A DNA stretch of 64,000 bases from Verrucomicrobiia bacterium (GTDB lineage: Bacteria > Verrucomicrobiota > Verrucomicrobiia > Limisphaerales > Fontisphaeraceae): positions 124,001-188,000 of the forward strand of contig JAOAIT010000009.1 in NCBI GenBank assembly GCA_026414565.1, given 5' to 3'. A program made the translations under genes and the position numbers. The notes under the pieces are model-generated. The model was not told where the DNA came from, did no database searches, and saw only the letters and a program-made list of their open reading frames with translations. Shown in pieces: positions 1-64,000 of the stretch (its first letter is position 1; the number at the start of each line of letters is the position of its first letter).

Positions 1-2364
1 GACGGGGCCGGCTTTGTGGACATCCCCGATGCTCGGGGGCGCAGCATTTCCTTCACCAACGTGACGGTGGCCCAGAGTGGCGCGCAATTCCGGGTGATTG
101 TGGCGGCGGGCGACACCGCGATTACCAGCCGTGTGGCGACGGTCACCATTACCCCGGACGCCACTGGCCCGCTAGCCCTCAATGCGCGGCGGGAGGCGAA
201 CCTGACGACCATTGTCATCAACTTCTCCGAGCCGCTGGACCCGGTGAACGCCACGGCCGTGAACAACTACCAGGTGTGCGATGTCTTCCTGCCCAGCCGG
301 TGCGTGAACATCATCGGGGCCACGTTGACGAACAACAACACCACGGTGATTCTGGACACCGAAATGCCCGATTTGGCCGGGACGTATCAGTTGCGCATGA
401 GCGGCATCACGGACGTTCACGGCAACCTTATCCGGCCGCCGACCACGTTGTCTCTGCGCATCGTGACTTCCTACCAGCAAGGTCTTTATGGCTATAGCGG
501 CACGCAGGACACGCAACTGCGTCAGGCCAATCCGGATGACAACTACAACACCGCCACCTCCTTGCTGGTGGATGCTTCAGATGGCGGTGGGGTGGTGCAG
601 GTGCTGCTGGCCTTCCGCAACCTCTTTGGCACCGGCCCTGGCCAGATCCCGCCGGGAGTCACCATCCGTTCTGCGACGTTGCGCCTGTTCTCCATTGACA
701 ACAATGCCGAAACCCCGGGGCCGGTGTACCTGCACCTGATGTTGATTCCTTGGGATGCAGCCAACGTAACGTGGAACTCCCTCAACGCCGGCGTGGCCAC
801 TAATGGGGTGGAGGCCTCCTCGGCCAACTATGGCACCATCATCCCGAACTTCCCTAATCCCGGCGGCACTACCTGGCAATTCCGGGATGTGGACGTGCTC
901 AGCTCAGTGCAGGCCTGGGCTTCAGGCCAGGTGGAAAACCACGGGTGGGTACTGATCAACGTCAACACGGATGGCTATCGCTTCAGCTCCGCGGAATATA
1001 GCGAGGTGCAATATCGTCCGCTGCTGCTCGTGGAATATGAGCCGGCAACGCAAGTTCAACCCGTGCAGATTGTGTCCCAGCCGGCGCCGTTGACCACGGT
1101 AAACGAGGGGGCGACAGTGAATCTCGCGGTGTCGGCCAGCGGTACGCGGCCGCAGTATCAATGGTATAAGGACGGCACCCGGCTGGATGGTGCCACCAAC
1201 GCGACGCTGACCTTGGCGCAGGTTAATGAAACCTTCTCCGGCCGGTACTTCTGCGTCATCAGCAACCTGGCGCCAAGCATTGTGCAAAGCGCGGATGCGC
1301 TGGTCGTGGTCAATCCGGACACCAACCGGCCGGTGGTGGTGAGCGCGCTGGCGACCACCAACCTGTCGGAAATCCGGGTGGTATTCTCCAAGCCCATGAA
1401 TGCGGCCAGTCTGGCGCAGGCCGGCCGTTTTGTGGTGGCGCCGGCTTATGGCGGTACGCCGCTGAACGTCCTGGGTGTGGCTCTGGCCACCAACGGCTTG
1501 ACCGCCACCCTTACCACCGAGCCGCGCAACGCCTTCGCGTACTACACGCTCACGGTGCGGGATGTGACGGATACGGCCTATCGGCAAAACGTTTTGGCGC
1601 CCAATCCTACGTGGTTGATCCTGGGTTCGCAGATCAGCCTTATCGCTCCGATCAGCCCGTGGAAGTACTTTGAGCAGGGCGATGCCGGGGCGGGGTGGAC
1701 CACGCCGGCCTTCAATGACAGCGGCTGGTCTAATGGCGTGGCCTTGTTTGTCGGCAAGACCGGCACGCCGGGGCAGGGGGACCTCCCGATTGCCACCACG
1801 CTGACCATGGGCCAGACCACTTATTACTTCCGTGGCCGGTTCCAGATGCCCGCGCTGGCGCAACTGTCAGGCTTGCAGTCCTTCCAGGTGCTGGTGCGGC
1901 CCATCATTGACGATGGCGCAGTGTTTCACCTGAACGGGCAGGAGGCCCTGCGCGTGGGGATGACCAATGCCGGCCCCATCTTCTATGAGACGTTTGCCAC
2001 CCGGACCCAGGGCAACGATTACCGGTGGGAAGGGCCTTATGCCTTGCCGGTGAGCCACCTGGTTTTTGGCGGCGAGAACGTCATAGCGGTGGAAGTCCAT
2101 CAGGTGAGCGCCACCAGCAGCGACGTGGCGTTTGCGGCCGAGCTGCTCATCAACGTGCCGCCGGTCGAGCTGCGCCTGCAGCCGGCGGTGGTCAGCGGCG
2201 ATACCTTCCAAATCAACTGGCCGCCGTTGGCGGGCTTCCGGCTGTACCAGGCGGATCGGGTGCAGGGTCCCTACACGCCGGTGCCGGGTGATCCGGTGGG
2301 CACTTACTCGGTGTCCACGCGGGCGGCTCAGGGCAAGTTCTTCCAGGTGCGGAGGGAACCCTAA
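1..2364 (+). CDS. Large secreted modular protein, 3' part only
   Basis: The frame is open from the left edge, so the true start lies outside the window; about 787 codons are visible. Modules in order: an Ig-like/SbsA-type domain (about 160-460), a DNRLRE-type beta domain with the typical invariant Trp/Asn residues (about 474-1040), an immunoglobulin-like domain containing YQWYKDG (about 1063-1315), another SbsA-like domain (about 1320-1630), a beta-sandwich module starting WKYFEQGDAG (about 1636-2150), and a 66-residue C-terminal domain ending FFQVRREP (2164-2361). Such proteins are usually exported and bind or process polysaccharide, but no catalytic domain is visible here. The beta-sandwich recurs at 62068-62570 and the C-terminal domain resembles the tail of the subtilase at 40179-45323. 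A strong terminator follows at once. Function beyond an extracellular/adhesive role is not claimed. Confidence 0.85.
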   Translation, partial: DGAGFVDIPDARGRSISFTNVTVAQSGAQFRVIVAAGDTAITSRVATVTITPDATGPLALNARREANLTTIVINFSEPLDPVNATAVNNYQVCDVFLPSRCVNIIGATLTNNNTTVILDTEMPDLAGTYQLRMSGITDVHGNLIRPPTTLSLRIVTSYQQGLYGYSGTQDTQLRQANPDDNYNTATSLLVDASDGGGVVQVLLAFRNLFGTGPGQIPPGVTIRSATLRLFSIDNNAETPGPVYLHLMLIPWDAANVTWNSLNAGVATNGVEASSANYGTIIPNFPNPGGTTWQFRDVDVLSSVQAWASGQVENHGWVLINVNTDGYRFSSAEYSEVQYRPLLLVEYEPATQVQPVQIVSQPAPLTTVNEGATVNLAVSASGTRPQYQWYKDGTRLDGATNATLTLAQVNETFSGRYFCVISNLAPSIVQSADALVVVNPDTNRPVVVSALATTNLSEIRVVFSKPMNAASLAQAGRFVVAPAYGGTPLNVLGVALATNGLTATLTTEPRNAFAYYTLTVRDVTDTAYRQNVLAPNPTWLILGSQISLIAPISPWKYFEQGDAGAGWTTPAFNDSGWSNGVALFVGKTGTPGQGDLPIATTLTMGQTTYYFRGRFQMPALAQLSGLQSFQVLVRPIIDDGAVFHLNGQEALRVGMTNAGPIFYETFATRTQGNDYRWEGPYALPVSHLVFGGENVIAVEVHQVSATSSDVAFAAELLINVPPVELRLQPAVVSGDTFQINWPPLAGFRLYQADRVQGPYTPVPGDPVGTYSVSTRAAQGKFFQVRREP

Positions 2365-2388
2365 GCCGTAAGTCAAGACTCACGCAGC

Positions 2389-2418
2389 GCCCGCCCCTTC
2401 AAGGGGCGGGCTTTTTTT
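2389..2418 (+). terminator. Rho-independent terminator
   Basis: A 9-bp GC-only stem (GCCCGCCCC / GGGGCGGGC) with a TTCAA loop is followed by seven T residues. It closes the gene ending at 2364. It also argues against a TTG start at 2428 for the next gene, since that codon lies only 10 bases past the T tract. Confidence 0.93.
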
Positions 2419-2466
2419 GTCATTGCGTTGGCGGGAGGCTCCGGCTTCAATGCGGGCCGTAATCTT

Positions 2467-3858
2467 ATGGCGCCCACCACATCCGTATCGCATTCCCGCG
2501 GGTATGTACTGCTTGTTTGTTGCGTTGCCGCATTGTCCGGGTTGTTGTTCGGTTACGACACCGGCGTGATTGGTGGCGCCATTGGCTTCATGCGGGTGAA
2601 GTTTGCCCTGGACCCCGTGCAGGAGGGCTGGACGGCTGCCAGCATTCTGGTGGGCTGCATGGTGGGGGTGCTCCTGGCGGGGCCGGTGGCCGATCGGCTG
2701 GGCCGCAAGCGCTTGTTGGTGGCCTCGGGGTTGTTGTTTGGCCTGTCTTCCGTGGGGACGGCCCTGCCGCAGAGTTTGTCGGTGTTCATTGCCTTTCGTT
2801 TGCTGGCGGGCGTGGCGGTGGGCGCGGCCTCCATGGCGGCCCCCATGTACATTGCGGAGATTGCGCCAGCGGACTGGCGCGGGCGGCTGATCTCGCTGAA
2901 TCAACTGGCCATCGTGACCGGCATTTTTGTGGTCTATTTCGCCAACTGGTTCATTGCCAGCCTGGGGGATGCCGCCTGGAATCAGGAGTATGGCTGGCGC
3001 TGGATGTTTGCCTCCTGTCTGCTGCCGTCGGTGTTGTTCCTGGTGTTGTTGCTTTGGGTGCCGGAAAGCCCGCGCTGGCTGGTCAAGCAAAACCGGCCCG
3101 AGGAGGCGCGGGCCACTTTGGAGCGCGTCAACGGCCGGGCGGCTGCCGCCGTGGAATTGGAGGCCATTCATGCCGCCCTGCAAGAAGAGGAGCCGGGCCT
3201 GGGGCAGTTGCTCAAACCGGGGCTGCGGCGGGCGCTGGTGATCGGCATTGTGCTGGCCTTTTTGCAGCAATTCACCGGCATCAATGCGTTCATTTATTTT
3301 GGCGCGGAAATCTTCAAAAGCATGGGCAGCTCCACGCAGACCGCCTTGATTCAGCATGTCCTGCTGGGCGGGGTAAATTTTCTTTTCACCCTGGTGGCCA
3401 TTGCGACGGTGGACCGGCTGGGGCGCAAACCGCTGATGGTGGCCGGCTGTGTGGGCATGGGCCTGTGTTTGTTCGGCCTTTATTTTGCCTCGGGCACGGG
3501 CGGCGGCAATCAGGGACTTTTGAAGGTGATTCTCATCCTGGGTTACATTGCCTGTTTTGCCCTGAGTCTGGGGCCGGTGACGTGGGTGATTCTGGCGGAA
3601 ATCTTCCCCACCCGCGTCCGGGGCCGGGCGTTGGGACTGGCGACATTCTGCCTCTGGCTGGGGGACTATCTGGTGACCCAGACCTACCCCATGATGGCGG
3701 ACAACGACTGGCTCAAGGCGCATTTCCGGCAGGCCTTTCCGTTTTTATTGTACGGCGCCTTTTGTGTGGTGGAGGTGCTGTTTGTCTTATGGTGGGTGCC
3801 GGAAACCAAGGGCAAGACCCTCGAACAAATTGAGGCCGGTTGGCGACACCAGCAGTGA
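2467..3858 (+). CDS. MFS sugar porter (sugar:proton symporter family)
   Basis: A 463-residue inner-membrane transporter with about 12 hydrophobic segments, of the sugar porter family (XylE/GLUT type). Signatures are the N-terminal LLFGYDTGVIGGA, the loop motifs DRLGRKR and DRLGRKP, the WRWMF and PESPRWL motifs at the end of the first half, QQFTGINAF in TM7, and the closing PETKGKTLEQI. These match proton-coupled uptake of a hexose or pentose; the substrate cannot be read from sequence. The ATG at 2467 is preferred over an in-frame TTG at 2428, which would lie against the upstream terminator and add a non-family extension. It converges with the LysE gene 8 bases downstream. Confidence 0.93.
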   Translation: MAPTTSVSHSRGYVLLVCCVAALSGLLFGYDTGVIGGAIGFMRVKFALDPVQEGWTAASILVGCMVGVLLAGPVADRLGRKRLLVASGLLFGLSSVGTALPQSLSVFIAFRLLAGVAVGAASMAAPMYIAEIAPADWRGRLISLNQLAIVTGIFVVYFANWFIASLGDAAWNQEYGWRWMFASCLLPSVLFLVLLLWVPESPRWLVKQNRPEEARATLERVNGRAAAAVELEAIHAALQEEEPGLGQLLKPGLRRALVIGIVLAFLQQFTGINAFIYFGAEIFKSMGSSTQTALIQHVLLGGVNFLFTLVAIATVDRLGRKPLMVAGCVGMGLCLFGLYFASGTGGGNQGLLKVILILGYIACFALSLGPVTWVILAEIFPTRVRGRALGLATFCLWLGDYLVTQTYPMMADNDWLKAHFRQAFPFLLYGAFCVVEVLFVLWWVPETKGKTLEQIEAGWRHQQ

Positions 3859-3866
3859 GCCTACTT

Positions 3867-4499
3867 TCAGGAACCGGTGCCGCCCAGATACTTCCACGCC
3901 TCCCAAAAAAGGGAGAGAGCAAAGGCTGCCAGCGCCAGGCCCAGCGTTTGCAAAATAAGCCGATAGGCGCGCCCCCGCAGGAAGGCCCGGCCTTTGCCGG
4001 CGATGACGGCCATGAGGGCTTTGATGCCGCAGAGGAGCACATAAAAAATGCCAAAGAACACGGCCACGGCGTCCCAGCCCACCTGGCGGGCTTTGAGCAG
4101 GGTGGCCGCGCCCACTGTGAACCAGAACAGCCACGGATTGGGGCTCAAAAAGTTGGTGATCAATCCCTTTTGCCAGGAACGCGGCGATTCTTGAGACGTG
4201 GTGTCCTCCGGCAGCATGGGGCGCAAGTTTTGCCAGGCCAGGCGCAGCACAAACACCCCTCCGGCCAGGGAAATAAGGCCCAGCAGGGGGCGGAGCTGGG
4301 CGGCCTGGCTGGCAAACCAGAGGGAAAGAACAATCACGGGCAGGTCGGTAATCAGCGGCACCAGCGACGTTTTAAGCCCCTCTTTGACACCGTGCCGGAG
4401 AGATTGCATCAATACCAGGGTCATCAGCGGCCCAGGGGCAAAGCCGGCGGACAATCCCAGCACCAGACTGGAGGCGATGATTTCCGACATCTGCGGCAT
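3867..4499 (-). CDS. LysE/RhtB-family exporter
   Basis: A 210-residue membrane protein with about six hydrophobic segments and the LysE-family N-terminal signature GFAPGPLMTLVL followed by a cluster of polar residues (ITDLP). Members export amino acids or related small metabolites to relieve overload; which one cannot be told. The second half contains a family-typical segment with SPNPWLFWF. It stands alone on this strand, convergent with the sugar porter and divergent from the ATP synthase operon. The only odd point is a GC-rich inverted repeat (4503-4518) immediately upstream of its start, which lacks a T tract and was not called as a site. Confidence 0.88.
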   Translation of the reverse strand: MPQMSEIIASSLVLGLSAGFAPGPLMTLVLMQSLRHGVKEGLKTSLVPLITDLPVIVLSLWFASQAAQLRPLLGLISLAGGVFVLRLAWQNLRPMLPEDTTSQESPRSWQKGLITNFLSPNPWLFWFTVGAATLLKARQVGWDAVAVFFGIFYVLLCGIKALMAVIAGKGRAFLRGRAYRLILQTLGLALAAFALSLFWEAWKYLGGTGS

Positions 4500-4648
4500 T
4501 TAGCCCGCCCCGGCGGGCCGTGTCAATTCCGCTAAAAAAACACTTGTGGAATTGGCCAGCATAGGACAATTTCTGCGGTCTCTGGACGATTGCGAAAAGC
4601 CGCCTCGTCCGCGTTGGTGGCGCGGGGCGGACAGGTAATTTGGGAATC

Positions 4649-5551
4649 ATGCGTTGGTTAATATATTGCGTGATGCTAACCGGGCTGGCGCTGGCCGGCA
4701 GCGCCCACGCCACCGGCACCGCGGTGTCCCCGGCGCCCTGGCTGTTGGCCGCCCAAGGGCTGCCGGAGGCCGCACCGGACATCTTCTCCCTGGGGCCGCT
4801 TAAGGTGTCCAACTCGATGGTGGTCACGTGGATTGTGGCCCTTACGGTGATTCTTTTTGCGCGGGTGGCCACGCGCCGCATGGAGTTGGTGCCGTCCGGC
4901 AAGCAGAACTTTGTGGAGTGGCTGGTGGAAAGCCTGCATGATTTTCTGGAAAGCATCATCGGGCCGGAGCTGGTGAAAAAGACCTTCTGGTTCTTTGCCA
5001 CGATCTTCATCTTCATTTTGTTCAGCAACTGGTTTGGGTTGATTCCGGGGGTGGGCACCATCGGCTGGTATGATCCGGAACATCCGGGGCACATTGCCCG
5101 GCCGTTGTTCCGCGGGGTGAATGCGGATTTGAACATGACCGCCGCGATGGCGATGATTTTCTTTGTCATGTGGACCGTTTGGGCTTTTCAAGCCAACGGG
5201 GCCAAAGGTTTTCTGCTGCATCTTTTCGGGCCCAAGGGCGACACCACCGGCGCTTTGAAGGTACTGATGATTCTGGTGTTCCTCCTGGTGGGGGTGCTGG
5301 AGGTGGTCTCCATTCTTTTCCGGCCGGTATCCCTGAGTTTTCGTCTGTATGGCAACATTTTTGCCGGGGAAAACATGCTGGAAAGCATGGCCCGGTTGGT
5401 GCCGGCGTTGAGCTGGCTCATTCCAATTCCCTTTTATTTTCTCGAGGTCCTGGTGGGCCTGGTGCAGGCGCTGGTGTTCATGTTGTTGACCGCCGTCTTC
5501 ACCCTGTTGATTTGCACCCACGAAGAAGGACACGAGAAAGGACATCATTGA
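4649..5551 (+). CDS. atpB: F1Fo ATP synthase subunit a
   Basis: Membrane subunit forming the proton half-channels against the c-ring. The 300-residue product begins with a hydrophobic, signal-like segment followed by an Ala/Pro-rich stretch, then the usual helices. The conserved helix containing SLSFRLYGNIFAGE holds the essential Arg; the C-terminal helix is rich in Leu/Val and ends in a His/Glu-rich tail (EEGHEKGHH). An in-frame TTG at 4640 is an alternative start three codons upstream; ATG 4649 is chosen. It is the first gene of the operon; no atpI precedes it. Confidence 0.96.
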   Translation: MRWLIYCVMLTGLALAGSAHATGTAVSPAPWLLAAQGLPEAAPDIFSLGPLKVSNSMVVTWIVALTVILFARVATRRMELVPSGKQNFVEWLVESLHDFLESIIGPELVKKTFWFFATIFIFILFSNWFGLIPGVGTIGWYDPEHPGHIARPLFRGVNADLNMTAAMAMIFFVMWTVWAFQANGAKGFLLHLFGPKGDTTGALKVLMILVFLLVGVLEVVSILFRPVSLSFRLYGNIFAGENMLESMARLVPALSWLIPIPFYFLEVLVGLVQALVFMLLTAVFTLLICTHEEGHEKGHH

Positions 5552-5634
5552 GGCGCTGAGGCGCCACGGACACTTTCGGCGGCTGGACCGTGCCGGGAGC
5601 GCGGGGGCCGCCGGAAACAACGAAAGGACAACCT

Positions 5635-5883
5635 ATGTTGACGCCAATCCTTGCGGCGGCCGAACCGGTGGCCGAAGCCGTAAAAACGGCGGGCATGACG
5701 GGCAACCTGCACATTGGGCTGGCCTGCCTGGGCGCAGCCCTGGGCGTGGGCTTCATTGGCATGAAAGCCTCGGAAGCCGTGGGGCGCAATCCGGGCGCTT
5801 CCACCAAAATCCTGGTGCAGGCCATTCTGAGCACCGCCTTTGCCGAAGGGATCGTGTTTTTCGCGATCTTCCTGGCGAAATAA
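5635..5883 (+). CDS. atpE: F1Fo ATP synthase subunit c
   Basis: An 82-residue two-helix proteolipid that forms the rotor ring. The polar loop is RNP at residues 51-53 and the ion-binding carboxylate is Glu71 in STAFAEGIVFF. The residues around Glu71 look proton-type rather than sodium-type, because the usual Gln/Ser-Thr sodium ligands are not evident; this is inference. The ATG at 5635 follows an AAAGGA Shine-Dalgarno; an in-frame GTG at 5590 would add an arginine/proline-rich leader unlike the family. Confidence 0.96.
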   Translation: MLTPILAAAEPVAEAVKTAGMTGNLHIGLACLGAALGVGFIGMKASEAVGRNPGASTKILVQAILSTAFAEGIVFFAIFLAK

Positions 5884-5942
5884 TCCAGCGGCGCCGGGGG
5901 CCTGGCCCCTGGCGCCCGCCCCTTTTTTCGCAACCACCTTGT

Positions 5943-6488
5943 ATGAACAGCATGCTCTTGTTGGCCGCGGGCACCTTGCAGGACACCGCCCGTGAAACGG
6001 CCCTGACCTTCGGGCTGGACTGGCCGCACTTCATCGCGCAATGCATCAGTTTTGCCATAGTGGCCTTCCTCCTGCACCGTTTCGCTTACAAGCCGGTGCT
6101 CAAGATGTTGGAGGAGCGCAAGCAACGCATTGCCGAGAGCCTGGCCAACGCCGAGAAAATCAAGGAAGAGCTGGCCAAAACCGAGCAGGCGCGGCAGGAG
6201 ATCCTGGCCCAGGCCAATGCCCAGGCCAACCGGGCCATCGAGGAAGCCCGCGCGGCGGCGGCCAAAGTGCTGGAGACCGAAACTCAGAAGGCCATCGCCG
6301 CCGCCAATCAAATCATCGCCAAGGCCAACGAGGCCAACGCCGCGGAAATGGCCCGCCTGCGGGCCGAGTTGAAGCGCGAAATCGGGCGGCTGGCGGTGCA
6401 GGCGGCCATGCAGGTCACCGGCAAGATTCTCACCCCGGAGGATCAGAAACGCCTGGTGGAGGAAACCAACCGCGAGCTGGCGGCCTAG
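5943..6488 (+). CDS. atpF: F1Fo ATP synthase subunit b
   Basis: Peripheral stalk subunit, 181 residues. One membrane segment lies near residues 30-48, followed by a long charged, Ala/Glu/Lys-rich coiled coil (LEERKQRIAESLANAEKIKE and onward), as expected for the dimeric stator. The N-terminus is longer than in E. coli and contains a short hydrophobic stretch before the true anchor. It lies 59 bases after atpE and 40 bases before the delta gene. Confidence 0.95.
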   Translation: MNSMLLLAAGTLQDTARETALTFGLDWPHFIAQCISFAIVAFLLHRFAYKPVLKMLEERKQRIAESLANAEKIKEELAKTEQARQEILAQANAQANRAIEEARAAAAKVLETETQKAIAAANQIIAKANEANAAEMARLRAELKREIGRLAVQAAMQVTGKILTPEDQKRLVEETNRELAA

Positions 6489-6528
6489 GACTGCTGCCGG
6501 CCCCAACATCGGCAACTGAGGTGAACAC

Positions 6529-6927
6529 GTGAAAGTGACCAAACAGGCTCGGCGCGAAGCCAAAAAGCTTTTTGCCCTGTGCAAGGTCAACGGGGTTCTG
6601 GACGAAGCCCGGGCGCGGCAGGTGGTGGCCGAGGTGACTGCGCGCCGACCCCGCGGATACCTGGGCATATTACATCATTTCCAGCGGCTGTTGCGGCTGG
6701 AGATCCAGCGTCGCACCGCCCGGGTCGAAAGCGCCGTACCGCTGCCAGCGCCGTTGCGGCAGGGGGTCCAGAGCGGGTTGACCCGGCGTCATGGACCGGG
6801 ACTGCGGTTTGAATTTGTGGAAAATCCCGCGCTGCTGGGGGGCCTGCGCGTGCAGGTGGGGAGCGAGGTTTGGGACGGCAGTGTACACAGCCGCCTGGCG
6901 GAACTGGAAGAGCGGCTGACCAGTTAA
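6529..6927 (+). CDS. atpH: F1Fo ATP synthase subunit delta, short form
   Basis: Delta/OSCP links the stalk to the top of F1. The C-terminal family signature is clear: NPALLGGLRVQVGSEVWDGSV followed by an amphipathic end. The product is only 132 residues against roughly 175-185 for the family; the deficit is in the N-terminal helical bundle, of which one initial helix and the last two helices seem to remain. It starts with GTG preceded by a GAGGTG Shine-Dalgarno, and a stop cuts the frame upstream, so the shortness is not a mis-called start. Its position between b and alpha is the standard place for delta. Confidence 0.9.
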   Translation: MKVTKQARREAKKLFALCKVNGVLDEARARQVVAEVTARRPRGYLGILHHFQRLLRLEIQRRTARVESAVPLPAPLRQGVQSGLTRRHGPGLRFEFVENPALLGGLRVQVGSEVWDGSVHSRLAELEERLTS

Positions 6928-6948
6928 GGAGCATTTACAGATCAGGCT

Positions 6949-8478
6949 ATGAGCAACATTCTGCAGGAAATTGAAGCCCAGATTACGGGCATCAAAAGCA
7001 CGGTGTCCCGCCGCAATGTGGGCATTGTGCGCGAAATCGGCGATGGCGTGGCCAAGATCGAAGGCCTGGACGACGCCATGTTAAACGAGATGTTGGATTT
7101 CGGCGACGGGGTCACCGGGCTGGCGCTGAACTTGGAGGAGACCGAGGTGGGCGCCATCATTCTGGGCGATTACCTCAAGGTCAAGGAGGGCCAGGAGGTG
7201 CGCACCACGGGCAAGCTGCTGCAGGTGCCGGTGGGCATGGGCCTGCTGGGCCGGGTGGTTAATGCCCTGGGCGAGCCGATGGATGGCAAGGGCCCCATTA
7301 AAGCCTCCGGGGCCTACCCGGTGGAAAAGATCGCCCCGGGCATCATTAAACGCCGTTCCGTCAACCAGCCGGTGCAGACGGGCATCATGGCGGTGGACGC
7401 CATGATTCCCATTGGCCGCGGCCAGCGCGAATTGATCATTGGCGACCGTTCGACGGGCAAGACCACGATTTGCATTGACACCATCATCAACAATGCCCGC
7501 CTCAACCGCGAGGCCGAGCAACGCGGCGACAAGACGTACCGGCCGTTGTACAGCATCTACGTGGCCATCGGGCAGAAGCAGTCCAACATCGCCCGGGTCA
7601 TCAGCGTGCTCGAGCAATACCAGGCCATGCCTTACACCATTGTGGTGGTGGCTTCGGCCTCGGACAGTGCCACCATGCAATACCTCGCCCCCTTTGCGGG
7701 CGCGGCCATGGGCGAATGGTTCATGGACAACGGCATGGACGCCCTGATCATTTATGATGATTTGTCCAAGCATGCCGTGGCCTACCGTCAGGTGTCCCTG
7801 GTGCTCCGCCGGCCCTCCGGGCGCGAGGCGTATCCGGGCGACGTGTTCTATCTGCACAGCCGCCTGCTGGAGCGAGCGGCGCGATTAAACGAGAAGAGTG
7901 GCAACGGATCGCTGACCGCGCTGCCCATCATTGAAACCCAGGCTGGCGACGTATCGGCCTACATTCCCACCAACGTGATTTCCATCACCGACGGCCAGAT
8001 TTTCCTGGAGACCGATTTGTTCTACCAGGGCGTGCGTCCGGCCATCTCGGTGGGCATCTCGGTGTCGCGGGTCGGCTCGGCGGCGCAGGTCAAGGCCATG
8101 AAACAGGTGGCCGGCCGCATCAAAGGCGAGCTGGCGCAATTCCGCGAGCTGGCGGCGTTTGCCCAGTTTGGCAGCGACCTGGACGCCAAAACGCTGGCCC
8201 AACTGGAGCGTGGCAAACGGATTGTCGAGGTGTTCAAACAGCAGCAGTTCAACCCGATCCCGGTGGAGATTCAGGTGGCGGTGCTGTGGACGGTCCAGAA
8301 CGGTTTCATGGACGATGTGCCGGTGGATAGAATCAAGGATTTCCAGGCGAAGTTGACGGATTTCCTGGTCAATCGCAAGGCGGACCTCATGGCGCAGTTG
8401 GAACGGGAGAAGGCCCTGAGCGATCTGCTGGTCAACCAGCTCAAGGCGGCGGTGACGGAGTTCAAGCAGACCTATTAA
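6949..8478 (+). CDS. atpA: F1Fo ATP synthase subunit alpha
   Basis: Non-catalytic nucleotide-binding subunit of the F1 hexamer, 509 residues, normal length. The Walker A motif GDRSTGKT is at residues 165-172. The arginine-finger region is seen in the conserved stretch [18 protein letters not shown]. The N-terminus carries the segment that binds delta, which is of interest because delta is short here. It is 21 bases after atpH. Confidence 0.98.
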
Positions 8479-8495
8479 TAACCTGAACCTGCCCC

Positions 8496-9377
8496 ATGCC
8501 CAGCACGCGCGACATACGCCGCCGCATCAAGTCGGTCAAAAGCACGGCCCAGATCACCAAGGCCATGCAGATGGTGGCGGCGGCCAAGATGCGCAAAGCG
8601 CAGCAGGCGGCCCTCGCCGGGCGGCCGTATGCGGCTTTGCTCAACCGGGTCATGGCCGAGGTTTCCCACCACGCCGGGGACTACCAGCATCCCTTGATGC
8701 AGACGCGGCCGGTGGAGAAGCGGGCGGTGATCCTCATCACCAGCGACAAGGGCCTGTGCGGCGCGCTGAACAGCAACCTGCTGCGCGAGAGCCTCAAATT
8801 TGATCCGGCCACCACCGTTTTCATCACCGCCGGGCGCAAGGGCTCGCAATTTGTCGCCCGCACCCGGCGGCAACTGGCGGCCGAGTTCAGCTACAAGGAC
8901 ACGCCGCAATTCAGCGAGGCGCGCGCCATTTGCAAGTTTGCCTGTGACCTGTTCACCGAGGAGGAGGTGGATGAGGTGCAGGTGTTGTACACCAATTTCA
9001 TCTCCACCCTCAACCAACGCCCGGAGGTGCGCACCCTGCTGCCGGTGGGCCGGCTGGAGGCGGTATCGGCCGATTTTGCGGGCGAAAACACCGCCGGGGC
9101 TCCGCTGCCGGCCGGCAGCTCCGAGTTTTTATTTGAGCCTTCGGCGGAGCAGGTGTTTCAGGCATTGCTGCCGCATTACCTGAATTTCCAGCTCTATCAA
9201 TACCTGTTGGAAGCCAAAGCCAGCGAGCACAGCGCGCGAATGGTGGCCATGAAGAACGCCACGGACAACGCCAACCAGCTCATCCGCACGCTCACGCTGC
9301 AGTACAACAAAATGCGCCAGGCGGGCATCACCAAGGAGTTGTTGGAGATTGCCTCTGCCACCATGGCGCTCGAATAA
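8496..9377 (+). CDS. atpG: F1Fo ATP synthase subunit gamma
   Basis: The central rotor shaft, 293 residues. The N-terminal helix (RDIRRRIKSVKSTAQITKAM) and the C-terminal helix (MVAMKNATDNANQLIRTLTL), which together form the coiled-coil shaft, are both conserved. The internal globular part contains the typical ITSDKGLCGALNSN. It is 17 bases after atpA. Confidence 0.97.
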   Translation: MPSTRDIRRRIKSVKSTAQITKAMQMVAAAKMRKAQQAALAGRPYAALLNRVMAEVSHHAGDYQHPLMQTRPVEKRAVILITSDKGLCGALNSNLLRESLKFDPATTVFITAGRKGSQFVARTRRQLAAEFSYKDTPQFSEARAICKFACDLFTEEEVDEVQVLYTNFISTLNQRPEVRTLLPVGRLEAVSADFAGENTAGAPLPAGSSEFLFEPSAEQVFQALLPHYLNFQLYQYLLEAKASEHSARMVAMKNATDNANQLIRTLTLQYNKMRQAGITKELLEIASATMALE

Positions 9378-9409
9378 CCTTGATGGCGACGCCACGCAAC
9401 CTGATTTAG

Positions 9410-10816
<1,407 letters not shown>

Positions 10817-10849
10817 CCGGACGCCCCGTGCGGGCGCAACGATTCCACC

Positions 10850-11263
10850 ATGGCCTCACAATTGAAACTGGAAATCGTCACCCCGGAGGGGGTCACCACC
10901 TCCGAAATGGTGGATTACGTGACCCTCCCCGGCGTGGAGGGGGAAATGGGCGTGTACCCCATGCACGTGCCTCTGATGACCCAGATTGTGGCGGGCGAAA
11001 TTGTGGTGCGCAAAGGGGCGGAAGAATACCTGCTGGCGGTGGGGGATGGCTTTGTGGAAATCACCGCCGACCATGTTTCCGTCCTCACCGACATGGCCAT
11101 CAAGGCCAATGACATTGACGAAGCCAAGGCGGAGGAGGCCCGCCGCCGTGCCGAGGCGCGCCTGCAGGAAAAATTGACCCAGGAGGAGCTGGCCGCAGCC
11201 CAGGCTGCCCTGGCCCGATCGGCGGCGCTCCTGCAAGTCAAGAAACACTCCAAGCGCAGTTAG
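10850..11263 (+). CDS. atpC: F1Fo ATP synthase subunit epsilon
   Basis: The last gene of the operon, 137 residues. The N-terminal beta-sandwich is recognisable by TPEGVTTSEMVDYVTLPGVE and the GEMGVYPMHVPL stretch. The C-terminal part (about residue 88 onward) forms the two helices that can brake the motor, rich in Ala/Glu/Arg. It ends in a basic tail. Translation starts at an ATG 33 bases after atpD. Confidence 0.96.
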   Translation: MASQLKLEIVTPEGVTTSEMVDYVTLPGVEGEMGVYPMHVPLMTQIVAGEIVVRKGAEEYLLAVGDGFVEITADHVSVLTDMAIKANDIDEAKAEEARRRAEARLQEKLTQEELAAAQAALARSAALLQVKKHSKRS

Positions 11264-11293
11264 GGGGCTTCAACAGACGGCTGCGGGGGATTC

Positions 11294-11311
11294 GGCTGCG
11301 GCGACGCAGCC
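11294..11311. other. GNRA-loop hairpin between atpC and the tRNA gene
   Basis: A perfect 7-bp stem GGCTGCG / CGCAGCC closed by a GCGA tetraloop, 30 bases after atpC. The downstream bases (CTTGCTT) form no continuous T tract, so it may be a weak terminator or an mRNA 3'-end stabiliser. Confidence 0.4.
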
Positions 11312-11392
11312 CTTGCTTGGGGGGTGGGCGGGCTTGCTTTCTTCCTTGCGTTGCGGCGCATGTCCGGTTTAGGTTTGGCCGCAGCGGCGGTT

Positions 11393-11469
11393 GCGCGAGT
11401 AGCTCAACTGGATAGAGTGACGGCCTCCGGAGCCGTAGGTTGTGGGTTCGACTCCCGCCTCGCGCACCA
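11393..11469 (+). tRNA. tRNA-Arg (anticodon CCG)
   Basis: A full cloverleaf can be drawn. The acceptor GCGCGAG pairs with CTCGCGC; the D arm is GCTC/GAGT. The anticodon stem ACGGC/GCCGT encloses the loop CTCCGGA with anticodon CCG at 11427-11429. The T arm carries GGTTCGA. The discriminator is A and the 3' CCA is encoded in the DNA. It reads the CGG codon, fitting a GC-rich genome. It sits between atpC and a receiver gene; the reading frame running through it upstream of 11519 is not coding. Confidence 0.96.
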
Positions 11470-11518
11470 GCCTGCCACCCAAACATCACCCGTTGGCCGG
11501 GGTGGACGGAATCAGACT

Positions 11519-11983
11519 ATGGCGCAAAAAAAATGGTTTGCCCCCCTTGAGGAGAAGACCCACGACATTGGGGAACTGGACCTGCCGAAGAAGTGTCTCC
11601 TGCTGGATGATGATGAGGAGTTTGTGCATGTTATCACCGAATACCTGCAGTCGCAGAACTGGCAGGTGCATGCGGTGAAATCCGGGGTGGAAGGGCTGAA
11701 AAAGATCATGGCCGATGACTTCGATTTGGTCATCTGCGACATGGTTATGCCCCATCTGCCGGGAGACATGTTTTATCTGGCGGTGGAGCGCACCAAGCCC
11801 CGCCTCTGCCGGCGGTTTATTTTTATCACCGGCCACAAGGGAGACCCCAAGATTGACGCTTTCATCCGGCGCGTGGGCGGCTTGATGCTGTGGAAGCCGT
11901 TTCAAATGCACGAGCTGCAGATGGCCATTCAATCCGTCCTGCGCAAGGCCGCCCGCCAGGAGGCGGCGGAGAGCAGCAATTAG
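11519..11983 (+). CDS. Single-domain response regulator (receiver)
   Basis: A 154-residue stand-alone CheY-like protein. After about 25 residues of charged leader the receiver has all key residues: acidic DDD at 30-32, phospho-acceptor Asp74 in LVICDMVMP, Thr104 in FITG and Lys126 in LWKPF. No output domain follows; the tail is a short Ala/Glu stretch. The upstream in-frame extension would cross the tRNA, so the ATG at 11519 is the start. A small membrane protein and a GAF protein with a degenerate receiver follow, suggesting a local signalling group, although no kinase is adjacent. Confidence 0.88.
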   Translation: MAQKKWFAPLEEKTHDIGELDLPKKCLLLDDDEEFVHVITEYLQSQNWQVHAVKSGVEGLKKIMADDFDLVICDMVMPHLPGDMFYLAVERTKPRLCRRFIFITGHKGDPKIDAFIRRVGGLMLWKPFQMHELQMAIQSVLRKAARQEAAESSN

Positions 11984-11995
11984 TCTGTGCCCGCC

Positions 11996-12559
11996 ATGCT
12001 CCTGGCCGTGATCAATGTGGGGGTCAGCCTGATGGTCGGCGCACTTTGGCTGGCGGTCTGGCTGGGTTGGGCCGGTTGGGCCACCCGCCGGGCTGCTCCG
12101 CCGCGGGGAAGCGAGTGGCGCCGGGCCAGGGGCTTTTTCACCGGCGGTTGCGTGGCCCTCGCCATTCACGCCTTCATTGCCTTTGATAACTTCCACAACT
12201 GGAGCCACGAGATGGCAAAAGTTGCCATGGAATTGCGCACCGCCGAGTATTTGCCCTGGCAAACCGGCGCGGCCATTTACCTGACCTATCTTTATCTGGC
12301 TCTTTGGGCTGTTGAAACTCTCTGGAGCTGGGCTGCCTTTGAGGCGTGGCAGCAACGTCCGCGCTGGTTGGATTGGTCTATTCAAGCCTATCTTCACCTC
12401 TACGGGGTGGTGCTTATTCTGCTCCTGGGCGGCGCCGCGGCGCATCATCTGCCACCCCTGCTGCCGGGGATGCTGGCGGTGGGCGTGGTGGCTTTCCTGA
12501 CCTGGATATGGCGGCGGGCCAGTAGGCCGGCGTCAGCGCCGGGCGCTGGTGGAGTTTGA
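11996..12559 (+). CDS. Multi-pass membrane protein of unknown function
   Basis: A 187-residue hydrophobic protein with about four to five membrane segments: an N-terminal pair around residues 3-30, one near the phrase VALAIHAFIAFDNFHNW, one near YLTYLYLALWAVETLWSW, and a C-terminal pair. It is rich in Trp and His, including the conserved-looking FDNFHNWSHE on one face. I do not recognise the family. A GTG at 11987 is an alternative start three codons upstream. It lies 12 bases after the receiver gene and is probably co-transcribed with it. Confidence 0.7.
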   Translation: MLLAVINVGVSLMVGALWLAVWLGWAGWATRRAAPPRGSEWRRARGFFTGGCVALAIHAFIAFDNFHNWSHEMAKVAMELRTAEYLPWQTGAAIYLTYLYLALWAVETLWSWAAFEAWQQRPRWLDWSIQAYLHLYGVVLILLLGGAAAHHLPPLLPGMLAVGVVAFLTWIWRRASRPASAPGAGGV

Positions 12560-12686
12560 GGCCGGCCATGCAAGGGGCGGCCCGGCGGCCTTTCAAGACG
12601 CGGTGCATGTATTGACGGCCCCGGGCAAATGGGGCAAAGTAACGTCACAGGACAGCGCGCCAGTCATCCATAAACCCATTTCATTT

Positions 12687-13754
12687 ATGACCACCGCCGA
12701 AACCGGACCGGAAACGGCCAAGGAACTTGAGGCAGCCCCCGAGGCCACGCTGTTGTTGGTGGCGCATCAGTTTGCCCACCGGGAGGAACTGACCCGGATG
12801 CTGGTGACGGCGGGATATCGCGTGTTGTTTCCCCCATCGCTGGGCGAGGCGCAGGCGCGCATCACCAGTGGAGACGCGCTCGTCCTGGGGGTGCATGCGC
12901 CGGGCGAGGCCGAGTTTGCGGCCTTGTGCGCTCTGCGGGACAGCGAGACGGCATGGCATGTGCCGGTGATTGTGATCAGCGAAAGTGCGGATGCCTCCGC
13001 CCTTAATAGTTGTCTGCAACTTGGGGCCGCCGAGGCGCTGGCCTGGCCGGTGGATGAAGCGCGGCTGAAAGCCCGCTTAAAGGGATGTCTGGCCATCAAA
13101 CAGCACTGGCAGTTGCTGGCGCTGAATCTGGATCTCACCGCCCGCGCCAAGCAGGAGGCCGAGCGCCTGGCGGCCAGTCTGATTGATTTGGGCGTGGGCA
13201 TGGTCAAAGAGAAGGACCCCTTGCAGGTGATGGAAATGATTCTTAAAGAGGCGATGCGCATCACCGATTGCGAGGGCGGCACCATTTACATGCGGGGGCT
13301 GGATCAAACGCTGCGTTTTCTGCTGGTGCGCAATGACATGTTGGACATCAACATGGGGGGCAGCACGGGCAAGCCCATCACCTTCCCACCGCTCAAGTTG
13401 TATGGAGAGGATGGCAAACCCAACCATCAATACGTGGCCAATCACGCGGCGTTGACCGGGCAGACGGTCAACATTGAGGACGCCTACTCGGCGGGCCGGT
13501 TTGATTTTTCGGGCACTCGGCGTTTTGACGCCAATACGGGCTATCGGAGCAAGTCATTTCTAACGGTGCCTTTGAAAAATGAACGGCAGCAGGTGATTGG
13601 GGTGCTGCAACTCATCAATGCCCGCGATCCCAAAACTGGAGCCATTGTGCGTTTTGATGCCGCCGTGCAGCCCACCATTGAAGCCTTTGCCGTGGTGGCG
13701 GCGGCGGTGTTGGCCGCCTACCGCACGGCCCAACTAGGAAGCAGTTCCATCTAG
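12687..13754 (+). CDS. GAF-domain signalling protein with a degenerate receiver
   Basis: A 355-residue soluble protein. Residues about 20-135 have the alternating strand/helix pattern of a receiver, but the key positions are lost: no acidic pair after the first strand, Gly where the phospho-Asp should be (ALVLGVHAP), and Trp in place of the Lys (ALAWPVDE). A linker helix leads to a GAF domain (about 170-350) with conserved GGTIYMRG and the pair SFLTVPLKN/VIGVLQLINA, as in cyclic-nucleotide or small-ligand GAF domains. There is no output enzyme. It could bind a ligand and act through partners. The ATG at 12687 is chosen because the region before it overlaps the previous gene and is not domain-like. 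Confidence 0.82.
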   Translation: MTTAETGPETAKELEAAPEATLLLVAHQFAHREELTRMLVTAGYRVLFPPSLGEAQARITSGDALVLGVHAPGEAEFAALCALRDSETAWHVPVIVISESADASALNSCLQLGAAEALAWPVDEARLKARLKGCLAIKQHWQLLALNLDLTARAKQEAERLAASLIDLGVGMVKEKDPLQVMEMILKEAMRITDCEGGTIYMRGLDQTLRFLLVRNDMLDINMGGSTGKPITFPPLKLYGEDGKPNHQYVANHAALTGQTVNIEDAYSAGRFDFSGTRRFDANTGYRSKSFLTVPLKNERQQVIGVLQLINARDPKTGAIVRFDAAVQPTIEAFAVVAAAVLAAYRTAQLGSSSI

Positions 13755-13811
13755 TTGCGTGGCTGGGAAGCGTGCTCTGGCGGGGCGGGACCGCGAGGAG
13801 GCGTGGCCCGG

Positions 13812-14090
13812 TTACGTGACCACCCGAACGCTGTTTACCCCGCCGTAAGGGTCCGGGGCGCATTCGGTGGCTGCCGGGTCTGGCAGCCATTGTCCATCCA
13901 CCACAAACTTGTACTCGTAACGCCCCGGCGCCAGATTCACACAAAGTTTCCAGCAGCCATCCTTGCCCTTTTTCATGGGCTTGGGATTCAGCTCCCAACT
14001 GGTGAAATCACCGGCCAGGGCGACATGCCCCGCGGTGGGCGCTTCGTAGGTGAAACAGACCCGCTTGCGTGCTGGTTTTGTTGCTGCCAT
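13812..14090 (-). CDS. Small glycogen-binding (CBM48/AMPK-beta-like) domain protein
   Basis: A 92-residue single-domain protein. The fold signature is HVALAGDFTSWELNPKPMKK followed by GCWKLCVNLAPGRYEYKFVVDG and a Pro/Asp-rich end, as in the carbohydrate-binding early-set domains of glycogen-branching enzymes and AMPK-beta. It has no catalytic part and no signal peptide. Such free-standing domains are common in this phylum and probably bind glycogen or starch, or act as adaptors. An upstream ATG at 14105 would add five residues. It converges with the GAF gene and is read in the same direction as the Nudix/pncB pair. Confidence 0.8.
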   Translation of the reverse strand: MAATKPARKRVCFTYEAPTAGHVALAGDFTSWELNPKPMKKGKDGCWKLCVNLAPGRYEYKFVVDGQWLPDPAATECAPDPYGGVNSVRVVT

Positions 14091-14210
14091 AAGCCCAGGT
14101 ACCATTAGGGTTAAACCATCCAGCCGTATTGAACATGCGCTTCCTTGCGTGGGTGGTCAAGCGGTTTTGGCGCAATTTTCGGCCCCTCAGCGCCAAAAGC
14201 CGGTGGGGCA

Positions 14211-14936
14211 TCACCGGATTAGCTTAAACCCCTCCCGCTGAAGTTTTTTCCATTGGATATGGGAAAGGCGGTAAAGTCTCGCCGGCCGGCGTTGGGAGGA
14301 GCGGTCCTCCTTGCCGGTGGGGACAAATAAGCCGGTGGGCAGCAGATGGCGGCGGAAATTTCGTTTATCCAGCGGACGACCAGCCAAAAGTTCGCAAAGA
14401 TGCTGGACCTGAGACACTTTGAAGAGCGGCGGGAGCAGCGCCAGCGGGGTCAAACCGAGGCGGGCCTGGTCATGCAGCCAGGCCAGGGCTGCCGCCAAAA
14501 TCTTGGCATGGTCAAACGCCAGGGCGGGGGGATGCAGGGCATCGAACCAAGCGGCCTCGGCGGCGTCGCTGCCGGCCTCGATCGCTTGGGCAGATGCTCC
14601 GGTCAGGTGAATAAACACCACACTGATAACGCGTTCTCTTGGGTCGCGGCCGGGTTGTCCAAACGCGCCCAATTGATGCAGCGCCTGCGGCTGCACTGTC
14701 AGGCCGGTTTCTTCCTTCAGTTCCCGGCAAGCGCTGGCTTCCAACGATTCCTCCATGTCCACGAACCCGCCCGGAAAAGCCCAGTGACCGGCATAAGGCG
14801 GATTGGCCCGACGAACCAGAAGGATTTGTAGCGCCTGGCCGTTGAAGCCAAAAACGACCGTGTCCACGGTGACAGCGGGATGGGGATGGGCGTAGTGGTA
14901 GCGTCGGGCGGGTGAACCGGTTTTGCTGGTGCTCAT
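14211..14936 (-). CDS. nrtR: NrtR-like Nudix transcriptional regulator of NAD metabolism
   Basis: A 241-residue protein with two parts. Residues about 20-150 form a Nudix domain with a complete box: Gly, Glu, then RELKEETGL in correct spacing. Residues about 160-241 form a winged-helix-like C-terminal domain (DKRNFRRHLLPTGLFVPTG, then RRPARLYRL), typical of the NrtR family. NrtR senses ADP-ribose-type NAD metabolites and represses NAD-salvage genes. The adjacent upstream gene, 6 bases away, is nicotinate phosphoribosyltransferase, the classical NrtR target. Unlike many regulators of this family, the Nudix box looks catalytically intact, so hydrolysis of ADP-ribose is also possible. Confidence 0.86.
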   Translation of the reverse strand: MSTSKTGSPARRYHYAHPHPAVTVDTVVFGFNGQALQILLVRRANPPYAGHWAFPGGFVDMEESLEASACRELKEETGLTVQPQALHQLGAFGQPGRDPRERVISVVFIHLTGASAQAIEAGSDAAEAAWFDALHPPALAFDHAKILAAALAWLHDQARLGLTPLALLPPLFKVSQVQHLCELLAGRPLDKRNFRRHLLPTGLFVPTGKEDRSSQRRPARLYRLSHIQWKKLQREGFKLIR

Positions 14937-14942
14937 GGGCCA

Positions 14943-16469
14943 TCAAGGAGACTGGGCCAATCCGCGGGCCTGCAGGATCAGCTTCGTTTTCAATTCATGC
15001 AGGGATTCCTCCAATCCCACCGGGTATTGGTGGGGATAGACAAAACGCTTGATGCCGGCATGAAAGCGGCGCAATTGCGTGGCGGCGTATTCGCGAATCT
15101 CGGGCAGGGGCGGCGGGGTGTACACGCGCCGGCCCTCGCGGAAGACGGGGATGAGCAGGTCCTGGGTGGCCAGTGTCGGCGGCATGATTTTGCGACGGGT
15201 GGGATCGGTGGGGTCCACGATCACCGCAGGCGATTTCACGCCCAGCTCGATGTCAAAAATCATGTCCCCCACATATTCGCGGCCGTTGTCAAAACGGCGG
15301 ACTTGCTGGATGCCCGGGGTGGAAATTTTGAGGCTTTGCTCGCTGAGTTTGATGACATGCCGCCAGGGGCCGCCCGGGTCCCGAATCATGGCCAGCTTGT
15401 ACACGCCACCCAGGGCGGGCTGGTCATAAGCGGTGACCAATTTGGTGCCCACTCCCCACATGTTGATGGCCGCGCCCTGGTCCTTGAGACTCTCGATGAT
15501 ATGCTCGTCCAAATCGTTGCTCGCCAAGATGGCCGTCTCGGTGAAGCCTGCCGCGTCGAGAATCTTGCGGGCCTCCTGGCTGAGGTACGCCAGATCGCCG
15601 GAGTCCAGACGAATGCCGGCGAGTTTCCAGCCTTTTGCCTGCAACTTCCGGCCCACCGCCACGGCATGGCGGACTCCCTCCAGGGTGTGATAGGTGTCCA
15701 CTAAAAAGACGGCGTTGTTGGGCAGAGCCTCCGCGTAGGCCTCGAAGGCCTCAATTTCGCTGCTGAAGGACATCACCCAACTATGCGCATGGGTGCCGCG
15801 AACGGGGATGCCCAGCAGACGACCGGCCAGGACATTGGACGTGGCATGACAGCCGCCAACATGCGCCGCCCAACTGGCCGATAGGGCCCCGTCCATGCCC
15901 TGGGCGCGCCGCAGGCCAAATTCGAGCACCGGCTCGCCGCGGGTGGCGCTGACAATTCGCGCGGCCTTGGTGGCAATGAGCGTCTGAAAATTGAACAGAT
16001 TGAGCAGCGGGGTTTCCAGGATTTGCGCCTGGATGATCGGCCCGCGCACGCGCACCAGCGGCTCGAACGGGAAAACGGTGGTGCCCTCGGGCACGGCGTC
16101 CAGGTCACAGGTGAATTCCATCCGGCTCAGGTATTCCAGAAACTCGGGACGAAACAGGGGACGATCGTCATGGCCGCGCAGCGTGGCGAGGTAGGCGAGA
16201 TCCTCCGCGTTGAAATGAAAATGCTCCAGAAAATCCAATGCCCACGTCAGCCCGGCAGCCACGCCATAGCCGCCGTTGAACGGGTTTTTGCGAAAGTACA
16301 GGACAAACACCGCCTCCTGTCCGGTGCGCCCAGCATGCCAATAGGCTTGTGCCATGGTCAACTGGTATAAGTCGGTGGCCAGGCTGAGATTTAAGCGATA
16401 GAGGCGGGAGAGGTAGCCTCCGGAGGACGGAGGGACATCGGTCAAATTATGCGCGGTCGGGATGGTCAA
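14943..16469 (-). CDS. pncB: Nicotinate phosphoribosyltransferase
   Basis: About 508 residues. It joins nicotinate and PRPP to nicotinate mononucleotide (Preiss-Handler NAD salvage). Family signatures are ATDLYQLTMAQAYW at the N-terminus, YFRKNPFNGGYGVAAGL, EFGLRRAQGMDGALSAS, GTHAHSWVMSF and the PRPP-site stretch LVDTYHTLEGV with GIRLDSGDLAYLS. The start is uncertain: the frame opens at a TTG at 16469 without a Shine-Dalgarno, and about 30 residues precede the first conserved block. It is the first gene of a two-gene unit with the NrtR-like regulator, and a palindrome lies only 4 bases upstream of this start. Confidence 0.94.
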   Translation of the reverse strand: MTIPTAHNLTDVPPSSGGYLSRLYRLNLSLATDLYQLTMAQAYWHAGRTGQEAVFVLYFRKNPFNGGYGVAAGLTWALDFLEHFHFNAEDLAYLATLRGHDDRPLFRPEFLEYLSRMEFTCDLDAVPEGTTVFPFEPLVRVRGPIIQAQILETPLLNLFNFQTLIATKAARIVSATRGEPVLEFGLRRAQGMDGALSASWAAHVGGCHATSNVLAGRLLGIPVRGTHAHSWVMSFSSEIEAFEAYAEALPNNAVFLVDTYHTLEGVRHAVAVGRKLQAKGWKLAGIRLDSGDLAYLSQEARKILDAAGFTETAILASNDLDEHIIESLKDQGAAINMWGVGTKLVTAYDQPALGGVYKLAMIRDPGGPWRHVIKLSEQSLKISTPGIQQVRRFDNGREYVGDMIFDIELGVKSPAVIVDPTDPTRRKIMPPTLATQDLLIPVFREGRRVYTPPPLPEIREYAATQLRRFHAGIKRFVYPHQYPVGLEESLHELKTKLILQARGLAQSP

Positions 16470-16473
16470 TTGA

Positions 16474-16488
16474 GTGTTAAATTAACAC
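16474..16488. promoter_or_regulatory. Candidate NrtR operator (perfect palindrome)
   Basis: GTGTTAA-A-TTAACAC is a perfect 7+1+7 inverted repeat immediately upstream of pncB. It overlaps the probable -10 region of a promoter read on the minus strand. Its position and the NrtR-like gene downstream make it the best operator candidate; binding is inference. Confidence 0.6.
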
Positions 16489-16506
16489 ATTTCAGGGGTG
16501 GGTCAA
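16478..16506 (-). promoter_or_regulatory. Candidate pncB promoter
   Basis: On the minus strand TTGACC (plus 16501-16506) matches a -35 box. An A/T-rich stretch (TTAATTTA on the minus strand) 15-17 bases downstream lies inside the palindrome and can serve as -10. A transcript from here would have almost no leader before the TTG start. Confidence 0.4.
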
Positions 16507-16645
16507 GGAGAACGGAGTTAAAGGGTTGAGGCTGCATCATTCATCATTCAGCCCAACCGTCCGGGTCAGTCATGAGAAAACGCTCCAGTAAAACCAGCCG
16601 GAGGCTGGACAACAGATGTCCCACCCCCTGTGTCAGGATGGGGCC

Positions 16646-16930
16646 ATGAAAAAAATTTGGTGGCAATGGCAGCGTCAGGAAGCGGTGAACGTGCTGGCCC
16701 GATTTGGGCAGGCGGAGCTGGTGGTCACGAGCGGCGGCCGCATGGAATTGCGGGGAGGCAGTGCGGCGGACGTGGCGGAGGCCCGGGAATGGATTTCCCT
16801 TTTCATGCACGAAGCCGTGCCGGTGCGGGTGCCGGGGCCGTCCGTGAGCTCAACATCCGATCCGGTGGCGGGCCGTCGGATCAGCCTTCCAGACCGAAGG
16901 CCTTTTGCATCTGTTGGCGCACCTGGGTAA
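16646..16930 (+). CDS. Small protein of unknown function
   Basis: A 94-residue reading frame starting MKKIWWQWQRQEAVNVLARF and followed by AELVVTSGGRMELRGG, a pattern of strands and amphipathic helices that looks like a real small domain. The C-terminal third is Pro/Arg-rich and less protein-like. The start is preceded by AGGATGGGG. Its 3' end overlaps the convergent TIM-barrel gene by about 50 bases. I do not recognise a family. The coding call rests on composition and the ribosome site only. Confidence 0.5.
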   Translation: MKKIWWQWQRQEAVNVLARFGQAELVVTSGGRMELRGGSAADVAEAREWISLFMHEAVPVRVPGPSVSSTSDPVAGRRISLPDRRPFASVGAPG

Positions 16931-17852
16931 GGCGGGGCACCGTGCCGCCGCCCACTTCACAGGTGGCCCAGCCGTGGAAGTGAATGTCGGCAAGGGCTTT
17001 GCGCACCTCGGCCCAGGGTAAATCGTCCTCCGGCCCGGTGATGTCGGTGAACTTGTTCTTAGCGCGGCTGAAGCCCTTGACATCCAGTTTGACGCAGCGA
17101 TGGCCAAACGCGCGGATCCACTCCGCCGGCTGGCCATATTTCCAATGGTTGCCGACGTCGTAGTACATCCCCACCCAGGGGCTGCGGAAGCTGTCCACAA
17201 AGCGAATGAACCGCTCGGGTGTCTGCTCCGGGCCGCGGTCGTGGTCGTACATCATCCGATTCCAGACGTTTTCCACGAGAATATGCTGTCCCAGGGCGGC
17301 GGCCAGGGGGAGGACGGCCAGGATCTCCTGGCGGCAACGCTCCTCGATTTCCTCGGCCGGGCCGTCTTCGCCTCGGCCCACCACGATCAGCACGCCGCTG
17401 CCCCCGGCGGCATGGCTGACACGCAGGCAATGCTCGAGATTGGCGCGTGCCTGGGCACGGTCCTCGGCCTTGGGACTGGTCAGGCGTTTGTTCCAATGAT
17501 CGTGATTGATGGCATTGTGCACAAACACGCCCGATTCCAGCACGGCGGTGCGGACCTGCTCCGGCGTGTAGCCGGCCGCTTCGTCAAAGTCCACCCCGTC
17601 AAAGCCGGCCTCCGCCGCCATGCGCAACCGCTCCACCACCGTTAATTTGCGTCCGCCCGCCTCCTTGGCAATCATGCTGAGCTTGGTGGCCAGCAGGAGT
17701 TTTTTGCCGGTGGGCGGCCGCACCACGGCAGGGGGCGTAGGGGCGGCGGCGTTGTCTGCCGCCATCGCTCCGGCAACGGCCCCCAGGGCGGTGGTGGCGA
17801 GGGTGGCTCCGAGGAATTCCCGGCGGTTGTGGCGGGGCAGGGCAGTTTTCAT
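16881..17852 (-). CDS. Tat-exported sugar-phosphate isomerase/epimerase-like TIM-barrel protein
   Basis: 323 residues. The N-terminus is a twin-arginine signal (NRREFLGATLATTALGAVAG) ending near an Ala-rich cleavage site. The rest is an AP-endonuclease-2/xylose-isomerase-like barrel, with GFDGVDFDEA early, HVLVENVWN-type and YDVGNHWKYG metal-ligand strands, and a final HFHGWATCEVGGG. Such proteins act on sugars or inositol derivatives in the periplasm; the substrate is unknown. It lies 44 bases after the Tat-exported Gfo/Idh protein on the same strand, so the two are probably co-expressed, and an aldo/keto reductase is divergent. Confidence 0.87.
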   Translation of the reverse strand: MKTALPRHNRREFLGATLATTALGAVAGAMAADNAAAPTPPAVVRPPTGKKLLLATKLSMIAKEAGGRKLTVVERLRMAAEAGFDGVDFDEAAGYTPEQVRTAVLESGVFVHNAINHDHWNKRLTSPKAEDRAQARANLEHCLRVSHAAGGSGVLIVVGRGEDGPAEEIEERCRQEILAVLPLAAALGQHILVENVWNRMMYDHDRGPEQTPERFIRFVDSFRSPWVGMYYDVGNHWKYGQPAEWIRAFGHRCVKLDVKGFSRAKNKFTDITGPEDDLPWAEVRKALADIHFHGWATCEVGGGTVPRLTQVRQQMQKAFGLEG

Positions 17853-17896
17853 GGTGGCTTATGTCAGGGCTTGAGCGGTTGGCGGAAGATGGCCCA

Positions 17897-19225
17897 TCAA
17901 ACCATCTTCCAGGGCGCACGATATTCGCGGCTGAGCAGCTTGCTTGCTTCGGGGTCGCCCACGATTTGCTCTTTCTTGGGATCCCAGCGAATCTTGCGTT
18001 TGACGAGCATGGCAATCAGTCCGAGATGCCCGGGAATGGCGGAGTGATGCGCCACCTCCACGGGGGTGACGGTGGGTTTGCGGGACTTCACGCAATCCAG
18101 AAAGTTGCGGTAGTGCGGGCTTTTGCCGGTGGTAAAGGGTAGTTGGATTTTACGCTGGGCCTCCGGCAGGGAGCGGCTCTCGCCCCACGCGGGGTTGGAA
18201 GACTCAAAGGCATTGCCGCGATTGACCCAGACCCAGCCTTCGGTGCCAATCCATTTGGTGCCGCCGCGGATGTCCTTGTGTCCGCCAGCAATGATCATGG
18301 TGATGCCGCCGGGGTACTTGCACTCGACGCGATAGCGGGTGCAGGTGTTCCAAATAGCATCGGCGGGCGGGAATTCTCCCTCCCCCTCCACCTCCAGGGG
18401 CCCGATGGTGTCATCATTCCCGAGTCCCCAGTGGGCAATGTCGCAATGATGCCCAATCCAGTCCAGCAACTGGCCGCCGCCGATATTGTAATTCCACCGC
18501 CAGTTTTTATGCACGCGCGCCTCGATGTACGGCTCCATGCGCGAGGGGCCAATCCACATATTGTAGTCCAGCTCCGGCGGCGGATCGGTGATGGCGGTCT
18601 TGGTCCGCGTGCCGGCAAAGTCGGTGTGTCCGCTGGGCAGCCCCACCTCCACGCGCGTTATCTGCCCAATCAGGCCATTGCGCACGATTTCCGCGGCATA
18701 ATGGAAATTTTTTTCCGAGCGCTGCCAGGAGCCGGTCTGCCAGATGCGCTTGTTGGAGCGCACCGCTTTGACGATGGCCTGTTGCTCGGCGATGGTGCGC
18801 GCCAAGGGTTTCTCCCCGTAGATGTCCTTCTTCTGGCGGGCAGCCTCCACGGCGGTGAGCATGTGCCAGTTGTCGGGCACGGCGAGCATGACGGCGTCAA
18901 TATCCTTGCGGGCGATCAGCTCGCGGTAATCTTTGTACGCCTTGCAATCTTCATTGTTGTAGCGTTTGTTGACGGCCTGCCGGGCCTGCTCCAGATGGCG
19001 CTGGTCCACATCGCATACGGCCACCACCTGGCAATCTTCGTGATTCATGAAGTTGGAAGTGTTGCCCGGCCCCTGCATGCCCCATCCCACCACCCCCAGG
19101 GTGATGCGATTGGAGGGCGCATTGGCTCCCAATAAACGGGAGGGGACAATGAGCGGGGCCACGCCGGCAACGGCGGTGGCAGCCAGAAAACGGCGGCGAT
19201 TCCAAGGGCTTGAATGATGTGTCAT
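17897..19225 (-). CDS. Tat-exported Gfo/Idh/MocA-family oxidoreductase
   Basis: 442 residues. A Tat signal (WNRRRFLAATAVAGVAPLIV) precedes a Rossmann domain with GVVGWGMQG and AVCDVDQRH, then EKPLARTIAEQQ, the hallmark Glu-Lys-Pro of this family. The C-terminal domain includes GGGQLLDWIGHHCDIAHWGLG with the conserved Asp/His pair. It would use NAD(P) to oxidise or reduce a sugar-type substrate, carried folded to the periplasm together with its cofactor. The long open frame upstream to 19636 is not used; the ATG at 19225 directly precedes the signal peptide. Confidence 0.93.
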   Translation of the reverse strand: MTHHSSPWNRRRFLAATAVAGVAPLIVPSRLLGANAPSNRITLGVVGWGMQGPGNTSNFMNHEDCQVVAVCDVDQRHLEQARQAVNKRYNNEDCKAYKDYRELIARKDIDAVMLAVPDNWHMLTAVEAARQKKDIYGEKPLARTIAEQQAIVKAVRSNKRIWQTGSWQRSEKNFHYAAEIVRNGLIGQITRVEVGLPSGHTDFAGTRTKTAITDPPPELDYNMWIGPSRMEPYIEARVHKNWRWNYNIGGGQLLDWIGHHCDIAHWGLGNDDTIGPLEVEGEGEFPPADAIWNTCTRYRVECKYPGGITMIIAGGHKDIRGGTKWIGTEGWVWVNRGNAFESSNPAWGESRSLPEAQRKIQLPFTTGKSPHYRNFLDCVKSRKPTVTPVEVAHHSAIPGHLGLIAMLVKRKIRWDPKKEQIVGDPEASKLLSREYRAPWKMV

Positions 19226-19338
19226 ACAAGAAACATGACGCGGCTTTTTGCCGGAAGATTCAAGCAAAAAGCAGCGGATGGGCAAGCGGGCCAGCACAGG
19301 CGGGGGCTTAGGAAAAGGCTGGCGTGCGCAGAGGAGCG

Positions 19339-19351
19339 CGGCATAATGCCG
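19339..19351. promoter_or_regulatory. Palindrome upstream of the aldo/keto reductase gene
   Basis: CGGCAT-A-ATGCCG is a perfect 6+1+6 inverted repeat that contains CATAAT, a good -10 match. It lies 34 bases before the start at 19386. It may be an operator over a promoter; no convincing -35 was found. Confidence 0.35.
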
Positions 19352-19385
19352 ACACAAACAGCAACCAACAACAACGGAGCCAGTT

Positions 19386-20399
19386 ATGAAATATCGTCCT
19401 TTAGGCAAGAGCGGTTTGAATGCGGCCATTGTCGGCGTGGGCACCTGGGTGATGGGCGGGGGGGAGGTGTTTGGGCAGGATACCGATGACCGTGAGTCCA
19501 TTCGCACCCTGCAGGCGGCAATTGACCGGGGGCTGAATCTGATTGACACCGCGCCGGCGTATGGCTGGGGGCGCAGCGAGCGGGTGGTGGGCCAGGCCAT
19601 CAAGGGCCGCCGCGACAAGGTGATCGTTGCCACCAAGGTGGGCTTGTGGACGGATGATGACCGGGGCTCGTATTTTGCGCCGTTTTATGGCCGCACCCTG
19701 CGCCGGAGTCTGCGCCCGGATACCATGCAGATTGAGATCGAGCGCAGCCTGAAGAATCTGGAGGTGGACTGCATTGATTTGTACCAGGTTCACTGGCCCT
19801 CGGTGCCGCCGGATTACACGCCGGTAGAGGTCACCATGGAATTTTTGTTGAAGCTGCGTGATCAGGGGAAAATCCGGCACATTGGTGTGTGCAATGTGAC
19901 GCTGGATGAGCTGAAGTCGTACTGTGCCTGCGGACCGATTGCCACGGACCAATTCCGTTACAGCATGATCTGGCGCGACGCGGAAAAAGACATCCTGCCG
20001 TATTGCGCCCAGAACCAGATTGGCACCTTGACCTACATGTCCTTGGAGCAGGGACTGCTCACCGGCAAGGTGACCATGGAAACCCAGTTTCCCAACACGG
20101 ATTTCCGCAACAATCAGTTTTGGAATCCGTGGTTCCTGCCGGTCAACCGGCGCAAGGTGCTGGACATGCTCGGCGGCTGGAAGGACCTCCAGGAGAAATA
20201 CCAATGCACGGTGGCCCAGCTCGTCGTGGCCTGGACAGCCGCGCAGCCGGGCGTGACGCATGTCCTGTGCGGCATTCGCAATGAGAAGCAATTGGCCGAT
20301 AACGCCCGCGCCGGCGAGATTGAGCTGGCCCCGGAAGATGTCGCCAGAATCCGGCGGGACGTGGAGGCCTTGGGGCAACCGCAAGGTAAGGCTTACTAA
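19386..20399 (+). CDS. Aldo/keto reductase
   Basis: 337 residues, NADPH-dependent reductase of the AKR superfamily. The catalytic tetrad is visible: Asp54, Tyr59, Lys84 and His136 in IDLYQVHWPS. The C-terminal cofactor-binding part shows VLCGIRNEKQLADNA. It is similar to the MocA/YajO-type group that reduces sugar aldehydes. It is divergent from the two Tat-exported carbohydrate proteins, which suggests related substrates. The start ATG is followed by a typical MKYRPLGKSGL. Confidence 0.94.
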   Translation: MKYRPLGKSGLNAAIVGVGTWVMGGGEVFGQDTDDRESIRTLQAAIDRGLNLIDTAPAYGWGRSERVVGQAIKGRRDKVIVATKVGLWTDDDRGSYFAPFYGRTLRRSLRPDTMQIEIERSLKNLEVDCIDLYQVHWPSVPPDYTPVEVTMEFLLKLRDQGKIRHIGVCNVTLDELKSYCACGPIATDQFRYSMIWRDAEKDILPYCAQNQIGTLTYMSLEQGLLTGKVTMETQFPNTDFRNNQFWNPWFLPVNRRKVLDMLGGWKDLQEKYQCTVAQLVVAWTAAQPGVTHVLCGIRNEKQLADNARAGEIELAPEDVARIRRDVEALGQPQGKAY

Positions 20400-20445
20400 T
20401 CGAGCCTGCCGGGGAGGGGAGGGTTGTATTTGCAGCCAGCCCCTT

Positions 20446-20465
20446 CCGTCAGAACATGCTGACGG
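20446..20465. other. Intergenic hairpin between convergent genes
   Basis: A 7-bp stem CCGTCAG / CTGACGG with an AACATG loop lies between the ends of the aldo/keto reductase and the unknown gene at 20496. There is no T tract on either side; it may be a weak two-way terminator. Confidence 0.35.
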
Positions 20466-20495
20466 GCTGAAAACAAGGCGGGTGAACCGCCTGAA

Positions 20496-21050
20496 TCAGG
20501 CCCAGGTGCGGGGACGGGGTGTGCGGATAATTTCCGTCAAGGTCGAGCTGACGGCGGTGGCCTGGCTGCTCAATCGCTCGCGGTATTGGCCGGTTTCGTC
20601 AAAGGCGGGCTTGCCGGCCTCCAACCAGTCCACATGGGACCGTTGCGCCAGACTTTTGAGATAGGACATCATCTCCACCGCCACAGGGTGGGCCTGATTT
20701 TGGCGGTCAATCACCGCCGTCATGGCACAGGTTAGACCGTGGCTGCCTGCCGCCCATGACTCAAGCCACTGCTTCACCGTCTCCGGCAACGGCGAGCGCC
20801 CATGCGCGGCGACGATGACGATGTCCGGCGGTTGCAGTTGTCCCAGCACCGCCTGCAGCCCAAACGCGGCAAACTCCATGGTGGTGGTGTGTGCCTCGGC
20901 CGCCACTGGCAACAGGGGCAGCATACGAGCAATGACCGTCCGCGCCTGCGCGCCGCATGCGGCATCCTCACAAACCACGAGGATGTTGAGATGAATGGCA
21001 TCGCCCCAAACGTTGTCCGGGCCTGACTGTTGCAGTCTGGGGGTGTTCAT
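20496..21050 (-). CDS. Unknown protein, possible degenerate response-regulator fold
   Basis: 184 residues from the ATG at 21050. The first half alternates hydrophobic strands ([24 protein letters not shown]) and helices in a Rossmann or receiver-like pattern, but no phosphorylation or nucleotide motif is intact, and I do not recognise the family. The C-terminal third is helical and Arg/Ser-rich. It is divergent from gcvP, with 115 bases between the starts, and convergent with the aldo/keto reductase. A longer upstream extension in frame would overlap the start of gcvP and is rejected. Confidence 0.62.
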
Positions 21051-21165
21051 AAAGGAACCTACGCCCCGGCCCGGGCGTTTGCAAATGGTTTCAAAAAAAA
21101 TTTGGCCGGGCGGACGGATTTCTTGGGGCTTGCATGAATGGCATGGTGGATTAAGTTGCCCCTCT

Positions 21166-24084
21166 ATGTCTGAAGGACACGTCGTTGCGCAGGGCGGCCC
21201 TGGGGCCAAGGCCGCTTCTGAGGAAGGGTTGCAGCATCCGGATCAATTTTGCTGCCGCCACATTGGCCCCCAGACGGCCAGAGAGCTGGAGGAGATGTTG
21301 GCGGTGTGCGGTAAGCCTTCATTGGAGGCCCTGATGGAGGCTGTGGTGCCGCCAGCCATACGCCGAAAAGAACCGCTGGCCCTGCCCCCGGCACGTACCG
21401 AGGCCGGGGCCTTGGCGGACTTGCGCAAACTGGCCCAGAAAAACCGCGTTTTCCGCTCCTACCTGGGCATGGGCTACCACGATTGCCTCACGCCGGCGGT
21501 GATACAGCGCAATATTCTGGAAAACCCCGGCTGGTACACCCAGTACACCCCCTACCAGGCTGAGATTTCCCAGGGGCGTCTGGAGATGTTGCTCAATTTT
21601 CAAACCATGGTGTGCGATTTGACCGCCATGGAGATTGCCAATGCCTCCCTGCTGGATGAAGCCACGGCCGCAGCGGAAGCCCTCATGATGTGCGCCCGGT
21701 TGCGGGAGGACCGGCGGCGGTTCCTGGCGGCGCGGCATTGCCATCCGCAGACCCTGGAAGTGGTACAGACACGTTTGGAAGCCTTGGGGGCGCATCTGGA
21801 AGTGGGAGATCCCGCCACCTTCCAGTTCACCGCCGACGTGGCCGGGGTGCTTGTGCAATACCCGGACACTTACGGAACGATTGAGGACTACACGGCCCTG
21901 GTGGAACAGGCCCATGCGGCCGGGGCGATGGTGGTGATGGCCGTGGACTTGTTGAGCCTCACGCTCTTACGACCGCCGGGGGAGATGGGCGCAGACATTG
22001 TGGTGGGTAATGCTCAGCGGTTTGGCGTGCCGCTGGGCTTTGGCGGGCCCCATGCCGCCTTTCTGGCCACACGGGATGCGTATAAACGCCAGATGCCCGG
22101 CCGGCTGGTGGGGGTCAGCAAGGACTCGCGCGGACGGCCCGCCCTCCGGCTGGCTTTGGGCACCCGGGAGCAGCATATTCGCCGAGAAAAGGCCACCTCC
22201 AACATTTGCACGGCCCAGGCGCTGCTGGCCAACATGGCGGCAGCCTATGCCATCTATCACGGCCCGGAGGGGCTGACGCGAATTGCCCGGCATGTGCACC
22301 GGCTGGCCCGTGTGCTGGCGGCGGGAGTTGCCCGGCTGGGACATGAGCCAGCCCCCGGACCTTGGTTTGACACCCTCAAAATCCGGTTAAACGGCTGCAC
22401 GGCGAACGAGGTGCGCGGCTGGGCCGAGGCCCGGCAGGTTAATTTGCGGTATGCAGGGCCGGATACGGTGGTGGTGGCCTTGGACGAAACGGTCTGCGAG
22501 GAAGACTTGGAGGTCTTGCTGGCCATCTTCAATCGCGGTCGGGCGTCCGGTTTCAAAGTGCGCGAGCTGGCGGGGAACATCCCAGCCGAAGCCCCGCCGG
22601 ACTGGCCGGCGAGCTTGCGCCGCCAGAGCGCGTTTCTAAAGCATCCCGTCTTTCACGCCTACCATTCGGAAACGGAAATGCTGCGCTATCTAAGGCGGTT
22701 GGAGGCGCGGGACTTGTCGCTGTGCCAAAGCATGATTCCGCTGGGAAGCTGCACCATGAAGCTTAACCCCGCCGCGGCCATGCAGCCGGTGAGCTGGCCC
22801 GAATTTGCGCGGTTGCACCCCTTTGCCCCGCCGGAGCAGGCGCAGGGGTATTTGGAAATGTTTGCCCAACTGGAGGCGTGGCTGGCGGAGGTGACCGGTT
22901 TGCCGGCGGTTTCCCTGCAACCCAACGCCGGCTCGCAAGGGGAGTACGCTGGATTGCTGGTCATTCGCCAGCATCACCGTAACCGCGGCCAGGGCCAGCG
23001 GGACATCTGCCTGATCCCCATGTCGGCGCATGGCACCACCCCCGCCAGCGCCGTCATGGCCGGGTTCAAGGTGGTGCCGGTGCTCTGCGATCGGGAGGGC
23101 AATGTGGATTTGCAGGATTTGCGCGCCAAGGCCGCCCAACATGCCGGCCAACTGGCCTGTGTTATGGTAACCTATCCCTCCACGCATGGGGTGTTTGAGG
23201 AGGGCATTGTCGAGCTGTGCCGCATCATCCATGAACAGGGCGGCCTGGTGTACATGGACGGCGCCAACCTGAACGCCCAGGTGGGTTGGTGTCGGCCGGG
23301 GGACATGGGGGCGGATGTCTGCCATATCAATTTGCACAAGACTTTTGCCATCCCCCACGGCGGCGGCGGGCCGGGCATGGGGCCGATTGCCGTGCGCGCG
23401 GAGCTGGCGGAGTTTCTGCCGGGGCATGGCCTGGCTGGCGTTCACAAACTGAGAAAAGGCGGCGCTGTCTCGGCGGCCCCCTGGGGCAGTGCCTCGATCC
23501 TCACCATTTCCTGGATGTACATGGCCATGATGGGGGCGGAAGGTTTGCAGCGAGCCACGGCCTACGCCGTTCTGAATGCCAACTACATTTCCCGGCGGCT
23601 GGCGCCGTATTTCCCGACGTTGTACCGCGGGCGCAACGGGTACGTGGCGCACGAGTGCATTCTGGACTTGCGCGCCTTCAAGGCGGTGACGGCGGAGGAT
23701 GTGGCCAAGCGCCTGATGGACTACGGCTTCCACGCCCCCACCCTGTCCTGGCCGGTGCCTGGCACGTTGATGGTGGAGCCGACGGAAAGCGAATCCAAGC
23801 GCGAGCTGGACCGGTTTTGCGAGGCCATGATCGCCATTCATGCCGAGATGCAGGCGGTGGAGACCGGGCAGATGGATCGGGCCAACAATCCGCTCAAAAA
23901 CGCTCCCCACACCGCAGACATGCTTGCCGGTGAGTGGGCGCGGCCGTACTCGCGCGAGCAGGCTGCTTTTCCCACGACGGCCTTGAAGGAGCACAAGTTC
24001 TGGCCGGCCGTGGGGCGGGTGGACAATGTGTGGGGGGATCGCAACCCTGTCTGCACGTGTGCCGGCATGGAAGAATACCAGTAA
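21166..24084 (+). CDS. gcvP: Glycine dehydrogenase (decarboxylating), P protein
   Basis: 972 residues, the single-chain form carrying both halves of the dimeric enzyme. It decarboxylates glycine with PLP and passes aminomethyl to the lipoyl H protein. The PLP lysine is Lys725 in [18 protein letters not shown]. Other signatures are FIGMGYHD-like [11 protein letters not shown], and [14 protein letters not shown]. The ATG at 21166 is chosen; an upstream open frame to 20995 overlaps the divergent gene. The gcvT and gcvH partners are not in the window and no glycine riboswitch was recognised upstream. Confidence 0.97.
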
Positions 24085-24181
24085 TTTTTTGAACGGATGC
24101 CGGCGGAAATTGTCTAATCGGCATTGGACGCCAGACGTGGTGTTTGACCTAAAAAAAATGCGGAAAAAAACAATAAACCCG

Positions 24182-24210
24182 TTGACAAGGGCTTGCAGGG
24201 CTGGCTATAA
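24182..24210 (+). promoter_or_regulatory. Sigma-70-type promoter of the polysaccharide export cassette
   Basis: A consensus TTGACA (24182-24187) is followed after 17 bases by CTATAA (24205-24210), or after 18 by TATAAG. The first start codon is at 24279, leaving a leader of about 60 bases. It is the best promoter in the window. Confidence 0.7.
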
Positions 24211-24278
24211 GAAACCCAAGTATCGCATGAGTTGGCTTTGGGGAGCCCCAAGTCATCGCAGGTAAAACAAACAAAGCT

Positions 24279-25547
24279 ATGAAAAAACTTTTTGCAACCG
24301 CCGGGATGGCCGCCCTGGGCGCTGCCAGCATGAACGCCGCGACTCCGCCAACGCTCCTGCCGCAAGAGCAAGCGAAGCCATGGAGCGTCTCGGCCTCGGT
24401 GCGTGGTTTTTACGATGACAACTATGCGACTTTGCGCAGCGGCCTGCGGCGCGATTCCTTTGGTTTGGAAGTCAGCCCGTCGGTCCGTGGTCATATCATC
24501 AAGGAGATGACCCAACTGTACGCCTCGTACAAATTTGGCCTGCGGTACTATGAGGATCGCATCAATAACGAGCTGGATTACAGCCATCTGGCCAACCTGA
24601 TGCTCAATCACGATTTCAGCGAGCGCTTCCGGCTCACGCTCTATGATGATTTCGTGGTGGCCCAGGAGCCGACGCTGCTCAATCCCTCCCAGCCGGTGCA
24701 GACCCTGCGGGTGCGGGGCAGCAACCTGCGCAACACCGCCGGGGCCGATTTCCGGGCGCGGGTGACGGAGAGCGTCGCCATTGAGCCGGGGTATTCGTTC
24801 ACGGTGTATGACTATCGGGAGAAAGGTAACGGCAGTTACTCGGCCATTCTGGACCGGCACGAACACCTGGCCAAGGTGGGGGTGCGCTGGATCAACATGC
24901 TGGAGCGCACCGATGGTTTGCTGGGCTACCAGTACATGTACACTGGCCACACCAGCAAGGATACCTTGGACCCGACGGGGTTGTTTTATCTGTCGCCCAA
25001 ACTGCGTGACACACGGTCGCATTATTACTTTGCGGGTGTGGATTACAGCGCGTCGGAGCGGTTGTCGCTGAGCGCCCGCGCGGGGGCGATGACGGTGACG
25101 TATCGCAACAACCAGAGCAACCGCACGAGTCCCTATTTTGATTTGTCTGCCAGCTATCGGCTGGCGGAGGCCAGCAGCCTCCAGGTGGGTTACAAACTGC
25201 AGCGGATGACCACTGACATGATTGGTTACACCGGCCTGGCGCCGCTCAATCTGACGGTGGATCAATTGGCGCACTTCTTCTATGCGCGGGTCAGCCACAC
25301 CATCAGCCGGCTGACGCTGAACGCGGGGGCCCAGTACCAATATGGCACCTTCCGCGGCGGTCTGGTCAACAGCCAGGATGAAGGTTACCTGAGCGTGGAC
25401 CTGGGGGCCAGCTACAAGATTAATGAGTTCCTGGCCGCCGAAGCGGGCTACTCCTTTGACTGGCTGAAGGACTACGGCTGGCCGACCGGCACGGAGCGCG
25501 ATTTCCATCGCAACTTTGTGTTTATCGGTCTGAAGGCCACTTACTAA
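24279..25547 (+). CDS. Outer-membrane beta-barrel protein of the polysaccharide export cassette
   Basis: 422 residues. A short signal peptide (MKKLFATAGMAALGAASMNA) precedes a protein made of alternating Tyr/Arg/Leu strands with turns of Asp/Asn/Gly, ending in an aromatic C-terminal strand (VFIGLKATY), the usual signal for outer-membrane assembly. About 16-18 strands are plausible by eye. It has no lipoprotein site. The position, before a Wzc-type kinase and a short Wza-type protein, fits a barrel that forms the outer-membrane export channel, as known for barrel/short-OPX pairs. A metabolite porin is the alternative. Confidence 0.85.
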   Translation: MKKLFATAGMAALGAASMNAATPPTLLPQEQAKPWSVSASVRGFYDDNYATLRSGLRRDSFGLEVSPSVRGHIIKEMTQLYASYKFGLRYYEDRINNELDYSHLANLMLNHDFSERFRLTLYDDFVVAQEPTLLNPSQPVQTLRVRGSNLRNTAGADFRARVTESVAIEPGYSFTVYDYREKGNGSYSAILDRHEHLAKVGVRWINMLERTDGLLGYQYMYTGHTSKDTLDPTGLFYLSPKLRDTRSHYYFAGVDYSASERLSLSARAGAMTVTYRNNQSNRTSPYFDLSASYRLAEASSLQVGYKLQRMTTDMIGYTGLAPLNLTVDQLAHFFYARVSHTISRLTLNAGAQYQYGTFRGGLVNSQDEGYLSVDLGASYKINEFLAAEAGYSFDWLKDYGWPTGTERDFHRNFVFIGLKATY

Positions 25548-25601
25548 ACCGGCAGCCGCGAGGAGCCATCCCGAGGACAAAGACTGTAACGACAACGTGG
25601 G

Positions 25602-25638
25602 AGGAGGCTGGACCCAAAACATCTAGCCTCCTTTTTTT
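25602..25638 (+). terminator. Terminator-like hairpin touching the kinase start codon
   Basis: An 8-bp stem AGGAGGCT (25602-25609) / AGCCTCCT (25625-25632) with a 15-base loop is followed by seven T residues that end directly at the ATG at 25639. It has all parts of an intrinsic terminator or attenuator, and its 5' arm contains the only GGAGG sequence near the start, too far away (about 30 bases) to serve it. Confidence 0.75.
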
Positions 25639-27831
25639 ATGATGGACAGTACGAAAAGTTTTGGGACGCCACCGGCGGAAACCAAGCTGCATTTCCTGGA
25701 CTACTGGCGCATCATCCGGGTGCGCAAGACGGTGATCCTGACGGTGTTTATGCTGGTGGTGCTGACCACCACCCTGGTCACGCAATTCCTGCCGCCCACC
25801 TATGAAAGCGTGGCGCGCATCGAAGTGGAAAAGGACATCCCTGATGTGGAGGGTTTCCGCGAGCGTCCCATCGTCTCCACGTTTGATCCGTACTGGATGC
25901 AAACCCAGTTTGAGATCATCAAATCGTCCACCGTGCTGGATGCCGTCATTAACAAGTTGCGGCTCAATGAACGGTTTGCTGACCGGGATGGCATGCAGGT
26001 GCCTTACCGCATGGACGAAACACGCCTGCTCTTGCGGAGGATGGTGGACCTCAACCTTTACCGCAATACCACCATAATTGAAATTCGCGTCGAAAGCCAG
26101 AAGCCGGAAGAGGCCGCTGAGATCGCCAATGCCATTGCCGAGGCTTATCGGGACTACCGTCAGCGCACCCGTTTGACGCTGGTGGAGAAAGGCATCCAGA
26201 CCCTCCAGGATGAGATGAAGGCCAAGGAACTGGAATACTCGGCCCGGGAGTCCAACGTGGTTCATCTGCGTAAAAATCTGGAAATTAATGACATTGATCC
26301 CTACAGCGGGCGGGTTTATGGCACCTTGGACTCCGAGACCATCCGGCGGCTGGATGCAGTCCACGTGGACGCCCAGGCCCGATACGTGGAGCTGAATGCC
26401 CAATACGAAAAACTGGCCAAAATGAGCCGCACGGAGTTGAAGCGGGCGCTGGTCACCGTGCAGCCCGACAGCATCCTGATGAATTTGCTGGAGGATTTGA
26501 ACAAGACCGAGCAGCAACTGGCGCTGACGGCTGAGGATTACGGCGAGGCGCACCCCGAATTCAAGCGGCTGGTGAATCTGCTCAATACCCAGGAGCGATT
26601 GGTGGATGAGCGGCTCACCGGCATCTTGGAGGGCCTCAAGGCTGTCGTCGAGAAAAGCAAGGCGGGCGTCGAAGAGCTGGCGCACCGGCTGGACGAGGCC
26701 AAGAAACGTGACCGCGAGGCGGGCGCCAAGCTGATGGAATACTATTCCGCCAAAGAGGAGCTGGAGCGGGCGCGCAACGTCAAGAATGCCCTGGACATGC
26801 GCATTCAGGCGGCCATTTTGGACAACCAGAAAATCCAGTATTCCGTGGTCAAACCGGTGGACCAGGCGGAGCCCATTTTGCGGCCGGTCCGGCCCAAGAA
26901 ACTCCTGAACATCAGCCTGGGCGTGGTGGCTGGCCTGATTTTGGGCATCGGACTGGCCTTCTTTGTGGAGTACTTGGATACCAGCGTCAAGACCATTGAC
27001 GATGTGGAGCGGGCCTTGCAGGCACCGGTGCTGGGGGTCATCCCGCAAAACGTGGGCAATCTGTTGGAGGAGGGGCCGGAAAGCCCACATGCAGAAGCCT
27101 ATCGAGTATTACGAACCAATCTATTGTTCTCACGCAAGGACGAGCGCTGGAATACCCTGACCGTGGTCAGCGCCGGCGCTGGCGAGGGCAAGTCCACCAC
27201 CTTGTTCAACCTGGCGGTGGTGTTTGCGCAGAACGGCAACCGCGTGCTTATTGTGGACTCCGACCTGCGACGTCCGAGTCTGCACAAGCGGCTGGGGGTC
27301 TCCAATAGCATCGGGTTGACCAACTTTTTGCTCAAACAAAACAACCTGGCGGAGGTGATTCAGACCACCAGCCTGCCGACGCTGGATTTCATGCCCAGCG
27401 GCAAGCTGCCCAGCAGCGCCATGGGCATTCTTAATTCGCCCGCCATGAAGGAGATGATTGCCGAATTGAAGCGGCGCTATGACTTTGTGTTCTTTGACTC
27501 ACCGCCCATCATGGGCATCAGTGATGCTTCCATCCTGGCCAGCGAGGTGGACATGACGCTGCAGATCATTCAGTACCGCCGCTATCCGCAACCCATGACC
27601 ATCCGCGCCAAGCAGATGATTGAAAAGGTGGGTGGCAACTTGATGGGCATTGTGCTGAACAACATCAATATGTCGTCCGACTCTTACTACTACTACTACA
27701 GCGGTTACTTCGAAGAGTCGTATTACAAGGACAGCGACGACAAATCCTCCAGCCGGCGCAGCAAGAGCAAACGGGGTGGCAGCGAAGCCAGCCAGGCCTC
27801 CGCCGAGGTGGAGATCAAGCAGAAGTATTAA
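25639..27831 (+). CDS. Wzc-type polysaccharide co-polymerase with tyrosine autokinase
   Basis: 730 residues. Membrane segments flank a large periplasmic coiled-coil part: TM1 about residues 31-52, TM2 about 422-442 after the proline-rich KPVDQAEPILRPVRPKK. The cytoplasmic BY-kinase has Walker A SAGAGEGKSTT (Lys518), Walker A' VLIVDSDLRRPSLHKR and Walker B FVFFDSPP. The C-terminal tail has the autophosphorylation cluster with five tyrosines in a row (TAC x5 at 27685-27699) and more tyrosines after it, then a basic end. It controls chain length and export of an extracellular polysaccharide. It starts at ATG ATG without a normal ribosome site, right after a terminator. Confidence 0.96.
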   Translation: MMDSTKSFGTPPAETKLHFLDYWRIIRVRKTVILTVFMLVVLTTTLVTQFLPPTYESVARIEVEKDIPDVEGFRERPIVSTFDPYWMQTQFEIIKSSTVLDAVINKLRLNERFADRDGMQVPYRMDETRLLLRRMVDLNLYRNTTIIEIRVESQKPEEAAEIANAIAEAYRDYRQRTRLTLVEKGIQTLQDEMKAKELEYSARESNVVHLRKNLEINDIDPYSGRVYGTLDSETIRRLDAVHVDAQARYVELNAQYEKLAKMSRTELKRALVTVQPDSILMNLLEDLNKTEQQLALTAEDYGEAHPEFKRLVNLLNTQERLVDERLTGILEGLKAVVEKSKAGVEELAHRLDEAKKRDREAGAKLMEYYSAKEELERARNVKNALDMRIQAAILDNQKIQYSVVKPVDQAEPILRPVRPKKLLNISLGVVAGLILGIGLAFFVEYLDTSVKTIDDVERALQAPVLGVIPQNVGNLLEEGPESPHAEAYRVLRTNLLFSRKDERWNTLTVVSAGAGEGKSTTLFNLAVVFAQNGNRVLIVDSDLRRPSLHKRLGVSNSIGLTNFLLKQNNLAEVIQTTSLPTLDFMPSGKLPSSAMGILNSPAMKEMIAELKRRYDFVFFDSPPIMGISDASILASEVDMTLQIIQYRRYPQPMTIRAKQMIEKVGGNLMGIVLNNINMSSDSYYYYYSGYFEESYYKDSDDKSSSRRSKSKRGGSEASQASAEVEIKQKY

Positions 27832-27847
27832 CCGGCCCAATGTTTTG

Positions 27848-28465
27848 ATGCGTATGGTGTGTCATCTCTTTTACCGCCAGCTCTGCCGCCTTGGGGTTTA
27901 TGGCGCGTGGCTTTTCCTGGGGCTGGCCTGTCTGGCCCTCAGCAGCCCGGCCGCCGAAGCTACCAATGTGGCTGCCTCGAGCCAGATTCTGCAGGTGGGT
28001 GATGTGGTGAAAATCTCCCTGGAGCACCCGGAATGGCGGGGCAAACCGCCGTTTGAGCAGCGGATCAAGGAGGATGGCACCATCACCCTGCCGTACATCA
28101 ACAGCATTCAGGCGGCCCGCAAATCGCCGTCCCAATTGGAGAAGGACATCCGCAACGCTTATCTGGAGCAGAAATATTACAAACATTTGAGCGTGATCGT
28201 GATGTCCACGGAGAACCGTTTCTTTTTTGTGTACGGCATCGTCAAAATGCCCGGCCGTTATCCCTATGTGGGTGATTTGACCGTCACCCGGGCCATCGCC
28301 ACGGCGGGTGGTTTTACCGAGTTCAGCAAAAAAGACAACGTCACCGTAACCCGGCAGGATGGCACCATCGAGCGGGTGGATTGCGAGAAGGCGGAGAAAA
28401 ACCCGGGACTCGATTTGCCGGTGTATCCGGGGGATACCATTATTGTGCAGCGGCGGTGGCTCTAG
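27848..28465 (+). CDS. Short Wza/OPX-type polysaccharide export protein
   Basis: 205 residues. An N-terminal hydrophobic segment (about 14-34) acts as signal; the Cys there lacks a proper lipobox. The Poly_export domain follows (SSQILQVGDVVKISLEHPEW and DGTITLPYINSIQAA), then a single SLBB-type domain (FFFVYGIVKMPGRYPYVGDL, RAIATAGGFTEFSKKDN) and the closing VYPGDTIIVQRRW. The C-terminal amphipathic helix that lets classical Wza cross the outer membrane is missing. This matches the class of OPX proteins that work with a separate beta-barrel, and one is encoded two genes upstream. The downstream FHA-like gene begins 6 bases later. Confidence 0.92.
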   Translation: MRMVCHLFYRQLCRLGVYGAWLFLGLACLALSSPAAEATNVAASSQILQVGDVVKISLEHPEWRGKPPFEQRIKEDGTITLPYINSIQAARKSPSQLEKDIRNAYLEQKYYKHLSVIVMSTENRFFFVYGIVKMPGRYPYVGDLTVTRAIATAGGFTEFSKKDNVTVTRQDGTIERVDCEKAEKNPGLDLPVYPGDTIIVQRRWL

Positions 28466-28471
28466 GGGCGC

Positions 28472-28858
28472 ATGTTTCAATTACAGATTCTTTCCGGCAG
28501 GGCGGCGGGCACGGTGCAAACGGCCCGCCGTTTGCCTTTCAGCGTGGGACGTCGCGCCGGGGCCGACTTCTGTGCGGAGGAACCCGGCGTGTGGGATGAG
28601 CATTTGCGCTTTGAGCTGGAAGGGGGCGAAGGAATTCGGGTAAACGCCCTGGGGGAGGCGCCGTTGGTGGTGAACGGCACACCGATGCGGCGTGCGCTGC
28701 TGCGCAACGGCGATGTGTTGGAACTGGGCGGCTTGAAGCTGCGTTTCTGGCTGGCGCCAGCGCCCTTGCGCTCGCTCAAAATGCGGGAATGGCTGACGTG
28801 GGGGGTACTGCTGGTATTGGGAGTGCTGCAGGTGATGTTGCTGATCTGGCTGCGCTGA
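28472..28858 (+). CDS. Tail-anchored FHA-like protein
   Basis: 128 residues. The first 95 residues resemble a forkhead-associated domain: FSVGRRAGADFCAEE, a WDEHLRFEL strand, NGTPMRRALLRNGDVLELGG and KLRFWL. The usual SxxH motif is reduced to a WDEH, so phosphopeptide binding is uncertain. A C-terminal hydrophobic segment (about 106-127) would anchor it with the domain in the cytoplasm. It is the last gene of the export cassette, 6 bases after the OPX gene. Binding to the phosphotyrosine or phospho-Thr state of the kinase is possible inference. Confidence 0.78.
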   Translation: MFQLQILSGRAAGTVQTARRLPFSVGRRAGADFCAEEPGVWDEHLRFELEGGEGIRVNALGEAPLVVNGTPMRRALLRNGDVLELGGLKLRFWLAPAPLRSLKMREWLTWGVLLVLGVLQVMLLIWLR

Positions 28859-28915
28859 GCCGGCGCCATCCCTTGGCTGGCTCCCGGAATTGCGCCGGGG
28901 CGGCCTGCGGAAAGT

Positions 28916-28944
28916 TTGACTTCCCGCCGGGGTTGCCGTTGAAT
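28916..28944 (+). promoter_or_regulatory. Candidate argG promoter
   Basis: TTGACT (28916-28921), a 17-base spacer and TTGAAT (28939-28944), 22 bases before the ATG at 28967. The spacing is ideal and each box differs from consensus by one or two bases. Confidence 0.6.
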
Positions 28945-28966
28945 CGGGCACGCAAAGTTGAACATT

Positions 28967-30199
28967 ATGAAAATCGTGCTGGCATATTCGGGCGGCCTCG
29001 ACACCTCGGTGCTGCTCTCCTGGATCAAGGAAAAGTACAACGCGGAAATGATCGCCTTCTGCGCCAACATCGGCCAGGAGGAGGAACTCAAGGGCTTGGA
29101 GAAAAAAGCCAAAAAGACCGGCGCCTCCAAGGTTTATATTGATGACTTGCAGGAGGAATTCGCGCGGGATTTTATTTTTCCGATGATCCAGGCCGGGGCC
29201 ATCTATGAGGGCCAATATTACATGGGCACGAGCATTGCCCGGCCGCTGATCGCCAAGCGGATGATTGAGATTGCCCGCAAGGAAAAGGCCGATGCCATTG
29301 CCCATGGCGCCACCGGCAAGGGCAATGACCAGGTGCGATTTGAGCTGACGGCGGCCGCCCTGGCGCCGGATATTCAGGTCATTGCCCCGTGGCGGGACGC
29401 CGCTTTTCGGGCGCAGTTTCCGGGGCGGGCCGAGATGATTCAATACTGCGAGGCCAAGGGCATTCCCGTCCAGGCCACAGCCAAGAAGCCCTACTCAATG
29501 GATCGCAACCTGCTGCATATTTCCTTCGAGGCTGGTCTGCTTGAGGATCCCTGGACGGACATGTTTGCGCCGGAACACAAAGACATGTTCAAGCTGTCGG
29601 TGGCGCCGGAAGATGCCCCCGATCGGCCCGAGTATGTGGAGTTGGAGTTCAAGCAGGGCAATTGCGTGGCGGTCAATGGCGAAAAGCTCTCTCCCCTGGG
29701 CGTGATGAAGAAGCTCAACAAGCTGGGAGGCAAGCATGGTGTAGGCCGCGTGGACATGGTGGAAAACCGGTATGTGGGCATGAAGTCGCGTGGCGTGTAC
29801 GAGACACCGGGCGGCGCCATTCTGCATTTTGCCCATCGCCAGATCGAGTCGCTGACGATGGACCGGGAGGTCATGCATTTACGGGATTCCTTGATCCCGC
29901 GTTACGCCGAGCTGGTTTATTACGGCTACTGGTTCAGTCCCGAGCGCTATGCCCTGCAGGCGCTGGTGACCGAGAGCCAGCGCAACGTGACGGGCACGGT
30001 GCGTGTCAAGCTCTACAAGGGCAACATCATGGTGGCCGGCCGCAAATCCCCGGTCAGCCTTTACAATCCGCACATCGCCACGATGGAGGCGGATCCCACC
30101 CGGGATTATGATCAAGGCGATGCCACCGGCTTCATCAAATTGAATGCCCTCCGGTTGAAAGTCGCGGCCAAAGTGCACGGCCCCCTGAACAAACGCTGA
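28967..30199 (+). CDS. argG: Argininosuccinate synthase
   Basis: 410 residues. It ligates citrulline and aspartate using ATP in arginine synthesis. The ATP-binding P-loop variant is [12 protein letters not shown] at the N-terminus; further signatures are [13 protein letters not shown] and [10 protein letters not shown]-type [10 protein letters not shown]. Length is normal. The ATG at 28967 is chosen over a TTG three codons upstream because it directly precedes the conserved first strand. argC is elsewhere in the window (38380-39462, opposite strand), so arginine genes are scattered. Confidence 0.97.
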
Positions 30200-30241
30200 G
30201 GCGACCTTTGGTCTCCCGCTTCACTTGGCGTGGAAATAAAA

Positions 30242-30279
30242 AAACCGTCCCTCCCGCAACGGAGGGACGGTTTGTTTTT
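30242..30279. terminator. Bidirectional intrinsic terminator
   Basis: A perfect 13-bp stem (AAACCGTCCCTCC / GGAGGGACGGTTT, loop CGCAAC) between the convergent ends of argG and the permease gene. T-rich sequence follows on the plus strand and A-rich sequence precedes it, giving a T tract on the minus strand as well. Confidence 0.93.
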
Positions 30280-30292
30280 GGGGAAGCCGGGG

Positions 30293-31735
30293 TCAAGCAG
30301 ATTGTTTTTCCGCGGCCGGCAGGGGCACCACCTGCGATTGCAGGCCGGCCTTGGCGCAGACGAAATAAACCACCGCGCCCACGATGAATGCGGCCACCGG
30401 CGCCGCCGGCACATTGACCTTGAGGAAGGGGAGGATGCCCACCACGAAGCCCAGGGCCCAGGAAATCCAGCCTGCCGGATTGAAGCCCGCACGCGGGCCG
30501 GTCCAGCGCTTGCCGTTGATCAAATAGTCCACCAGCATGGCGCCGCAAATCGGACCGAAGGAGGCACCGATGATTTGGAACACCTGCACAGCTTTGCCCG
30601 CGATGCCAAACACGGCCAGCAGGATGCTTACGGCGGCGCCAATACCCACAGACACAAAGGGGTTAACCTTGGGCAGGGTGGTCTTGAAGCTGTTGGCCGC
30701 AATGAAGGAGGAGAAGCAGGCCGGCGGGAATGCCGCAATGGCCAGCCCCAGTTTGAACCAGCGGGCCGTGTCTTGGGAGAAGATAACGCCAATCATGTTG
30801 AAGGCGTTTAAGCCCGCTTTATCGGTCACGGCTTTTTTCATCAATTCAGGGTTGCCATAGACGCCCGCCACGATGAGCAACGCGGCGCCCGCCGTGAAGA
30901 TGATGGCCAGGGCAATGCCCACCAAACCGCCCCATTGCACGTCTTTGCAGTCGCGGCTGTTGGTGCCGAAGTCCACCCCCGCCGCGCCCGCGGTGGCAAA
31001 AAAGCCCACCACCACCGTCAGCATCAACGCCAGCACGCCAAAAGCGTCCAGCATGGCGGCTTTGCCGGTCAGGGCTTCGGCCGCCGCGGCCGGGGCGGTG
31101 AGCACCTCCGGTTTGAAGTCGCCCACGCTGCCGAGCGTTTTCACCAGCATCAGGATTAGGATGGCCAGGGGAATCAACGGCAGGTAGGTGGCCACTTTGG
31201 CGACGTACTGAATGCCCTTCAACCCGACAAAGGCCGCCAAAGCGCCCCAGACCACCATCACGATCTTGACCCACATGGGGATGGTGGCGAAATCACCCGG
31301 ATTGATTTTGGCATCAAAGAAACCGCCAATGGCGCAGGAGGAGAAATAGACGTTGACACCCAACCAGCCAAACTGCAGCACGCCCATGAGGAAGCCCGGC
31401 ATGATAAACCCGCCGTTGGCGCCGAAGGTGGAGGTGCCCACGATGTAGAGCGGCAGGCCGGTCTTCTGGCCAAAGAGGCCCGGCACCAAATAAAACAGGA
31501 AATGGCAGACCAGGGCCGAGATGACGAGGCTGATCAGAGCCCAACCCACCCCTTGCGCCAGGGTGCTTTGCGCAATGTTATCGCTCCCGGAGGCGCTGGC
31601 CCAGAACACAAACCACAAGAAAATGCCCGCATAGGTGGGGGCGGTGTTCTTGTACCACGGCGCCCGGTTGGCGGCCGGGTTGGGCGTGGCACTGGTGATA
31701 TAGGTTGGTAGTGTGTTTGCGGTGTTGTTGCTCAT
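30293..31735 (-). CDS. NCS1-family (CodB-like) nucleobase/cation permease
   Basis: 480 residues, about 12 membrane segments. It shows the NCS1 features: an N-terminal NTAPTYAGIFLWFVFWASAS, the discontinuous first helix, FGANGGFIMPGFL, and the central GVDFGTNSRD with the polar substrate-binding helix. Members import cytosine, purines, allantoin, hydantoins or thiamine precursors with a cation; the substrate is not clear from sequence and no catabolic enzyme is adjacent. The C-terminal half has a conserved ASFGPICGAMLVDYLI. It is divergent from waaA. Confidence 0.9.
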   Translation of the reverse strand: MSNNTANTLPTYITSATPNPAANRAPWYKNTAPTYAGIFLWFVFWASASGSDNIAQSTLAQGVGWALISLVISALVCHFLFYLVPGLFGQKTGLPLYIVGTSTFGANGGFIMPGFLMGVLQFGWLGVNVYFSSCAIGGFFDAKINPGDFATIPMWVKIVMVVWGALAAFVGLKGIQYVAKVATYLPLIPLAILILMLVKTLGSVGDFKPEVLTAPAAAAEALTGKAAMLDAFGVLALMLTVVVGFFATAGAAGVDFGTNSRDCKDVQWGGLVGIALAIIFTAGAALLIVAGVYGNPELMKKAVTDKAGLNAFNMIGVIFSQDTARWFKLGLAIAAFPPACFSSFIAANSFKTTLPKVNPFVSVGIGAAVSILLAVFGIAGKAVQVFQIIGASFGPICGAMLVDYLINGKRWTGPRAGFNPAGWISWALGFVVGILPFLKVNVPAAPVAAFIVGAVVYFVCAKAGLQSQVVPLPAAEKQSA

Positions 31736-31743
31736 GGCGTTGC

Positions 31744-31772
31744 TTTATGCCGATTTCTAATAAATCGCTCAA
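31744..31772 (-). promoter_or_regulatory. Candidate promoter of the NCS1 permease gene
   Basis: On the minus strand, TTGAGC (plus 31767-31772) and CATAAA (plus 31744-31749) are separated by 17 bases, with the start codon 8 bases beyond. Four of six bases match consensus in each box; a short AT-rich inverted repeat lies in the spacer. Confidence 0.4.
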
Positions 31773-31848
31773 GCAGAAAAATTCAGGGTAATCCCAATCG
31801 CGCGGGATGCCGGCTTTTGGACTTGAGTTGCGGGGAGTTTTCAGTTTC

Positions 31849-33219
31849 ATGGAGCCAGTGTGGCATTGGATTTATAACCTGTTGTTTACACTGGGCTTCA
31901 TCCTTAGTGCGCCCTGGTATTTTTTCAAATTGTGGAGGCGGGGAAATTGGAGGCGGGGATTTGGCCAGCGGTTTGCCCGGTACGGCGGCCACGTGCGCCA
32001 CGCTGTGACCAATCGCCAGGTTCTGTGGTTGCACGCGGTGAGCGTGGGGGAGGTCAACCTTTGTACGCAACTGATTCGCGCCCTGGAGCCGCGTCTGCCC
32101 AACGTCAAAATCGTGGTCTCCACCACCACCACCACCGGCATGGGCGAGCTGGAGAAACGGCTGCCCTCCCACATCCTCAAGGTCTATTACCCCATTGACT
32201 TTCCCAAATACGTGCGCAAGGCCATCGCCGTGCTGCATCCGGTGGCGGTGGTGTTGGTGGAAGCGGAAATCTGGCCCAATTTCCTGACCCGCCTCCGGCG
32301 TCTGAACATCCCGGTTTTCCTCGTCAACGCCCGGCTCTCCGCCCGCTCCTACCGTGGGTATCGCCTGCTGAGCGGCATCTTCCGGCCGCTGTTTGCGGGG
32401 TTCGCCGGCGTGGGCTGCCAGAATGAAGCCGACGCCGAGAAATTGCGCCGCCTGGGATGCCGTCCCGAAGCGGTGCATGTGGTGGGCAACTTGAAGTTTG
32501 ATGCCGCCCAGTTGGAGGAGCGCAAGGTGCTGGACGTTCCCGCCATGCTGCGGCAGTTGGGCGTGCCCCCCCGCGCCAAAATCTGGGTGGCGGGCAGCAC
32601 GCATCCCGGCGAGGAAAAACTCGTGACCGGGGTGTATCTGCGCCTGCGGCAACGGTTCCCTGAGCTGTTCCTGATTGTGGTGCCCCGGCATTTTGAGCGG
32701 GCGAAGGAGGCGATGGAGGACATGGTGGCGGCGGGGGCGCGGGTATTTTTTCGCAACCAGATCACCGCCAGCACTCAGTTGGCGCCGGGTGCGGTGGATT
32801 GCCTGCTGGTAAACACCACAGGCGAGCTGCGCCATTTCTATGCGCATGCCGACGTGGTGTTTGTGGGTAAAAGCCTCGCCGCCGAGGGCGGACAAAATCC
32901 GCTGGAGCCGGCGGCGCTGGCACGGCCGGTGATATTTGGCCCCAACATGCAGAACTTTGAAGCTGTGGCGCGACTGCTGGTCAGCCGGGGCGGCGCGCTG
33001 CAGGTCGCCAACGCGGAAGAACTGGAAGCCGCAGTGGCCGGCCTGCTCAGCGACGAGACGCGACGTCAGGAGGTGGGGCGGCAGGCCTATCGCGTGGTGC
33101 AGGAAAATCTGGGCGCGGTGGAGCGCACTGTCGAAATGATTTTGGCGCAACTGCGCTCCCGCGAGGACATTTACATCGCCGGTCCGCCCGTGGTATCGGC
33201 AGAGACCAGCAAAACGTAG
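31849..33219 (+). CDS. waaA: 3-deoxy-D-manno-octulosonic acid (Kdo) transferase
   Basis: 456 residues from the ATG at 31849 (an upstream in-frame ATG at 31807 adds 14 residues). The N-terminal membrane anchor (IYNLLFTLGFILSAPWYFF) and the GT-B fold of family GT30 are clear, with the catalytic Glu68 in LHAVSVGEVN and the later motifs EAEIWPNFLTRLRR, LVNARLSARSYRGY and KSLAAEGGQNPLEPAAL. It adds Kdo from CMP-Kdo to lipid A precursor at the inner membrane, so the organism makes LPS. Other LPS genes are not adjacent; an NCS1 permease gene is divergent upstream. Confidence 0.94.
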   Translation: MEPVWHWIYNLLFTLGFILSAPWYFFKLWRRGNWRRGFGQRFARYGGHVRHAVTNRQVLWLHAVSVGEVNLCTQLIRALEPRLPNVKIVVSTTTTTGMGELEKRLPSHILKVYYPIDFPKYVRKAIAVLHPVAVVLVEAEIWPNFLTRLRRLNIPVFLVNARLSARSYRGYRLLSGIFRPLFAGFAGVGCQNEADAEKLRRLGCRPEAVHVVGNLKFDAAQLEERKVLDVPAMLRQLGVPPRAKIWVAGSTHPGEEKLVTGVYLRLRQRFPELFLIVVPRHFERAKEAMEDMVAAGARVFFRNQITASTQLAPGAVDCLLVNTTGELRHFYAHADVVFVGKSLAAEGGQNPLEPAALARPVIFGPNMQNFEAVARLLVSRGGALQVANAEELEAAVAGLLSDETRRQEVGRQAYRVVQENLGAVERTVEMILAQLRSREDIYIAGPPVVSAETSKT

Positions 33220-33469
33220 AAGGCGTTTGGTTGTTTGGGACGGCTGCCGGTACAGACACCACCAGCCACCTGGATGTTTGGGTGCAAATATCCAAGCAAA
33301 AATGGCCGCTTTTGACAAGGAGAATATCGCCATATCCACGGCTTAATCCGCTGTCCAGGGGTTCACATCAGCCCCCTTTAGTTGGCCGGGGAATACATGG
33401 TAAGCCAGCAGCCCCGGAGCTGGTCATGGAATGGACGTTTCCGGCTTGCCATCCCGTAAAAATTTCCTG

Positions 33470-33497
33470 TTGCCGGGTGACGGGGATTTGCTATGTT
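33470..33497 (+). promoter_or_regulatory. Candidate rpsB promoter (extended -10)
   Basis: TTGCCG (33470-33475), a 16-base spacer, and TATGTT (33492-33497) preceded by TGC, which gives an extended -10. Transcription would start near 33504, leaving a structured leader of about 150 bases before rpsB. Confidence 0.5.
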
Positions 33498-33504
33498 TCC
33501 GGCT

Positions 33505-33524
33505 CTTTGCGGGCGACCGCAAAG
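33505..33524 (+). promoter_or_regulatory. GNRA-tetraloop hairpin at the start of the rpsB leader
   Basis: A perfect 8-bp stem CTTTGCGG / CCGCAAAG closed by GCGA. It would be at or near the 5' end of the transcript from the promoter candidate at 33470-33497. It resembles a protein- or RNA-contact element rather than a terminator because no T tract follows. Confidence 0.5.
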
Positions 33525-33652
33525 GGTTAACGGCCTTAATGCGCACCGTGCCCGCTGGGGCGCGGCGGCCACAACAACAACAGTTATCAATCCCGGGTTC
33601 CGCGGGATGGTCGGCGGCGAGCCGCCGGCTGGCAACCAAAAGGAACAACTGA

Positions 33653-34453
33653 ATGACGAGCGAAGCCAAGATCATGGTCGGGGTCAAAGAACTGCTGGAG
33701 GCGGGGGGGCATTTCGGGCACCAGACCCGCCGGTGGAATCCCAAGATGCGTCCGTTTATTTTTGACGCGCGCAATGGCATCCACATTATCGATTTGAGCA
33801 AGACGCTGGCCCAGTTGGAGACGGCATGCGACTTTTTGTATGACACGGTGCGCAAGGGCGGTTCGGTGCTGTTTGTGGGCACCAAGAAACAGGCGCAGGA
33901 GGCGGTGAAGGAAGCGGCCAAGGCCTGCGGGCAGTTTTTTGTCACCGAACGCTGGCTGGGCGGCACGTTGACGAATTTTGCGACCATCAGCAACTCCATC
34001 AAGCGGATGAAGCAGATTGAAAAGATGGATGCCGATGGCACGCTGGCCGGCTACGGCAAGCAGGAGCAGTCGAAAATCCGGCGCGAGCACAGCCGGTTGT
34101 TCAAGTACCTGGATGGCATTCGCGACATGCACCGTCTGCCGGCGGCCCTGTTTGTGGTGGACGTGCGCCGCGAGCACAACGCCGTGGCGGAGGCGGTGCG
34201 GATGAAGATTCCCATTGTGGCGATTGTGGATACCAATTGCGATCCCGATCCGATTACTTATCCCATTGCCGGCAACGACGATGCCATCCGCTCGGTGCGG
34301 TTGATCCTGAACACCGTGGTGGCCACCATCGCCAAGGCGCGGACGGAACTTGAGGCCGGCCGCTCCCGGCAGAAGCCAGCAGAGGAAGTGCCGGCCTCGG
34401 CGGCGTCGGCGCCGGCGCCGGTCACAGCGGCTTCCGCGGCGACGGCCTCCTGA
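33653..34453 (+). CDS. rpsB: 30S ribosomal protein S2
   Basis: 266 residues, with the family start [20 protein letters not shown], the coiled-coil segment and [14 protein letters not shown]. The C-terminus has an Ala/Pro-rich tail of about 25 residues beyond the conserved core. The ATG follows AAGGA with normal spacing. It precedes tsf by 40 bases, the ancestral rpsB-tsf order, and is preceded by a structured leader that may mediate autoregulation. Confidence 0.97.
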
Positions 34454-34493
34454 GTTTTTCGCTTAAACCTATTCAAACGGGAGTTTGTGTCTT

Positions 34494-35333
34494 ATGGCTG
34501 AGATTACTGCTGCCCTGGTCGCTCAATTGCGGGCGATGACCAACGTGGGCATGATGGATTGCAAGAAGGCGCTGTTGGAAACCAACGGTGATTTGAAGGC
34601 GGCGGTGGAATACCTCCGCAAGAAGGGCATTGCCGGCGCGGCCAAGATGGAAGGCCGCGAGGCGCGCGAGGGGGTGATCGCGCAATACATCGCCCCGGGT
34701 GCCCGGGTGGGCGTGCTCATCGAGGTCAATTGCATTACCGACTTCGTCGCGCGCAACGAAAGCTTCATCAAGTTTGCCGAGGAATGCGCCCGAAAACTGG
34801 CGGCGGATCCCAACGTGGACCTGGAGCCGGACCGGCTGGCCATTTTCAATGCGATTCGTGAGAAAATCGCCATTGCCCGGCATGCGCGCATTGAGGTTAG
34901 CGGCCACGGCATGGTGGCGGCCTACATCCACACCGGCGGCAAGCTGGGCGTGCTGGTGGAGGTGGGGGCGGAAAAGGAAGCCACGGTGGGCACGGAGCAG
35001 TTCCGCGAACTGGTGAAGGACATCACCCTGCAGATCGCGGCCGGGCATCCGTATGTGGTGTCGCGGGAGCAGGCGCCGGCCGACGTGGTGGCCAAGGAGC
35101 GCGAAATTGCCGCCGAGCAGGCCAAGGGGAAACCCCCGCAAGCCATCGAGAAGATTGTGGCGGGCAAGCTCGAGAAGTTCTATCAGGGCTATTGCCTGGT
35201 GGATCAGGGCTTCGTCAAGCGCAACGGCGAAATCAGCGTGGGCAAGTACATCGAAGAAGTGGCGAAAAAGCTCGATGACCGCATCACTGTACGCCGTTTC
35301 GTTCGCTTCCAGGTGGGTGAGACCACGGCCTAA
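34494..35333 (+). CDS. tsf: Translation elongation factor Ts
   Basis: 279 residues. It exchanges GDP for GTP on EF-Tu. The N-terminal UBA-like domain carries VAQLRAMTNVGMMDCKKAL and the core carries the conserved CITDFVARNESF that contacts the EF-Tu G domain. The ATG at 34494 follows GGGAG; an in-frame TTG at 34485 is not used. A strong terminator follows, so the unit is rpsB-tsf only. Confidence 0.97.
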   Translation: MAEITAALVAQLRAMTNVGMMDCKKALLETNGDLKAAVEYLRKKGIAGAAKMEGREAREGVIAQYIAPGARVGVLIEVNCITDFVARNESFIKFAEECARKLAADPNVDLEPDRLAIFNAIREKIAIARHARIEVSGHGMVAAYIHTGGKLGVLVEVGAEKEATVGTEQFRELVKDITLQIAAGHPYVVSREQAPADVVAKEREIAAEQAKGKPPQAIEKIVAGKLEKFYQGYCLVDQGFVKRNGEISVGKYIEEVAKKLDDRITVRRFVRFQVGETTA

Positions 35334-35361
35334 ACCCGGCCTGGTACAGGATTGACAGCAG

Positions 35362-35395
35362 ACAGGCGCTTCCGTGAGGAAGCGCCTGTTTTATT
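35362..35395 (+). terminator. Rho-independent terminator after tsf
   Basis: A perfect 12-bp stem ACAGGCGCTTCC / GGAAGCGCCTGT closed by a GTGA tetraloop, then TTTATT. It closes the rpsB-tsf unit before the convergent leuD gene. Confidence 0.93.
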
Positions 35396-35421
35396 AAGAG
35401 ATGTAGGACTTGGGGGGTGTT

Positions 35422-35976
35422 TCAACCCCGGCTGGGGATCATGCCGGTTTTGCGGGCATAATTGAACAACCCGCCAGCATCCACCACCGGACGCACATCC
35501 CCCAGCGGTTTGAGTTTGAACACCTTGCCGGTGGCTTCGACGGTGACTGTGCCGGCGTCCAAATCCACAGTGACCACTTCGCCGGTCTTCAGGACGTCAC
35601 AAAGGCGCTCCACGCTTTCGCAGGGATACAGCTCGCCGGTGGCCACGCAGTTGCGGAAAAAGATGCGCGCAAAACTTTCGGCCACCACCGCGCGGCACCC
35701 GGCGGAGCCCAGGGCAATGGGGGCATGCTCCCGCGAGCTGCCGCAGCCAAAATTGCGTCCAGCAATGACGATGGGGTATTCACTGTCGAGCTGGCCCTCC
35801 TTCACGTAACGGATGGGGTACTGCGACTCCGGCAGTCCCCACAAGGCGTAGCTGCCCAGTTTTTCGTACTCGGCCGGAATGGTGGGCACGAGGTTCAAAA
35901 ACTGCGCGGGGATGATTTGATCGGTGTCAATATTGTCCCGCACCACATAGACCGGACCTTTGATAACACTTTGCAT
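35422..35976 (-). CDS. leuD: 3-isopropylmalate dehydratase, small subunit
   Basis: 184 residues. Small (swivel-domain) subunit of the leucine-pathway aconitase-like enzyme. Signatures are VVRDNIDTDQIIPAQFL at the start and AGRNFGCGSSREHAPIAL, the loop that positions the substrate. The large subunit leuC is not in the window. The frame opens upstream at 36012, but the ATG at 35976 matches the family start (MQSVIKG). It lies on the strand of the nfeD-slipin pair, 133 bases beyond it. Confidence 0.94.
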   Translation of the reverse strand: MQSVIKGPVYVVRDNIDTDQIIPAQFLNLVPTIPAEYEKLGSYALWGLPESQYPIRYVKEGQLDSEYPIVIAGRNFGCGSSREHAPIALGSAGCRAVVAESFARIFFRNCVATGELYPCESVERLCDVLKTGEVVTVDLDAGTVTVEATGKVFKLKPLGDVRPVVDAGGLFNYARKTGMIPSRG

Positions 35977-36109
35977 GTCGGAAAAGATGCCGCCGGGCGG
36001 GGGATTTTTCAACCGGAATTGCGGCCGGGGCGATGTTCTGGTTCCGCACTGGACCGTGGCCGGCGGTTATCATCAGCAAGCAGCCCGTTTCTGCCTGCAA
36101 ACCAGCGTT

Positions 36110-36904
36110 TTATCCTTCCCGCCGCGGGGGTTCCTCCATTTTTTTGATAAAGGCGGAAAACAGATCAATAGGCAGGGGCAGGAAGGTGGTGGTGTTGTGC
36201 TCGCTGGAGATTTCGCGCATGGTTTGCAGGAAACGCAGTTGCAGGGCCACCGGCTCCTTGCTGATCATGGCCGCCGCCTGCACGAGCTTTTCCGCGGCCT
36301 GAAACTCGCCCTCGGCGTTGATAATCTTGGCCCGGCGTTCGCGCTCCGTTTCGGCCTGCTTGGCCATGGCGCGCTTCATGCCGTCCGGCAGCACCACGTC
36401 GCGCACCTCCACCGAGGTCACCTTGACGCCCCAGGTGTCCGTCTGGCGGTCCAGGATTTCCTGCAAAGTCTGGTTGATCTTTTCGCGGTGGGCGAGGAGT
36501 TCATCCAGCTCGGCCTGACCAAGCACGCTGCGGAGGGTGGTTTGGGCCATGAGTGCCGTGGCGCGCAGGTAGTGCTCCACCTTGACGACTGCGGCTTCCG
36601 GGTCCACCACGCGGAAATACACGACGGCATCCACGGTGACCGGCACGTTGTCCCGCGTCATGACTTCCTGGCGGGGCACATCAATGGTGACTACGCGCAA
36701 ATCCACTTTGACCATGCGGTCCACCACGGGAATGAGGAGGATCAGTCCCGGCCCCTTGGCGCCGAGCAGTTTGCCCAGCCGAAAGATCACGCCGCGCTCA
36801 TACTCACGCAACACGCGAATCATCGAGGGCAGCACCAGCGAGGCGAGCACCACGATGGGAATGAGCCAGCCGAGAGCGCTCATCAGTTTTTCCAGCAGGT
36901 TCAT
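36110..36904 (-). CDS. Slipin (SPFH/band-7 membrane protein)
   Basis: 264 residues. The N-terminal membrane segment ([19 protein letters not shown]) is followed by the SPFH domain, with [42 protein letters not shown] and the helix with [17 protein letters not shown]. The C-terminal part is Ala/Glu-rich coiled coil that would form oligomers. Slipins scaffold membrane microdomains. It overlaps the 3' end of the NfeD protease gene by 4 bases, the usual partnership: the protease cleaves slipin, releasing its C-terminus. Confidence 0.94.
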
Positions 36905-38196
36905 GGTTTGGTCTCCGGGTTTGTGGGTTTGGGTTTTACTTTCAAGGTCAGTCCTTCCACCGCCTCGATTTCCACCTCCTGCCCGGGGGCGAGATCCACC
37001 GGGCTGAGGGCGTTCCAGTATTCACCTTCCACAAAAACTTTGGCCGCCCCGGGGCCCGTGGCGGCAATGACTTTGGCCGTCTGGCCGATCATGCCCTCCT
37101 TTCCGGTCTTGGTGCGGAGGAATTGGGCTTTCAAGCCGGCACCCACCACAAAGACAAAAAATGCGGTGGTGAGCACGGTGGCCGGAATAATCATCCCCAG
37201 CGAGAGCCGCCAGAACGGCTCCGTGCGATCAAAGAGCATCAAGGCCCCCAGAAAAAAGCTGATAACCCCGCCGACGGTAAGCACGCCGTGGGTGGTGGCG
37301 TAAATGTCGGCAATAAACAGTCCTACCGCCAGCAGCAGCAAGGCCACCCCGGCCACGTTCACCGGCAGGACGGCGGCCAGATAGAGCGCCAGGATTAACG
37401 AGATGGCCCCCACCACGCCCGGCAGAATGGCGCCCGGATTGCTCAACTCGCCCAAGATACCATACACCGCCATGAGCATCAGGATGAACATAATCTCCGG
37501 CCGCCACAGCATCTGGAAGACGCGCTCCCGCATGATCATCGGAATGGGTTGCACTTGGGCTTCCCTGGTTTTCAGGGCGCGTCCCTGGGCCGGCCGGCCG
37601 TCCATTTGTTGCAGCAGATCCGCAACGTCTTTCGCAATCAAATCAATCACCTTCTTTTCCAGTGCCTGCTCGGCAGTGAGGCTCGCGCTTTCCCGGACCG
37701 ACGCCTTGGCCCATTCCACATTCCGCTGGCGGCGATGGGCAATGCTCTCAATGAAGCTGGTGGCGAAACTTTCCATTTTCTGCTTCATCACCTCGTCGGG
37801 TTTCTGCTCGCCTCCGCCGCCGCCCATGGCCACCGGATGCGCCGCGCCAATAGTGGTGTTGGGGGCCATGGCGGCAATATCCGCCGCCAGGGTGATGAAA
37901 CAGCCGGCGCTGCCGGCGCTCGCCCCAGAAGGGGCCACATAAACCACGGTGGGCACGGGGGAATCGTAGAAGGACTGCACAATGTCCTTGGTGCTGTCCA
38001 ACAAGCCGCCGGGGGTGTCCAGTTGGATAATCAGGCACTGGGCTTGGGCCTCCTGCGCTACACGGATGGCCCGGGCAATATAACTGGCCGTGGCCGGGCC
38101 AATAGCCCCTTTAATTTGGATGAGCGCGGCTCGTTCAGCGCCCCAGCCACTGCACGCCAGCCCCAACAGGCATCCCCAAATCAGCCTGCGTACCAT
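36901..38196 (-). CDS. nfeD: NfeD-family membrane serine protease
   Basis: 431 residues. A signal segment is followed by a ClpP-class protease domain with the Ser/Lys dyad: Ser96 in [10 protein letters not shown] and Lys138 in a KxxK stretch. Then come several membrane helices (about 230-360) and a C-terminal NfeD OB-fold-like domain ending with [21 protein letters not shown]. It is the membrane protease partner of the slipin that follows with a 4-base overlap. The Ser/Lys assignments are by alignment in the head with the archaeal homologue and need checking. Confidence 0.93.
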
Positions 38197-38379
38197 GACA
38201 CTAATTTAACCGCACCCGCCGGCGTGGGTCAATGAATTCAGAACAAAACCTCAGGGTTACCCCCCATTTTTAGGCCAGAATCGGCCAAACGGAATGGCAG
38301 GCACATTTTCCCACCGCCACAGGGGCCGATGGTCCATGGGCGGTATTGTGCCGGGTGCTGACGGGACCTCGGCGCGGCC

Positions 38380-39462
38380 TTAAAACAGCCCGGTGGTCTC
38401 AGGGAAACCACAGGCGATGTTCATGGCTTGCACGGCCTGGCCGCTGGCGCCTTTGACCAAATTATCCTCGGCACTGATGACCAGCAGCCGCCCCGTGCGC
38501 GGATCCACGCGCCAGGCAAGATCCAGGAAATTGGTGCCCACCACATTTTTGGTGTCGGGCAGGGCCTTGCCTTCCAGCCGGCGCACAAACGGCTCGTTGG
38601 CATAAGCTCGCGCATAACACTCGGCCACCCCCCGGCTTAGGGCCGCGGCGGCTTCTGCGCCCTGGGCCGGGGTGGCAGGGGTCAAATACAACGTCGTTAA
38701 AATGCCCCGGTTCACGGGGATTAAATGGGGGGTGAATTGAATCATCACCGGCTGTCCCGCCGCCCGGGAAAGCTCCTGTTCAATCTCCGAGAGATGCCGA
38801 TGTTTGGGAATGCCGTAGGCGCGCATGCTTTCGTTGCACTCACAGAACAGGTAATCCAGCTCGGCCTTGCGTCCCGCACCGCTGACGCCGCTCAGGGAAT
38901 TGGCAATGATGCCCTGCGGTAAAACCAGCCCGTCCCGCAGGAGGGGGATGAGCGGCAGCAAAATGCTGGTGGGATAGCAGCCGGGGCAGGCGAGCAGTTG
39001 GGCGCCCCGGATGGCTTCCCGATACACTTCGGGCAGCGCATAGACTGCCTGCTTTAATAATTCCGGGGCGGGATGGTCATGGCCGTAAAAATCCTGGTAC
39101 ACGGCGGCATCGCGCAGCCGGAAATCAGCGCTCAAGTCAATGACCCGCCGGCCCCTGGCCAGAAGGGGCTGCGCAAACTCCGCCGCCACACCGTGCGGCA
39201 GCGCCAGAAATATCACGTCGGCTTCGCGGGCCAGCCGTTCCACCTCCGGCTCCACAAAAGCCAGCCCGCGCGCCTCTGGCAGGGCGGCAAACCGGGGAAA
39301 AACCTGGGTCAGCGGTTGCCCGGCGTATTGCCGGGATGTCACGGCCGTCAGCTTAACCGCCGGATGCCGCAACAACAAACGCACCAGTTCTTCGCCGGAA
39401 TAACCGGACGCGCCGACGATGGCCACCCGCACGGGGGAAGCCTGATTCGATGTCATCATCAT
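38380..39462 (-). CDS. argC: N-acetyl-gamma-glutamyl-phosphate reductase
   Basis: 360 residues, the third enzyme of arginine synthesis (reduces N-acetylglutamyl-phosphate using NADPH). The NADP fold starts VRVAIVGASGYSGEELVRLL and the catalytic Cys lies in LLACPGCYPTSI; the C-terminal domain carries HRHLSEIEQEL and FTPHLIPVNRGILTT. The start has three consecutive ATG codons and the exact one is open. Other arg genes are not adjacent. Confidence 0.96.
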   Translation of the reverse strand: MMMTSNQASPVRVAIVGASGYSGEELVRLLLRHPAVKLTAVTSRQYAGQPLTQVFPRFAALPEARGLAFVEPEVERLAREADVIFLALPHGVAAEFAQPLLARGRRVIDLSADFRLRDAAVYQDFYGHDHPAPELLKQAVYALPEVYREAIRGAQLLACPGCYPTSILLPLIPLLRDGLVLPQGIIANSLSGVSGAGRKAELDYLFCECNESMRAYGIPKHRHLSEIEQELSRAAGQPVMIQFTPHLIPVNRGILTTLYLTPATPAQGAEAAAALSRGVAECYARAYANEPFVRRLEGKALPDTKNVVGTNFLDLAWRVDPRTGRLLVISAEDNLVKGASGQAVQAMNIACGFPETTGLF

Positions 39463-39603
39463 GGCGGGCGATTATTGGCCTCGGCCCAAAATTATCCAGC
39501 CGAAAGGCGCGGGCTGCCGTGTCGGCTGCAACAGAAACCCATGACCGGCAAAGGGCCTGTGCCATCCCGTCATGGGAAATTCGCAGAGGGCATGAGGGCC
39601 ACC

Positions 39604-40176
39604 TTATGCTTTGCGGGCGAGGACCTCGTCCCGCTCTGCCGGGGTCAGAATGCGCCATTGGCCGGGGGGCAGATCGCCCAGCCAAAAGCTTCCGATCCGC
39701 ACCCGGATCAGGCGAAGGGTGGGGTGCCCGACCGCGGCAGTCATCCGGCGGACTTGGCGGTTTTTGCCCTCGGTAAGCTCCAGGGCAATCCAGCAATCAG
39801 GCACGTTTTTGCGAAAACGAATGGGCGGATTGCGTGGCGGAACATCCGGGGGCGGCTCCAGCCGCCACACCCGGCAGGGCCGGGTGCGATGGCCCTGAAT
39901 CAGCACGCCTTGGGCCAGGGTGCGCAAGGCGGCCTCGGTGGGGATTCGCTCGACCTGCGCCCAATACTCGCGCGGATGGCTGCGGCTCGGAAGCAACAGC
40001 CGGGCATTCCACTCCGGCTCGTCGCTGAGCAGGAGCAGACCCTCGGAATCGGCGTCCAACCGCCCGATGGGATAAACCCGCGGCGGCAGATTAAAATCGG
40101 CCAGAGTCCGGTGGCCTGAACCATCCGGCGTAAACTGGGATAAAACGCCAAACGGTTTGTGCAGGGCGACGAGCAT
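39604..40176 (-). CDS. RluE/RsuA-family pseudouridine synthase
   Basis: 190 residues. It isomerises a uridine in rRNA. The catalytic Asp41 is in IGRLDADSEGLLLL, and the later motifs NRQVRRMTAAVGHPTLRLIR and ALELTEGKNRQ match the RluE/RluB group. It lacks the N-terminal S4 domain, as RluE does. The target uridine cannot be told. It begins 2 bases after the stop of the giant subtilase gene on the same strand, an odd pairing that may be co-transcription without functional link. Confidence 0.93.
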   Translation of the reverse strand: MLVALHKPFGVLSQFTPDGSGHRTLADFNLPPRVYPIGRLDADSEGLLLLSDEPEWNARLLLPSRSHPREYWAQVERIPTEAALRTLAQGVLIQGHRTRPCRVWRLEPPPDVPPRNPPIRFRKNVPDCWIALELTEGKNRQVRRMTAAVGHPTLRLIRVRIGSFWLGDLPPGQWRILTPAERDEVLARKA

Positions 40177-40178
40177 GG

Positions 40179-43100
40179 CTACGGCTGCACTTCAATGCGC
40201 AGCCAGAGAACCGGCGGATTGGTGGCGGGGGCCACCGGCACGGTGAGGAAGCTGCTGCTGGCACGCGTCCAGTCGCGGAGGATAAACCACCTGCTGGCGT
40301 TGGTCGTGCCATGCAGGCGATAACCCCGGCCCGGCACCGTGCTCCAACTGAATTGCAGGCTGCCATCCGGCTGGCGCGCCGGGGGGGTGAAGTAAAAGCG
40401 CGAGAGGGCATTGGTGGGATTGGTGCCCGCAATGAATTCGGCGTAGTCGGTCATGCCGTCGCCATCGCGATCCCCGGCGCCAGAATAGCCGGGGGCCGCC
40501 GCACCAAAAAACTCCTGCTCCCACAGATCGGAAATACCGTTTTGATTGACATCGGGGAAGGTGTATTGGCCGGTGAACACCAGCGTTTGGCCGCTTTCCA
40601 GCCGGGCATTGCGGTTGGTGGGCCTCACATAATACGGCACGTCGGAATACTGGATTTGATAGTCGCCGGGCAGGGCATTGGTGACCAGCGCGAAGGTCCC
40701 GGCGCCGCTGCGGTTGACCGGGCCGGTGAGGGCAAAGAGAGTCTGGGCGAGGTTGTTGGTAATGACAATGGTGCCGGGGACCACATTGCTGACGGTGAGG
40801 GAGACATCGTCCACCATCCAGCCGGCGCGGTTCTCTGCCTCCAGGGACAGCAGCAGGTAATGCCAGACCAGATACACGGTGCGGCCGGCGTAGGGGGAGA
40901 GGTCAATTTCCTCCGCCGTCCAGCCGCCGGAGGCGTCGTAAAACTCGGCCAACGTCACGGGATCGCTGAGGCGGTTGGTGAAGACGTACAGGATGCCGGT
41001 TTCCAAAATGTCCAGCTCGCTCTGGGCCACGAAATCATAGCTGTGCCAGAAGCGGAGCTTGAATTGATTGCCGCCAGTAAGATTGATGGCGGGGCTGATA
41101 AGGAAAGTTTCGGCCCAATCCAGCCGACGGCCGTTAAGATTGCTCCCCCACGCGTTGGGCGGCGAATGGGCCGAAGTCTCCCCCCAGGGATTGTTGGGCG
41201 GTCCCCAAAGCCATTCTGTCATGGAGTCATCGCTGCTGAAGACGCTCCAACCTCCATCCGTCACGTCAAAGGCTTCAGCAAACGGCACAGCGCGCGGGCG
41301 CAAGGTGCGGGCGGCGTAGTATTGTCCCTGATTGTCGTCCACGGCCACGTTGCCGGCGGCATCGCGGCTGACCACCTGGAAATAATAGGTTTTATCCGGC
41401 AACAGGCCGTTGAGCAGCAGCTCATGCGTGGTGGCGGTGGTGGCGCGGTACGCCGTGCGGGTCAGGGCCAGCGGCGATGGCGACTCGCCGTATTGCACCA
41501 GCGCCTCGGCAGGCTCCGAGGTGATCCACGATATGGTAATGTCTTCGTAATCCGGCTCGGCCAGCACATGGGCAATGACCGGCGGCACGGTGTCCACCAG
41601 CGCGAGCGAGCGCAAGGTGGCGTTGGCCGAGGCGTCGAGGTACTCAACCATCAGCGTGTCGCCGTGACGCGACGGCAGACGGCCGGGGGCGGGGGCGTTG
41701 GACGGCGCCACCAGACTGATAAAACCGCGGAAGAGGCCGCGGCGCACCGTCTCGGTCAACTGCACCACCAGGCCATTGGTGGCCGTAGTGGTGCGAGCGG
41801 TGACGGACAACGTACCTTGGCCGGCGAGGTCACTGTCGCCCACCTCGATGATGACCTGGCTGGGGACGGTATAATGGCTGCGATCCAACGCCAGCGCGCC
41901 CCGTCCCCCTTCGCCGGGGGCCAGGAAATCCACCAGATTGCGCACCAGGCTGGCGCGGTTGTTGGGGGCCGGGCCGCTCGCGGGCACGGCGTCCATGGGG
42001 AAGGACAAAAACACCACCCGGCCGGTCGAGTCCGTCCCCAGCGGAGGATAACGGATGCCGACAATTTCGCTGGTGCCTGCCGAGTAAAGAATGGGCACGG
42101 CATTGGTGGTGGGAATGATGACATCCGATACGTTGGGGGACTGGCCCAGCAACTCCAGAAAGGCGCTTTCGTAGTTGGTGTAGTCTAAATCCAGCAGCAC
42201 GCCGCTGGTGGTCGAATCGAAGGGCACGCCTTGAATGGTATCCACGCCGGCATCTTCAATGAACGAGGCCACCTGGAGCACATTCGATTTGAAGGCCAGG
42301 CTGCTCTCGCTGGTGCCCAGGCGCGAGAGCAGCTCCATGGAGGCCAGCAACAGGCCGCCGCCGGATTGCACATAGGCGCGCAGGGTGTTCTGTTGTGCCG
42401 AAAGCAGCCCCTGATAACCATAAAGCCCGCCAAATAAACTGTCGCTCAGCCGCCACCAGACCACCTTGAAGGCCCTTAAATCATTGGTGGTGGGATAACC
42501 GCGGGAGGCTACGGACCAGACATCGTAGCTGATGCCACTGGCGTTGAGGGCGGTGGTGTAGGCCGAAAGCGGCACGCCCCGGCTGTCATCCATGGGAAAG
42601 GTCACGTAATCATCCACCAGCAGCAGGGTGGGGGCCGCCACGGCGATAAATTGAAAACCAGTGCCGTTGTTATTGTTGGTGCGGCGGTTGCCGGCTATGT
42701 CCTCGGCCACGAGATAGAAGAAATAGCGCTGGCCCGGGAGCAGATCCAACAGCTCCACCTCCTGCGTTAATCCCCGCCGCGGAGCGGCAATGAGGTTGGT
42801 GGCGCGAGCCAGGTTGGTGCCAAAAAATACCGCCCCACTGGCCGGTTCATCGGTGGTCCAACTGATGATCATGCGCCCCAGCCGGTTGGTGACCCCCGGC
42901 GCACTGATGACCGGCGGCACAAAGTCGGCTTGAGCGGTGGCGGTGCGGGTGACGTTGGCCGACGCATCAAAATAACGCGCTTCAATCCAGTCGCCATGAC
43001 TCAGTTGCAGGCGTGTATCGCTGGCGGCCGGCCCGGTGGCGGTGGCCACGGCGCCGGTGAACAATCCGGTGGTGCCAGCGGAGGTGAGGGTGACCGGTTC

Positions 43101-45323
43101 CCCGTTGGTTTCAGTGGCGCTGTGGATGCGCACCAGGACGGAGGGCTGGCCGGCCAGATCGGAATCAAAAAGTGAGAGTTTGATGACATCGGGTGCCCGG
43201 TAAAAACTGCGGTCCATGAAAACGGCCCCCATGCCCGGAATGGGCAGGAGTCCGGAAATGACTAATGCGAAGTCCTGATCCACCGCCGGCGTGTCAGCCC
43301 GCGCGTCCATGGGCACGTTGCGGGCCTGCACGCGGACGGTGTACTGGCCGGGGACCGGTGACCGCAGTCTCACCCCCTCCACGTTGTTCAGGTTGTCATA
43401 CGAAGGCGGGTTGGGGGCCGATTCACCCTCCCACATTTGATTGCCGTGATAGTGCGTGCCATCGGGGCCAATGACCACCAGATCCAGATCGTTGACCAGG
43501 GCCGGGATGGCGGCCGGCAGACCGGGGACATCGGTGTAGGTCAAGGTCACCTTCAACGGCTCCGCGCCGCTGCTCACGACAAACCGGTATTCCCAGGCCT
43601 GGCCGGTGCGCAAGGGCACGGTTTGATCCACCATTACGTGGCGCCGCTCTGTGCCGATGAGTTCCGTCAAATCCACCCGGCCCCAGCCTTCATCGGGGTT
43701 GGGGACCGGCCCGGTTTCAACCGTGTCGTCCATATCCCATGCACTATCAATGAGCGCCGCTTTGACCAGCGCAGGGGAGGGTGTCTGGTTGGTGTGCGTG
43801 AGGCGGTAATACTGCACGAACACCGCGGCGGCTCCCGATACGTGCGGCCCGGCCTGGCTGGTGCCGCCCATGTAGAAATAATACGAGGAGATCGGCGCCC
43901 AGGCGTTGTCCTCCGGGGCCAGGGAAGACTTCAGCGAGGCTATCCACGTGCCCGGGGCCACCACGTCCGGTTTGATGCGCCCGTCCTCGCAGGGGCCGCG
44001 GCTGGAGAAATCGGCCATTGTCTCGATCCCATCCTCAAACAGGAAAAAGCCGCTGCGGTCATTCTGGGAGGCGCCGGTGGCAATGACGTTTTTGCCCACG
44101 GCGGGGCTGCCGATGGTTTGCGCGCCGGGACCGGCGTTGCCGGCAGAGAATTCGAGGATGTAAGGCTGATCGCCAAAAGCCAGTTCGTCGGCATCGCGCA
44201 CCAGGGCATCAAATTCCATGGCGCTGAGGTCATAGCGGCCGTGGGTGTCATCGCCCCAACTGTTGGAGCCGATTTCCGCACCCGCGCGGACGGCATCGCG
44301 GGTAAGTGTCGCGAAGCTGGGTGGCGCTTCATAGGCGCCGGCGCCGTCAAACATGCGCTGCGTCACGAGTCGCACCCCGGGCGCCACCCCCAGACCGTAA
44401 AGGTAGCCGTATTCATCCTTCTCGCCCGTGGCAGCGTTGCCCGCAATTATGCCGGCCACATGCGTGCCATGGCCGTGCTCATCCGCGGCATCCGTCAGCG
44501 TGCCGTAATAAAAGAAGGGGCCGATGCGCCCCGCAATGTCAGGGTGAATGGGTGTCGTCCGGCCGGTGTCGAGACCGGAATCCGCCACGCTGACCGTGAC
44601 GCCGCTTCCATCAAAGCCCAGTTGATGGACCAAAGCCTGGGTGCCAATTTCACCATCTTCGCCGGCGACGATCTTGGTGGCGATTTCGTCATACAACCGG
44701 GGTTGTGGGGCGCGTTCAACCCATAGCACGGCGGGGGATTGGGCCAGGAGTTGGACCTGCCGGGGCGTGGCCTGGCCATGCCAGATCAGCGTGGCATGGG
44801 TGCGGGTGGCGCCCGCAAAACCCGGCCACAACCGGCGCAAAGCGGCCAGCTCGGCCAGGCTCGCCCGTGGCGCCAGCAATACCCGGATGTTTGCTTTGGC
44901 CTCGGCGGCGTTGGCCAAACCTGCAGGAAAAAGTCCCTGGAGCACTTTGTAATCCGGGCGGTATTCTCCCACCCAATGGACGTATGGCCGCGCGGTGAGG
45001 GTTGGCAGAGATACGTTGACCAGCCGGGCCACAAAGGCGTCCTCGGGTACGTGCCACAGCAGCTCTACGCCCAGGGCGGCCAGCTCCGCCCGCCATTCGG
45101 GCTGCAGCGGGCCGGTGAATTGCACGAGGTACAGGCCATTGACCGGCATGGCGGCCATCAGCCCCCCGCTGGCGGCCTTGGGTGGTGGGGTGATGCGCTC
45201 ATTCCGCAGGCGGATTTCACGGCTGGCGGCCCATGCCCCATCAATCCACCCCAATACCATCAGTGCCACCAGTGCCCATTGGCCCCACCGGCGCCGGCTG
45301 GCGCCCATGCTGAGATGCTTCAC
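40179..45323 (-). CDS. Giant secreted subtilisin-like (S8) protease
   Basis: 1714 residues. A signal segment (about 13-33) and a propeptide-like region precede the S8 domain with Asp248 (VADSGLDTG), His285 (HGHGTHVAG) and Ser489 (GGTSQAGPH). A P-like beta domain follows (about 560-690), then a ~195-residue module twice (about 700-895 and 1143-1340) around a Rossmann-like GATase1/DJ-1-type domain (about 897-1137). A MAM/jelly-roll domain follows (about 1345-1510), then thrombospondin-3-type Asp repeats (DVNQNGISDLW, DRDGDGMTDYAE, about 1590-1640) and a C-terminal module (1643-1714) resembling the left-edge protein. It would act outside the cell. The start is a GTG at 45323; an ATG five codons later is possible. 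Confidence 0.95.
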   Translation of the reverse strand: MKHLSMGASRRRWGQWALVALMVLGWIDGAWAASREIRLRNERITPPPKAASGGLMAAMPVNGLYLVQFTGPLQPEWRAELAALGVELLWHVPEDAFVARLVNVSLPTLTARPYVHWVGEYRPDYKVLQGLFPAGLANAAEAKANIRVLLAPRASLAELAALRRLWPGFAGATRTHATLIWHGQATPRQVQLLAQSPAVLWVERAPQPRLYDEIATKIVAGEDGEIGTQALVHQLGFDGSGVTVSVADSGLDTGRTTPIHPDIAGRIGPFFYYGTLTDAADEHGHGTHVAGIIAGNAATGEKDEYGYLYGLGVAPGVRLVTQRMFDGAGAYEAPPSFATLTRDAVRAGAEIGSNSWGDDTHGRYDLSAMEFDALVRDADELAFGDQPYILEFSAGNAGPGAQTIGSPAVGKNVIATGASQNDRSGFFLFEDGIETMADFSSRGPCEDGRIKPDVVAPGTWIASLKSSLAPEDNAWAPISSYYFYMGGTSQAGPHVSGAAAVFVQYYRLTHTNQTPSPALVKAALIDSAWDMDDTVETGPVPNPDEGWGRVDLTELIGTERRHVMVDQTVPLRTGQAWEYRFVVSSGAEPLKVTLTYTDVPGLPAAIPALVNDLDLVVIGPDGTHYHGNQMWEGESAPNPPSYDNLNNVEGVRLRSPVPGQYTVRVQARNVPMDARADTPAVDQDFALVISGLLPIPGMGAVFMDRSFYRAPDVIKLSLFDSDLAGQPSVLVRIHSATETNGEPVTLTSAGTTGLFTGAVATATGPAASDTRLQLSHGDWIEARYFDASANVTRTATAQADFVPPVISAPGVTNRLGRMIISWTTDEPASGAVFFGTNLARATNLIAAPRRGLTQEVELLDLLPGQRYFFYLVAEDIAGNRRTNNNNGTGFQFIAVAAPTLLLVDDYVTFPMDDSRGVPLSAYTTALNASGISYDVWSVASRGYPTTNDLRAFKVVWWRLSDSLFGGLYGYQGLLSAQQNTLRAYVQSGGGLLLASMELLSRLGTSESSLAFKSNVLQVASFIEDAGVDTIQGVPFDSTTSGVLLDLDYTNYESAFLELLGQSPNVSDVIIPTTNAVPILYSAGTSEIVGIRYPPLGTDSTGRVVFLSFPMDAVPASGPAPNNRASLVRNLVDFLAPGEGGRGALALDRSHYTVPSQVIIEVGDSDLAGQGTLSVTARTTTATNGLVVQLTETVRRGLFRGFISLVAPSNAPAPGRLPSRHGDTLMVEYLDASANATLRSLALVDTVPPVIAHVLAEPDYEDITISWITSEPAEALVQYGESPSPLALTRTAYRATTATTHELLLNGLLPDKTYYFQVVSRDAAGNVAVDDNQGQYYAARTLRPRAVPFAEAFDVTDGGWSVFSSDDSMTEWLWGPPNNPWGETSAHSPPNAWGSNLNGRRLDWAETFLISPAINLTGGNQFKLRFWHSYDFVAQSELDILETGILYVFTNRLSDPVTLAEFYDASGGWTAEEIDLSPYAGRTVYLVWHYLLLSLEAENRAGWMVDDVSLTVSNVVPGTIVITNNLAQTLFALTGPVNRSGAGTFALVTNALPGDYQIQYSDVPYYVRPTNRNARLESGQTLVFTGQYTFPDVNQNGISDLWEQEFFGAAAPGYSGAGDRDGDGMTDYAEFIAGTNPTNALSRFYFTPPARQPDGSLQFSWSTVPGRGYRLHGTTNASRWFILRDWTRASSSFLTVPVAPATNPPVLWLRIEVQP

Positions 45324-45438
45324 AGGGCTACTTTAACCGAAAACCAGTGCCGCGACAACTGAGGGGCTGAGGCATCCCCATAAATCTCTGGCCTGCCTGC
45401 GGCCCAGCTTTTACATTGGGGGCTGCCCTTGCCGCACC

Positions 45439-46734
45439 ATGTTTGTAACCGGCACAGCTCAGTCCACCGGCCTCTCTGGCTCGCAAGCCGCGTTGCCCCG
45501 CGGCGCGTGGCTGGTGGTGTTGCTGCTGGTGCCGGTGGCCTTGCTGAACTACATGGATCGTCAAATGCTCGCGGCCATGAAGTTCTCCGTGATGGCCGAC
45601 ATCCCGGACATCAACACCGAGGCCAACTGGGGCAAAATCCTTGCCTTTTTCAAATGGACGTACGCCTTGATGAGCCCGTTGGGCGGATATTTGGCGGATC
45701 GTTTCAGCCGGCGGCATGTCATTGTCTTCAGCCTGGCGGCGTGGTCGGCCATCACTTGGGCTACCGGCCACGTGCAAACCTATGGGGAGCTGATGGCCAC
45801 GCGCGCCATCATGGGCATCAGTGAGGCCTTTTACATCCCGGCCGCCCTAGCCTTGATTGCGGACTATCATGCCGGCCCGACCCGCTCGCGGGCGGTGGGC
45901 CTGCATCAACTGGGCATTTACCTCGGCGTCATCCTTGGGGGCTTTAGTGGTTACGCGGCGGATCACCCGGCCTTGGGCTGGAGGTGGATGTTTGACCTGT
46001 GCGGCGTGGCCGGCGTACTCTATGCAGTGCCCTTGTGGCTCTTTTTGCGCCATGCCCCTGCCCGGGAAGGGGAACTGGAGCCGCCCCGCACCTCGCCCCT
46101 CATGGCCTTGCGCGAGCTGTTCAGCCACGCCAGCTTTCTCTTATTAGTGCTTTACTTTACCCTGCCGGCCATGGCGGCCTGGATCGTGCGCGATTGGATG
46201 CCGGCTGTATTGAAGGCCGAGTTTGGCATCGGACAGGGCCGGGCCGGCGTTTCCGCGACGCTTTACTGGATGGTGGCCTGCATCTTCGGCGCGCTGGCGG
46301 GCGGCTGGCTGGCGGATCGTTGGAGCCGGCGCAACATCCGCGGGCGCATCTATACCAGCGCCATCGGCACCGTGTGTGTGGCGGTGGCCCTATTTGGGGT
46401 GGGGTACTCCCCCCAGACGGGACAGCTCTGGGTGGCCATTGGCTTTTTGATGTTGTTTGGCTGGGGCTGGGGCTTTTTTGACGCCAACAACATGCCGATT
46501 CTTTGTCAAATTGCGCGCCCGCACCTGCGCGCCACCGGTTACGGCCTCATGAACATGGTCAGCATCAGTTGCGGCGGGGTGGCGGACTGGTTCTTTGGCA
46601 TTTTGCGGGATCAACAGGTGCCGTTGCTGGCCATTTTGGGTATTTTCTCCGGCGTCGCTTTGCTTTCCACCACGCTGGTCCTGCTCATCCGTCCGCGCCA
46701 GCCGGAGGTCCAGGCCCCGGCTGCGAGACTTTAA
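45439..46734 (+). CDS. MFS transporter, probable sialic-acid/organic-acid porter
   Basis: 431 residues, 12 helices. It has LNYMDRQMLAAM in TM1, a DRFSRR loop motif, ALIADYHAGPTRSRAVGLHQ and a WDWMP-type VRDWMPAVL, features of the anion:cation symporter group (hexuronate/sialate porters). It lies 16 bases before a sialate-lyase gene, which supports N-acetylneuraminate or a related acid as substrate. The assignment as a NanT-like porter is inference from context. Confidence 0.85.
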   Translation: MFVTGTAQSTGLSGSQAALPRGAWLVVLLLVPVALLNYMDRQMLAAMKFSVMADIPDINTEANWGKILAFFKWTYALMSPLGGYLADRFSRRHVIVFSLAAWSAITWATGHVQTYGELMATRAIMGISEAFYIPAALALIADYHAGPTRSRAVGLHQLGIYLGVILGGFSGYAADHPALGWRWMFDLCGVAGVLYAVPLWLFLRHAPAREGELEPPRTSPLMALRELFSHASFLLLVLYFTLPAMAAWIVRDWMPAVLKAEFGIGQGRAGVSATLYWMVACIFGALAGGWLADRWSRRNIRGRIYTSAIGTVCVAVALFGVGYSPQTGQLWVAIGFLMLFGWGWGFFDANNMPILCQIARPHLRATGYGLMNMVSISCGGVADWFFGILRDQQVPLLAILGIFSGVALLSTTLVLLIRPRQPEVQAPAARL

Positions 46735-46749
46735 CCCCTCGTCCAAGCC

Positions 46750-47673
46750 ATGAAACCCTTACAACTCCTGCATGGACTGGTGGCCGCACCGCATACCCCC
46801 TTTCGTGCAGACGGCTCGCTGAATCTGCCCGCGGTGGAGCGACAGGCAGAACATCTCCTGCGCCACGGGGTGCGCCTGGTTTTTATTTGCGGCACCACTG
46901 GCGAATGGGCCTCGCTCACGACGGCCGAGCGGCTGGCGCTGGTGGAGCGTTGGATGGCGGTTTCGCGCGGCACGGAGCTGAAGGTGGCGGTGCACGTGGG
47001 GGCCAATGCTCTCGAGGAAGCCCGCCTGCTGGCGGCGCACGCCCACCAGCAGGGCGCGCTGTGTATTGCCGCGGTGGCTCCTTCCTTTTTCAAACCAGGC
47101 ACGGTAGCCGATCTGGTCGAGTGGTGCGCGGCCGTGGCCGCGGCGGCGCCGGAGATGCCATTTTACTATTACGACATCCCGGCGTTCACAGGCGTGCAAC
47201 TGTCCATGCCGGAATTCTTGGAGCAGGCGGTGGAGCGGATACCCAATTTTGCCGGCTTGAAGTACACCGGGGGCGATTTAATGGCCTACCAGCGCTGCCT
47301 GCGGGTGGCAGACGGGGCGCTGGATGTGGCCTGGGGGCGGGATGAATGGTTGCTGGCGGCGCTGGCGCTGGGGGCAAAAGGCGCGGTGGGCAGCACTTAT
47401 AATTTGGCCGCGCCGCTGTATCATCGGCTGTTGCGCGCCTTCGAGCAGGGAGATTGGGAAACGGCGCGGCTGGAGCAGTTCCGGGCGGTGCAACTTATCG
47501 AATTGCTGGCACGTCACGGCTTTCTAGCGGCGACGAAAGCCGTCCTGGGGATGCTAGGCGTGGACGTGGGGCAGGTCAGACTGCCTTTGCGCGCCTTGAG
47601 CGAAGCCCAAATCCAATCGCTGCGCCGGGAGTTGGAGGGCTTGGGCTTTTGGGATTGGTTAAGCCGGCCCTGA
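46750..47673 (+). CDS. nanA: N-acetylneuraminate lyase-like aldolase
   Basis: 307 residues of the DapA/NAL class-I aldolase family. The Schiff-base Lys171 lies in FAGLKYTGGD; the pocket motif is GTTGEWASLT and Tyr141 precedes DIPAFTGV. The run FYYYDIPAFTGV ... GAVGSTYNLA resembles vertebrate NPL and the Bacteroidetes lyases more than E. coli NanA. It would split sialic acid into ManNAc and pyruvate. KDG aldolases and other keto-acid lyases share this fold, so specificity is likely but not proved. It is co-transcribed with the upstream MFS porter. Confidence 0.86.
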   Translation: MKPLQLLHGLVAAPHTPFRADGSLNLPAVERQAEHLLRHGVRLVFICGTTGEWASLTTAERLALVERWMAVSRGTELKVAVHVGANALEEARLLAAHAHQQGALCIAAVAPSFFKPGTVADLVEWCAAVAAAAPEMPFYYYDIPAFTGVQLSMPEFLEQAVERIPNFAGLKYTGGDLMAYQRCLRVADGALDVAWGRDEWLLAALALGAKGAVGSTYNLAAPLYHRLLRAFEQGDWETARLEQFRAVQLIELLARHGFLAATKAVLGMLGVDVGQVRLPLRALSEAQIQSLRRELEGLGFWDWLSRP

Positions 47674-47699
47674 TTGTCCTACGTCAAAGACACGCTGTT

Positions 47700-48368
47700 T
47701 CACAGAACCAACCTGCGCTGGCGTGGAAAGTAACCGACTTTGCGGTTGAGCAACATCTCAATCCCAATAATGCCCTGCACATTGGCCAGGTTGAGCGCCG
47801 TACCCAACAGTGTCGGCAACACTCCACAACGCAGCGTCGTCGTGACGGCCCCTAGGGACAACGGCACCTCGTAGGTTTCAGTGCTGAAATTGCCAATGCC
47901 GGGGTAAAAGTCAGTGAAGCTGCCCAGGGAGGGGAATTGGGTCAACATGGGACTCTGGAAATAGGACAACTGGGCCCCCGTGTCGAAAAACATCCGGAAT
48001 TCGTTACCGCGCACTTGAGCTTTCACCACAGGCACGCCCATGAGCGGCTCCAGCGGGATGCTTTCTCCGGAATGTTCCAGGGTGTCGGTGGAGAGGGTGA
48101 GACGGCCTGACTCCACCTCAAGGAGGTGATCAAATTTGTCCAGCACATCCCCGCCCAACAGGCCGGCGCAGGGCACACCAATGGCTTCCAGGAGAGCCGC
48201 CGCGGCGAGACCGTGAAAGGAGGAGTTAATGTTAAACGGCTGCCCCGCCAATGCGATCGTAGTATTTTTGCCAAAGCTGAGCGGTGAGCCGGTGTCGAGG
48301 AGCCATAACTCGCCCTCAACTTCAACAAACAAATGGCCGTTGCGGTGCTTGAGTGGGTAAGAATGCAT
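47700..48368 (-). CDS. Two-lobed retropepsin-like aspartic protease
   Basis: 222 residues, no signal peptide. Two homologous lobes can be seen: residues 1-93 with LLDTGSPLSF (Asp25-Thr-Gly) closing in LLGGDVLDKFDHLLEVESGR, and about 107-222 with MFFDTGAQLSYF (Asp129-Thr-Gly) closing in IIGIEMLLNRKVGYFPRQRR. Each lobe is a retropepsin-like (clan AA) unit, so a single chain supplies both catalytic aspartates, as in pepsin. Most bacterial relatives have one lobe and dimerise. The target is unknown. It is convergent with the sialate lyase gene. Confidence 0.85.
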   Translation of the reverse strand: MHSYPLKHRNGHLFVEVEGELWLLDTGSPLSFGKNTTIALAGQPFNINSSFHGLAAAALLEAIGVPCAGLLGGDVLDKFDHLLEVESGRLTLSTDTLEHSGESIPLEPLMGVPVVKAQVRGNEFRMFFDTGAQLSYFQSPMLTQFPSLGSFTDFYPGIGNFSTETYEVPLSLGAVTTTLRCGVLPTLLGTALNLANVQGIIGIEMLLNRKVGYFPRQRRLVL

Positions 48369-48494
48369 GTTTGATGGAGCAAAGATAAAATTGAAATGTT
48401 TTGCTTGTCAAGCGAAGGCCACAGGGAGGCGGTCCAATCGCCTGCCGCTGCCGGGGCGTCCTCGGCCTGTGCGCCGGTGATCTCGTTTGCCTGC

Positions 48495-50618
48495 CTATTT
48501 TTGCACCACGATGAGCCAGTCTTCCGCCGGCTCGGCTGGGGACGTGCCCAGCGCGACTTTGCTGCCACCACGGACCTGCCCCACCGAGCCTTGCTGCAAC
48601 GGCCCACCCTCGCGCGGGTTGAACCATTGCACCTTAAAGGCGCCGGCAGCCCCCGTTAAATCCAGCTCTGCCGGGCCGCTTTGCGTGCCGTTGGGCAAGT
48701 AGACCAGGTAAATCTCCCCCGCCCTGGCCAGGCAATACTTGCTGTTATCATTTTTGGCGTTGCCGATCAGCGCATTGGCGTTCTGCATTTCCCAGAAGGG
48801 GATTTTATGGTCCGCAAAAAATTGCAGGGCGATGCGGCAGAAATCCCACGAGCGATCCCGGCTGCGCCAGTCCTCGCACACGAGGTCATTTTGCGGCAGT
48901 TTGTAACCGAAGTAGTATTCCACGCCCGCACCGCCGGCCATGAGGTTGCCCCAGAGGGTCAGTTTGCGGATGTCGTGCAGATCATAGATGCGGTTGCCTT
49001 GCCCGACCTTGCCCTCAAAGCCGGCGTAGCCCGGATCCGGCGGCACGCCCAAATCCGCGGGGCCTTGTTCATCATTGGCCACCACCCAGGGTTTGCCGGC
49101 TCTGGCCGATTCCTGAACCCATTTCAGGGTGCGCTGGTGAGTCTGCGCCCAATCATTTTGCAGGCTGGCGCCGCTCAGCGCCGATTGCCGGCCCAGCAGC
49201 GGGGGATAGACCCGGTCCTGCCAGTGGGGATAGGTGTGAACCACGATCAAATGTTTGTAGGGATCCGTGTCGTGGAGGTACTGCGCCATCGCCCGTTGTT
49301 CCTCGGGGGTTTGGGTGTTTTCCTCGCCAAGGTTCCAATTCAGGGCCAAGGCATGGCCAAATCGTGCGATTAGCTCGCGGCAGTAGAGCTTGCGCTCCGG
49401 CCCCAGCGCGCCGCCGTCCAGCGCAGAGGGGACATTGCCGGGTGCCGCCCGGTCGCCCAGCCGGTTATCATCCATTTCCGTCTCCTGCAGTTTGAAGTGC
49501 AGATACAACCCCAGGCGGGTGGCGTGGTCAAACACGATGCCCCACTGATCAAGTTTTGAGCAGTCATAGTGCATTTTGTCGGTGGGCGCCACAAACGGCC
49601 AGACATCATCACCGTCCCCGCCCACATTATAGGGGAGAAACGAGAAGACGTTGCAGCCCTTGCCGGCCAGGTAATTCAGCGCGCCAATCAAGCCCTTGCC
49701 CTTGCCGTCCTTCCAGGTGGGATCGCCCGGCCGCCAATCCCGCACGTGCGCCTGCCAGGTTTTAAGCCCCGCCGGTGTGGCCTCGCCGGGGCGCGCCTGC
49801 CGGTTGGTCTTGCGGGAGAAGGTGCCGTCAAAGTCCGCAAAGGCGAGCAGGTTTTCTGGCGCGTCGGCGCCAGCTTTGAGGAAATATTCCCCCGTGCCCG
49901 CAAATTGGAGATGGTGTTTGCCCACGTATTGCAGGCGGCCCCGGGCGCGGAAATCGCGGCCGGTTTTATCAGTGGGCGCCACGTCGAAACTCCCGGTGCG
50001 CCCGTGGCCGATAACCGGCGCGCCAGCGGGTTTGTCCTGAAGAGCGACATGCGGGCCTTTAAGGAAGGAGATGGTGTAATTCCACCGGCCGGGTTTGTCC
50101 GGCGACAAATGGGCGCGCCAGCGGGTGCCTGCCTCGGCGGAGGAATGGGCGGCGCTGCCATCCGCCGCGAAGTAACCGGGCACCCGATATCGCGGCGTGC
50201 CGGATTCGTGGACAAACTCCACGGTAAGGCAGTAATCGGTGAAGGGATTGGGATCATTATTGCGCTCATGGGCGTAGGGTCCGTCCACCGTCAACGTCAC
50301 CTTGTGCCATTGTTTCAGCTCGCCGGACAGGGTGACCTCGCCCCTGCCATCGGGCTGACGCGGTGGCTGCAAGGGCGGTCCTGCGGGCGCGGGCGGCGGG
50401 AGGGCGGCCGCCAAAACGGGGGGCAGTTTGTCCACGGCGGCACGGGTGGCTTCATCGGCGGGGCTGAACACCAGCGCCGCCCAGCGGGATCGGCTGAACT
50501 CCTTGCCGTCGGCGGAGCCCACCTGGGAGGCGACAGTCAAGTTGTCGCCGCTAGCCAGAGTTGTCATGGACACGAGGGCGGCTGCCAGGCTGCCAAGGGA
50601 GATGATGTTTGTGCGCAT
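48495..50618 (-). CDS. DUF5060-type secreted glycoside hydrolase
   Basis: 707 residues after an N-terminal signal peptide (ISLGSLAAALVSMTTLASG). An N-terminal DUF5060 beta domain (about 100-185, with WHKVTLTVDGPYAHE) leads to a glycosidase TIM barrel, with GKGCNVFSFLPYNVGGDGDD, LYCRELIARFGHALALNWNLGEENTQ (probable acid/base Glu) and WVVANDEQGP (possible second carboxylate). A putative collagen-binding-type domain ends the protein. The enzyme likely acts on a plant or animal glycan; the substrate is unknown. An upstream open frame to 50666 is not needed. It stands near the sialate genes and aspartic protease. Confidence 0.87.
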   Translation of the reverse strand: MRTNIISLGSLAAALVSMTTLASGDNLTVASQVGSADGKEFSRSRWAALVFSPADEATRAAVDKLPPVLAAALPPPAPAGPPLQPPRQPDGRGEVTLSGELKQWHKVTLTVDGPYAHERNNDPNPFTDYCLTVEFVHESGTPRYRVPGYFAADGSAAHSSAEAGTRWRAHLSPDKPGRWNYTISFLKGPHVALQDKPAGAPVIGHGRTGSFDVAPTDKTGRDFRARGRLQYVGKHHLQFAGTGEYFLKAGADAPENLLAFADFDGTFSRKTNRQARPGEATPAGLKTWQAHVRDWRPGDPTWKDGKGKGLIGALNYLAGKGCNVFSFLPYNVGGDGDDVWPFVAPTDKMHYDCSKLDQWGIVFDHATRLGLYLHFKLQETEMDDNRLGDRAAPGNVPSALDGGALGPERKLYCRELIARFGHALALNWNLGEENTQTPEEQRAMAQYLHDTDPYKHLIVVHTYPHWQDRVYPPLLGRQSALSGASLQNDWAQTHQRTLKWVQESARAGKPWVVANDEQGPADLGVPPDPGYAGFEGKVGQGNRIYDLHDIRKLTLWGNLMAGGAGVEYYFGYKLPQNDLVCEDWRSRDRSWDFCRIALQFFADHKIPFWEMQNANALIGNAKNDNSKYCLARAGEIYLVYLPNGTQSGPAELDLTGAAGAFKVQWFNPREGGPLQQGSVGQVRGGSKVALGTSPAEPAEDWLIVVQK

Positions 50619-50865
50619 GATTGACAGGTTGAAGCTTGAGGTTAAAGCGGCGATGGCGTGCGTCAAGGCATCTCACCGTGGCGGCCCCAAGATAATAACC
50701 CGAGGGTGAAGCGATGCGGTGACCGCGCAGCTAAGAGGGTTAAGCACGGCTTGGGCAATCAGTCTATCCGGGGGATTGCTGGCAGAGTATGCCCCCCCGG
50801 CTACTCTCCTGCCCCGCGAGCTGCGATGGCGTCCAAGCTTGGCAAAAAGGCCGGCAATTTGAATA

Positions 50866-51366
50866 ATGCCGCCCATGGAACAAACGCCGCCGGGTTTTCC
50901 CGGTTTTTTACGTGATCTTTCGCCGGAAGCCATCAGCCGGCTGGGCGATCAGGGTTTGCGCGAGCATTTGCTGGCGCAGGCCCGGGCCGCTCACGCCCGC
51001 CATGCGCCGCTCACCTTTGAAAAACTGCCGCAACTTCTGGCAGATCCGGATTGTGTACGGTATCCGGTGCGGTTGATGTTTGAAGTGGGACCGATGGCGC
51101 CGCATCAATTTGCCGAGCCGGGCCCGGATCCGCAGGAGCCGGCCGGCCCGGCGCGGGTGTTGTATGTGCGGCCCACCCTGTGGGACAAACCGGACCTGCT
51201 GCCGCTGGCCGTAGCCTACATGATTCCGGTCATCAACTACGGGGAATTGATAAAGGATGATCATGCCTTGCTGTACGGCGCGGCCTTGTTGGGCCTGACG
51301 GAGGAGGATTATTATGAGCAATTGTGCGCCATGGCCGATGCCTGCGGCGTGGCCCCGAGTCCTTAA
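50866..51366 (+). CDS. Conserved-looking protein of unknown function
   Basis: 166 residues, soluble, slightly acidic. Features: a helical N-terminal part (FLRDLSPEAISRLGDQGLREHLL), a middle strand region (RVLYVRPTLWDKPDLLPLAVAYMIPVINYG) and a C-terminal helical pair with EEDYYEQLC. I do not recognise a family and no catalytic pattern is obvious. An in-frame ATG at 50875 is an alternative start. The lipoprotein gene follows 29 bases later. Confidence 0.7.
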   Translation: MPPMEQTPPGFPGFLRDLSPEAISRLGDQGLREHLLAQARAAHARHAPLTFEKLPQLLADPDCVRYPVRLMFEVGPMAPHQFAEPGPDPQEPAGPARVLYVRPTLWDKPDLLPLAVAYMIPVINYGELIKDDHALLYGAALLGLTEEDYYEQLCAMADACGVAPSP

Positions 51367-51395
51367 GCCCTGACGGCGAGCCGGGTGTTGCCATC

Positions 51396-52127
51396 ATGAT
51401 GAAGTCAGTCCCGAGCAATTTTTCATGGCGATGGGCATTCGTGCTGGGCCTGCTGGTGGGGACAAGCCTCGGAGCAGGTTGCCGCACCGCCCTCCAAACC
51501 GCCCCTGTTCACGCGTTGCCGGCGCGTGCCAGCCTGGAGCAGGAGGGAGTGGTATTGGCGGCGGTGACGGCCTTGGGCGGGGGTGAATATGTGGCGGCGG
51601 ACGCCCTGGGGGAGGTGGTCCTCAAGCAGTTTCGGGAGGTGCGCCCCTGGCTGAAAGTCCTGTCCCTGGAGGACGCCCGGCGGGCCATGACGCAAAATCG
51701 CCACGCTGAGCTAATGAAAAAAGTGGCCAAGACGGGCCGTTGGACGGAGGAGCATTTGGCAGAGTTGAGTCCCTTGACCAATGTGGCCCGTTATGCGCTG
51801 GTCGTGGACGTCGCCCGCTCGCAGGAGAGCCAGATGGTTTATCGCAATTATCAGGAGGAATATCTCTATCATGGGGCGGTGGGCACTCCCATGACTTATG
51901 AGGTGATCAGCGGTGGGCGGCGCACAGTGACATTGGTGTTTTATTTGTGGGATTTGCGTCAAGGCAAAACCCTCTGGGTGACCTCCGGCACGGCTTCGCG
52001 CCGGGCCGCGGTGCGCCAGAGCGGTTATGAGTCACTTTACCGGCCTGCGCCTGCCGCGGGGATCCCCTCGGTGGTGGAAGTGAGCGAGAGTATTGCCCGC
52101 CAGGCGGCGCGCCGTCTGCCGCGATGA
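51396..52127 (+). CDS. Putative secreted lipoprotein
   Basis: 243 residues. The N-terminus has a positive start, a hydrophobic segment and GTSLGAGC, a lipobox with a weak -3 position, so lipidation is probable but not certain. The rest has a strand-rich central part (LWVTSGTASRR, VTLVFYLWDLRQGKTLWV) resembling small TolB/GNA1162-type lipoproteins; the exact family is not recognised. The stop overlaps the start of the methyltransferase by 4 bases, showing translational coupling. Confidence 0.78.
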   Translation: MMKSVPSNFSWRWAFVLGLLVGTSLGAGCRTALQTAPVHALPARASLEQEGVVLAAVTALGGGEYVAADALGEVVLKQFREVRPWLKVLSLEDARRAMTQNRHAELMKKVAKTGRWTEEHLAELSPLTNVARYALVVDVARSQESQMVYRNYQEEYLYHGAVGTPMTYEVISGGRRTVTLVFYLWDLRQGKTLWVTSGTASRRAAVRQSGYESLYRPAPAAGIPSVVEVSESIARQAARRLPR

Positions 52128-52807
52128 GTGCCGCTCCACAGCCAGAGCTGGAGAAACGCCCGCCGTCATGCCCCGTCCCGCGGCATCCGTGCAATACGCT
52201 GTGGTGGAATCGCTGGCGCTACACCCTTTGGGCGCCCACGTATGATGCGGTGGCGGGCAGTTTCAATTGGGCACGGCAACGGGCCATCGAGTGCCTGGCG
52301 CTGCAGCCGGGCGAACGATTGTTAATCGCCGGCGCCGGGACGGGGCTGGATTTGCCGTATGTCCCCCGGGGGGTGCAGATCACGGCGGTGGATTTGACAC
52401 CGGCCATGCTCAAGCGGTTGGAAGCCAGGGCGGCCAGGCTGGGCATGACTGTGGAGGCGCGCGTCATGAATGTGCAGGCCCTGGAGTTTGCGGAGGCCTC
52501 CTTCGATGCGGTGCTGCTCCATCTCATTCTGGCTGTGGTGCCGGATCCGATTCAATGCTTGCGCGAAACGGAGCGCGTTTTGAAACCGGGAGGCCAGGTC
52601 TCTGTCATGGACAAATTCCTTCCCCCGGCCGGTTGGGCGCGTCTTCTTCTCAAACTGGCCAATCCGCTGCTGGGATTAATTGCCAGCGAGGCCAATCGCG
52701 AGTTGGCGCCCATCGTCGCCGCCACCCAACTTGAAATTGTGCGTGATGAAGCCGCTCTCGGGCGGGGATGGTTTCGGTTGGTGCTATTACGCAAACCCGC
52801 GGCCTGA
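52124..52807 (+). CDS. Class I SAM-dependent methyltransferase
   Basis: 227 residues. The SAM-binding motif is LLIAGAGTGLDLPYVP and later strands are ITAVDLTPAML and FDAVLLHLILAVVPDP, then ERVLKPGGQVSVMDKF. It is close to the phosphatidylethanolamine/ubiquinone methyltransferase-like group (type 11/25). The C-terminal part has two hydrophobic stretches that may touch the membrane. The start codon overlaps the stop of the lipoprotein gene (ATGA). The substrate is unknown. Confidence 0.9.
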   Translation: MSAAPQPELEKRPPSCPVPRHPCNTLWWNRWRYTLWAPTYDAVAGSFNWARQRAIECLALQPGERLLIAGAGTGLDLPYVPRGVQITAVDLTPAMLKRLEARAARLGMTVEARVMNVQALEFAEASFDAVLLHLILAVVPDPIQCLRETERVLKPGGQVSVMDKFLPPAGWARLLLKLANPLLGLIASEANRELAPIVAATQLEIVRDEAALGRGWFRLVLLRKPAA

Positions 52808-52858
52808 TGTCTCGGCGTTTGAGCACCGCCCCCGGCCGCCTTGTGATTCTGGCGGTGA

Positions 52859-54838
52859 TTATTTCAGGGTTCCCATAAAACCGCCATACGGGAGCATTTT
52901 TATGGTGGGTGATTGGCCGGACTGCCATGTCAGGCGTTGCGCGTGGAAGCTGCGTGCCTCCTGGCCATCGCCAATGAGCAGTAATTCGCCCCGGTTTGCT
53001 TTCAGCCAGGGACCGAACTCAAGGCGCACTTCGCGGGCCTGGTTCTGGCCGTTCACCCCCGCAAGGTACCAGATGCCGCCCCGGCGTCGGGCCAACACGA
53101 CGAATTGGCCTGGGTAGCCGGCGAGAAAACGGGTGTCATCCCATGCCACGGGCAGCTCTTTGAGCCATTGTTTTGGTTCTGCGGGCAGTGCCCGATACGC
53201 CTCCGGTTTGTCGGCAAAATGAACCCAGCCCGATTCAAACAGGGCGGCCAGGGCCAGTTCGTGGGCGTAGGTGGTGAGATGCTTGTGATTATGCTCGGTG
53301 AGCGCCACAGGGGTGTAATCCATGGGCCCCACCACGTTGCGGGTAAAGGGGGTGATGGTGTTCTGCACGGGCGCTCGCTGCGGGAAGTCGCTGGTGAAGA
53401 TGTAGTTTTCCGCTCCGCGCACCGCCTCCATGCTCAGCAGGTGTGGATAGGTGCGGGACCAGCCGCGGGGGAGAGTGCAGCCGTGAAAGTTGACCAGAAT
53501 CTGGTAATCGGCAGCGTCTTGCAAAATCTGGTGATAAAGCTGGATGACGTTTTGTTTGTCGCTTTGAAAGAAATCCACCTTGATGCCTCTGACCCCGGAT
53601 TTCTTGAGCCAGTCCAGTTCAAAGCGCCGCACTTCGCGGTAGGTCAGGCAATCCCGGGGTTTTTCGGTTACGATGTTGTGGGGGCCGCCGGAATTGTACC
53701 AGAGCAGGATGCCCACGCCTTTGCTTTTGGCATGGCGGAAAACATCGCCCAGGCTGCCGTTGTCCATAAGCGTCCAGTTGGCATCCACCAGCACGTATTC
53801 CCAGCCCATCTCGGCGGCAAAATCCACAAACTGCTTTTGTTTGGCGGCATCCTGGGGGCTGGGCGGGTCAGACCACCAGCTCCAGGCCACGCGGCCCGGC
53901 TTGATCCAGTCGGTATCTTTTAGAATGCTGGGTGGCGAGAGGTCTTCCACCAGAGTGGACTCCACAATGCTGGCCGGCGATCCCCCAAGCATGATGACCC
54001 GCCAGGGCATTTCCCACGGCAGAGAGGAGACGGGAAAGACGCTGCCGGTGTTATTGCCCTCATTGGGGGCGGGCCAGCGCACGCGATACACGCCCATGGG
54101 GGCTTCACTTTGCAGGCGGGTGCCGCAATAGTTAGTGCCGAGGCCGGCTTCGGTAATCAGACCCCACACGCGCGCATCTCCCGTGCGAAACAGCAGCGGA
54201 TAGGACCAGCCATTGGTGGTGGGGGAGGGGATGCCGACGGGGATTTCATTTTCATAATAAGTCTCATAAGCCGGCGCATAGACCGTTACCTGATCCGCCG
54301 GATGGGCCCAGATTCGCCCGTCCTTGGGCAGGGCGAAACCCGTCGCTTCGGCGGCCATCAGCGCCTGGGCCAGGGGTTGGCGTTCAGGGAGACGGTAACG
54401 GAAGGCCACCCCATCATTGGCGGCACGAAAATCCACCTCCAGCATCCTTCCCTTTTCACCGCGCAGGATCAGCGTCATCTGGCGGGCCTGGTGCAGGCGC
54501 TCCCGGCGTTTGCCGTGCAGGGCTATGTAGCGCTCTTCGATGCTTTTGGGGGGCAGGGCGGTGACCACCGACAGATGACGGCTCAAGTCTGTGTCAGCCA
54601 GCACCAGCCCCAGAGGCGAGCTGTCCACCGCAGTTTGCCCGTTCCATTCGATCCGGTAGTAAAGCCTGCGGCCGGCGGGGTAGTCACGCTGCCGTCCCAA
54701 GTCGGCCAGTTGCACAATGACCGATATTTGCCCATTCGGAGAGGTGACCTTCCAGCTTGAAGGGGAGGCCGCCGCGGCGCCTCCGGCCATTGCCCACAGC
54801 AGGCCCGGCAGCACCAGGCCAAGGACTCGATGTCTCAT
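52859..54838 (-). CDS. Glycoside hydrolase family 97 (probable retaining alpha-galactosidase/glucosidase)
   Basis: 659 residues with a signal peptide. It shows the GH97 plan: an N-terminal beta-sandwich (about 25-270), a TIM barrel with WSWWSDPPSPQD, MGWEYVLVDANWTL, GILLWYNSGGPHN, and RGIKVDFFQSDKQNVIQLYH containing Asp422, then the C-terminal part ending YLAGVNGQNQAREVRL. In the retaining GH97 subgroup the nucleophile is the Asp in this KVDFF-type strand; the inverting SusB group lacks it. The retaining mechanism is thus likely, the substrate less so. It is 65 bases downstream of the propeller kinase on the same strand. The frame upstream of 54838 overlaps the kinase and is not used. Confidence 0.92.
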   Translation of the reverse strand: MRHRVLGLVLPGLLWAMAGGAAAASPSSWKVTSPNGQISVIVQLADLGRQRDYPAGRRLYYRIEWNGQTAVDSSPLGLVLADTDLSRHLSVVTALPPKSIEERYIALHGKRRERLHQARQMTLILRGEKGRMLEVDFRAANDGVAFRYRLPERQPLAQALMAAEATGFALPKDGRIWAHPADQVTVYAPAYETYYENEIPVGIPSPTTNGWSYPLLFRTGDARVWGLITEAGLGTNYCGTRLQSEAPMGVYRVRWPAPNEGNNTGSVFPVSSLPWEMPWRVIMLGGSPASIVESTLVEDLSPPSILKDTDWIKPGRVAWSWWSDPPSPQDAAKQKQFVDFAAEMGWEYVLVDANWTLMDNGSLGDVFRHAKSKGVGILLWYNSGGPHNIVTEKPRDCLTYREVRRFELDWLKKSGVRGIKVDFFQSDKQNVIQLYHQILQDAADYQILVNFHGCTLPRGWSRTYPHLLSMEAVRGAENYIFTSDFPQRAPVQNTITPFTRNVVGPMDYTPVALTEHNHKHLTTYAHELALAALFESGWVHFADKPEAYRALPAEPKQWLKELPVAWDDTRFLAGYPGQFVVLARRRGGIWYLAGVNGQNQAREVRLEFGPWLKANRGELLLIGDGQEARSFHAQRLTWQSGQSPTIKMLPYGGFMGTLK

Positions 54839-54903
54839 GGGCGAAAGTCTGGCGGTTGTCTCCGGCGGCGAAAAGCTTTTTGTGGCTGGACTGTTGTGGC
54901 TGG

Positions 54904-57900
54904 CTACGTGGCCACCGGCAGGAAGAGGGTGGCGGAACATCCCCCCTCGGGGCGGTTGGTCAGTTCTATCCAGCCGCCGATTTGTTTCAGCCCCCCATAA
55001 GCGGCGGCCAACCCCATGCCGGTACCTTGGCCCACCTCTTTGGTGGTGAAAAACGGCTCAAACAGGTGCGCCTGAGCTTGGGGCGACAGGCCGGGGCCTT
55101 CGTCGAGGATTTGAATGGCCACAAAGGGCCGCGGTTGGTGTGCGGAGGGTGCGGCGGAGTCTTTGGGCACCTGCTCCACTTTTTGCACGCGAATTTTGAC
55201 CGGCCCGTGTGGGAGGCTGGCTTGGAGAGCATTGTCCAACACCACCAGCAATGCCTGCTCCAGAATACCGCCATCCACTTTGACGAGGGGCAGATTTTGC
55301 TCCCACTCGACGGCCACGCGGCCCGGCGGGTATTTGGCCAGAATTGGCGGCAGGAATTCCCGCAGGTCCACGGACTTCAGCCGCAGCCAGTGGCGCTGGC
55401 CGTAGGCCAGCAGTTGCTCCACAATCCGGGCCATCTTGCCTACCGCTTCTTCGATGTAGGAGAGGTGGGTGTGTGATTCGTCCGGGGTCTTGTGTGCATC
55501 CTCCAAAAGGGCGGCGCTGGATTGAATGGCCTGTAACTGGTTGTTGAGATGGTGGGCAATGCCGGCGGCCATCTGGCCGATGGTTTCCTGTTGTTTGCGG
55601 GCCAGCGCGGCTTGTTCGAGCCGGAAGCGCTCGGCCATGACCTGCTCCAATTCCCGGGTGCGCTCCGCCAGCCGGGCGCTCAACAACGCATTGCGTCTTT
55701 GCAGCAGGCGCACCCGCCATCGGTAGCCGCCATAAATGCCGGTGAGCGCCAGGCCCGCCAGCAGCAGGTAAAACCAGGCGGTCTGGTAAAAGAATGGCTG
55801 AATAATGAGCTCCACGCCGGCGCCGGCCACACTCCAGGCGCCATGACCATCGTCAGCGGTGACGCGAAATTCATACTGCCCGGGGGCCAGATTGGCGTAA
55901 GTGGCGGAGCGGCGCTGGTAGGCCTCCACCCAGTCCGGGTCCACCCCTTTGAGCTGGTAACGATGGCGCACTTTTTCCGGCTGCCGGAAACTCAATCCCG
56001 CATACTCAATTTCAATCACCCGCGAGCCGGCCGGCAGCTCCATGTGCGCCGAGACCGGATGCTCGCGACCGTTGACCCGGATCCGTTCAATGACCACGCG
56101 CGGCGGGTGAAAGGCGCTGGCGGAAACTTTGGGATCGGCCACCGCCAACCCGCGCCGGGTCAGGAAAACAAGACGCCCATCCGGCAACTGACAGCCGCCC
56201 GATTGCCTCCCGCCCAGACATTCCATGGCCAGGAGGCCATCGGATTGCGTGAACTTCATGGGAGTGGGCAACGGCCGCTCCCCGCGCCAATAGGCAAATA
56301 TCTGCGCCGTTTCCACCCGGAAAATGGTCCAAGGGGTGGAGAACCAGGTAAAGCCCTGTTCATCATGCGCCAGCCAGTAAATGTGGCAGGTGGGAAAGCC
56401 GCTGTGGGGCTTGTAAAGCCGCCATTGTCCTTCCCAATGGCACACGGCTCCCTGCGCGGTGCCCAGCCACAAGCGGTCTTTTTTGTCCTCGGTGATGTAA
56501 TAGACCAGACCGGCCGGGAAACCCTGAAGCTGCCCGTAATAGTTGGTGGCGTCACTCTTCAAGTGATAAAGCCCTTCCTGGGTGCCAACCCACAGGGAGT
56601 TGTCATGCGCCAGGTACAGCGAGCGAATCACCGGCTGGGGCTGACCCTCTGGAACGGGCAGGATTACGGTCATAAATTCCCGTCCTTCGCGCCGGCTCAG
56701 ACCTTTTTCTGTGCCCACCCACAGGGTCCCCTGCTGATCCTCGGTGATGGCGAAAATGTTGCCACTTGGCAGCCCTTGGGCGACGTCGAAGGTTTGCGAA
56801 CGACCGCGGTCATCGCAAAGCAGGCCGCCCCGACGCGATCCAATCCAAACCCGTCCCTGGCGGTCCGGGTGGATTGCCGTGATCATGGTCTGCCTTTGGT
56901 ATCGGGGTTCCGGGCGGATCTGGCCATTTTCCCACACATAGACTTCTCCCCGCGTGGTGCCCAGCAGATAACGCTCCGGTCCGGCGCGGGCAATGGTCAA
57001 AACTTCCTCGTCCTCCAAACCATTTTGCGCGGAATAAGTGATGAATGTGCGCTCCTGTAAGCAGTGCAGGCCGTTGCCGGCGCCAATCCAAAGATTGGCC
57101 TCACGGTCTTCAAAGAAGGAAAAAACGGAAATATTACGCAGGGCGGGAATTTCCTCTTCCAGGATCAGCCGGCCCTGCCGCAGCCGCCGCAGCCCCGTGG
57201 TGGTGCCCACCCACACCATGCCGTGGCGGTCAGCATAAACCGCCCGCACCCGCGCCGGGCCCAGCGCCGAAATAAGATCTGCCGTGGCGCGACGGCGGTC
57301 CACGCTGATGTGATATAGCCCGGCATCGGTGCCGGCCCACAAGCTGCCCTCTGGGGACTGGGCCAGGGCATACACGGTGCGGGCCGACAGGTTGGGCACG
57401 GAGATGGCGCGGGGCAGGCTGGCGTCCATGGGCCCCCAAAGGCCCCGGTCTGTCCCCACCCACAGGTTGCCCTCTTGATCCTGCAGGATGCTGAAGCAAA
57501 GCGCATTGGTGGACAGGCCGCGAATATCCACCCGGGCAAGTTCTCCCGTCGCCCAGAAGTTGATGCCGCGATCACAAACAATCCACATGTTGCCCGGGGA
57601 GGCGGGGGCAAAGCCACGGACAGCCATGCCGGCCAGGCCATCATTGGTGCTCAGCCGCTGAAACGCGCCCTGATGATAAACAATCAGGCCGCCTCCTTCG
57701 CTTCCGATCCACAGCGCGCCGTCAGGAGCCTGGGTTAACGCATTGAGGAAGGGACGATTCAGCAGCGGGACGTTGAAGGCGTTGAAGGCGGAAAAACGCT
57801 CCCCGTTGAACCGCGCGGCGCCATACTCCGTGGCGGTCCAGAGGTAGCCATCGGTGGTTTGTTGCACGGCGCGCACCGTGGCATGGGGCAGGCCGTGGGC

Positions 57901-58008
57901 AATGCCCCAGTGGCGATGCTCGTAGTCTTTGAGTTGATGGCCCGGATTCAGAGCCAAGAGGGGCAGGGCAGACAAAAACCATCCCCAAACCAGGAGTTTC
58001 CCGCCCAT
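54904..58008 (-). CDS. Two-component regulator propeller sensor kinase
   Basis: 1034 residues from the ATG at 58008, directly before a signal peptide (an upstream in-frame ATG at 58074 is less likely). The periplasmic part has about 14 Reg_prop repeats of two beta-propellers (DGYLWTATEYGAARF-type units) and the Y_Y_Y domain (about 670-760). A membrane helix follows (FYLLLAGLALTGIYGGYRW), then the dimerisation helix with MAAGIAHHLNNQLQA (phospho-His about 818-820) and an ATPase domain ending GMGLAAAYGGLK. There is no receiver or AraC/HTH domain, unlike most hybrid propeller regulators. It probably senses a glycan. Confidence 0.94.
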   Translation of the reverse strand: MGGKLLVWGWFLSALPLLALNPGHQLKDYEHRHWGIAHGLPHATVRAVQQTTDGYLWTATEYGAARFNGERFSAFNAFNVPLLNRPFLNALTQAPDGALWIGSEGGGLIVYHQGAFQRLSTNDGLAGMAVRGFAPASPGNMWIVCDRGINFWATGELARVDIRGLSTNALCFSILQDQEGNLWVGTDRGLWGPMDASLPRAISVPNLSARTVYALAQSPEGSLWAGTDAGLYHISVDRRRATADLISALGPARVRAVYADRHGMVWVGTTTGLRRLRQGRLILEEEIPALRNISVFSFFEDREANLWIGAGNGLHCLQERTFITYSAQNGLEDEEVLTIARAGPERYLLGTTRGEVYVWENGQIRPEPRYQRQTMITAIHPDRQGRVWIGSRRGGLLCDDRGRSQTFDVAQGLPSGNIFAITEDQQGTLWVGTEKGLSRREGREFMTVILPVPEGQPQPVIRSLYLAHDNSLWVGTQEGLYHLKSDATNYYGQLQGFPAGLVYYITEDKKDRLWLGTAQGAVCHWEGQWRLYKPHSGFPTCHIYWLAHDEQGFTWFSTPWTIFRVETAQIFAYWRGERPLPTPMKFTQSDGLLAMECLGGRQSGGCQLPDGRLVFLTRRGLAVADPKVSASAFHPPRVVIERIRVNGREHPVSAHMELPAGSRVIEIEYAGLSFRQPEKVRHRYQLKGVDPDWVEAYQRRSATYANLAPGQYEFRVTADDGHGAWSVAGAGVELIIQPFFYQTAWFYLLLAGLALTGIYGGYRWRVRLLQRRNALLSARLAERTRELEQVMAERFRLEQAALARKQQETIGQMAAGIAHHLNNQLQAIQSSAALLEDAHKTPDESHTHLSYIEEAVGKMARIVEQLLAYGQRHWLRLKSVDLREFLPPILAKYPPGRVAVEWEQNLPLVKVDGGILEQALLVVLDNALQASLPHGPVKIRVQKVEQVPKDSAAPSAHQPRPFVAIQILDEGPGLSPQAQAHLFEPFFTTKEVGQGTGMGLAAAYGGLKQIGGWIELTNRPEGGCSATLFLPVAT

Positions 58009-58191
58009 GCAAGGCAGGAAAGTCCCAGCCACGGCCCCACCTTGGGGGTGTGCCACTGCCCGGCTGGACGTCATGTCTTTGTTAGTTTAACCCGGATATT
58101 TATCGGCATTTCTCCCAAAGACCTGAAATGCAGAGCATCGGCTGTGAAATTTAAGCCGTCACAAGATGGTGGGCGGTTGGGGGTGCAGTGA

Positions 58192-59031
58192 TTATCGGGC
58201 TCGCTGGGCCAATAACTCCACCAGCAGGGCAAGCACTTCGTCACGGTCCTCGCCTTCCAGGGCCAGCGCCAGTTGGGCGGTCAGGAGGCCGTATTGCACG
58301 CCGATGTCATAGCGGCGGCCGGCCAGTTCGCAGGCCAGGTAGCGTTCGTGTCCTGCTAATTGGGCCAGAGCAGAGGAGAGCTGCACGGGCGGCTGGCCGT
58401 GGCTTACGAGGGCATCCAACAAGGCCATGACCTTGGGGGTCAGCACGTGCATGCCAAAAAAACAGAGGTAATGCCCCGCACGCAGACCGGGCACCAGGAT
58501 TTTTTGCTCGGCCTCGGTGGGGGTGGGTTTTTCCAGGACTTCGGTTACTTCGTAAAGACCGCTGCGGCCTGCCAGGCGGCGGCCGCCGACAGCCCCGTAG
58601 TAGGGCAACTTGCTTTCGTGGGTGGGTTGGACGGCGGAGACAGCACAGTTTTCGGCACCGGCAATCTCCACGAGCTGCTGGGCGCAGGATTTGTCCTGGC
58701 CGCTGACGTAGAGATGGTCGCCCACCATGAGTAAAAACGGCTGGTCGCCGGTGAAGGAACGGGCGCACCACACCGCATGGCCATAACCCAACGGCTGCGT
58801 TTGCTCCACAAAATGCAGGCGGCGGCCCTCCGGCCCGGCGGCCCCGGCAAAAGCCGCTTGCGCGCCGGGAGGCACCACGATGGCCACCTCGGTGATACCG
58901 GCCTGGGTAATTTCCTCCAGGAGGATGGCCAGGGCGGTGCGGGTCTGCCCGCGACGATCCACCAGCGTTTGCAAGGGCAGCGTGCTTTGTTGGCGCCCGG
59001 CGGCGGTGATGACAGCGCGTTTGATTTCCAT
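58192..59031 (-). CDS. Divergent GalU-like nucleotidyltransferase
   Basis: 279 residues from the ATG at 59031 (the open frame continues to 59118). The fold is that of sugar-1-phosphate nucleotidyltransferases: a first strand [28 protein letters not shown] with the metal-binding Asp, [11 protein letters not shown], and the final GRRYDIG. The usual GxGTR...PKExLP signature is altered to [16 protein letters not shown]. So it is either a divergent UTP-glucose-1-phosphate enzyme or one for a different sugar. It stands alone between the sensor kinase and the giant right-edge gene. Confidence 0.8.
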
Positions 59032-59329
59032 GTGTTGAAGGCCTGCGGCCAACCGCCCGAGCATGACAAATGCGCAGCGCCCCGTCAATTCCACAAGAGC
59101 TGAAGCCAACGGAATCATCCCGCAACGCCGGTTGTAACCTCGTTGTCACCTTTTGCGTCTTTTGAGCTGAGCAACCCATGTTGGGAAGCAGTGGCATAGT
59201 TGTCTCCATTGGGCAGCAGGGGCTTGGTGTGGTGCCCAAAAAGCCAGCGGGCTTTTACGGTTCCTGCATCAGCGCAGTGCCTCGTGTCCGTTCCCGACAG
59301 CACGGCATTAAACAACACGGCATCAGTTT
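59032..59329 (+). other. Intergenic region before the right-edge giant gene
   Basis: Nearly 300 bases between divergent genes with no credible small gene. A 7-bp hairpin AAAAGCC / GGCTTTT (59239-59256) is the only clear structure; no promoter pair of good spacing was found, although one must exist for the gene at 59330. Confidence 0.5.
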
Positions 59330-62300
59330 ATGAAAAGAATCAACCTCCCCTTAACCGGCCTTCTTGCTTTGAGTGCAAGTTTGGCCCTGTGCGGCTGGTT
59401 GTCGGCCGCCCAGGTGACCCCCGGCACCGGCTATTTCAACCGCTTTGAGACGCAGCCGCCGGCCACGGATTGGGCCACACTCAGCCGGGCGGGCGGGGCC
59501 AACGATTCTTATGATATGGACGCCGACGTGAATGCCAACATCACGGCGGCGGGCGTGACCACAGCGGTGGCCGCGGACAGTGGCAACCCGCCGGCAGCCA
59601 ACGCCAGCGCCTTGTGGAGTTCTGTGGGCCAGTACCTGTGCGTGCGGCCGACAGGCAACCGTTATACGGTGTTGATGGGCAAATTTGTCAACGCCACTGG
59701 CACCAACGCCACCCAGGTCACCGTGTCTTATCAATTGACCATTACCGGGGGAGGCGTAGCCGAAGAAAATGGCCGCGGCACCCGGGTTTATTACAGCCTG
59801 ACCGGTCTAACCAATAGTTGGGTTAACATCCCCGCGCTGAACACCACCGCCAATGATATGGCGGCCACTGTCATGACCGCTGCCCTGAACATCGAATGGA
59901 CCAACGGCGCAACGCTCTACCTGGTCTGGGCCGACGACAATGCCACGGGCAATCCCACGGACTCGGCGCATCAAATAGACAATTTCTCCCTGCAGGTGAC
60001 CGCTGGACTGCCGGAATCCACCAACCTGGTTTGCGCTCTAACGGCCCCCACCAACGGATTGGTGGTGGCCAGCGGCACGGCCATTGCGGCGGCGGCCACG
60101 GTGGCGCGGGGTACCCCCCCTTATACAGTCCAATGGTTTGTGGATGATGCTCCTTATGGGGCGCCGCAAACTTCCGCCCCCTTCGCCACCGAGTTGACAG
60201 GGTTGAGCCTGGGCACCCACCGGGTGTATGTGCGGGCGGGCGATGCTGGGCAGCAGACCGCTTTTTCCGCCACCAACACGATTACGGTCTTGCCTGCCCT
60301 CACCGTAAGTCTGACCGCGCCGCTGGACGGCGCGACGATTGACTACCAATTGAACGTAATCGCTTCTGCTTCCGTGTCGGGCGGCACCCAACCTTATTCC
60401 GTGCAATTTTTGGTGGATAACGAGCCGGCCGGCAACCCCCTGACCGAGCCGCCCTTTACCGCCAATCTGGGCAGGTTGTTTGTGGGGTCCCACACCGTGC
60501 AGGCGCGCGTACGGGATGCCCGGGGATGGGAGAGTCTCTCGCCGGTGCATCAGATCACCGTCAGCGGGCCGCTGGCTGTGCAACTCTTGCCTAATGATGG
60601 CACGCGGCTGAACTTCGGGGCCGCCCTGCTGCTGCAAACCGAAACGGGCGGCGGCACGGCGCCTTATACGCTTACTTTCTACACCAACGAGGCGGTGGCG
60701 GACGTGGTGCGTGCCGCCCCGTATGAGTTGAATCTGGGCGTGCTGCCGGTGGGCAGTTATACCTGTTATGTGCACGCGGTGGACAGCTCGCCCACCACGC
60801 AGACGGCGTATTCCACCACCAACGTCATCACCATCCGCGACAATCCGCTGAACATAACCCTGACCAGCCCGACCAACAACCAGCGGGTGGCTACCAACAA
60901 CGTGTATTCGGTGTCGGCCAATGTATCGGTGCTGCCCCCGGTGACTGTTGCCCGGGTGGAATTCTTCTTTGATGGCGTTTCGCTGGGGGTGGATACCACC
61001 GCCCCCTACTCGATGGTGGTTTCCAACCGGCAGTTGGGCACCCATACGGTGTACGCGGTGGCCACCGACAGCCTGGGCCGGCAGAAAACCTCCGCCACCA
61101 ACACGCTGGAATTCATCATTGATCCTTTGGCCAATGATAATTTTGTCAACCGCACCCGTCTGAGCATTCCGGCCACCGTTACTGGCTCCAACGTGGGCGC
61201 CACCACCGAGACCGGCGAACCGCGTGGCACGGGCTTTTTCCAGCGGGGTGCCTCGGTGTGGTTCAGTTTTGTGGCGCCCATTAGCGGCAGCGTGCGAGTG
61301 GACACTTTCGGCAGCAGTTTCAACACCACCCTGGGCATCTACCGCGGCACGGCGGTGAATACGTTAACCGAAGTGGCCTACAATGACAACGCCCCCGGAT
61401 ACGCGGATGTGAGCCTCATCACGTTTAATGCCACCGAAGGGGTGGAATACCACATTCAGTTGGCGGGTGCGCCCGGTTTCGGCACCCCGCCGGCCACCGG
61501 CACTTACGTGCTGAATCTGAGCATGCCGCCGGTAGTGAGAATTGTAAGTCCCACCAATAACACCCTGTTTCTAACCGGGGAAGCCATACCCATCTCGATC
61601 ACCGCCACAGCGGCGGTGGGCACGCTGCAACAGGTGGAACTTTATCGCAACGGGGTTCTGGCCGCCACAGACACCACTGCGCCCTACGAATTCACCCTCA
61701 CCAACGCCCCGCCCGGCAGCAACGCCTTGGTGGCGGTGGCGGTGGACAGTCTGGGGCAGCGGGCCTCCTCAGCAACGGTCAACGTGTTGGTGGCCAACCT
61801 GGGCATGACAATCACTTCGCCCGCGGATGGAGCCACTTATTTAAGCACCAATCCCATTACAGTGAATGCCCTCGCCATGCTGCGGGAGGGCAACATGACC
61901 AATGTGAATTTTTATGCCGACGGCCGGTGGTTTGCCTCGGACAGCACGGCCCCCTATTCCGGCGTTTGGAGCAATGTTTCGCCGGGGGTGCATGAGCTGA
62001 CGGTGGTGGGGACGGATGAAGCCGGCCGGCAGTACCCCAGCCCGCCGGTGTTGATCGCCGTGGCTTACCGGCTGATTCCCAGCAATTCCGTATGGAAGTA
62101 TCTGGATGACGGCTCAGACCAGGGCACCGCCTGGCGCGAGTTGAACTTTGATGACAGTGAATGGGAGAGCGGGCCGGGGCAACTGGGTTATGGAGACGGG
62201 GATGAGGCCACGGTCATTAACAGCGGCCCTTCCGGCAATTTTTTCATCACCACTTATTTCCGGCGCGACCTGATCATCGCCGACCCTGCCCAGTTTACCA

Positions 62301-64000
62301 ACCTGGTTTTCCAGGTGTTGCGGGATGATGGCGCGGTGGTCTATGTCAATGGCGTCGAAGCCGCGCGTTACAACATGCCGGCAGGGCCCATCACTTACAC
62401 CACCCTCGCGAATAATGCGATGGACGACGGCACGGTGTACTACGCGGCGGATGTTTCCCCGGCACTCCTTCGGCCGGGCCGCAATGTAATTGCCGTGGAG
62501 GTACATCAAAGTTCCAGCACGAGCACGGATGTGACGTTTGATTTGCAACTGCTGGGCGTGCCGTTCATCCCGCGCAATAAACTTCCCGATGTGACCGTGA
62601 CCCAGCCGCCCGCCGGCGCCAAATACCTGCTGGGTGAACCGGTACGGGTGGAGGCCACAGCCCAGGATGCCGATGGTGAAGTGGTGCGGATGTCCATTTA
62701 TGCCGGGGGGCAGTTGCTGGCCTCGGCCCAGGGGGCGCAGATCAGCTTTGTGTGGTCCAATGCTCCCGCCGGTCTGCATGAGTTGGTGGTGATGGCTGAC
62801 GACAGCGCTGGTGGCCGGGGTAAATCACCGGTCATCCCGGTGGCGGTCTTCCCGCCGGGCAACACGGGCTGGCGGGCGGTGAATGATCAACAGCCGGGGC
62901 CGGCCTCGCATCCTTATGCGACGTTCTACACTCCCTTTGGCCGGGTGGGCGGCGCTTTGTCCTCCGGGCCGCTGTGGGATGTTTTCAGTGGCACTCCGCT
63001 GGCGGCCCGTTTGAGCGTGTCCGGCCAGCAGCTTGTGGCCACCACGCAATGCGGCGCGCCGCCGCCAGGCACCCCAGCCCACCAGATTTTTGGGCCATAC
63101 GTGGATTTCGGCACGTACTACGGCGACAATGGCATACTCATGTACGGCCAGGGCCAGTTGGTGCACGAGTTCAGCGGCTTGAACCCGGCGCGCAAATACC
63201 GCCTGCGGGCCACCGTCGTGGGCGGCAATGCCGCTTACGCCAACTGGTGGACTTTGTTTGCATTGGAGGGGGCCACGGCTTTCGCCGGCGCGCACACGGC
63301 CAACGTGTTGACGCAGGGGCAGTATCCCCTGGTGTTGCAAGCGCATCAGGCCGCGATGGCGGTGGGCGACAATCGCACCGGCGATGTGATTGGGTGGGAT
63401 GAAATTGTTCCTTCGGCCGCCGGCCGGTTGCGTCTGATTTCGAGCCTGTATTCCGGCCCGGTGCCGGGCGGACAAGTGCCCAGCCCGCTGACCTATGCGC
63501 CGGTGGCGGTGATGTTGGAGGAGGCTGGCGGACCGGCGCCGCTGGTGTGGCTGACCGCTCCCACTAACGGGTGGGTGGAAGAAGGCCCCTTGGCGGTAAC
63601 GCTGCAGGCCGAGGCGCTGGCGTATGACGCCGTCAGCCGGGTGGACTTTGTGGGCAACAATCAGGTTCTTGCCTCGATCGCCTCGGCGCCTTATCGCTTC
63701 ACCTGGACCAATGCACCTTTCGGCACCAATACCGTCATGGCGGTAGCGTGCGGGGCTTCGGGGGCTGGTGCCACCTCTGCACCGGTATCCTTTGTGCTGA
63801 CCGTGCCGCCGCCCAATGAGCTGCCACCTACGGTGGCGTATGTTTATCCGCCGCCGGGCACAGTGACCAACCTGACCCGGATTCAGGTGATCTTCAGTGA
63901 GAAGGTGGTGGGTGTGGATGCGGCGGACTTGTTGATCAACGGTGTGCCGGCCACCAACATGACCGGCAGCGGCTCCAACTATGTGTTCTACTTCCCACAG
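59330..64000 (+). CDS. Giant secreted modular protein, 5' part (runs off the window)
   Basis: The open frame has 1557 codons to the right edge. A signal peptide (MKRINLPLTGLLALSASLAL) precedes an N-terminal beta domain. Then come at least eight bacterial Ig-like repeats of about 85-95 residues (around 60028, 60298, 60571, 60841, 61528, 61801, 62581 and 63541), several with the DTTAPYS and GTHTVYAVATDSLG patterns. A PPC-like domain (61126-61525), the beta-sandwich shared with the left-edge protein (62068-62570), a second carbohydrate-binding-like domain (62856-63500) and an SbsA-like FSEKV domain at the edge complete the visible part. No enzyme domain is seen yet. The role is probably adhesion or glycan binding outside the cell. 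Confidence 0.93.
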   Translation, partial: MKRINLPLTGLLALSASLALCGWLSAAQVTPGTGYFNRFETQPPATDWATLSRAGGANDSYDMDADVNANITAAGVTTAVAADSGNPPAANASALWSSVGQYLCVRPTGNRYTVLMGKFVNATGTNATQVTVSYQLTITGGGVAEENGRGTRVYYSLTGLTNSWVNIPALNTTANDMAATVMTAALNIEWTNGATLYLVWADDNATGNPTDSAHQIDNFSLQVTAGLPESTNLVCALTAPTNGLVVASGTAIAAAATVARGTPPYTVQWFVDDAPYGAPQTSAPFATELTGLSLGTHRVYVRAGDAGQQTAFSATNTITVLPALTVSLTAPLDGATIDYQLNVIASASVSGGTQPYSVQFLVDNEPAGNPLTEPPFTANLGRLFVGSHTVQARVRDARGWESLSPVHQITVSGPLAVQLLPNDGTRLNFGAALLLQTETGGGTAPYTLTFYTNEAVADVVRAAPYELNLGVLPVGSYTCYVHAVDSSPTTQTAYSTTNVITIRDNPLNITLTSPTNNQRVATNNVYSVSANVSVLPPVTVARVEFFFDGVSLGVDTTAPYSMVVSNRQLGTHTVYAVATDSLGRQKTSATNTLEFIIDPLANDNFVNRTRLSIPATVTGSNVGATTETGEPRGTGFFQRGASVWFSFVAPISGSVRVDTFGSSFNTTLGIYRGTAVNTLTEVAYNDNAPGYADVSLITFNATEGVEYHIQLAGAPGFGTPPATGTYVLNLSMPPVVRIVSPTNNTLFLTGEAIPISITATAAVGTLQQVELYRNGVLAATDTTAPYEFTLTNAPPGSNALVAVAVDSLGQRASSATVNVLVANLGMTITSPADGATYLSTNPITVNALAMLREGNMTNVNFYADGRWFASDSTAPYSGVWSNVSPGVHELTVVGTDEAGRQYPSPPVLIAVAYRLIPSNSVWKYLDDGSDQGTAWRELNFDDSEWESGPGQLGYGDGDEATVINSGPSGNFFITTYFRRDLIIADPAQFTNLVFQVLRDDGAVVYVNGVEAARYNMPAGPITYTTLANNAMDDGTVYYAADVSPALLRPGRNVIAVEVHQSSSTSTDVTFDLQLLGVPFIPRNKLPDVTVTQPPAGAKYLLGEPVRVEATAQDADGEVVRMSIYAGGQLLASAQGAQISFVWSNAPAGLHELVVMADDSAGGRGKSPVIPVAVFPPGNTGWRAVNDQQPGPASHPYATFYTPFGRVGGALSSGPLWDVFSGTPLAARLSVSGQQLVATTQCGAPPPGTPAHQIFGPYVDFGTYYGDNGILMYGQGQLVHEFSGLNPARKYRLRATVVGGNAAYANWWTLFALEGATAFAGAHTANVLTQGQYPLVLQAHQAAMAVGDNRTGDVIGWDEIVPSAAGRLRLISSLYSGPVPGGQVPSPLTYAPVAVMLEEAGGPAPLVWLTAPTNGWVEEGPLAVTLQAEALAYDAVSRVDFVGNNQVLASIASAPYRFTWTNAPFGTNTVMAVACGASGAGATSAPVSFVLTVPPPNELPPTVAYVYPPPGTVTNLTRIQVIFSEKVVGVDAADLLINGVPATNMTGSGSNYVFYFPQ

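Follow-up and report, generated by a model that had tools for sequence, protein, structure and literature searches.

A Conserved Four-Gene Unit and a Covarying Hairpin Suggest a Barrel-Dependent Polysaccharide Exporter in a Verrucomicrobial Order

Results

A barrel, a kinase, a short OPX protein and an FHA protein are encoded in one unit

The window (the whole stretch of 64,000 nucleotides from a Verrucomicrobiia contig that was analysed) contains four genes of one orientation in the order barrel, Wzc-type kinase, short OPX and FHA, with a hairpin just upstream of the kinase gene:

24279..25547, + strand: barrel of the BBP2_2 family, 422 aa; its N-terminal segment is hydrophobic and signal-like; putative pore of the outer membrane
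25603..25638, + strand: terminator-like RNA hairpin, a stem followed by a run of seven T up to the kinase ATG; proposed attenuator
25639..27831, + strand: Wzc-type polysaccharide copolymerase with a C-terminal BY-kinase and a Tyr-rich tail, 730 aa
27848..28465, + strand: short OPX of class 3, D1-D2 type, 205 aa; Poly_export plus one SLBB domain, without a C-terminal helix
28472..28858, + strand: FHA-domain protein, 128 aa, tail-anchored; phosphopeptide pocket not of the canonical type

The coordinates of the four genes were confirmed. The original prediction had described barrel, kinase and OPX genes in the same orientation with the kinase gene between the other two, and this is the arrangement we found. 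The barrel gene lies two genes upstream of the OPX gene, within the five-gene distance used as a criterion for a composite translocon.

A sigma-70-like promoter candidate (TTGACA-18-TATAAG, about 24183-24212) was noticed by eye upstream of the barrel gene; a promoter scan found none, and we make no claim for it. An Rfam scan of positions 24000-29100 (E up to 5) gave RF02567 (18.1 vs. 45 bits, at 25596-25784, spanning the hairpin) and RF02175 (17.5 vs. 60 bits), both below threshold and taken as chance matches.

The arrangement is widely conserved in the order

Of 320 genomes sampled from the verrucomicrobial order, 284 contain the barrel (E of 0.001 or better). For the analysis of gene order, genome contigs were scanned with one peptide pattern and 80 of 183 relatives were kept. 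The order barrel-kinase-OPX-FHA was present in 75 of these 80 loci, while the remaining five stop at contig ends. Such a recurrence indicates that the layout is not due to chance. The co-occurrence of barrel and OPX had been named beforehand as a point on which the predicted exporter could fail; both genes are present in these 75 loci. The four-gene order also recurs in a second sample of loci, which partly overlaps with the first through shared contigs, so that counts from different samples are not additive. A paralogous cluster (L090) was dropped from the profiles and from the intergenic set.

Outside the order we read 20 loci, hand-picked from 55 matches. The kinase gene adjoins the barrel gene in all 20 of them, and OPX is present in 15; in the other five, OPX was not found behind the kinase.

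A covarying hairpin precedes the kinase gene

The hairpin between barrel and kinase genes did not figure in the original prediction. Its arms (25603-25612 and 25622-25631) enclose a loop of 9 and are followed by a T7 run (25632-25638) that abuts the kinase ATG. The consensus terminator/promoter scan, which has a loop limit of 8, did not list it. Among 111 distinct intergenic regions the hairpin was found in 108, and in 106 it immediately preceded the start of the kinase gene, compared to 9 of 111 shuffled sequences. Its end lies 4 to 22 nt from the kinase ATG in 106 of the 108 cases; the remaining two are 38 and 39 nt away. Compensated changes were observed at 8 of the 10 stem pairs. The alignment (A3) holds 79 of the 80 representatives (L157 was excluded for its long tail) and was drawn solely from the 108 intergenic regions with a hairpin; its percentage of paired cells is therefore biased upward.

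A G+C-rich stem, a T run and a stem kept by covariation agree with an intrinsic terminator, and we interpret the hairpin as a putative attenuator. The exact pattern occurs once in its own genome. A covariance model additionally finds stems of similar sequence elsewhere in the order, e.g., behind groEL, which resemble ordinary terminators. None of 12 such second sites has an exporter gene in the two neighbouring frames, and two of them follow groEL. A unique protein-binding RNA was considered and dropped because of these similar stems at unrelated genes.

The stem with its T run, together with the similar stems behind unrelated genes, would also suit a plain end-of-gene terminator of the barrel message, with the kinase genes served by a promoter of their own. 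We consider this somewhat unlikely, since the short distance to the ATG leaves hardly any room for a promoter behind the hairpin in 106 of 108 cases, and a promoter in front of it would transcribe through the hairpin. An attenuator remains our preferred interpretation. In capsule clusters of Klebsiella, a possible attenuator that separates wzc from wbaP has been described (predicted -8.49 kcal/mol; PMC3438125, as excerpted). It is likewise terminator-like, located beside wzc and within a polysaccharide export operon. That stem follows wzc and precedes the gene of the initiating transferase, whereas the hairpin described here stands before the kinase start codon, is order-wide and covaries. Among the literature matches listed, there was no report of this hairpin.

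The FHA gene is linked to the exporter genes within the order

An FHA-like membrane protein had been predicted as an extra part of the exporter, and gene order supports this. In the second locus sample, 46 of 52 loci have the FHA gene immediately 3' of the OPX gene. The six remaining loci comprise four truncated ones, one with an FHA gene detected by profile on the same contig, and the paralogous L090. There are two kinds of exception. One genome (G158) has an intact barrel-kinase-OPX core without an adjoining FHA gene, and this single species is the only true loss seen in the loci read. Two genomes of one family (f24) encode a full-length FHA homologue (139.7 and 131.8 bits) between lptF and accA, with no barrel, kinase or OPX near the FHA gene. 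Both cases count against a strict four-part machine.

These exceptions, and the absence of an FHA gene behind the core in all 20 loci read outside the order, would fit an FHA protein that acts as an independent envelope or lipid regulator and whose gene stands at the end of the operon by happenstance. We regard this as unlikely, given the position directly after OPX in 46 of 52 and 75 of 80 loci of the order (overlapping samples), and favor a role of the FHA protein in the exporter. No FHA protein in an OPX system was reported among the literature matches listed; in the available text of PMC2875238, which contains both "FHA domain" and "polysaccharide export", the FHA term occurs solely in the reference list.

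The short OPX protein ends at its SLBB domain

The OPX protein contains Poly_export (PF02563, 50.7 vs. 28 bits) and SLBB (PF10531, 38.6 vs. 27 bits) domains and stops at the latter. With 205 aa it is inside the limit of 280 aa or less for short OPX proteins. None of 50 OPX proteins, among them that of the window and that of the paralogue L090, has a hydrophobic segment that begins within its last 80 residues, and the printed tails of relatives stop within about 5 residues of the same place. The domain ends and these 50 proteins agree with the original prediction, which had the OPX protein ending right after one SLBB domain without a C-terminal helix. Judged by its sequence, the protein leaves no room for an outer-membrane helix. 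The OPX protein of one relative (L039) keeps the Cys, the full protein having GLAC.

The kinase contains Wzz, GNVR and AAA_31 domains (Pfam) and matches the BY-kinase family TIGR01007 with 164.8 bits (curated cut-off 108.05). The Walker motif and the Tyr run are present in all 49 full-length kinase copies, and 365 to 400 residues separate the first two hydrophobic segments (50 proteins).

OPX and kinase also resemble the XrtA/PEP-CTERM export set (TIGR03027 OPX, TIGR03018 kinase, TIGR03016 barrel). Among NCBIfam families the OPX protein matches TIGR03027 best (63.7 bits), and the kinase matches include TIGR03018 (134.9 bits), but both scores lie below the curated cut-offs (180 and 230.65 bits), and at E up to 1 the window barrel had no match to TIGR03016. 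A second barrel of the same genome matches TIGR03016 weakly (49.4 vs. 90.85 bits) and has no clear pairwise similarity to the window barrel (E 0.13).

The barrel is predicted to have 18 strands

The window barrel matches BBP2_2 (PF10082) with 31.8 bits (gathering score 23.7), as do 49 of 51 aligned barrel members (E 0.001). The barrel alone was modelled with AlphaFold2 (pLDDT 87.7, pTM 0.84), a check proposed with the original prediction. The model contains 18 barrel strands, counted by hand from the strand list, which is the number reported for EpsX and AlgE (Schwabe et al., PMC9601211, in the part available). AlgE was among the top matches in structural comparison (3rbh_D: Z 18.0, rmsd 5.3, 312 residues aligned). 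Substrate porins with 18 strands (OccK/OprD/BenF type) aligned as well as AlgE; therefore, the fold alone does not settle the substrate or prove polymer export. The Foldseek list was a mixture of TonB receptors, porins and AlgE. A phmmer search against PDB sequences returned solely antibody and MexA matches (E 0.029 to 0.44), which we took as chance.

The tie between porins and AlgE would be compatible with a general porin, or a surface anchor comparable to Wzi of group 1 capsule systems, that only shares the operon, while OPX exports otherwise; a published list places Wzi-type barrels close to OPX genes, including 32 in the vicinity of class 3 OPX genes (Saidi et al., PMC9603273, in the part available). 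We hold this to be improbable, since the OPX proteins read lack a C-terminal helix, all 20 loci read outside the order keep barrel next to kinase and 15 of them also have OPX, and EpsX and EpsY are reported to interact and stabilize each other (PMC9601211). The barrel-dependent short-OPX exporter of the original prediction is thus supported by the co-occurrence with OPX, the missing room for an OPX helix and the 18-stranded model.

The FHA domain deviates from the canonical phosphopeptide pocket

The FHA domain (PF00498) was detected with 30 bits (gathering score 20.7), and the predicted model consists of an FHA fold and a C-terminal helix (residues 103-127). The best structural matches were GarA and OdhI (Z 17.1 for 6i2r_B; 17.0 for 7rj3_C and 4qcj). 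The match to the YscD cytoplasmic domain of type III secretion systems (T3SS; PF16697) reached 30.8 bits, under the gathering score of 33.2; YscD-type proteins are membrane-linked FHA proteins. The FHA protein shares its fold with GarA, OdhI and the cytoplasmic FHA domain of T3SS YscD/PscD and differs from them in its C-terminal tail anchor, a Trp in place of the pocket Ser and its linkage to a polysaccharide exporter gene.

We examined the Arg, Ser and Asn that we take to be the phosphothreonine pocket residues of FHA domains, with the register checked on a HMMER alignment to TB39.8. The Arg of the GR motif is retained in 45 of 47 copies. The canonical Ser of SxxH is Trp in all 47, and the canonical Asn is found in none, being replaced by Ala or Gly in 45. 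Eight further copies also lack the Ser, which is retained in 5 of 9 FHA matches from outside the order. At the sequence level, the domain has lost the pocket Ser and Asn, and a canonical phosphothreonine-binding pocket is apparently missing. BY-kinases yield phosphotyrosine, not phosphothreonine. A classical reader sensing phosphothreonine on the kinase or another partner, as the fold, the best matches and the retained Arg might suggest, is accordingly hardly probable, in view of the replaced residues and the kinase chemistry.

Discussion

We consider it likely that the four genes form the exporting part of an exopolysaccharide pathway of the Wzx/Wzy type, with the barrel as pore, the FHA protein as adaptor and the hairpin as attenuator. 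The gene content and order, the domains and their conservation, the missing OPX helix and the covariation are observed, and the barrel fold is predicted; the contacts, the direction of export, the adaptor role, the attenuation and the polymer itself would be as follows. The inner-membrane Wzc-type protein would control chain length, its oligomer assembling via cycles of tyrosine phosphorylation, and would dock on the periplasmic ring of the short OPX protein. This ring would pass the polymer into the 18-stranded barrel, which would be the actual outer-membrane pore because the OPX protein has no membrane-spanning helix. The FHA protein may insert its C-terminal helix into the inner membrane and expose its FHA domain to the cytoplasm, where it would most likely serve as a protein-protein adaptor that binds the kinase domain, rather than read phosphothreonine in the classical manner. 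All transcripts from upstream would read through the hairpin; since they must cross it, kinase, OPX and FHA proteins may be made in amounts that stand in a fixed, reduced or regulated proportion to the barrel.

More tentatively, we can imagine a four-subunit exporter in which the tail-anchored FHA protein, its pocket carrying Trp instead of Ser, works in the cytoplasm as a dedicated clamp or gate of the kinase ring and the attenuator sets the ratio of pore to engine. If true, it would add to polysaccharide exporters, for the first time as far as the literature was searched, both an FHA adaptor and an attenuator of order-wide occurrence.

The principle of a composite translocon of short OPX and barrel was published in 2022 (Schwabe et al., PMC9601211). 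In the part of that study available, a D1-D2 short OPX protein without an outer-membrane helix, a coupled 18-stranded barrel gene and a PCP in the unit are as in our locus. The class 3 proteins WzaX/WzaS/WzaB with PgaA-like barrels (Saidi et al. 2022, PMC9603273, likewise in part) also consist of Poly_export and SLBB only and have a barrel partner. The locus differs from both systems in its own gene order (barrel-kinase-OPX-FHA), the fourth gene for an FHA protein, the hairpin before the kinase gene and the lack of a polymer-synthesis gene. The likeness to the Myxococcus systems (EpsX, ExoB, WzpB) seen here is one of architecture and, for EpsX, of strand count. The strings Verrucomicro and FHA are absent from the available main texts of PMC9601211 and PMC9603273. 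An exporter of this kind in Verrucomicrobiota was not reported among the literature matches listed; Fig. 4 of PMC9601211 may include Verrucomicrobiota under the PVC group.

While the composite export principle is already known, the FHA member with its altered pocket, the four-gene unit of the order and the covarying hairpin are new as far as the literature matches listed show. The composite barrel translocon, studied in Myxococcus, is thereby seen as a conserved gene unit in Verrucomicrobiota, together with two small additions, an FHA protein with a possible action on the kinase and a hairpin through which the pore-to-engine ratio may be adjusted.

Exopolysaccharide loci tend to be variable. 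With the barrel present in 284 of the 320 genomes, the exporter probably serves a basic surface polymer in this order, which is known mostly from metagenomes.

A barrel, a kinase, a short OPX protein and an FHA protein are encoded together

The putative polysaccharide export unit and its flanks are arranged as follows:

20995-24084, + strand, gcvP (Pfam)
24279-25547, + strand, barrel (BBP2_2, 31.8 bits, gathering score 23.7)
25603-25638, hairpin GGAGGCTGGA-CCCAAAACA-TCTAGCCTCC, then seven T, then the kinase ATG
25639-27831, + strand, Wzc-type kinase (TIGR01007, 164.8 bits, cut-off 108.05)
27848-28465, + strand, short OPX protein (Poly_export 50.7, cut-off 28; SLBB 38.6, cut-off 27)
28472-28858, + strand, FHA protein (FHA, 30 bits, gathering score 20.7)
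28958-30199, + strand, a frame that we take from its sequence to be argG

The observation behind the original prediction is real and was well read: coordinates and domain scores bear out a barrel, a kinase and a short OPX protein in one orientation, with the kinase in between. No polymer-synthesis gene lies inside the unit. L039, from the window's sister species, is the sole one of 52 Limisphaerales loci in which gcvP and argG lie on either side of the unit.

The OPX protein had also been described as lacking a C-terminal membrane helix, and this is confirmed by tail comparison and a hydropathy scan. The ends of the OPX protein and its relatives coincide within about five residues, most of them with ...PGDxIxVPRRxF/W, and no hydrophobic segment starts within the last 80 residues in any of 50 proteins, that of the paralogous cluster L090 included. 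Among solved sequences, 9n9a (186 aa) and 7xfd (185 aa), short chains labelled polysaccharide export protein, come closest, followed by Wza entries. By a loose pattern, the signal region of 33 of 49 OPX proteins holds a lipobox-like Cys. Many relatives have a clearer lipobox; in the window (27848-27960) and the sister species (L039, 6430-7035) the Cys sits in GLAC, within the hydrophobic stretch, which makes lipid anchoring of these two proteins less certain. Given this position, OPX anchoring may have changed in the window's genus.

By genomic criteria, the unit is a short-OPX/barrel system of the type described in PMC9601211 and PMC9603273, so that the proposed occurrence of this Myxococcus-type layout in a verrucomicrobial lineage, known here from genes, holds. 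It differs from the system of Schwabe et al. (PMC9601211) and Saidi et al. (PMC9603273) by another gene order, the FHA gene and the hairpin. While the underlying principle has been published, its extension by an FHA partner and a conserved attenuator-like hairpin is new.

The barrel fold is compatible with export and with uptake

An AlphaFold2 model of the barrel (51-member alignment, pLDDT 87.7, pTM 0.84) has 18 predicted strands, counted manually from the model's strand list with two interrupted strands merged and two short loop strands omitted. EpsX is likewise described by Schwabe et al. (PMC9601211) as an 18-stranded barrel with AlgE as its nearest solved fold. In a second-look structural alignment, AlgE matched our model (3rbh_D, Z 18.0, rmsd 5.3, 312 aligned), but 18-stranded porins of the Occ/BenF type tied with it (3jty_C, Z 18.2, rmsd 5.5, 306 aligned). 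Because of this tie, the fold cannot separate export from uptake: predicting the structure of the barrel alone, as had been suggested, supported the 18-stranded fold and did not settle the substrate direction.

The core is probably older than Limisphaerales, and the FHA gene a later addition

With the single barrel sequence as query, 53 of 58 genomes, almost all from different families, yielded relatives. By profile, 284 of 320 Limisphaerales genomes (140 of the 154 better ones) have the barrel at a cut-off of E 0.001, and 271 of 320 reach E 1e-40 (manual row count). Genomes listed without a match include, besides others, nine from family f24 and three from f8.

The arrangement barrel-kinase-OPX-FHA recurs across the 52 loci, with the FHA gene seen in 46. 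Four of the other six (L055, L067, L082, L088) stop short, for L068 a profile search located the FHA gene elsewhere on its contig (L188), and L090 is the paralogous cluster with differing gene order. In a second, partly overlapping set, all four genes were present in 75 of 80 loci and the remaining five end at a contig end; the expected co-occurrence is thus borne out within Limisphaerales. Most entries of this set are named Verrucomicrobia, Pedosphaera, Limisphaera or Limisphaerales, and two just bacterium. The barrel also occurs in three entries called Akkermansia muciniphila and one called Candidatus Omnitrophota (L132, L178, L205, L175), labels that may be wrong, since nearly all other entries carry names of the Verrucomicrobia, Pedosphaera or Limisphaera groups.

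Of 240 genomes drawn from the phylum, 56, the window's own genome included, have the barrel at E 1e-20 or better; the other 55 carry labels of the same class or phylum. Neighbor genes were read in 20 of these 55 loci. In these loci outside Limisphaerales, a kinase gene follows the barrel in 20/20 and an OPX gene was found behind the kinase in 15/20, and an FHA gene behind the core was found in none of the 20; two weak FHA matches (37 and 42 bits) sit upstream, on the opposite strand. In two loci of family f68 (L241, L242), where OPX was not found by profile, a PstS-like frame, recognized by eye, occupies the expected OPX place. From these neighborhoods we infer that barrel-kinase-OPX predates the order, within which the FHA gene would have been gained.

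The FHA protein has an altered binding pocket and is probably not strictly dedicated to the exporter

The model of the FHA protein (pLDDT 92.1) combines an FHA fold, matched by GarA and OdhI at Z 17, with a helix at the C terminus (103-127); 43 of 47 copies have a hydrophobic segment at this end. Arg, Ser and Asn pocket residues of FHA domains bind phosphothreonine. In the 47 aligned copies, with the register checked against a HMMER alignment to the TB39.8 FHA domain, the Arg of GR (45/47) and the His of SxxH (47/47) are kept, the Ser position of SxxH is Trp in all 47, and the canonical Asn position holds Ala in 37, Gly in eight and Asn in none. Eight more copies have Trp (six), Cys (one) or Ala (one) at the Ser position and never Ser, which is kept in 5/9 matches outside the order.

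In a class search the FHA protein scored at least 103 bits in 21 of 23 matching Limisphaerales genomes (exceptions G107 and G158), and the top match outside the order reached 75.7 bits. Genome G158 (locus L258) has barrel, kinase and OPX and no FHA gene despite ample downstream sequence; in its relative G395, as in G107 and G271, the contig stops before there is room for one. Two f24 genomes, G170 and G025, hold full-length homologues scoring 139.7 and 131.8 bits; the stretch read around them contains no exporter gene. In both, the gene (L121, 8950-9336; L122, 9704-10087) has an LptF/LptG permease gene on one side and accA on the other (Pfam for L122). The loss in G158 and these stand-alone copies argue against a strictly dedicated subunit, and the latter hint at a wider envelope role. 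The proposal of the FHA-like protein as an extra part is therefore supported by the four-gene arrangement within Limisphaerales, but not as an obligatory partner.

A conserved hairpin precedes the kinase gene

Barrel-kinase intergenics came from 133 sources (the window and 132 loci), of which 132 were usable, giving 111 distinct sequences without the paralogous L090. A hairpin was counted when it had at least six pairs, an energy of -10 kcal/mol or better and TTTT no more than four bases away: 106/111 sequences have one (median energy -19.15), compared with 9/111 after dinucleotide shuffling. Of the five misses, L047 and L055 have weaker stems and L058, L067 and L087 gave none, although in L058 the stem is there, with its T run interrupted. 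The distance from hairpin end to kinase ATG is 4 to 22 nt in 106/108.

The stem has covaried. In 79 aligned representatives, drawn from the 108 intergenics holding a hairpin, which biases the percentage upward, 94.9% of cells are paired, against 89.1% in shuffled and 36 to 64% in slid versions. Doubly changed cells number 58 vs. 16.9 in shuffles, and none of 500 shuffles reached the observed value in any of the five measures. Double-sided changes affect 8 of 10 stem pairs; pair 20-55, for example, is A-U in 53, G-C in 25, G-U in one and never broken. At one stem place, G-U is the commonest pair type (53/79).

In 32 of 39 genomes a covariance model ranked the exporter site first (manual reading). 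Twelve second sites that were read (L213-L224) resemble the usual terminators of Limisphaerales and share their GAGGC(C/T)GG flavor; a perfect GGCCGG/CCGGCC core is frequent among them, and the two in L218 and L221 follow groEL. Outside the order, hairpins of that energy precede the kinase in 7/20 or 8/20 loci, depending on how the stretch is cut, with differing sequences. We conclude from these comparisons that the stem is probably an intrinsic terminator of the kind usual for the order, set within the operon and maintained. Attenuation would be its most likely role, because the hairpin abuts the start codon and a message from upstream must cross it before kinase, OPX and FHA. A precedent in export operons is the stem-loop between wzc and wbaP of Klebsiella capsule clusters, a possible attenuator according to PMC3438125, although it lies at a different place.

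Candidate pathways and further export genes in the same genome

Directly upstream of the barrel, 20 of the 52 loci carry one membrane-protein family (the member in L051 has 631 aa; Pfam PMT_2 33.6, cut-off 26.1). In many cases an NtrC-type regulator (18 loci) and a histidine kinase (16) come before it, with one member of each group elsewhere. A purH-type gene follows the unit on the opposite strand in 19 loci. The single homologue of the PMT_2-type protein in the window's own genome lies on contig C57. Among the barrel-linked homologues, its best match (53% identity) comes from G002, the one further genome of the window's family in the set to carry this gene; there it immediately precedes the barrel. 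The C57 cluster (L228, 4505-14938) comprises the homologue and:

exosortase (TIGR02602, 119.4, cut-off 105.55)
EpsI-like protein (29.1, cut-off 42.8)
sugar-1-phosphate transferase (TIGR03025, 394.5, cut-off 295.55)
Wzy_C protein (60.8, cut-off 31.7)

We infer that this exosortase-linked pathway is the one served by the exporter, whose genes would have been relocated away from their PMT_2-type neighbor in the window's genus. The cluster also contains two tandem response-regulator/metallo-beta-lactamase-type frames. A Wzx-type match lies on C30 (PF01943, 35.5, cut-off 28.2); the genome's only PF13440 match is MurJ.

A second triplet, barrel-OPX-kinase, is located on C7 (L007, 8301-12520); only 3 and 8 bases separate its genes, which leaves no room for such a hairpin. 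Its barrel resembles TIGR03016 weakly (49.4 bits, cut-off 90.85), and its OPX falls slightly below the Poly_export cut-off (26.1 of 28). Further OPX genes are found in an OPX-kinase pair on C15 and as a 408-residue OPX on C62.
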